From: a virus
Strand: one strand, 5' to 3'
IMG/VR virus record: IMGVR_UViG_3300022542_000912
Coordinates: 1-20,509 of that record
Length of the DNA stretch: 20,509 nt
Positions 1-20,509 of the stretch are shown piece by piece. Positions within the stretch are counted from its first letter, which is position 1. The number at the start of each line of letters is the position of its first letter. Made by a program: the position numbers and the translations under genes. A model generated the notes under the pieces. It saw nothing but the letters and a program-made list of their open reading frames with translations, was not told the origin of the DNA and made no database searches.

Positions 1-156
1 AAATCCTGAACTGAGTATTTCGACATCATATATCAACACAGCCCAGCATCCAGCACAAGTAGTGTAAGCTACCACTCTATCTGTATTTTCAAACTGTAAT
101 GTATCTACGCTTATGCGTTTTACTGGCATATCTAGCTCTAATACTATTTTTCTCAT
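1..156 (-). CDS. Partial leftward ORF, unknown function
   Basis: This frame is open for 52 codons on the minus strand and runs off the left edge. The start is ATG at 156-154, preceded by a GGAG ribosome site (complement of 164-167) with 7-nt spacing, which makes a real gene likely despite the short visible length. The protein begins MRKIVLELDMPVKRISVDTL and has a Cys-x-x-Cys pair (TTCAGCWAV, residues 32-40) that might bind metal or be redox active; nothing else identifies it. It is transcribed away from the replication module, and a TATAAT box in the right orientation lies at 317-312. I do not recognise the family. Confidence 0.6.
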   Translation of the reverse strand, partial: MRKIVLELDMPVKRISVDTLQFENTDRVVAYTTCAGCWAVLIYDVEILSSGF

Positions 157-190
157 TTTGTTACTCCACGTTTTCTAAGTTAACGAGACG

Positions 191-229
191 ACCTATAAAG
201 GGCGAAAAAATTTTACCTATAAAGGAAGG
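191..229 (+). repeat. Direct repeat ACCTATAAAGG, two copies
   Basis: ACCTATAAAGG occurs at 191-201 and 215-225, 24 bp apart. The second copy extends to CCTATAAAGGAAGG (216-229), and the same 14 bases occur in reverse orientation at 4842-4855 upstream of the late operon. The role is unknown; the TATAAA core could equally be part of promoters or of a protein-binding site. Confidence 0.5.
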
Positions 230-252
230 TAGTTAATCTCCGATCGGCCTAT

Positions 253-266
253 AGGAGGCGCCTCCT
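253..266. promoter_or_regulatory. Perfect 14-bp palindrome, possible operator
   Basis: AGGAGGCGCCTCCT is fully self-complementary with no loop, so it suits a dimeric DNA-binding protein better than an RNA hairpin. It stands alone in the divergent control region, and I found no second copy in the window. Confidence 0.35.
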
Positions 267-311
267 TTCGCGAGAAGGGCTATATAGAATAGACCCCTAT
301 CGCTAATCCCT

Positions 312-317
312 ATTATA
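312..317 (-). promoter_or_regulatory. Leftward -10 box (TATAAT)
   Basis: The complement of 312-317 reads TATAAT, a consensus -10 hexamer directed at the partial leftward gene. No good -35 hexamer lies 16-18 bp upstream; that position overlaps the edge of the 337-358 palindrome. The box centre is 33 bp from the palindrome centre, nearly mirroring the rightward box at 379-384. Confidence 0.45.
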
Positions 318-336
318 CGGAAAATTCAGCTAGAAT

Positions 337-358
337 ATATACCTCTTTAGGGGTATAT
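337..358. promoter_or_regulatory. 22-bp palindromic operator, copy 1
   Basis: The half-sites ATATACCTCT (337-346) and AGGGGTATAT (349-358) flank a TT centre and are complementary except for one G/T position. A second copy with the same spacing lies at 4499-4520. The centre (347.5) is 34 bp upstream of the centre of the TATAAT at 379-384, about -43 from the expected transcription start. That is where class II activators bind, and also where a repressor would block the -35 region. The binding protein is not identified; the HTH protein at 418 is a candidate. Confidence 0.6.
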
Positions 359-378
359 CTAAAAAACTAGATGTAGTC

Positions 379-384
379 TATAAT
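379..384 (+). promoter_or_regulatory. Rightward -10 box (TATAAT) of replication operon
   Basis: This is a perfect TATAAT about 34 nt upstream of the GTG start at 418, giving a predicted start of transcription near 391 and a short leader holding the AAGGAG site (402-407). The -35 position (TATCTA, 356-361) is poor and overlaps the palindrome at 337-358, consistent with an activator-dependent promoter. Confidence 0.5.
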
Positions 385-417
385 ATCTGTTGGGCCAGAT
401 TAAGGAGAAATTCAGTC

Positions 418-639
418 GTGCAAAATGAAAGCAACCCTTACCCTGAAGGGAGTATGAGCAAAAAGATTTACGATAATAATTATGAGGAGCCCGGATCCAA
501 AATAATAAACGCGAGCCATAGAGATAGGCTAATTATATATGCTTATATAATGAAAAAACCCATCAAGCTTATAGCAGTTAATATGGAATGTAGCGTATCA
601 ACAGTCAATACAGTATTACTAAAATACGGGATAAAATAA
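418..639 (+). CDS. Small helix-turn-helix protein
   Basis: This is a 73-residue protein from a GTG start, with AAGGAG at 402-407 and 10-nt spacing. The N-terminal 35 residues are polar and probably flexible. The C-terminal half looks like a minimal helix-turn-helix: a first helix near RDRLIIYAY, then KLIAVNME (50-57), a turn at Cys58, and a candidate recognition helix VSTVNTVLLKY (60-70). As the first gene after the palindromic operator, it is a plausible regulator of its own operon and of the second operator site, but this is inference. It ends one base before the primase start, so the two are likely translationally coupled. An internal in-frame ATG (MSKK) has its purine-rich site too close and is a poorer start. 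Confidence 0.65.
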   Translation: MQNESNPYPEGSMSKKIYDNNYEEPGSKIINASHRDRLIIYAYIMKKPIKLIAVNMECSVSTVNTVLLKYGIK

Positions 640-640
640 A

Positions 641-3013
641 TTGAAATTCAACGCTAATGACGATATACAGATAGCAATGGCTCGTGGTAGCCAGATGAAT
701 ATACGAGTTATAGCAGAGAAAATGAGTTTCCGCGAGTTCGCAGAGTTTTGTAGTAAACCACAGAAAGGAGAGAAGCATGAAGCGTATTTCCTACGAGGAG
801 TGCCAGAAGTTGAAGAATCGTATCAAAGCGGAAGCGGTAAAATGTACTATGACGGCAGGTTTAGGCATGACAGTAGCATTAATTGCGCTGACTTCCTTAT
901 TATTGACGCTGATCATAGTGACAATAGTCCTAGTGAGTGCCATGCTATTCTCAGATCTAATGATATAGTACATTTTATTTATACCACACACAGCCATACT
1001 GCCGAAAAGAATAATTTCCGCGTTGTCATCCCTTGTCATGTGAGTTGTAAGGCTAATATGCCTGAGACGGCTAAAAAGATCATAGAATTATTCGACGGTG
1101 GTATAAAATATGTAAAAGAAATGGGTACATGGAGCCAGGCTTGGTTCCTTCCAACTAGAGACAATCCAGAAGACGGGTTATTTGAACACTACTACTATAG
1201 CAAAGGAGAGGTATATGAAGAAGTGGTGGGGCGAGATGAAACCAGCTCTGACAGCACTCACAATACTGATAGTAGTGATACCAGTGGTGTTACAGATCAT
1301 AACTCGATTGATAATGTAATAGAAACAATGCGGGAATATAAGGAAGGGACTCACCATGCTATGAGAACTTATAGTTATGGTATGATTCAAGATGGAGTTC
1401 CGGCCAAAACAGTAATTGAGACAATGAGGAGCATAATGCATGAACATAGATCTGACAGTAATCGCAATGAAACAAGATATGGAGAAATTGAAAGGATCGT
1501 TAAAGGCGCAAGAGTTAATGATAACAACGATTGCTCGATCTTTGGAGGAGATGGTGAGGAGTCAAATTCTAATGGTAGCGGAGTTAAGGGAGTTGAGGGA
1601 GGAATCGGCAATGGTGACTCGAATGATGAGGAAGCACAAGATGGCAGTGGATCTATTCGAGAAGGAAATGAAGAAGGATCAAGAGGAAGAGAAGAGATAT
1701 ATGGAAAGCAGTTAGCTTGGCCTCCAGGATTAATGGGAGAATTAGCTAAAGCAGTATATGAATTCTCACCTTATCCTAATAGAACGATAAGTATTGTAAC
1801 GGGACTAGGGTTAGTGGCTGGTATAGCAGGTCGCCGGTTCAATGTAAGCGGAAATGGCTTGAATCTTTATATAACATTGCTAATGGATACTGGAGGTGGT
1901 AAAAGTGTCATATCAAAATTTATTAATCGCGTACTTAATGACGCTAGTCTGTTTACTGGGGCTAATATATTTACTGGATCTGGAAGGTACACTGGACCCA
2001 AGGCTCTCATGGATGATCTTAATCATAAACGATGTATTGTTTCTGTATTCACTGAAGCTGGGTTTATGTTCAGATCAAAAAGCGGGGACCAAGACGGATT
2101 GACAAGAAGTATATTGGACTTGTATGGTAGCTCAGGTTATGGATGCGTTTCCGCTGGTGGAAGTTATTCTAATGATAAAAATGATATACCAGCTGTAGCA
2201 TCGCCCTGTTTTAGTATGATCAATGAATCTACACCAGATGTATTCCTTGAAACCATAAGAGATGGGGATAAAACCGGTGAAATCAATAGAATGACCGTAT
2301 TAAGGGTTGAACAAGAGGTATTTAAGCTAAATAGAACCATGAAATATGATATAAGCGGAAAACTGATGGAGAAGATAAAGCAGCTTATGACCAGATGTAA
2401 TGTAACTCAGACAAAAGATGATGCTGATGTTACAAATTTCCGCGTTACTGATGAGATGTATGGCTTTGCTGATGAAATGAAAAGGACTGCATGGGATTGT
2501 AAGGAAGAGGATCCAATCAGATTTAGTATGATGCAAAGATCAGCAGAGAAAGTGTTTAAGATTGCATCACTACTTACTGTGCTAAACTCTTCTGGGATAA
2601 AAGGAGAAAGAGAATTGGACATTGATCAAGATGCATGGGATTGGGCACGAGATTTCCATACACATGAAATGGAAGGATTAGAAACATTCTTCAACAGGGA
2701 TGATGATTCAGATCCATTTGTATTAGCATGTTCTATTGTATACCCAGTAGTCAAGAAGATACTAACACAAGGCTATAAAGATAGAAAGATGCAACCTAGC
2801 AGCATGCAAGCAAAGAAGAACAGATTTCCGCTCGCTATGTTGAGGCGTGCTTTGAAGAACAATAGGTGTGTGAAAGCCTTAGGCAATAAGAATGTTAGTG
2901 GTATAGATAGGATGATTAAATGGATGAAAGAAGAGAAATATTTGAAGATGGTCTTGGATATACAAGCTAATGTCGTTGAAGTAAACAAGAGTTTTCTAGA
3001 GCTTGGAGAATAG
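641..3013 (+). CDS. AEP-type primase fused to DUF3987-like helicase
   Basis: This 790-residue protein probably primes and unwinds phage DNA. Residues about 40-200 resemble an archaeo-eukaryotic primase (prim-pol) core: metal-binding DAD at 89-91 in FLIIDADHSD, a His-rich stretch with H117 and H119 followed by R127, and SQAWFLPTRD (165-174). Residues 225-292 resemble a PriCT helical domain. A low-complexity Gly/Ser/Asn/Glu linker spans about 303-350. The C-terminal part has a degenerate Walker A, MDTGGGKS (415-422), TEAG (471-474) as a Walker B-like site and SPCFSMINES (521-530) as a sensor-like strand, in the manner of DUF3987 helicases. The start is TTG, one base after the HTH gene stop, with only a weak ribosome site (GGGAT), so coupling to the upstream gene is likely; the exact start is uncertain, but ATG at 677 has no better site. 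Confidence 0.85.
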   Translation: MKFNANDDIQIAMARGSQMNIRVIAEKMSFREFAEFCSKPQKGEKHEAYFLRGVPEVEESYQSGSGKMYYDGRFRHDSSINCADFLIIDADHSDNSPSECHAILRSNDIVHFIYTTHSHTAEKNNFRVVIPCHVSCKANMPETAKKIIELFDGGIKYVKEMGTWSQAWFLPTRDNPEDGLFEHYYYSKGEVYEEVVGRDETSSDSTHNTDSSDTSGVTDHNSIDNVIETMREYKEGTHHAMRTYSYGMIQDGVPAKTVIETMRSIMHEHRSDSNRNETRYGEIERIVKGARVNDNNDCSIFGGDGEESNSNGSGVKGVEGGIGNGDSNDEEAQDGSGSIREGNEEGSRGREEIYGKQLAWPPGLMGELAKAVYEFSPYPNRTISIVTGLGLVAGIAGRRFNVSGNGLNLYITLLMDTGGGKSVISKFINRVLNDASLFTGANIFTGSGRYTGPKALMDDLNHKRCIVSVFTEAGFMFRSKSGDQDGLTRSILDLYGSSGYGCVSAGGSYSNDKNDIPAVASPCFSMINESTPDVFLETIRDGDKTGEINRMTVLRVEQEVFKLNRTMKYDISGKLMEKIKQLMTRCNVTQTKDDADVTNFRVTDEMYGFADEMKRTAWDCKEEDPIRFSMMQRSAEKVFKIASLLTVLNSSGIKGERELDIDQDAWDWARDFHTHEMEGLETFFNRDDDSDPFVLACSIVYPVVKKILTQGYKDRKMQPSSMQAKKNRFPLAMLRRALKNNRCVKALGNKNVSGIDRMIKWMKEEKYLKMVLDIQANVVEVNKSFLELGE

Positions 3014-3265
3014 ATATCTCCCGCCTATCTCCTCCTGACTCCTCAAATGCGCCTGTATTTATCTATAGATATCAGGTACTTAGGACGAAAAAAGACGAAA
3101 GGGGGAAAATTTTCGGGGGGGCGCGCGAGCGAGAGAAAATGGCCGAAAGGGAACGATGGCACACAAAAGCTTCCCTTTTTACTCTAAGTTACTAATATAT
3201 ATATAGTTTCTTAGGAGATTATAGGGAGATATCCAGGGTATCACATGAGATAAGGGGAAAACACG
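3014..3265. other. Intergenic region after primase
   Basis: This 252-base gap has an AT-rich background with a short GC-rich island (about 3115-3130, beginning with seven G) and the palindrome GAAAATTTTC. It holds a likely terminator hairpin (3146-3180) and, near its end, CAGGGTATCACA (3234-3245), a 12-mer also found at 9541-9552 upstream of the capsid gene. I see no convincing gene. Confidence 0.5.
3146..3180 (+). terminator. Possible rho-independent terminator after primase
   Basis: AAAGGGAA (3146-3153) pairs perfectly with TTCCCTTT (3171-3178) across a 17-nt loop and runs into a T tract (TTCCCTTTTT). The stem is only 8 bp with a large loop, so termination may be partial, leaving some read-through into the resolvase gene. 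Confidence 0.4.
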
Positions 3266-3673
3266 TTGATTTTAGAATTAGTCTTAGCTTGGCCACCAAG
3301 TTCGGGGTCATATTACGCTTATAACAGGCGAACAAGGTATGTAACTGCAAAAGGTAAGCAGTACCAACAAATAGTAGCGGAAGATGTTCACGAACAGTGC
3401 GGGCAGGGCCTAATGCTTGAAGCTCCTCTTGAACTTTCCGCCATCTTTTACCCACCAAATAAAGGGATTTGGGACTTCGACAACCATCTTAAGGCATTAC
3501 AGGATGCATTAACACTAAGTAAGGTGTGGACGGATGATTCCGCCATAAGTCAGATGCATTGTTACACCGGTGTGGTAGTTAAGGGCGGCAGGATATTACT
3601 ACGGATAGAACCCGGCGGGCCTAGCCTACCCTTAGAGCTACAAGGAGGCTCACCCTTCGACTTTCTCGAATAA
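3266..3673 (+). CDS. rusA: RusA-family Holliday junction resolvase
   Basis: This 135-residue protein belongs to the RusA family of homodimeric, metal-dependent endonucleases that cut four-way DNA junctions during recombination or before packaging. The family signature is WDFDNHLKALQDAL followed by WTDDSAI. The acidic residues fall at D70, D72 and D91 with K76, the same numbering as the catalytic set known for E. coli RusA (120 aa), so an active enzyme is expected. The start is TTG with an AAGGGG site at 8-nt spacing; no in-frame ATG is available upstream. A Gly/Pro/Leu-rich tail of about 20 residues extends past the usual family length. It is the last gene of the rightward replication module and converges with the leftward small-ORF operon. 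Confidence 0.92.
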   Translation: MILELVLAWPPSSGSYYAYNRRTRYVTAKGKQYQQIVAEDVHEQCGQGLMLEAPLELSAIFYPPNKGIWDFDNHLKALQDALTLSKVWTDDSAISQMHCYTGVVVKGGRILLRIEPGGPSLPLELQGGSPFDFLE

Positions 3674-3692
3674 TATAGGCTAGGAGTAGGGT

Positions 3693-3720
3693 ATAAGAAA
3701 GGGCCTCTTAGAGAGGCCCT
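3693..3720 (-). terminator. Hairpin terminator between convergent operons
   Basis: AGGGCCTCT (3700-3708) and AGAGGCCCT (3712-3720) form a perfect 9-bp stem with a TAG loop. Read leftward the stem is followed by TTTCTTAT, so it suits the leftward small-ORF operon best. Read rightward it has an A-rich upstream flank but no T tract, so it would act weakly after rusA. Confidence 0.65.
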
Positions 3721-3730
3721 ACGGAAGCCA

Positions 3731-3811
3731 CTAGATAGGGAACATCAGAATAAGATAACCACAAAATGCCATCATAGCACCCAGCACTACACTTTCTATA
3801 AAGTTCGTCAC
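3731..3811 (-). CDS. 26-residue single-span membrane peptide
   Basis: This very short ORF starts at GTG (3811-3809) and ends at TAG (3733-3731). Its ribosome site is a perfect AAGGAG (complement of 3819-3824) with 7-nt spacing, the same spacing as the two upstream leftward ORFs. The peptide starts MTNFIES and continues as one hydrophobic stretch (VVLGAMMAFCGYLILMFPI), long enough for a single transmembrane helix. It lies between an 11-bp hairpin (3832-3857) and the operon terminator (3700-3720), so it has its own translation signals inside a defined transcript. A holin-like peptide, a type I toxin-like peptide or a small membrane regulator are all possible; the sequence cannot decide. Confidence rests on the ribosome site and composition, not homology. 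Confidence 0.55.
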   Translation of the reverse strand: MTNFIESVVLGAMMAFCGYLILMFPI

Positions 3812-3831
3812 GTCACAACTCCTTATAAATT

Positions 3832-3857
3832 CCCTAAGCCTAGAATTAGGCTTAGGG
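3832..3857 (-). repeat. 11-bp perfect hairpin in leftward operon
   Basis: CCCTAAGCCTA (3832-3842) and TAGGCTTAGGG (3847-3857) pair perfectly around GAAT. It lies between the 105-aa ORF and the ribosome site of the 26-aa peptide. Read leftward it is followed by AATTTATAAGGAG, only weakly T-rich, so an mRNA processing or attenuation element is as likely as a terminator. Confidence 0.6.
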
Positions 3858-3865
3858 GTTATAGT

Positions 3866-4183
3866 TTAGGCTAAGTCGTTATGAATCGAGTTAGCCAACT
3901 CGGCGATACCTTCGAAAAGCTTAAGGTAGCGGTAGTCGTTATCACTACCGTTCTCCTTAACGAACGCATCGACTTCTTCCGCGCTCTTTACACCTTCCCG
4001 TAGGTAGGCGTAGAACTTAGGCTTAAAACCGCGAGCGTTTTTATTAGCACCGTACTCCTTCCAATAGCCTAGGCTATCCTTAAAGCTACACCCGGCTTTT
4101 ATTAAAGCCTCGATGGCCTCTCCTTTATTAGAGTCGTTATCTAGCGTTATATCGCGAAATTCTAGGTTAGTTAATTTAGACAT
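3866..4183 (-). CDS. 105-residue protein of unknown function
   Basis: The ATG start at 4183-4181 is preceded by GAGGAG (complement of 4191-4196) with 7-nt spacing, inside a 16-nt leader repeat shared with the ORF at 4420. The protein is soluble, charged and probably helical: a helix-rich unit EAIEALIKAGCSFKDSLGYW (22-41), a basic middle (GANKNARGFKPKFYAY, 45-60), then an acidic helix (SAEEVDAFVKENGS, 67-80) and a C-terminal helix. The stop codon lies inside a TTAGCCTAA motif. Codons are strongly biased to TTA, CTA and TCG-containing triplets, unlike the late genes. The first unit resembles residues 16-44 of the 46-aa ORF next to it, so the two may be paralogues. I do not recognise a family; regulator, inhibitor of a host system or replication accessory are all open. 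Confidence 0.8.
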   Translation of the reverse strand: MSKLTNLEFRDITLDNDSNKGEAIEALIKAGCSFKDSLGYWKEYGANKNARGFKPKFYAYLREGVKSAEEVDAFVKENGSDNDYRYLKLFEGIAELANSIHNDLA

Positions 4184-4189
4184 TTTATA

Positions 4190-4205
4190 TCTCCTCGTTT
4201 TTAGG
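4190..4205 (-). repeat. Translation-initiation leader repeat, copy 1
   Basis: TCTCCTCGTTTTTAGG (plus strand) contains the GAGGAG site of the 105-aa ORF on the other strand. The identical 16-mer occurs at 4427-4442 before the 46-aa ORF, and the match continues for five more bases with one difference. Confidence 0.7.
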
Positions 4206-4224
4206 TTAAGAATTTAACCCTTAG

Positions 4225-4248
4225 CTTTAGCCTAATTTTAGGCTAAAG
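4225..4248 (-). repeat. 11-bp hairpin of inverted TTAGSCTAA motifs
   Basis: CTTTAGCCTAA (4225-4235) and TTAGGCTAAAG (4238-4248) are perfect inverted repeats with only TT between them. It lies between the 46-aa and 105-aa leftward ORFs. It could be an operator formed of two facing motif copies or a hairpin in the transcript. Confidence 0.6.
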
Positions 4249-4254
4249 GTAAAG

Positions 4255-4273
4255 GCTAGGGCTTAGCCCTAGC
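4255..4273 (-). repeat. Inverted repeat just after the 46-aa ORF
   Basis: GCTAGGGCT (4255-4263) and AGCCCTAGC (4265-4273) are complementary around one base; as RNA this gives about 7 bp with a 5-nt loop. It begins 7 bases past the stop of the 46-aa ORF and, read leftward, is followed by CTTTACCTTT, so it may be a weak or conditional terminator before the 105-aa ORF. Confidence 0.5.
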
Positions 4274-4279
4274 TTAAAG

Positions 4280-4420
4280 TTAGCCTAATTCTTCTAGCGC
4301 TAGCCTATACGCTTCTTCCGCTTCTTCGAAGCTTAATCCCGAATCTACTATCGCTAGTATAGCTAGCTCTTTAGTAGGGTGCCCTAGTACTAATTCTATA
4401 ATATAGTCGTCGACGTTAAT
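4280..4420 (-). CDS. 46-residue ORF with probable ATT start
   Basis: The frame from 4420 to 4280 encodes INVDDYIIELVLGHPTKELA followed by a helical acidic segment ending in SFEEAEEAYRLALEELG. No in-frame ATG, GTG or TTG exists, but ATT at 4420-4418 lies exactly 7 nt after a GAGGAG site (complement of 4428-4433), the same site and spacing as the 105-aa ORF downstream. This points to initiation at ATT, which is rare but known (infC of E. coli). Residues 16-44 resemble residues 20-45 of the 105-aa protein, sharing an A-I-x-A core and a Gly-x-Ser-Phe turn. The stop overlaps a TTAGCCTAA motif. It is the first gene of the leftward operon, with a -10 box at 4478-4473 and a 5' hairpin at 4444-4460. 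Alternatively it is an untranslated leader with a fossil ORF. Confidence 0.5.
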   Translation of the reverse strand: MNVDDYIIELVLGHPTKELAILAIVDSGLSFEEAEEAYRLALEELG

Positions 4421-4426
4421 AGCCCT

Positions 4427-4442
4427 TCTCCTCGTTTTTAGG
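4427..4442 (-). repeat. Translation-initiation leader repeat, copy 2
   Basis: This is the second copy of TCTCCTCGTTTTTAGG, 237 bp from the first, carrying the GAGGAG site of the ATT-start ORF. The duplication of leader plus ribosome site suggests that the two small ORFs arose by duplication or share a translational control signal. Confidence 0.7.
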
Positions 4443-4443
4443 C

Positions 4444-4460
4444 TAAGGAAGTATTCCTTA
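4444..4460 (-). repeat. Hairpin at the 5' end of the leftward transcript
   Basis: TAAGGAA (4444-4450) and TTCCTTA (4454-4460) pair perfectly around GTA. With transcription predicted to start near 4466, this 7-bp hairpin would sit close to the 5' end of the leftward mRNA, where it could stabilise the message or bind a regulator. Confidence 0.45.
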
Positions 4461-4472
4461 ACCGTTAAGCTA

Positions 4473-4478
4473 ATTTTA
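4473..4478 (-). promoter_or_regulatory. Leftward -10 box (TAAAAT) of small-ORF operon
   Basis: The complement of 4473-4478 reads TAAAAT, one change from the -10 consensus. Its centre is exactly 34 bp downstream of the centre of the palindrome at 4499-4520, the same geometry as TATAAT and the palindrome at 337-358. The -35 position (TATATT) is poor and overlaps the palindrome. Confidence 0.5.
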
Positions 4479-4498
4479 GGCTCGTATCGAAGCGAAAT

Positions 4499-4520
4499 AT
4501 ATACCTCTAAAGAGATATAA
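4499..4520. promoter_or_regulatory. 22-bp palindromic operator, copy 2
   Basis: The left half-site ATATACCTCT (4499-4508) is identical to that of copy 1; the right half AGAGATATAA (4511-4520) is close. A 2-bp AT centre separates them in both copies, and AATATATACCTCT (13 bp) is shared exactly. It lies immediately upstream of the leftward -10 box. Confidence 0.6.
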
Positions 4521-4531
4521 GGCTAATTAAT

Positions 4532-4552
4532 TTAGCCTAAAGTTAGCCTAAA
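4532..4552. repeat. Tandem TTAGCCTAAA motifs, 11-bp period
   Basis: TTAGCCTAAA occurs at 4532-4541 and 4543-4552, about one helical turn apart, between the operator and the iteron array. The core TTAGSCTAA also occurs exactly at 3864-3872, 4227-4235, 4238-4246, 4280-4288 and 4438-4446, all inside the leftward operon region. Confidence 0.6.
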
Positions 4553-4560
4553 TCGACGCG

Positions 4561-4678
4561 CACCACCTACGTAAGCACGCTACTTAAGTGCACCACGTAG
4601 GTACCAGATTACACCACGTAAGCACTAGACTACACAAGTACACCACGTAAGCATTATCCTACCATACGTAAGCACAAC
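4561..4678 (+). repeat. Five iteron-like repeats (CACCACGTAAGCA type)
   Basis: Units beginning CACCACGTAAGCA or close variants start at about 4561, 4591, 4612, 4641 and 4662, at intervals of 30, 21, 29 and 21 bp. The core ACGTAAGCA is exact at 4569-4577, 4616-4624, 4645-4653 and 4666-4674, and degenerate (ACGTAGGTA) at 4595-4603. Intervals near 21 and 29-30 bp are close to two and three helical turns, so the sites would lie on roughly one face of the DNA. This resembles iterons of a replication origin or an activator array for the late operon; no cognate protein can be named. Confidence 0.6.
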
Positions 4679-4841
4679 CTATATATGGAAAACAGATATG
4701 CTTATCCGATTAGCGGCCCCTACCCCTGGTTTCGCGCGCACACCAATATGTTCTGGGGTCACTCGCATAATTTTCATACTTCCCCCATTTTATAACCACT
4801 AATATATTCTGAAAAATCATTTCAATTCTCCCCTTTACTTT

Positions 4842-4855
4842 CCTTCCTTTATAGG
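4842..4855 (-). repeat. Inverted copy of CCTATAAAGGAAGG
   Basis: The complement of 4842-4855 reads CCTATAAAGGAAGG, identical over 14 bases to 216-229 in the divergent control region. Both copies are in non-coding DNA, which favours a shared functional site over chance. Confidence 0.4.
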
Positions 4856-4872
4856 CTAAGCTTTCCGTATCG

Positions 4873-4891
4873 TTCAAATTTTTTATTTGAA
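4873..4891. repeat. AT-rich inverted repeat in late-operon leader
   Basis: TTCAAAT (4873-4879) and ATTTGAA (4885-4891) pair around five T residues and are followed by more A/T tracts. It lies about 55 bp before the small terminase start. It may belong to the late promoter region or be a weak hairpin in the leader; no properly spaced -35/-10 pair is visible. Confidence 0.35.
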
Positions 4892-4945
4892 AAATTTTTA
4901 TAGAAAAATCAAGGACTTACGCTAACACTAGCTAGGATTTATGAA

Positions 4946-5311
4946 ATGAGTGATAAGAAAAAATCATATGACGAAGATAAAGTCACTCTATTCCAGGTGG
5001 ATTATGACGGACATCTTATACAGAGAGCAGCTAGAGGCATGTCACTAGCGGAAGTCTGTGATATGTACGGCTATAGTAGCGGCGATCTTCAGGGTGAAGA
5101 CAAGAAGTTCCTGATATATAATTACCAGAAAGGTAGAGCTGCTGGTATTGATTCTGCTATAGACTATCTATTTAAGCACATGCAAGCTAAAGGCGGGGCA
5201 GGAGCTTGTACATCTTACCTAGTTAGATTCGCCAAAGATTGGGAAGAGAATGAAGCAGCAGATAAAGACGTTGCTGGTAAGAAGTCTTTTAAGATTACGT
5301 TTGCTAATTAG
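4946..5311 (+). CDS. Probable terminase small subunit
   Basis: This 121-residue protein is assigned mainly by position directly before the large terminase (TAG stop immediately followed by its ATG) and by size and fold type. Residues 27-65 look like a DNA-binding helix-turn-helix region (RAARGMSLAEVCDMYGYSS, then a basic helix around KGRAAG), and residues 66-100 look like an oligomerisation helix pair. Small terminase subunits recognise the packaging site on concatemeric DNA and stimulate the motor; the family is too diverged for a sequence match by eye. The start is ATG 4946 with AGGA at 4934-4937. An ATG at 4941 opens only a two-codon frame. It is the first gene of the late operon. Confidence 0.65.
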   Translation: MSDKKKSYDEDKVTLFQVDYDGHLIQRAARGMSLAEVCDMYGYSSGDLQGEDKKFLIYNYQKGRAAGIDSAIDYLFKHMQAKGGAGACTSYLVRFAKDWEENEAADKDVAGKKSFKITFAN

Positions 5312-6835
5312 ATGGCCAGTCAAGAAGCCTTGCTAGCTGAGTTCGAGGCTATCCATTATAAACCACTAGACTTAGCGGAAGTCTTTGAGATAGACGAGAA
5401 GTTTGGTGGAGGGGAAAGTGCTAGTAATGATGAAGAGACTCATTATGTAGCATCACCTATATGCACAAAGTTTCACAAGGATGAGTCATTCATAAGATCA
5501 TTAATCGGCCCTATAGGCAGCGGAAAATCTGTCGCTTGTATTAATGAGATGTTTATTAAGAGTATTGCGCAGGAGCCATACAAAGGGGTGCGCAAGTCTC
5601 GTTGGGTGGTAGTTCGGAACACATATAGAGAATTAATCGATACCACAATTGCTACTTACGCCGATTGGTTTGAGAACCTAGGAACATGGCGTAAGATGGA
5701 TATGAAGCATACTATAGTTTTACCGTTAGAAGATGGTACAACTATGAATATGGAAGTCATGTTCAGAGCGCTTGATAAGCCTGATGACATTAAAAAGTTG
5801 CTATCTCTTGAATTAACTGGAGGTTTTTTAAATGAGTGCAGGGAAATTCCTAAGCAGGTTCTTGATATGCTTATTGGGCGAGTTGGTCGCTACCCTTCTA
5901 AGCGTGATGGCGGGGCTACATGGTGGGGTGTTATTATGGATACTAACCCGCCCGACAGTGATCATTGGTTTCATAATCTCTTTGAAGAGGAAATACCTGA
6001 AGACTTTGCTATATTCCATCAACCGTCCGGTCTAGCGGATGATGCAGAGAATGTTGAAAATTTACCGTCTCGTTATTATGAAAGAATGTCATTCGGTAAA
6101 GACCCAGAGTGGATTAAAGTATACGTTCATGGTCAGTACGGGTTTGTGACTGACGGAATACCAGTTGTACCAGAGTTCCATGATCATCAACACATAGTAG
6201 ATGATATCGGTTGGGATGAAGAGAAAGACGACATCCTTTACATAGGAGTCGATTTTGGCAGAACTCCTGCAGCAGTATTTGCAAAAGAAGTTGATGGTCA
6301 AGTGCAAGTGTTTGATGAGTTATGTACTTTTGGAAACTCAGTTACCAATTTCTCATCTCTCGTCGCAGAGCGAATAAAAGGCCACTACGCACGTGGAAAG
6401 CACGGGAGAGTGGAGATCGTGGCTACAGGCGATCCTGCAGGAGAGAATCCTGGAGAGCAGATAGATGATACCTGTATTGATATAATGAACAACGCTGGCA
6501 TACCTATGGAGCCAGCGGAAACGAACAACTTTACAATAAGGCGGGAAGCTGTATCTATACCACTAACTACCTTAACTATGCGCGGAGTTCCGCAGCTCGT
6601 CATTGGAAGGAAGTGCAAGAATCTTTGTAAAGGTATGAACGGCGGCTACAAGTATAAGCGTATGCAAGTATCAGGAGAAAAGTTTCAATTGAAGCCTGAT
6701 AAGAATAAATATAGCCATGTCTGTGAAGCGTTGCAATACCTGCTTCTAGGAATGGGCAAAGGGTATGATGTATTGGATTCACATAATGTTTCTATGAAAC
6801 ATAAAGTAATTGGCGCACTAGGGAATAATCGATAA
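5312..6835 (+). CDS. terL: Terminase large subunit
   Basis: This 507-residue protein is the packaging ATPase-nuclease that drives DNA into the prohead through the portal. The ATPase part shows Walker A GPIGSGKS (66-73), a Walker B strand ending GGFLNE (170-175) with E175 as the likely catalytic carboxylate, and a coupling motif MDTNPP (209-214). The RNase H-like nuclease part shows D314 in IGVDFG, D374 in TGDPAG, and KYSHVCEALQYLLLG (466-480), where Glu472 takes the place of the usual last aspartate. Length is typical. It follows the small subunit with no gap and precedes the portal by one base, so the three are clearly co-translated. The full set of motifs suggests an active enzyme. Confidence 0.95.
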   Translation: MASQEALLAEFEAIHYKPLDLAEVFEIDEKFGGGESASNDEETHYVASPICTKFHKDESFIRSLIGPIGSGKSVACINEMFIKSIAQEPYKGVRKSRWVVVRNTYRELIDTTIATYADWFENLGTWRKMDMKHTIVLPLEDGTTMNMEVMFRALDKPDDIKKLLSLELTGGFLNECREIPKQVLDMLIGRVGRYPSKRDGGATWWGVIMDTNPPDSDHWFHNLFEEEIPEDFAIFHQPSGLADDAENVENLPSRYYERMSFGKDPEWIKVYVHGQYGFVTDGIPVVPEFHDHQHIVDDIGWDEEKDDILYIGVDFGRTPAAVFAKEVDGQVQVFDELCTFGNSVTNFSSLVAERIKGHYARGKHGRVEIVATGDPAGENPGEQIDDTCIDIMNNAGIPMEPAETNNFTIRREAVSIPLTTLTMRGVPQLVIGRKCKNLCKGMNGGYKYKRMQVSGEKFQLKPDKNKYSHVCEALQYLLLGMGKGYDVLDSHNVSMKHKVIGALGNNR

Positions 6836-6836
6836 T

Positions 6837-8504
6837 ATGTCTCACCTCATTAAAGAAAACGAAGGCATACTTACTGAAGATTCCCTCATCTTCTTGCGTA
6901 AGAAGTTTGATGCAATAGAGGCAGATTCAAAAGTAGTGAGAGGAGTTTGGGAAGAGCTTGAGAAATATGTTGTCCCATATCGCGGAAGTATGTTCCAGAA
7001 AGAATCTGGAGAAGGTTCTGTCGAATGGGACAAGTATGATCACTATGATGATACAGCTGTTATATCTGCCCAAACACTAGCTGCTTCGGTTCATGGCTCT
7101 ATACTTCCACCTCTACAGTGGTTCTTGATGAACTTCAAGGATGATGAATTAAAGAATGATAATGATGCAGCTGATTGGCTTGCTGATGCGAATCGCAGAG
7201 TCTATCACGCAATAGACAATAGCAATTTCGCCCTAGAGGCAGATGAACTTATACTAGACCTTGTGGGCTTCGGTCATGGGTTTATGGTTGATGAGCCATT
7301 CGGGCCAGAGAATACTCCATCATACACAATGGTCTCTTTGAAAGAAGCATTCTTTGAAGAGTCTTTTGATGGATTGCCTCGTTTTTTCTTTCGCAAATTA
7401 GAGTGGACGTCAACCAAACTTGTATCTAAGTTTGGATATGATAATCTTCCAGAGAAGATTCAAAAGGCATATAATAATACGAGCACTGATGAAAAGTTCG
7501 TTGTGATCTTTGCAATCTACCCACGTGAAGAAAACGTCGGGCAAGATACTACAACAATGCTTAGTGAGTCCAAGAGGCCCTGGGGGCATTGTTACTTCCT
7601 GCATACAGAGAAAGAGCAGATTGGAGAGACCGGTGGCTATTATGAAATGCCTGTTTACTCAGTCCGTTGGCGGAAAGTTTCTGGCTCTCAGTGGGGGCAT
7701 GGCCCTGGTCATGTCGCACTCGGTGATATCAAACAGCTTAACCAACATCGGTTGATGCGCACGAGAGCTGTAGAAAAGGCAATTGACCCTGCCAATATGG
7801 TTACGCAACGTGGCTTGTTATCTACCCTTAATCTGGGGCCACGCGGTCTTACAGTTGTTAAGAATAAAGACTCTCTTTGGGTTCACGAAGGGAGGGCAAA
7901 TTTTGCTGTATCCAGAGAAGAGCTTGAGTTGTTACGCAACTCTATAAGACAAGCATTCCATGTTGATCAGCTTGAGCTTAAAGAGTCTCCAGCAATGACA
8001 GCCACCGAGGTTCAGGTTCGATACGAACTTATGAATCGTTTACTTGGGCCAACGCAAGGTCGCATCAAGATAGATTGGCTCAACCGTATTGTTGAGAACG
8101 CATTTAAACTTGAGATGCGGGAGAATCGACTTTTAGATCTGCCAGATAGCTTAAAAGGTAAAGAGCTTGATATTGGCATTGAGTACCTTGGTGCGCTTGC
8201 TACCGCTCAGAAGACCCAATTGGCAAACGAGATGTTTGCTTGGGCTGCTCAAGGTGTTGAACTTATGCAAGCTTACCCTCGCATTAAATACGTTGTTAAT
8301 GAGACTGAGCTTTACCGCACAATCGGAAGGCTCAAGAACATCCCTGAGAAGTCTATCAATGGAGAAGATGAAGCTAGCAGAATAGAAGCAGAAGAAGCTG
8401 CTCTTCTTGCTAAGCAGCAGAAAATAATGGAAGCTCAGGCCGAAGGCGAAGCTGCCAAAGCACAGGGAGAGGGACGCACTGCTATGCGAGAGGCTGAGCA
8501 ATGA
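6837..8504 (+). CDS. Head-to-tail connector (portal) protein, T7 gp8-like
   Basis: This 555-residue protein forms the dodecameric ring at the capsid vertex through which DNA enters and leaves and to which the tail is attached. It has the pattern of the podoviral head-tail connector family: an N-terminal helix with EKYVVPYRG (42-50), LAASVHGSILPPLQWF (81-96), SGSQWGHGPGHVALGDIKQLN (split across 282-302), and MTATEVQVR (387-395) followed by LLGPTQGR (402-409). The last 45 residues are Ala/Glu/Gln-rich and probably a coiled coil. Its stop overlaps the next start (ATGA). Confidence 0.93.
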   Translation: MSHLIKENEGILTEDSLIFLRKKFDAIEADSKVVRGVWEELEKYVVPYRGSMFQKESGEGSVEWDKYDHYDDTAVISAQTLAASVHGSILPPLQWFLMNFKDDELKNDNDAADWLADANRRVYHAIDNSNFALEADELILDLVGFGHGFMVDEPFGPENTPSYTMVSLKEAFFEESFDGLPRFFFRKLEWTSTKLVSKFGYDNLPEKIQKAYNNTSTDEKFVVIFAIYPREENVGQDTTTMLSESKRPWGHCYFLHTEKEQIGETGGYYEMPVYSVRWRKVSGSQWGHGPGHVALGDIKQLNQHRLMRTRAVEKAIDPANMVTQRGLLSTLNLGPRGLTVVKNKDSLWVHEGRANFAVSREELELLRNSIRQAFHVDQLELKESPAMTATEVQVRYELMNRLLGPTQGRIKIDWLNRIVENAFKLEMRENRLLDLPDSLKGKELDIGIEYLGALATAQKTQLANEMFAWAAQGVELMQAYPRIKYVVNETELYRTIGRLKNIPEKSINGEDEASRIEAEEAALLAKQQKIMEAQAEGEAAKAQGEGRTAMREAEQ

Positions 8505-8719
8505 GCACTGAAGAAATAGACGCAATAAGAAATAGATATGATGATCTTATCCGTAGTGTCTTCAAGACACCTGCTGGTGAGGAATTGTTAAAGCAGTGGG
8601 GAGAACTTTTTTTAGAATCAGATCTTTTTAGCGAAAGTGAGCGACAGACTTGCTACGCACTAGGGCAACGTGACTTTGTATTGGAGATCACGGCCAAACT
8701 TAAGGAAACCATGACATGA
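8501..8719 (+). CDS. Bbp19-like small virion protein
   Basis: This 72-residue acidic helical protein lies between the portal and the scaffold, overlapping both by ATGA. The pattern VFKTPAGEELLKQW (residues 20-33), then ESDLFSES and ALGQRDFVLEI (54-64), matches the layout of the short proteins named after Bbp19 of Bordetella phage BPP-1, with the conserved Thr-Pro-x-Gly and GQR motifs. Those are found at the same place in many podoviruses and are thought to be small structural or assembly proteins. Recognition is by motif spacing, so moderately sure. Confidence 0.65.
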   Translation: MSTEEIDAIRNRYDDLIRSVFKTPAGEELLKQWGELFLESDLFSESERQTCYALGQRDFVLEITAKLKETMT

Positions 8720-9531
8720 ATGAGGAAGAAACAAATTCACTCCCAGAAAGTATTAGAGAATGGGATGAAGTAACAAACTCAAAAGACTTGCCCACTTTTT
8801 GGGACAGGATGAAGAATATGCGTTCCAAGCTAGGCACTGGTCTATACCAGCCTGGCGAAGATGCTGGTGACGAAGCTTGGGGGAAATTCTCTAGCAAGGC
8901 TGTAGACCTTAGTAAAGGTCGCCTAATGCCAATGCCTGATTCAGAAAATGAAGAACAGCAGAAAGCTCTTCACAAATCTCTCGGTGTCCCTGATGATATA
9001 TCTGGATACGAGTTCGCAGAGATAGAAGGTTCTTCTATTGATGATAGTCGCAGGGAGTTTATTTCAAAGATTGCATTAGAAGCTAACCTTTCTAAGAAGC
9101 AATTAAAGATCTTGGACTCCAAGTATCGTGAAGAAGACTTGAGAATGCTTACTGAGCACCGACATCAAGCTGATTCTGAAATGAAAGCATTAGGTCAAGA
9201 GTGGGGTTTGGCTACAGATGACAGAATTAACTCCGCTAAGAAAGTTCAAAAGGCGTTTTTCCCACACCTTCCTGAAGACATAAATCTTTCAGCAGGTGAA
9301 ATCCGTTCCTTTTATTCTCTTTACAAACAACTAGACTCAAAGTCTTCTGAGTTTAGTGAGCAAGAGCACCAGAGCCAAGGTGGTGATTCACCAGATGAAG
9401 CTGCTTCTAAGATTGCTGAAATACGTGGCAACCCGAAGCATCCGTATCACAGCCCTAGTGACCCAGGCCATGCTGCAGCCAGGCGGAAAATGAGAAATTT
9501 ATACCTTACGAAGAACAACATTGCTTCGTAA
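8716..9531 (+). CDS. Capsid scaffold/assembly protein
   Basis: This 271-residue, highly charged, mostly helical protein sits between portal and major capsid genes, the usual place of the scaffold that directs capsid shell assembly and is then removed. It has no catalytic motif. The acidic N-terminal 100 residues contain KGRLMPMPDSENEEQQ (about 72-87) and KSLGVPDDISGYEF, common in such scaffolds; a helical middle (residues 110-190) and a basic C-terminus (ARRKMRNLYLTKN) that could bind capsid protein follow. The start overlaps the previous stop (ATGA). No protease gene is present beside it. Confidence 0.8.
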   Translation: MNEEETNSLPESIREWDEVTNSKDLPTFWDRMKNMRSKLGTGLYQPGEDAGDEAWGKFSSKAVDLSKGRLMPMPDSENEEQQKALHKSLGVPDDISGYEFAEIEGSSIDDSRREFISKIALEANLSKKQLKILDSKYREEDLRMLTEHRHQADSEMKALGQEWGLATDDRINSAKKVQKAFFPHLPEDINLSAGEIRSFYSLYKQLDSKSSEFSEQEHQSQGGDSPDEAASKIAEIRGNPKHPYHSPSDPGHAAARRKMRNLYLTKNNIAS

Positions 9532-9637
9532 GTAAAAATACAGGGTATCACAAATAGTGTCCTGAAAAGCAATAAAGAAAAAGACGTCCGATCTGTTTCG
9601 GGTATCGTCATAAATATTAACAAGGAGAAAAAGTATT
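9532..9637 (+). promoter_or_regulatory. Leader of the major capsid gene
   Basis: This 106-base gap breaks an otherwise tightly packed operon, which suggests a separate signal for the capsid gene. It begins with CAGGGTATCACA (9541-9552), also present before rusA, and ends with a strong AAGGAG ribosome site before ATG 9638. A clear -35/-10 pair is not visible. Confidence 0.4.
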
Positions 9638-10516
9638 ATGGCGATTACCATAGACAAAGCATTTATTGAAGAATATGAAGATAACGTACGACATTTACAA
9701 CAGCAAATGGAAACCCGTTTGCGCCCTCATATTTATGAAGTCTCCTCAGGTGGAGATTCTTATAACTTTGAGCGCTTAGCAGCAACCAGTGCTGTTGCCA
9801 AAACAGCACGTCGGGTTTCTACTGTATATGTTGATGATACGTGGTCTAGACGCGTAGCTCAACCTCAAACTTTCACCCACGCCATGACAGTCGAGCACGA
9901 AGATCGTGTTCAAATGTTAGTTAATCCCGATTCAAACTACGCCTATAATCAGGCAATGGCTATGAATCGTGAGATTGATGCCTTGATCATTGCTGCTTGT
10001 TCCGGCACTGCTCTTGATGGTGACGGCGTTTCTAACGTTTTACCTGCTGCTCAGATCATCGGCGGTACAGGCGTTGCTGGAGGCGGTGTTGCGTTCACAT
10101 TTGACTTGGTCACTGAATCCCAAGAGCAGTTCATGGGTAATGAGATCATGCCTGACGAGCACAAGATCGCAGTTGTTGGTCCAACCCAAGTTCGCAAGTT
10201 GATGCAACTTACGGAAAATACCAGCTCCGATTATGTTCAAGCCCAAGCGTTACAGCAATACGGCATTGTTCCTAATTGGTTAGGTTATACTTGGATTGTT
10301 TCTAACTTGTTAGAAGCTCCACAAGCTGGTGAGTTATTTTGCTTGACGTTCACTATGCGTGGAATTGGTCTTGCAGTCAATCAAGATCGATTCACTCGTA
10401 TTGGTGAGAATCCTTCATTGAGCTATATGTGGCAAATCTTTAGCCAGTGGACTATGGGCGCTGTTCGCGTTGAAGACGAACACGTTCAAATCTGGCACAT
10501 TCTAGACACATTATAA
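9638..10516 (+). CDS. Major capsid protein
   Basis: This 292-residue protein forms the icosahedral shell. Assignment rests on position after the scaffold, size, strong ribosome site, and a pattern typical of the podoviral Gp10-like capsid family: an N-terminal helix (FIEEYEDNVRHLQQQMETRL), YVDDTWSRRVAQPQTF (65-80), NREIDALIIAACSGTALDG (109-127), a central Gly-rich hinge, PDEHKIAVVGPTQ (171-183) and a C-terminal WTMGAVRVEDEHV strand. Codon choice is shifted to CGT, GGT, GTT and CAA relative to its neighbours, as expected for the most abundant virion protein. A terminator hairpin follows directly. Confidence 0.88.
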   Translation: MAITIDKAFIEEYEDNVRHLQQQMETRLRPHIYEVSSGGDSYNFERLAATSAVAKTARRVSTVYVDDTWSRRVAQPQTFTHAMTVEHEDRVQMLVNPDSNYAYNQAMAMNREIDALIIAACSGTALDGDGVSNVLPAAQIIGGTGVAGGGVAFTFDLVTESQEQFMGNEIMPDEHKIAVVGPTQVRKLMQLTENTSSDYVQAQALQQYGIVPNWLGYTWIVSNLLEAPQAGELFCLTFTMRGIGLAVNQDRFTRIGENPSLSYMWQIFSQWTMGAVRVEDEHVQIWHILDTL

Positions 10517-10531
10517 TTCAAATGCGTCTTT

Positions 10532-10566
10532 CCTCTGGCGGTGCATGGTTCCGCCAGAGGCTTTTC
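10532..10566 (+). terminator. Rho-independent terminator after capsid gene
   Basis: CCTCTGGCGG (10532-10541) and CCGCCAGAGG (10551-10560) form a perfect 10-bp GC-rich stem with a 9-nt loop, followed by CTTTTC. The T tract is short and immediately abuts the AGGAG ribosome site of the next gene, so read-through must occur; this is likely a partial terminator that raises capsid mRNA relative to the genes downstream. Confidence 0.8.
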
Positions 10567-10579
10567 AGGAGATTGAAAA

Positions 10580-10798
10580 ATGACAGTAGAAACTATTTCT
10601 GGAGTACCAGGAACACAGAAGAAAGATTTCGTGATCACTTCAGCCACAGCGGAAGCTGGGGCGATTAGTACGATCATAGGTGCTGGTGAAATCGGAATAA
10701 TCATCGAGTCTACAGTTGACTTGAGATCCATTAATATAGACGTTGAAGTCCAACGATTAACAGACGCTTTTCGTGAGCGAGTTCTCAAGCTTCTTTAA
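10580..10798 (+). CDS. Small protein of unknown function after capsid
   Basis: This 72-residue protein follows the capsid terminator, with AGGAG at 10567-10571. It has a beta-rich N-terminal half (VETISGVPGTQKKDFVIT, then GAISTIIGAGEIGIIIEST) and ends in a basic amphipathic helix (TDAFRERVLKLL). The position suggests a small head or decoration protein, but I do not recognise a family. No signal peptide or membrane segment is evident. Confidence 0.6.
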   Translation: MTVETISGVPGTQKKDFVITSATAEAGAISTIIGAGEIGIIIESTVDLRSINIDVEVQRLTDAFRERVLKLL

Positions 10799-10829
10799 AT
10801 TAGGTTGTACTTAAACTAGGGGTGCTAAT

Positions 10830-11231
10830 ATGCCATTTTTTTTATATATAACCGATAGTGGTGAAGTGACGAATAGTTCAGAGTCGTCATTCGCACCACT
10901 ACCAGTTGGTCGGTCTGAGATTCAATCACCAAATCCGAGTTTTGATATACCTTGGGTAGTTAGGTCAGGATCTATCGCTAAACCAAACCCTGCCGATATA
11001 GCAGCATTTCCTGCAGCTAGATTCAATCTTGATATAGCTGAATCTAGGTTATCAGCAGAAAATTTGCTTAATAAAGCAGACAGTGATTTAGGCCAGGTGA
11101 CCCGAGCTTTGGCCTTGGTGACGCTTGACGAGATAAATGCACTAAGAGTGGAACATGGTCTAGCACTTAAGACTAGCCTACAATTTATGTCTGATATTCA
11201 AGTTAAGTTGTCATCAGGGTTTGCTGACTGA
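10830..11231 (+). CDS. Conserved-type small phage structural protein
   Basis: This 133-residue protein has a Ser/Pro-rich extended N-terminus (residues 1-60) and a helical C-terminus with ALALVTLDEINALR (about 92-105) and SLQFMSDIQVKLSSGFAD. The DEINALR helix followed by a threonine/serine-rich linker and an I-x-x-K-x-x-S-G-x-A-D end is a pattern I associate with short phage proteins near fibre or tail genes; an exact family name cannot be given. The ribosome site is AGGGG. Its last base is the first of the next start (TGATG), linking it to the 477-residue protein. Confidence 0.65.
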   Translation: MPFFLYITDSGEVTNSSESSFAPLPVGRSEIQSPNPSFDIPWVVRSGSIAKPNPADIAAFPAARFNLDIAESRLSAENLLNKADSDLGQVTRALALVTLDEINALRVEHGLALKTSLQFMSDIQVKLSSGFAD

Positions 11232-12664
11232 TGACTGTTCAAACCGGAACGATCGTTTCTAAAGTAGGGGCTACTGGTCTGCTCACATATTCCGGCATCT
11301 TTACTGAGCAACCAAAGGTAATTCTGTTTTTCGCCTCAAATGCGACAGTGTTTAATAGCGACAGAACTCCACTCATGTTGAGTTATGGCGCTACTGACGG
11401 TGTCCGTGACGCAGCAAGAAGTATAGGTTTAAATGGCAGCACGACGGCTCAAATATTTGATCAGATAAATTGTATAAGGATACGCAATCAGTCTGCTGCG
11501 ACACAAGCGGAAGCTTTATTTTCATCATGGACAAGCGCAGATTTAGTTCTTAATTGGACTACTGTACATGCCAGCAACGCTTACAAAATAAACTATATTG
11601 CTCTATCAGGGGCAGATTTATTAAATGCATATGTAGATTCATTTTCCTTTGGTGCGGGTAGCAGTATTGTTCGAACTGCACCAGGGTTTCAGCCTGACGC
11701 GCTGCTAGTGATATCAGCTAAAACCGGACGTGTCGGAATGTCACTAGGCGCATCGAAGGGTACGGGTGTTGGTGACGAGTGGGGCCAGGGGTTTAGATAT
11801 AGGAATACAGTTGCTACTAGATATACGTCATATGATGATGAAAAACGCTTAGCTGTACATGCGCACACTAGTGCAACGCCAGAACAAGAGTTCTCACTTA
11901 ACAGCTTTGATGCTAACGGCTACACAATAGGCCGCGATACTGCAGACTCAAATGATGCTGATTTTATAGTTATATCCCTTAAGGGTGCAAATTTTGATTT
12001 GGGAAGTTTTACGTCACCCGCAACTGCTATAGCAGCAGGGCCAAGCGGTCTATCATTTCAGCCGTCCGGATACGGGCTTGTGTACTCCCAAGTAACTGGG
12101 TCACCGACAGGCAGGGTTGATAGTGTGCCAACCGGAAACGGTGCGAGTGATGGTACGAATGAGAGTGCACTTTGGCATGATGTTGACGGTAGCACGGATG
12201 AAAACGTTGGTGTATCAAATACAAAGGTATTACAGCTTAGAACAGATGCAGCAGTCACAGTCGAAGAAGCTGACCATACTTCATTAGATTCTGACGGATT
12301 TAAAATCACCTATACAACTGTCGAGGTTTCTGCTAATAAAGTCATGTGGTGGGCCTTCAATGGGGTTTCAGGCGGTGGTGGTAGTCCACCTGGCGCTGGT
12401 AGTCATGTGATGGATTTGATTGAATCAGTCCTAGGTGGGCCAGATATAAATGGTGGTCAACTTGCTTTTTATCTCGCTAATGGTGCAACATCTGGGAATT
12501 TGATAACCGCTGAACGCGAATTCTTGATTGCTCGTGGAGTAGCTGCTGGTTCGCTTAGTGACATGTGGGTTGAATTTCTTGATGGTATAGCTAGTCTTTC
12601 ACTTTCTGGGTCTATTTCAGACATGAAGCGTGATTGGTTACTAGCTAGTGCACCTCTAGCATGA
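11231..12664 (+). CDS. Virion appendage protein with three tandem beta domains
   Basis: This 477-residue protein appears to be built of three diverged repeats of about 125 residues followed by a Gly/Pro linker and a C-terminal module. The repeats are marked by QP at 27, 154 and 277, by YGATDG/LGASKG/NGASDG near 52, 172 and 303, and by closing ALSG, SLKG and AFNG at 124, 249 and 375. The linker is about 379-390. The last 85 residues carry ANGATSGNLITAEREFLIARG and SLSDMWVEFLDG, a module that recurs at the ends of many phage surface proteins. This suits a head fibre, tail fibre or decoration role; no enzymatic motif is seen. It lies between the capsid and tail tubular genes. Confidence 0.7.
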   Translation: MTVQTGTIVSKVGATGLLTYSGIFTEQPKVILFFASNATVFNSDRTPLMLSYGATDGVRDAARSIGLNGSTTAQIFDQINCIRIRNQSAATQAEALFSSWTSADLVLNWTTVHASNAYKINYIALSGADLLNAYVDSFSFGAGSSIVRTAPGFQPDALLVISAKTGRVGMSLGASKGTGVGDEWGQGFRYRNTVATRYTSYDDEKRLAVHAHTSATPEQEFSLNSFDANGYTIGRDTADSNDADFIVISLKGANFDLGSFTSPATAIAAGPSGLSFQPSGYGLVYSQVTGSPTGRVDSVPTGNGASDGTNESALWHDVDGSTDENVGVSNTKVLQLRTDAAVTVEEADHTSLDSDGFKITYTTVEVSANKVMWWAFNGVSGGGGSPPGAGSHVMDLIESVLGGPDINGGQLAFYLANGATSGNLITAEREFLIARGVAAGSLSDMWVEFLDGIASLSLSGSISDMKRDWLLASAPLA

Positions 12665-12674
12665 TGGTGAAAAA

Positions 12675-13193
12675 ATGAAAGGGACTTTAAGCGATGCTCA
12701 GTTAAATTTCTTCGGGTTGTCCCTTTCACACGCCTTAGCAGAAGGAAGAAGTTTTTCTTTAGACTTTGAAGAGGATATTGTTGCTGCTGGAACTTATACG
12801 ATTGACTTTGTTACTAATTCAGATCCAGTACAATTAGCGATTGTTGATGTGAATACTTTGGCTACTCATTCACATTACGCTTTTTATTCTGGAGGAGATT
12901 ATTCTGGTGGTGGCCCATTGGCTCCGTTTAATTTGAATCTTTCATTACCAGATCAACCTAGTCCACTAGCTTCAATAGACGGTGGAGTAGCTATTGACGT
13001 AGCAGGTTCTTTGATAAGAGAAAAGCATTTGCTTGGATCTGGCATTGGGGCGAATAGGAGTGTTGTTTCTGGTGGTAGTGAGGTTGGGATGATATTCGCC
13101 GGAGATTCTCAATATTCATTAACTATAACTAATAGTGATTCTGGAGCTCAGGATTTCGATGTTGGATTGATCTTTGTAAGATTGAAACTTTAA
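12675..13193 (+). CDS. Putative virion beta-sandwich protein
   Basis: This 172-residue, beta-rich protein has many Gly and Ser residues. It has TYTIDFVTNSDPVQLAIVD (41-59), SHYAFYSGGDYSGGG (66-80), GIGANRSVVSGG and a final AGDSQYSLTITNSDSGAQDF (141-160). The alternation of short strands and the closing Y-x-L-x-I-T-N strand are common in small phage decoration or head-attachment proteins, but the exact family is uncertain. ATG 12675 is chosen over ATG 12661, whose frame stops after five codons. The ribosome site is weak. Confidence 0.65.
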   Translation: MKGTLSDAQLNFFGLSLSHALAEGRSFSLDFEEDIVAAGTYTIDFVTNSDPVQLAIVDVNTLATHSHYAFYSGGDYSGGGPLAPFNLNLSLPDQPSPLASIDGGVAIDVAGSLIREKHLLGSGIGANRSVVSGGSEVGMIFAGDSQYSLTITNSDSGAQDFDVGLIFVRLKL

Positions 13194-13208
13194 CTAAGGA
13201 GAACGAAG

Positions 13209-13424
13209 ATGGCTATAAAAAACACTATGAATAAAAGAGATGTTGCAAGATATCATAAAATGCTTGCCGATGATATTAGCATCAAGGAGATTTCAAAAGC
13301 AATGTTGATTTCAGAAAAGACACTCAGAATATTTACACCTGAAGCTGTAGATAAGATCAAGAAAAAAGACATTAGTGATCGCAAAGCTATTCTTCAAAAT
13401 GCCGGCAAAAAGGAAGATAAATAA
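13209..13424 (+). CDS. Small basic helical protein, possible HTH
   Basis: This 71-residue, Lys-rich protein has a good AAGGAG site. Residues 20-42 (ADDISIKEISKAMLISEKTLRIF) have the shape of a helix-turn-helix: SIKEISKAM, a turn, and SEKTLRIF. Short proteins of this kind often precede tail tubular protein A in podoviruses. A structural or a regulatory role is possible; the sequence does not decide. Confidence 0.6.
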   Translation: MAIKNTMNKRDVARYHKMLADDISIKEISKAMLISEKTLRIFTPEAVDKIKKKDISDRKAILQNAGKKEDK

Positions 13425-13426
13425 TC

Positions 13427-14047
13427 ATGGCAGCTAGTGCGATTGAAATTTGCAACATGATGCTGACTTGGCTTAGTACCAAGCAGATAGTCACGTTTGA
13501 TGATCTCAACAGTAAAGAATCTGAATTCTGCAACGCAAACTATGGCCCTTCAAGGCGCTCTGTGTTGGAAATTAGAGAATGGTCTTTCGCAACTAAGCGA
13601 GTAGAGCTGAACGCACTAGCTGCAACTCCGGTTTTCGGATACGATTATAAGTTCATTCTTCCTGAAAACTCTTTGAGAATCTTAGGGGTGTATAACCCAC
13701 TTGATACTGGTTCTTCCAATCCTCCTACTGAGCAACACAAGATAGAAGTTGACGATGGTACGACAGTCATTCTAGCGAATATCTCCGTCATACATGTCAA
13801 ATATATTTTTGATCAAAAGAATCCTGTTCTATTCTCCCCTGCTTTTGATCAGGCTCTCGCTGCTTACATGGGATATAACGGGGCGGTTCCATTAACACAA
13901 GACAAAGATCAGCAGGTTCGGATGTTTGGTGTTTACAAGGATCTTCTGGAAGAAGCGACGTTTGCAGATTCCTTGCAAGGCTCCAGAGAATTGCTGGAAA
14001 CTTCACAATTAGAAAATTCACGTAGAATGTTTGTGAGCCCTTCATAA
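13427..14047 (+). CDS. Tail tubular protein A (T7 gp11-like)
   Basis: This 206-residue protein forms the adaptor/gatekeeper ring below the portal in T7-like tails. Family features: IEICNMMLTWLSTKQIVTFD (6-25), the ANYGPSRRSVLEIREWSFATKR region (38-59), YKFILPENSLRILGVY (73-88) and a C-terminal helical region with PAFDQALAAYMGY. Length is typical. Its stop overlaps the next start (TAATG), so it is coupled to tail tubular protein B. Confidence 0.88.
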   Translation: MAASAIEICNMMLTWLSTKQIVTFDDLNSKESEFCNANYGPSRRSVLEIREWSFATKRVELNALAATPVFGYDYKFILPENSLRILGVYNPLDTGSSNPPTEQHKIEVDDGTTVILANISVIHVKYIFDQKNPVLFSPAFDQALAAYMGYNGAVPLTQDKDQQVRMFGVYKDLLEEATFADSLQGSRELLETSQLENSRRMFVSPS

Positions 14048-17000
14048 TGAAATACGAACTACAAAGATCTTTCGCAGCAGGAGAGCTTTCAGAACTCTTG
14101 TATATGCGGAATGATTTTGAAAATATATACAACTCTGGAGTTTCTAAGTTAAGAAATATGCGCCCAGATTCTCGTGGTCCAGCAATTTCTAGAGACGGGA
14201 TGAAGCACATCTTCACCATAGCTGGAGCAGATAACGCAAGAGTAGTTGTTCTTGAGCTCGTCGACGAGTTCATAGTATTTGTGTTTACAGATCTATTGCT
14301 AACAATTGTCAGAAATATAGACAATCCAATCACATCTACACTAGTTGCACCCTGGACAGCGGATCAAATAGATAGTCTTCAATTTGCTTCTGTTCCAGCT
14401 GACAATGTCGTATACATTGCGCACCCGAATGTCCAAACATATAAGCTAGAGATAAGTGCTATTGCTTTGCAGTCTCAATCGTTTTTTGCTGACGGAACCT
14501 TTGTCGTCCCTGCTGGGATAACTTCAATGACGATTTGCGTCAGCGGAGGTGGTGGCGGCGGCGGCGGTGGCGCTCATAGCTATCTAGATACCGGTGGAGG
14601 AGGCGGTGGTTCAGGGGCTGTCAAAGGCTCCATAACTACCATTCCGGCTGAGGTACTTGATATTATTATCGGTAGTGGTGGATCTTTAGGTGCTGGAGGA
14701 GGTGCTGGTTCTGGTGTAGGTTTTGATGGTGGAGATGGTTCTATAAGTTCTATTTCTGGTGATTTTGGCATAATATCTGCCGAAGGAGGCAAAGGTGGTG
14801 TTGGTGGCGGAGGCTCCCCTGCTGGAGGACTCGGAAGTGATGGTGGAGGAAACGGAGGTGCTGGTGCAGACCAAGGATCAGGCGGAGAAGATGGCATTGC
14901 GTGTTCGGCAGTATGCTCCGGAGGAGCCAATCGTGGAGGTCGTAACTTTGGTTTAGACGCCGGTGGAGGAGGTGGAGGCGGCGGCTTCGGGGCTGGAGGT
15001 AATTCAGTCAGCGGCTCAACTGGTATTTCCGCGCTTGATAATTCTGGAGCTGGTGGTGCTGGTGGTGGATACGTTTTCCTAACAGATGGAAAAAACGGAG
15101 GACTTGGTGGTTCTGGTAGAGTTAAAGTCTTCTGGGAAATTTCAACGACATTTGCTTTAGCTGCCGTTACGTTCACTGCGCTCCCAGTTAATTGGAATGG
15201 AACTAATTGGCCTTCTGTCTTGGCGTATTTCCAAGGGCGATTGTGGTTGGGTGGCACTCCATCTGACCCTGAGGAATTTGTTGCCTCTGTTGCAGGCTCC
15301 CCTGAAGATCTTACTATTGCTTCAGGTGCTATGGTTGAAACATTACAAAATTATGGTGCTATAAAGTGGATCATTGGAACGAAAGCTCTCGTCATTGGTA
15401 CACTTGAAGATGAGTATTTATTGGCCTCAGATAATAGGCTACTAGACGCAGCCGGAATAAGTGCAGAAATCCAATCTTCATATGGATCTTCTAATGCTCA
15501 GGCTATTATTATTGGCGACCAGATAATATATATAAGCGCTGACTCAAGACGAGTAAACGCAATGGACTATGACTGGGGGAAAAACAACTGGTCTTCTATT
15601 GACCTTTCGTTTTTCAGCGAACATTTGACAGAAGGGCTCGTCAAGAATTTTGCGTGGGCACAACAACCAGATAGGATTTTATGGATGGTCCTCCAGAATG
15701 GCAACCTTGCTTCTCTTTCTTATGAGCGAAGTAATAATGCTTTTGGATGGGCTTTACATGATACCCAAGGTTCAGTTCTTAGTGTCGCTTCAGGCTTTGA
15801 CGGTCAACAGAGTGTTCTAGTGCTGGCGGTCCAGCGGAATTCTGGTGATATTGAGATAGAGAGATTTTTTACTGAATATAAATTGGATTCATGGAAAGAA
15901 ACTTCTTCTGTCGCATCTAATAGGTGGAATATCTCCGCTTCCGTTTTTTTTCAGAACTTTGATATATTCACTAGTTCTGGAGAGCTTTATCCATACGGAA
16001 TATTCTTCAAAGAAGATGGATTGAAGTTATACACAATCGGGTTTTATCAGAACTATCTATCTGAGCATGAATTATCAGTAGCGTGGGATATTTCTACAGC
16101 AACTTTAAAATCGTTTGTTGATATGACAGGAACAGACCAATTGCTGCGTGGACTTTTCATTGATCCGACCGGTTTAAAATTATATTTTACTGGCGGGCAA
16201 TTTAATAAAGTTTATGAGTGGGATCTAGGAACTGCCTGGGATATATCTACTATCAGCTATAGCCAGCTCTTTGATCCTACTGTAGAAGATGCTTTTCCAA
16301 TGGGGGTATCTTTCCGTTTTGATGGCTTTAAGATGTACATCGTTGGCACTACTAATGATAAAGTATATGAGTACAACCTTACTGTTGCATGGGATATTTC
16401 AACAGCCGTCGTGTTTCAATCGCTTGATATCTCCGCAGAAGACACACAACCTCTTGAAATTTTCTTTAAGGAAGACGGCTTGAAGATGTATATTGTTGGG
16501 AACGTCAGTCAGAGTATATATGAATATGACCTTTCTCTATCATGGGATATTTCAACAGCAATTTTCAAACAACCTTTTCGTACCAGTAGTGAAGAAACTA
16601 ATCCACAAGGTGTCTTTATAAGGCAAGATGGATTGAAGATGTACTTATCTGGAGCAAGTGGTAATGGTTATATATATGAGTATGACTTTGTAGGGGACTA
16701 TATTTACGTAGAGGGATTTGACCATCTGGAGGGGATGACCGTTCAGATATTAATTGACGACGCAGTTCACCCGGAGAGGATCGTCGGAAGTGAATCGTCT
16801 TCTGGTGCTGGTGATGGCGTTGTCGGCAGGGTGTACCTTGAGACAGAAGGTTCCAATGTTGTTATTGGTCTTCAATATATACCGCAGCTCGTATCACTTC
16901 CATCTAATAAAGAGAGTGTTGATGGGAATGACTTCATGCATCAGAAAACGTACTCTGAGATTGCAGTTAAGTTGCTTAACTCTAGGCGCCCTATGGTTAA

Positions 17001-17187
17001 TGGGAGAGATACATTTGAGAGATCTCCAAATACTCCACAAGGAACACCTGAGCCAGCTAAAACTGAGTTGCTCATAATTACTGATACTGGATGGGATCAA
17101 GATGCACTTATAGAGGTTACACAACCTCTTCCATATCACTTGAAGATAGCTGCTATCGGTGGTAAATATAAGGCAAATAAGTTGTGA
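14047..17187 (+). CDS. Tail tubular protein B with glycine-rich and 5x51-residue inserts
   Basis: This 1046-residue protein is the tail nozzle protein (T7 gp12-like). The family frame is intact in three blocks. The N-terminus has RSFAAGELSELLYMRNDF (7-24) and AISRDGMKHI. The middle has WPSVLAYFQGRLWLGGTPSD (388-407) and SSYGSSNAQAIIIGDQIIYI. The C-terminus has GFDHLEGMTVQILIDDAVHP (890-909) and ends near TQPLPYHLKIAAIGG. Two inserts interrupt it: a glycine-rich domain (about 144-365, nt 14476-15141) opening with FFADGTFVVPAGITSMTI, as in glycine-rich fibre domains, and five repeats at exactly 51-residue spacing (about 625-883, nt 15919-16695). The nozzle would thus display extra surface modules, perhaps for receptor binding. 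Confidence 0.88.
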   Translation: MKYELQRSFAAGELSELLYMRNDFENIYNSGVSKLRNMRPDSRGPAISRDGMKHIFTIAGADNARVVVLELVDEFIVFVFTDLLLTIVRNIDNPITSTLVAPWTADQIDSLQFASVPADNVVYIAHPNVQTYKLEISAIALQSQSFFADGTFVVPAGITSMTICVSGGGGGGGGGAHSYLDTGGGGGGSGAVKGSITTIPAEVLDIIIGSGGSLGAGGGAGSGVGFDGGDGSISSISGDFGIISAEGGKGGVGGGGSPAGGLGSDGGGNGGAGADQGSGGEDGIACSAVCSGGANRGGRNFGLDAGGGGGGGGFGAGGNSVSGSTGISALDNSGAGGAGGGYVFLTDGKNGGLGGSGRVKVFWEISTTFALAAVTFTALPVNWNGTNWPSVLAYFQGRLWLGGTPSDPEEFVASVAGSPEDLTIASGAMVETLQNYGAIKWIIGTKALVIGTLEDEYLLASDNRLLDAAGISAEIQSSYGSSNAQAIIIGDQIIYISADSRRVNAMDYDWGKNNWSSIDLSFFSEHLTEGLVKNFAWAQQPDRILWMVLQNGNLASLSYERSNNAFGWALHDTQGSVLSVASGFDGQQSVLVLAVQRNSGDIEIERFFTEYKLDSWKETSSVASNRWNISASVFFQNFDIFTSSGELYPYGIFFKEDGLKLYTIGFYQNYLSEHELSVAWDISTATLKSFVDMTGTDQLLRGLFIDPTGLKLYFTGGQFNKVYEWDLGTAWDISTISYSQLFDPTVEDAFPMGVSFRFDGFKMYIVGTTNDKVYEYNLTVAWDISTAVVFQSLDISAEDTQPLEIFFKEDGLKMYIVGNVSQSIYEYDLSLSWDISTAIFKQPFRTSSEETNPQGVFIRQDGLKMYLSGASGNGYIYEYDFVGDYIYVEGFDHLEGMTVQILIDDAVHPERIVGSESSSGAGDGVVGRVYLETEGSNVVIGLQYIPQLVSLPSNKESVDGNDFMHQKTYSEIAVKLLNSRRPMVNGRDTFERSPNTPQGTPEPAKTELLIITDTGWDQDALIEVTQPLPYHLKIAAIGGKYKANKL
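14476..15141 (+). other. Glycine-rich domain insert within tail tubular protein B
   Basis: Residues about 144-365 are dominated by glycine runs (up to nine in a row near 167-175) with alternating Ser, Ala and Asp. It opens with GTFVVPAGITSMTICVSGG and ends with SGRVKVFW, the usual frame of glycine-rich phage fibre domains. It separates AHPNVQTYKLEI from TTFALAAVTFTALPVNW, which are adjacent in ordinary nozzle proteins. Confidence 0.7.
15919..16695 (+). repeat. Five 153-bp (51-residue) coding repeats
   Basis: Repeat positions are marked by GIFFKEDGLKLY (651), GLFIDPTGLKLY (702), GVSFRFDGFKMY (753), EIFFKEDGLKMY (804) and GVFIRQDGLKMY (855), each 51 residues apart, and by WDIST at 680, 731, 782 and 833. 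Four-strand blade-like spacing suggests a beta-propeller or solenoid. There are no insertions or deletions between copies. Confidence 0.85.
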
Positions 17188-17621
17188 TTATCCAAGTTGA
17201 AAAGTTAGATTCTTATTTGATAGAGGAGTGTAATTCTATATTGAAGCGCAACTATGCAGAATCTGGTCATCTTGTGGAAGACCTTGAGATTAGTTGGAAT
17301 TCTTATTTGAAAATTGGGGATGCGTTTGTTGCTATCATCATGCGAGATGGTGCTAGTAAGATCCAGGGGATTCTATTCTTCCTTGTGTCTCCATATAGCC
17401 ACGTTGTTTCAATAAAGTCTGCCCAGCAGATTACGTTTTATATAGAAAAGGAGCATCGCTTCTATTGCAAAGCGATGATTGAATTTTCAGAAAGCTTTTT
17501 CATGAATGAAGGTGTGGATCTTATCATTCAATCTTCTAGATATGAAGACGCATTCTGTGGTGTTCTTTCCAATATGGGTTACACACCGAGTGATTTAACG
17601 TTTATGAAGAGGATATCATAA
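17184..17621 (+). CDS. GNAT-like protein in internal virion cluster
   Basis: This 145-residue protein begins at GTG overlapping the previous stop (GTGA). It has the layout of a GCN5-related N-acetyltransferase: strands about 46-53 and 59-67, a strand QQITFYIEK (81-89), a helix MIEFSESFFMNEG (98-110) and a C-terminal LSNMGYTPSDLTFMKRI (128-144). The acetyl-CoA loop normally has a Gly-rich R/Q-x-x-G-x-G/A; here it is EHRFYCKAM, without glycines, so activity is doubtful. GNAT-like genes occur at this place in several podovirus groups, just before the internal virion proteins, and may have a structural or DNA-ejection role. It could instead still acetylate a host protein. Confidence 0.65.
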   Translation: MIIQVEKLDSYLIEECNSILKRNYAESGHLVEDLEISWNSYLKIGDAFVAIIMRDGASKIQGILFFLVSPYSHVVSIKSAQQITFYIEKEHRFYCKAMIEFSESFFMNEGVDLIIQSSRYEDAFCGVLSNMGYTPSDLTFMKRIS

Positions 17622-18040
17622 TGGGAGTTGGAGTAGCCACCGCCTCTTTGTTCTATACTGTCTACACAACAGAAGAGCAAAAGAGCGAGCAAAGAGAGAT
17701 AGACAGATTGAACGAAGCAAATCTGGCAGCTGAAAGCAAAGAGGCCGAGAGAAGAGTTGGTGAGTCAAATGCACGAACTGCCATATTGCTTCGCTCTGCC
17801 GCCGCTGCTTCTGGTTTTGCTGCTGGTGGCTCTAAGTCAGAGTATGTAGGCTCTATTATACAAGAGCAACAACGGGAGTTAGACTGGATGAAAACCTCTG
17901 GAGCTAGCAGATTGAGCATCATGCGTGCAGAATCTTCCGCTAGGATGCGCTTGTTGAATGCTCAACAGGCAGCGGGAATTTTCAAAGGTATTGGTGGCGC
18001 ATATTCTGCCGGTGTCAAAGAAGGGTATTGGGGCACATGA
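17621..18040 (+). CDS. Internal virion protein, gp14-like
   Basis: This 139-residue protein overlaps the GNAT-like stop (TAATG). It starts with a short hydrophobic segment (GVGVATASLFYTVY), then a charged helix, then an Ala/Ser/Arg-rich region with RSAAAASGFAAGGSKSEYV (58-76) and MRAESSARMRLLNAQQAAGI (100-119). This composition and its place before two larger internal proteins fit the T7 gp14-type protein that is ejected with the DNA and helps form a channel across the host envelope. Similarity is of pattern, not close sequence. Confidence 0.7.
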   Translation: MGVGVATASLFYTVYTTEEQKSEQREIDRLNEANLAAESKEAERRVGESNARTAILLRSAAAASGFAAGGSKSEYVGSIIQEQQRELDWMKTSGASRLSIMRAESSARMRLLNAQQAAGIFKGIGGAYSAGVKEGYWGT

Positions 18041-20127
18041 GAATAACGGTACCAAGTAGTGCACCAGTTCAGAGCTTAGGCCGGAAAGCACCTGCTGCCA
18101 GGGATACTTCGATGGAGCAGGCATTACAATCCGTCCAAGCTGATCTTGAAAATGTTCGGAATATAAAGGGGAAGCGACAAGTCCAACAATCCCGATTGTT
18201 TGCTCAGAAGGGTAGTGACGAGATCAAAGCTCAATGGGGAGGCCGAGAATCTTTTTCTGTGGAAGAGCTTCCTTCAGAGGTTGTCACAGAGGGGATGCTC
18301 CTTGAAGGGCGCGTTAATTCTGCTGAGGTTTACCCTGAGATATATCGCTTATCTATGGATAAAGTCCTGAAGGATGCTGCGCTCATCATTGACGATGCTC
18401 AGTTTCGATCTGACTGGCAAGCTGAAGCAAACATAAAAATATCCGCTGCGAACTCTGCTATCCAACAAAAAGCGAACAAGGATATAGAAACTCAGATATA
18501 TAGTGATCAGAAGAGACAGTATTCTACCGCTGATAGCAACGGAGATACAGCAAGCATGCTCGCTATAGTTGACAATATGCGTGAACTTGGCGTAGCTTCC
18601 AATGAAGATCTTAAGTTCTTTGAGCTTAAGGCTCAGAAATCTGGCGAGACTAATGCTTATACGGAAGCAAAGATTGCAGCTGACGTCCCTTTGATGAAAG
18701 ACATTATTGAATTTCTCAAGGAAGAAAAGGGTTATAGGAAGAATGGTGGTAATTTAAATGACAGAGAAAGACTTGTTGAAATCCATAAGTTACAAACTGA
18801 GATCGGAAAAATAGAGCGATCTAATTCTTCCACAGTGAAAGCAGAGAAGAAGATGGTGGCTCGCGAAGTTCGGATAAATATCAAGAATCTACTAAGCGGA
18901 AAAGCTGCAGATACAAGCGGTATGCTTGACCTAGTAGATAAGGCTCAGAGTGTTAATTTATCTCCTGCTAAAATACAAGACCTTAGATCTGCATTTAATT
19001 TTGCATCAGCGAATGACGGGCAAATTTTGATGTCTCGTTTTGAAAGACCTGAAGCCGTTGAACAAGCTGTTGCCAGATCTGGATTAAAGGGGTTTGAGAA
19101 AACAGAGTTGAAAAATAGATTGGAGGAATCACATAGGAAGCAATCTTTAAAAGAGAAAGATGACCCAATGCAGTCTGCATCGGATGCTGGATTTGCCTCT
19201 TTGTCCCCAATAGATGCTGAAACACCTCGAGAATTTGCGATGCAAGTTCGTACTCGAATACAACAGATGGACGGCATCCAAGAGAATTACCAGATCTTTG
19301 AAGATAAGCCTTTTACCAAAACGGAAGCTGCGCTACTGTCAGACCGAGTGAATAATTTACCTGCTGGTAAGAAAGCTGAGTACTTGCAATCACTAACACT
19401 TGCATTAGGTGAAGACTCTGCTCTTGTGTACGAGCAACTTGGCATTGATGGAGGAGTTGGGGCACTATCTATAGCTGGCATCACTTCTTTGCATGGTACT
19501 GAAGATCAGGCATTTGCTATCCTCAAAGGCGGTGAGTATCTAGAAAAAAACAAAGAAGAAATTACTACAGTTAAGTCTACCTTGAATCCAAGGATAAGAA
19601 GAGACTTGGGGGATATGTTCTTTAACGCAGAGGGCACACAGGCTGCTACAAAAGAGGCATTGACAAATGCTTATACTTATTACGTAAAAAAGAAAGGTGG
19701 CAATTTCGACTCATTCGACGATGATGCTTATGACAAAGCTATGCAAGCAGCAACCGGTGGTACTGTAACCTACGGTGATAATTTATTGCAAGCTCCCGTA
19801 TTCGGGATGAAACAAGACGACTTTTCTGATTGGGTTGAGAACACAGACCCTGCTTGGATCGATGAGTTAGGTAGTATATCCGGTATGAGTTCTGCTAATT
19901 TTACCTCTATCTTGAAAGATGGTGATTTCAAAATGGGGATGGCAAAGTATGGTGAGTATTATATCATGCGAAATAATGGCGACCATTTAGAGAATGAAAC
20001 TTTTGGTGGGGCTTTTGTCTTGAAGTACAATCCTGACAAAGTTCTACCTAAAGCCCCACGCGGCAGAGGACGTTTGCGTGAAAGAGCGCGTGTGAATAAA
20101 CTTAGAGATTCAAGAGGTGGTAGATAA
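18037..20127 (+). CDS. Internal virion protein, gp15-like
   Basis: This 696-residue protein is largely helical and polar with no enzymatic motif or membrane segment seen. ATG 18037 is chosen because it overlaps the previous stop as ATGA, like several neighbours; a TTG nine bases upstream would add only three residues. The N-terminus is MRITVPSSAPVQSLGRKA, then long coiled-coil-like helices (residues 20-320), a mixed alpha region and a basic Arg/Gly-rich C-terminus (APRGRGRLRERARVNKLRD). By order it matches the second ejection protein of T7-like virions (gp15), which binds in the tube spanning the periplasm. The assignment depends on context. Confidence 0.7.
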   Translation: MRITVPSSAPVQSLGRKAPAARDTSMEQALQSVQADLENVRNIKGKRQVQQSRLFAQKGSDEIKAQWGGRESFSVEELPSEVVTEGMLLEGRVNSAEVYPEIYRLSMDKVLKDAALIIDDAQFRSDWQAEANIKISAANSAIQQKANKDIETQIYSDQKRQYSTADSNGDTASMLAIVDNMRELGVASNEDLKFFELKAQKSGETNAYTEAKIAADVPLMKDIIEFLKEEKGYRKNGGNLNDRERLVEIHKLQTEIGKIERSNSSTVKAEKKMVAREVRINIKNLLSGKAADTSGMLDLVDKAQSVNLSPAKIQDLRSAFNFASANDGQILMSRFERPEAVEQAVARSGLKGFEKTELKNRLEESHRKQSLKEKDDPMQSASDAGFASLSPIDAETPREFAMQVRTRIQQMDGIQENYQIFEDKPFTKTEAALLSDRVNNLPAGKKAEYLQSLTLALGEDSALVYEQLGIDGGVGALSIAGITSLHGTEDQAFAILKGGEYLEKNKEEITTVKSTLNPRIRRDLGDMFFNAEGTQAATKEALTNAYTYYVKKKGGNFDSFDDDAYDKAMQAATGGTVTYGDNLLQAPVFGMKQDDFSDWVENTDPAWIDELGSISGMSSANFTSILKDGDFKMGMAKYGEYYIMRNNGDHLENETFGGAFVLKYNPDKVLPKAPRGRGRLRERARVNKLRDSRGGR

Positions 20128-20509
20128 ATGGGATTCCGATTTAATACTGGTAGCTATAAGGAGTGGGCTGACAAGAATGCCAAACCTTTTGCAGGGTATT
20201 CTTCTGTCGAAGAAAATTTCACAGCTGGTGTTGGACAAGTGTTTGATGAAGAATCTACTATCTCAAGAGTTCTTTGGAATAATGGGGAGCAGGAAAGAAA
20301 TCAACAGATCAAAGACTTGGCTGAGAACGGCACGATAGATGAAGCTGTGATGTCTATGTTCACCGAGAAGAAACTCCGTGGTGGGAGAGCTGACAAAGTA
20401 GACTACAGTGCTATAGCAGAATATCTAAATGAAAATAAGATGCTCGATGAATCAATAGATACTGATGAGGATCTAGATAAAGTTAGAAATGACGAACTAG
20501 CAAGTCTAC
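20128..20509 (+). CDS. Start of third internal virion protein (partial)
   Basis: ATG 20128 directly follows the gp15-like stop, and the frame stays open for 127 codons to the right edge. The protein begins MGFRFNTGSYKEWADKNAKP and is acidic and helical, with no recognisable domain yet. In T7-like order the next protein is the largest internal virion protein (gp16), often with a lysozyme or transglycosylase domain; that part would lie outside the window. The frame is supported by the immediate stop-start junction and by the lack of stops. Confidence 0.75.
   Translation, partial: MGFRFNTGSYKEWADKNAKPFAGYSSVEENFTAGVGQVFDEESTISRVLWNNGEQERNQQIKDLAENGTIDEAVMSMFTEKKLRGGRADKVDYSAIAEYLNENKMLDESIDTDEDLDKVRNDELASL

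Follow-up and report, generated by a model that had tools for sequence, protein, structure and literature searches.

Near-palindromes at a fixed distance from two phage promoters resemble NarL/NarP elements and suggest a link between replication genes and host nitrate respiration

The response regulators NarL and NarP activate transcription from -40 to -49 at napF and from -38 to -47 at yeaR (PMC4549865), and an improved single ogt site activates from -44.5. The output domain of NarL was crystallised on the engineered site TACCCCTAAAGGGGTA (PMC4549865). Phage promoters are also known to use a host response regulator: cyanophage genes are placed under host PhoBR by Zeng and Chisholm (2012), as cited in PMC10976474, and host PhoB binds the promoter of the S-PM2d DNA polymerase gene (PMC10976474). 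At the Pm promoter of phage Mu, Mor acts from a site centred at -43.5 that replaces the -35 box; this site is 16 bp long, with two 5-bp inverted repeats and a 6-bp G/C-rich spacer (PMC4390567). No paper on Nar-controlled phage promoters was among the matches listed in a literature search for NarP and phage.

The locus described here shares with the class II promoters of Escherichia coli napF, yeaR and ogt1052 the inverted heptamers, the 2-bp centre and, as predicted from the -10 spacing, a site centre in the range of about -42.5 to -44.5; with napF it also shares the 34-bp distance between the site centre and a -10-like hexamer. Unlike these promoters, it serves a phage replication operon and a function-unassigned 105-aa gene, its half-sites mostly carry an extra conserved TA, and its nitrate control is predicted. 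As in the cyanophage case, a phage promoter would use a host response regulator, here proposed from sequence; the regulator would however belong to the NarL/FixJ and not the OmpR family, the cue would be nitrate/nitrite and not phosphate, and the phages are unrelated. The dyad, with a predicted centre at -43.5 in place of a -35 box, recalls Mor at Pm, but half-site sequence, spacing and length differ and no Mor-family activator was found among the proteins scanned.

The window, i.e., the whole stretch of 20,509 nucleotides that was analysed, is a 20.5-kb virus record encoding primase/helicase, RusA, terminase, portal, capsid and tail proteins, with no known RNA families or tRNAs detected in it. 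Among cultured phages, those nearest to it are Vibrio phage VA-RY-3 and Cronobacter phage Ss1 (terminase 52-53% identical). Related metagenome contigs, some of which cover only part of the arrangement, share a gene order that runs from a divergent leftward operon through control region 1, a small ORF, primase and RusA to a leftward 105-aa-type gene, control region 2, and the small and large terminase genes. The features of the window are collected in Table 1. The 73-aa ORF gave no match to Pfam at E<=0.05. The 46-aa ORF is missing from the aligned stretch of contig L004; it has a good ribosome site, yet an ATT start codon, and its coding DNA is nearly free of TG and CA.

Table 1. Coordinates of the sites, promoter elements and genes (window positions unless a contig is named).
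Feature	Position	Strand	Sequence or remark
Divergent leftward gene, open at window end	1-156	-	Begins MRKIVLELDMPVKRISVDTLQFE...; divergent layout matched in L012
Second -10 box at site 1	312-317	-	TATAAT; 33 bp from site 1 centre
Palindrome, putative operator 1	337-358	none	ATATACCTCTTTAGGGGTATAT
Site 1 7-2-7 core, NarL/NarP-like	340-355		TACCTCT-TT-AGGGGTA; 14/14 to TACYYMT-NN-AKRRGTA
-10 box, rightward primase operon	379-384	+	TATAAT; 34 bp from site 1 centre
73-aa ORF, HTH-like C-terminus	418-639	+	First gene after site 1
790-aa DNA primase/helicase	641-3013	+	phrog_3022, E 3.6e-65
RusA-like Holliday junction resolvase	3266-3673	+
105-aa gene	3866-4183	-	Homologues after site in L004, L006 (two copies) and L012
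46-aa ORF	4280-4420	-	Possible ATT start, AGGAG 7 nt upstream; first after site 2
-10 box, leftward	4473-4478	-	TAAAAT; 34 bp from site 2 centre; GATAAT at aligned place in L004
Palindrome, putative operator 2	4499-4520	none	ATATACCTCTAAAGAGATATAA
Site 2 7-2-7 core	4502-4517		TACCTCT-AA-AGAGATA; 13/14; site kept in L004 at 2068-2089
Relatives of the 105-aa protein's domain	L046 1938-2534; L054 100-723; L053 1982-2611

An earlier note on this DNA had reported two matching 22-bp palindromes, each 34 bp from a -10 box, and had taken them for the sites of one phage regulator. Both palindromes and both -10 boxes were located exactly where the note had placed them, and at both promoters the distance from palindrome centre to -10 centre is exactly 34 bp. 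Symmetry is imperfect, so that these are near-palindromes: complementary half-site pairs number 9 out of 10 at site 1 and 8 out of 10 at site 2. With one of the two inverted, the sites are identical at 19 of 22 positions, and the 13-bp exact core that they were said to share, AATATATACCTCT, is present at 334-346 and 4496-4508. The note had considered a chance pairing unlikely. Indeed, 300 first-order simulated windows that retained the local dinucleotide composition contained no pair of 22-mers as symmetric as these and identical at 19 or more of 22 positions, whether or not the -10 spacing was equal; the real window contains one, with equal -10 spacing. The observation was thus confirmed, and it was also understated. 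A second TATAAT, leftward and at the opposite flank of site 1, is absent from the note and points to the divergent gene starting at position 156.

The arrangement was then found in relatives. In L004 (terminase 96% identical), ATATATCTCTAAAGGGGTATAT occupies the place aligned with site 2, and GATAAT replaces TAAAAT. In L006 (69%), both of the two 105-aa-type genes have a site upstream, exactly 34 bp from TATAAT or TATACT. A single site precedes the 105-aa homologue of L012, with TATACT at 34 bp; L012 also has a weaker site at its replication promoter (11/14, with a -10 box at 34 bp, P 0.011). Additional weaker half-site clusters lie upstream in L006 and L012, resembling multi-site Nar promoters. 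No such sites were found in L011, which has the same gene order and a primase 51% identical, or in the cultured phages Ss1 and VA-RY-3. The check that the note had proposed, whether relatives with the genes keep the palindromes, gave a mixed outcome: L004, L006/L010 and L012/L013 retain them; L011, Ss1 and VA-RY-3 do not.

All six promoters, from four contig lineages, have, at exactly 34 bp, a -10 box that matches in 5/6 positions or better. Their summed -10 score is 32/36 at this distance, compared with 22 at the next-best distance and about 10 at most others; the six sites are partly dependent, since the window and L004 are close relatives and two sites come from L006. A search for a -35 box at 15-19 bp spacing gave a best match of only 2-3/6 in the six promoters, and an extended -10 is present in L012 only. 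The -35 boxes are thus as poor as the earlier note had stated, none exceeding 3/6, which fits activation. From the -10 spacing, the site centre is predicted at about -43.5 relative to the transcript start, within the napF/yeaR/ogt range, and both palindromes overlap the -35 position. The proposal that one regulator controls both promoters, as an activator, is well supported by the constant 34-bp distance in six out of six promoters, the lack of a -35 box and the conservation.

Scored against the published consensus plus a -10 box at 34 bp, the six promoters each beat their own simulated region (P <0.001 to 0.007), as did the L012 primase promoter (P 0.011); both L011 promoters did no better than simulated regions. 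Across IMG/VR, the 7-2-7 element with TATANT was found 13 times at the 34-bp spacing and 13 times at a spacing 5 bp longer, i.e., without enrichment. On this control we rejected the idea that phages in general favour such promoters; the arrangement belongs to one lineage. A wider palindrome pattern occurred in 21 IMG/VR stretches, mostly in unrelated phages.

The inner 16 bp of the palindromes fit the 7-2-7 element, composed of two TACYYMT heptamers inverted around 2 bp (TACYYMT-NN-AKRRGTA). Consensus scores are 14/14 for site 1 and for L012, 13/14 for site 2 and for L004, and 12/14 for L006; this is the published NarL/NarP element. Site 1 and the crystallised NarL site agree in all but one base (15/16 identical). 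A similar pattern with a -10 box was found at only 5 places in 84,980 genomes, one of them upstream of an Enterovibrio gene whose product reads as NapF, and this napF site provided the lead to the NarL/NarP 7-2-7 element. A strict pattern was present in 20 of 81 Vibrionaceae genomes. Some of its sites precede genes whose translations, read by eye, look like NapF, NapD, CcmA, a TorC/NapC-like cytochrome and PfkA; others fall within long ORFs and could have arisen by chance. The nap, ccm and torYZ genes are predicted NarP targets in Vibrionaceae (PMC1805755). The exact site 1 core also precedes a ccmA-like gene by 230 bp (L095), though within another ORF. In E. coli, the 7-2-7 site of napF is separated by 34 bp from a TATCTT; at yeaR the consensus scan gave a 10/14 site only, and yeaR was dropped as a positive control. 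The flanking TA (TATACC) is conserved on most phage half-sites, is not required by the heptamer and is missing from most Vibrionaceae sites. It could point to another regulator.

Our best reading is that these are activator-dependent class II promoters for a presumed NarP/NarL-type regulator of the host, rather than for a phage regulator. We consider it fairly probable that a dimeric response regulator of the NarL/FixJ family, in all likelihood host NarP (or NarL), binds the palindromes. Regulator identity, activation and nitrate dependence are inferred from sequence and geometry. The regulator dimer, at a class II position of about -43.5, would stand in for the missing -35 contact; once phosphorylated, it would bring in host RNA polymerase at both the primase-RusA operon and the leftward 105-aa operon, and at site 1 it may also serve the divergent leftward promoter. 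Entry into replication would in this way be coupled to the state of nitrate/nitrite respiration in the host. The data suggest a tie between the replication genes of the virus and host nitrate respiration; that a phage lineage has put both core replication and accessory operons under host NarP/NarL, so that infection follows anaerobic nitrate respiration, is conceivable, at somewhat less than an even chance. Against this reading, the cultured relatives VA-RY-3 and Ss1 lack the sites, though they infect Vibrio and Cronobacter, members of groups that have Nar regulation. If true, the borrowing of host two-component systems would extend from PhoBR and phosphate to another family and cue, and infection outcome would be predicted to shift with nitrate and oxygen.

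The regulator could also be encoded by the phage, as the earlier note had proposed. The motif fits the host NarL/NarP 7-2-7 element, and the 73-aa and 105-aa proteins, its two candidates, fail, leaving that proposal unsupported. The 73-aa HTH protein is not conserved: its L012 counterpart has 53 aa and no HTH, though L012 keeps the sites. The 105-aa protein is predicted to be all-helical and no DNA-binding relative was found; with no significant PDB fold match either, it was rejected as the regulator. Seven phage records, among them the 32-kb L012 contig with its leftward operon, contained no GerE/LuxR-type HTH above the family cut-off; the window's own leftward operon lies outside the window, and a phage regulator could be there. 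The nearest candidate is the window's 71-aa LuxR/GerE-like HTH protein, which might bind the sites constitutively, in the way that the isolated NarL output domain can. Its best PDB match is GerE, but its GerE score (E 0.00037, 20.5 bits) is under the 23.5-bit cut-off, its gene (13209-13424, + strand) lies among late structural genes, and the LuxR-like recognition helix is gone from the L010 and L005 homologues, yet the L010/L006 lineage retains the sites; we regard this explanation as very improbable. Given the weakness of this candidate and the absence of GerE-type proteins over the cut-off in the phage records, host NarP or NarL is preferred.

An activator encoded outside the window and acting at -43.5 as Mor does at Pm would have the same geometry and could account for the conserved flanking TA, which NarL does not need. 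The sites, however, do not fit the Mor site, no protein among those scanned passed the cut-off for the Mor/C family (PF08765), and the sole weak match, a 119-aa ORF (E 0.0097), belongs to L011, a phage without the sites. L012 does encode a 133-aa MarR-like winged-helix protein, and Ss1 and VA-RY-3 lack both this protein and the sites, but it was set aside, having no relative in the viral contigs and phage records searched except in the near-identical L013. Such an activator would also make the NarL/NarP match a coincidence, and we find it unlikely. The overlap with the -35 position would equally suit operators of a phage or host repressor that blocks polymerase there, and NarL itself represses elsewhere, e.g., at frdA (PMC4549865). 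Yet promoters with no -35 above 3/6, and with an extended -10 in L012 only, offer little basal activity to repress, and an exact 34-bp spacing is expected for polymerase contact, not for blocking; repression thus seems a distinctly unlikely account. Short imperfect palindromes are common in AT-rich intergenic DNA, and chance palindromes beside chance -10 boxes might be expected on that ground; their recurrence at the same genes, with the same spacing, in diverged relatives contradicts this and makes chance scarcely credible.

The 105-aa protein gave only two high-probability viral fold matches, A0A096XUS6 and A0A8E5XKS9 (E about 0.04), whose lengths and C-terminal resemblance fit the SS1_35-type proteins of Ss1 and VA-RY-3. 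It shares a domain with two function-unassigned proteins of these phages, SS1_01 (a likeness seen by eye) and the SS1_35-type (linked through a 198-aa protein of L046, by tblastn and by eye).

The control regions also have an unusual composition. TG and CA dinucleotides are nearly absent locally on both strands, with TA in excess, at 3866-4555 and 160-372 of the window; at 4184-4555, one TG/CA was observed versus 43 expected (z -8.2). The depletion extends over a large part of the 105-aa coding sequence, and is seen again in the matching control regions of L006 (1451-2300) and L012 (11176-11825) and in the cultured relatives VA-RY-3 (L017; 5776-6150 and 6751-7250) and Ss1 (L016; 1-300). No unrelated contig among those compared showed the depletion, and L011 is without it at that locus.

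The interval from site 2 to the small terminase gene contains about five imperfect copies of TACGTAAGCAC (window 4560-4680), partly retained in L004, which are possible replication or packaging iterons. An intergenic 15-mer before RusA, TTACTAATATATATA, is perfectly conserved (window 3189-3203, L004 996, L012 10423, L017 6837) and is a possible origin or early promoter. In VA-RY-3 (L017) it precedes a different operon, and a similar AT-rich stretch lies at the junction of the Ss1 record.

Follow-up and report, generated by a model that had tools for sequence, protein, structure and literature searches.

What is a row of very small genes doing between rusA and the putative small terminase gene of a phage, running against both of them? 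The question is raised by a virus record of 20,509 bases, a fragment (IMGVR_UViG_3300022542_000912; its whole length is called the window here), whose content comprises a primase-like gene, RusA, terminase, a head-tail adaptor and further genes in late-type order. By TerL, its nearest relatives are Vibrio phage VA-RY-3 and Cronobacter phage Ss1 (52-53% identity), the next being Burkholderia phage BcepC6B (42%). A first-pass annotation had singled out positions 3700-4560 as a leftward unit opposed to its neighbours, and the unit is real. For its products nothing rises above the curated cut-offs of Pfam, PHROGs, NCBIfam and PADLOC, and Rfam and tRNA scans gave no matches. The earlier statement that no product is recognisable therefore holds in the sense that no library names ORF2, the 105-aa protein of the unit; it fails in that ORF2 is no orphan, for a profile search places it in a family of 21 records.

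Read along the minus strand, the unit consists of CTTACGTRG-like repeats, a palindrome, a leader hairpin, ORF1, hairpins, a second copy of the leader, ORF2, a further hairpin, ORF3 and a terminator (Table 1). The hairpins described before, namely in the 5' leader, after each ORF and as a final terminator, are all present, and so is the equal spacing of 7 nt that separates a GGAG from the start of each of the three small ORFs. Terminator-like sites between 3000 and 5500 number 6, against 2.2 (sd 1.6) in shuffles, and hairpins of this type stand 3' of genes in the window (by scan) as well as in the related loci L003, L006, L009, L025 and L116 (by eye). Folding is likewise stronger in the leaders of the family than in controls (mean z -1.68 in 18 leaders versus -0.42 in 49 controls, Mann-Whitney p 0.004), the ORF1 leader of the window reaching -1.9, with L003 at -0.5, PVA7 at +0.4 and weak values in several members.

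Table 1. Features of the leftward unit and of its surroundings, in coordinates of the window.
Feature	Position	Strand	Remarks
rusA	3266-3673	+	
Final terminator-like hairpin	3700-3720	-	convergent with rusA; counterpart after ORF3 in L003
ORF3	3731-3811	-	26 aa, hydrophobic, membrane-like; GGAG-7-GTG
CpA/TpG exclusion zone	3812-4560	both	
12-bp hairpin between ORF2 and ORF3	3831-3858	-	
ORF2	3866-4183	-	105 aa; GGAG-7-ATG; core member of the slot family
Second leader copy, before ORF2	4190-4223	-	82% to 4427-4460; marks ORF1 insertion/duplication
44-nt palindrome after ORF1	4215-4258	-	
Terminator-like hairpin after ORF1	4255-4273	-	
ORF1	4280-4420	-	46 aa; GGAG-7-ATT, possible AUU start
Leader hairpin, 10 bp, then CTAAAAACGAGGAG	4441-4463	-	
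Palindrome TATATCTC-TTTA-GAGGTATA	4498-4519	-	possible operator or promoter element
Six CTTACGTRG repeats (at most 1 mismatch)	4567-4672	-	possible regulator sites
Small terminase gene	4946-5311	+	named by its position before TerL; without library match

An HMM built without any sequence of the window scores ORF2 at 98.4 bits, and a profile seeded with seven sequences finds members in six loci outside the seed, at E 4.4e-8 or better. Profile scans together with one DNA-element search bring the family to 21 public records, among them phages Ss1, VA-RY-3 and PVA7; this number includes the near-duplicates L006/L010, L009/L019, L024/L103, L071/L101 and L114/L116, the last pair having been recruited through an unrelated DNA element and not through the protein. 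By tblastn, ORF2 has no match among annotated phages and one among plasmids, which at E 2 was disregarded. In all of the records that contain both genes (18 of 18), the family gene is found upstream of terL and is encoded on the other strand; two weak matches had been excluded, one in L026 (E 0.0046), on the opposite strand, and one in L032 (E 5e-6), which lies on the same strand and so breaks the rule. No family match came from 32 loci whose TerL is further removed and which have 2.5 kb or more of upstream DNA. Taken together, the two counts indicate that, at this sensitivity, conservation of the slot stops at the limits of the lineage. It had been asked whether the slot varies between phages: the slot itself is conserved in related phages, and only small satellite genes vary. 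The cassette represents a conserved locus of early type, previously undescribed as far as searched, the titles and abstract openings of the literature describing neither the ORF2 family nor the CpA/TpG depletion dealt with below. What looked like an orphan cassette has thereby become a protein family with a fixed place and with cultured relatives (Ss1, VA-RY-3 and PVA7) open to functional tests.

The timing of the locus is suggested by those relatives. In Ss1 the leftward order is SS1_02, SS1_01 and then, across the record start, small unknown genes, resolvase, helicase, polymerase and ligase; VA-RY-3 has the same gene order. The structural genes point the opposite way, an arrangement typical of early and late operons that diverge from each other. 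Since the family gene is second in a leftward operon that runs into replication genes, it is read as immediate-early. In the clade of the window, primase and rusA point rightward, so that the cassette stands isolated and the argument from the early operon depends on the relatives. Here, I favour, at a probability of roughly 0.55, the joint reading that the unit is the leftward immediate-early cassette in a lineage of podoviruses akin to Ss1 and VA-RY-3 and that ORF2 belongs to a fast-evolving family of small helical proteins encoded at the divergent junction that precedes the terminase genes. The earlier proposal, which put a control or anti-host cassette at the border of early and late genes, stands in its core, given the divergent junction, the own terminator and the place of the main gene as second in the leftward operon of Ss1 and VA-RY-3, and loses the rest: the slot is no variable acquisition, a separate origin is unneeded and lysis/lysogeny is unsupported.

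Homology, position, orientation, the duplicated leader, hairpins, terminators and composition are directly established; the function, as far as it can be predicted from sequence, would most likely be early host take-over or early control, and the cassette would probably be the first to be switched on in infection. Upon entry, the host RNA polymerase would transcribe it leftward; the leader hairpin might shield the messenger or tune its translation; the hairpins behind ORF1 and ORF2 would cut read-through, so that the amounts of product would fall off in order; the final terminator would halt transcription ahead of the oncoming transcription of rusA; and the proteins may have a host target or work at early phage promoters. 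No match to the T7 Gp2-like RNA polymerase inhibitor (PF16857) was found in the ORFs of the window, and SS1_02 reaches 12.4 bits where the cut-off is 27. Inhibitors of host machinery and of defence systems are abundant among early phage proteins.

Small genes, a divergent junction, a membrane-like peptide of 26 aa and a self-contained unit would equally befit a lysogeny, superinfection-immunity or toxin-antitoxin module, as was first thought. Against it, no repressor, integrase, toxin or antitoxin family is found among the products, no recognisable repressor or integrase among the scanned proteins of the 20.5-kb fragment, and the homologues are early-operon genes in phages with neither an integrase nor a repressor listed in their records; a module of this kind is therefore very improbable.

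The history of the cassette can be followed in its closest relative, contig IMGVR_UViG_3300022542_001146 (L003, also numbered L004 and L015), whose TerL is 96% identical to that of the window. Its unit has ORF2, at 77% identity, and ORF3, which a pattern search found in no other contig; ORF1 is missing, and the leader hairpin with CTAAAAACGAG leads directly into the start of ORF2. In the window, 34-nt copies of the leader (82%), 237 nt apart, precede both ORF1 and ORF2, so that ORF1 entered together with a leader duplication or through one. It shows a weak similarity to proteins of the ORF2 family in their N-terminal part (3.4 bits, a score reached by 5 of 2000 shuffles). Along the same line, the core gene is present in L006 as two paralogues, both with an upstream region and a terminator of their own, and a third stretch resembling the upstream region lies beyond them.

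The most peculiar feature of the unit is its composition. On the sense strand of 3721-4560, rho(CA) is 0.08 and rho(TG) 0.41; neither step occurs at all in 4184-4282 and 4421-4560, and ORF1 has one CA and no TG. Having no TG in its coding DNA, ORF1 is without a canonical start codon, and in fact no ATG, GTG or TTG is found anywhere in it. The lowest 500-nt window has a rho of 0.08, at 4051-4550, against a median of 1.10 over the whole stretch. Coding and non-coding DNA are both depleted, with TA and CG raised instead. Under a synonymous-codon null that keeps the own amino acids and the phage codon usage, CA+TG gives z of -5.2 for ORF1 and -5.9 for ORF2, as compared with a mean of +0.55 (sd 0.94) in 42 control chunks; the aberrant composition claimed for the unit as a whole does not extend to ORF3 (z +0.6). 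A richness in TTAG, CTAG and GCTA had also been remarked upon, the underlying fact being that CpA and TpG are almost missing.

Does such a composition betray a foreign origin? A chance horizontal acquisition, with the composition mirroring the donor, would agree with a base composition and codon choice so sharply unlike those of the flanks. It is hardly credible, for (i) homologues occupy the same place in divergent phages, (ii) the non-coding DNA is depleted too, and (iii) L003 is less depleted than the window (0.44 vs 0.13). The pattern of substitutions in ORF2 points to change in place: 13 CA/TG steps are found only in L003, 10 of these 13 being TA or CG in the window, and 3 only in the window, whereas the flanking stretches are balanced in the same comparison (13 vs 14 and 3 vs 3). 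The separate origin proposed earlier does not follow, given the homologues of ORF2 that fill this slot in related phages, and it is unneeded because the CpA/TpG exclusion is common to homologous loci and to adjoining non-coding DNA.

The exclusion recurs in these relatives. The CA/TG measure was picked after the window had been seen, and the comparison with other records came after that choice. In complete genomes the minimum falls at this locus in Ss1 (0.56), VA-RY-3 (0.32) and PVA7 (0.35). The lowest 500-nt window lies at most 700 nt from the family gene in 19 of the 21 family records (all except L022 and L105), such near windows making up 3-45% of each locus; the minimum of L036 is only 0.94, so that its place among the 19 means little. 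None of 2,740 background windows, drawn from 80 family-free loci, falls under 0.5. By another measure, a stretch with at most 8 CA+TG in 250 nt is present in 14 of 18 family loci and in 1 of 80 others, and is absent from L114 and L116, which were recruited later. The single case among the 80 belongs to SPO1 and is not comparable, as it holds a poly-A run. Nine of 16 coding regions (ORF1 and ORF2 of the window, L003, L006a, L009, VA-RY-3 gene 7, the first gene of PVA7, L025 and L024), when pooled, contain 33 CA against about 148 expected and 48 TG against about 150, so that avoidance in them is symmetric between the strands. The seven left unpooled give no uniform picture: in L006b and L022 TG is avoided and CA is not, and Ss1_01, Ss1_02, VA-RY-3 gene 8, L036 and L071 stand at 0.73 or above for both.

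As the replacements go to TA and CG, it would seem that the CA/TG step itself is being avoided. I tentatively suggest, as a possibility short of even odds, that a zone of about 1 kb at the immediate-early junction avoids this step directly, either through selection against an activity that reads CA/TG in whichever DNA or RNA is exposed first inside the cell, or through a localised transition process in replication or repair. Avoidance of UG merely to remove internal start codons fails as the sole cause, CA being depleted too, and a CRISPR-PAM or restriction-site cause was set aside because one zone of the genome only is affected. Should direct avoidance be true, either version would amount to an undescribed layer of phage-host conflict or of phage DNA biology. 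The exclusion is the part likely to surprise specialists: sharp, confined to one locus, strand-symmetric and recurring in divergent phages, it is a clean and testable anomaly.

In Ss1, VA-RY-3, L071, L101 and L102 the depleted piece is a small neighbour gene or non-coding DNA after the family gene. It might then be asked whether the locus is mainly a zone of replication initiation along which the small genes merely ride, the exclusion and the hairpins serving unwinding or primer RNA. CA/TG-poor non-coding DNA does follow the family gene in Ss1, VA-RY-3, PVA7, L071/L101 and L102, with an AT core, purine/pyrimidine runs and CTTATAAATCAA-like words, and a 20-mer, AAGTTACTAATATATATATA, is common to the window (at about 3190), L003, VA-RY-3, L114 and L116. 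In the window, however, this element sits past rusA, outside the leftward unit, the depletion peaks in ORF1 and ORF2 and not in the element, and no switch in GC skew is seen beyond what leftward coding explains, which makes an initiation zone improbable.

As to what ORF2 may do under the preferred reading of an immediate-early cassette, its two AlphaFold models, built on 5 and 14 sequences with a mean pLDDT of 80.1 and 82.2, consist of helices throughout and are best defined in the C-terminal half. Searched by sequence, the PDB gave at best the ribosomal eL22 (E 0.11, disregarded) and, searched by fold with Foldseek, nothing under E 0.001. Among viral models the two top matches, of 207 and 193 aa, have a probability of 1.00 and E of only 0.026 and 0.033; the length of 207 aa is shared by one of them and SS1_01, lengths alone having been compared. 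Fold matches to the C-terminal half include Pit-1 (Z 4.8) and HNF-1A (Z 4.2), those to the N-terminal half Mos1 (Z 3.9) and Lrp-type regulators (Z 3.3-3.4), and RecX_HTH1 is matched at E 0.016 in 1 of 12 family members. These weak matches of predicted models to solved structures, several of them DNA-binding domains, are a lead only.

They bear on the idea that ORF2, with two small helix-turn-helix-like domains, acts as a DNA-binding regulator, which would bind the CTTACGTRG repeats or the AGAGGTATATA palindrome and govern the switch from early to late genes. Besides the Pit-1, HNF-1A, Mos1, Lrp-type and RecX_HTH1 matches, the regulator is favoured by the place of repeats and palindrome, just upstream and between the divergent operons. 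CTTACGTRG occurs 13 times in the whole window against 4.95 expected, 6 of the 13 being those of Table 1, and similar repeats are found in L003. The palindrome reported earlier is present, with the role of an operator as a possibility; a 15-mer inside it has two copies in the window, both on the minus strand, the other (336-350) preceding a second leftward reading frame, the pattern having been derived from these sites. In L003, L006 (copy b) and L102, too, the palindrome element precedes the family gene. On the other side, every Z is below 5 and the regulators are mixed with unrelated helical proteins (14-3-3, designed bundles), no Foldseek match in the PDB falls under E 0.001, and 8-mers like CTTACGTRG are absent from the repeated 8-mers of other intergenic regions. 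A regulator of this kind is on balance unlikely. The promoter announced for the unit was not borne out, sigma-70-like sites numbering 5 against 4.7 (sd 2.1) expected; the best promoter pair upstream of ORF1 has p=0.255 against shuffles, and 4 of 15 family leaders have p<0.1, with the promoter weights of this leader scoring taken from general knowledge.

Among known systems, vB_CsaP_Ss1 (SS1_01/SS1_02) and vB_ValP_VA-RY-3 (S1R3Y_000007/000008) have genes that occupy the same slot and point the same way with respect to terS/terL; of these, SS1_01 and S1R3Y_000008 belong to the ORF2 family, annotated as hypothetical only. As in the window, the first small gene or its flanks are poor in CA/TG; the family gene itself, by contrast, is not depleted, is about twice as long as ORF2 and leads into a long leftward early operon. 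The small genes of the host take-over modules of T7, SPO1 and N4 are early in timing, and the early genes of T7 and N4 and the SPO1 module are likewise rows of small genes, mostly without recognisable domains; yet these phages lack the CpA/TpG exclusion, their lowest 500-nt rho being 0.66 in T7, 0.62 in SPO1 (1-25 kb) and 0.86 in N4 (1-25 kb). Moron-type cassettes are autonomous units, each with its own promoter and its own terminator, at scattered positions. The cassette resembles them in having its own terminator, and L006 repeats a unit of upstream region, leader, gene and terminator; unlike in morons, the promoter is not above chance and the position is kept across the lineage.

At the start of the window lies a second leftward reading frame whose leader is likewise poor in CA and TG and holds, at 336-350, the 15-mer CTWWAGAGGTATATA common to the main leftward unit (ORF1-ORF3); these two features of the leader suggest common regulation of the second frame and the main unit. 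Within the leader hairpin of the main unit, AAGGAATACTT is present, and (G)GAATACT words recur directly 5' of the start codon of the family gene (ORF2 and its homologues) in the phage records L011, L024, L025, L036, L071, L108 and L110. The last of these records is that of phage PVA7, in whose annotation both the family gene and TerL appear to be divided among several pieces and frames; sequencing errors in the deposited record may be responsible.

Features and their coordinates in the window and in compared phage records (L-numbers)
Feature	Location	Strand	Remarks
Second leftward reading frame	window 1-156 and 101-425	leftward	truncated by window end
Tandem repetition	L006 660-2200		repeat parts: G-rich tract, upstream region, leader, small gene, terminator
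Non-coding element	window about 3040-3250; L109 6800-7160; L108 41920-42205; L101 6690-7080; L102 6650-7060

The two paralogues of L006 differ strongly in codon usage (CA ratio 0.10 versus 1.33). A G-rich tract lies in the intergenic region preceding terS in the window, its closest relative L003, L006, L009, L011, L012, L024, L025, L036 and L071; on the leftward strand it reads e.g. GGGGGTGGGGG in the window clade, its counterpart in the clade of Cronobacter phage vB_CsaP_Ss1 being CCCCCTCCCCC, and it is a possible G-quadruplex or packaging/replication site. The non-coding element, a possible replication origin, combines an AT core, purine/pyrimidine runs and CTTATAAATCAA-like words, the AT-core 20-mer AAGTTACTAATATATATATA being common to the window, L003, Vibrio phage vB_ValP_VA-RY-3, L114 and L116.
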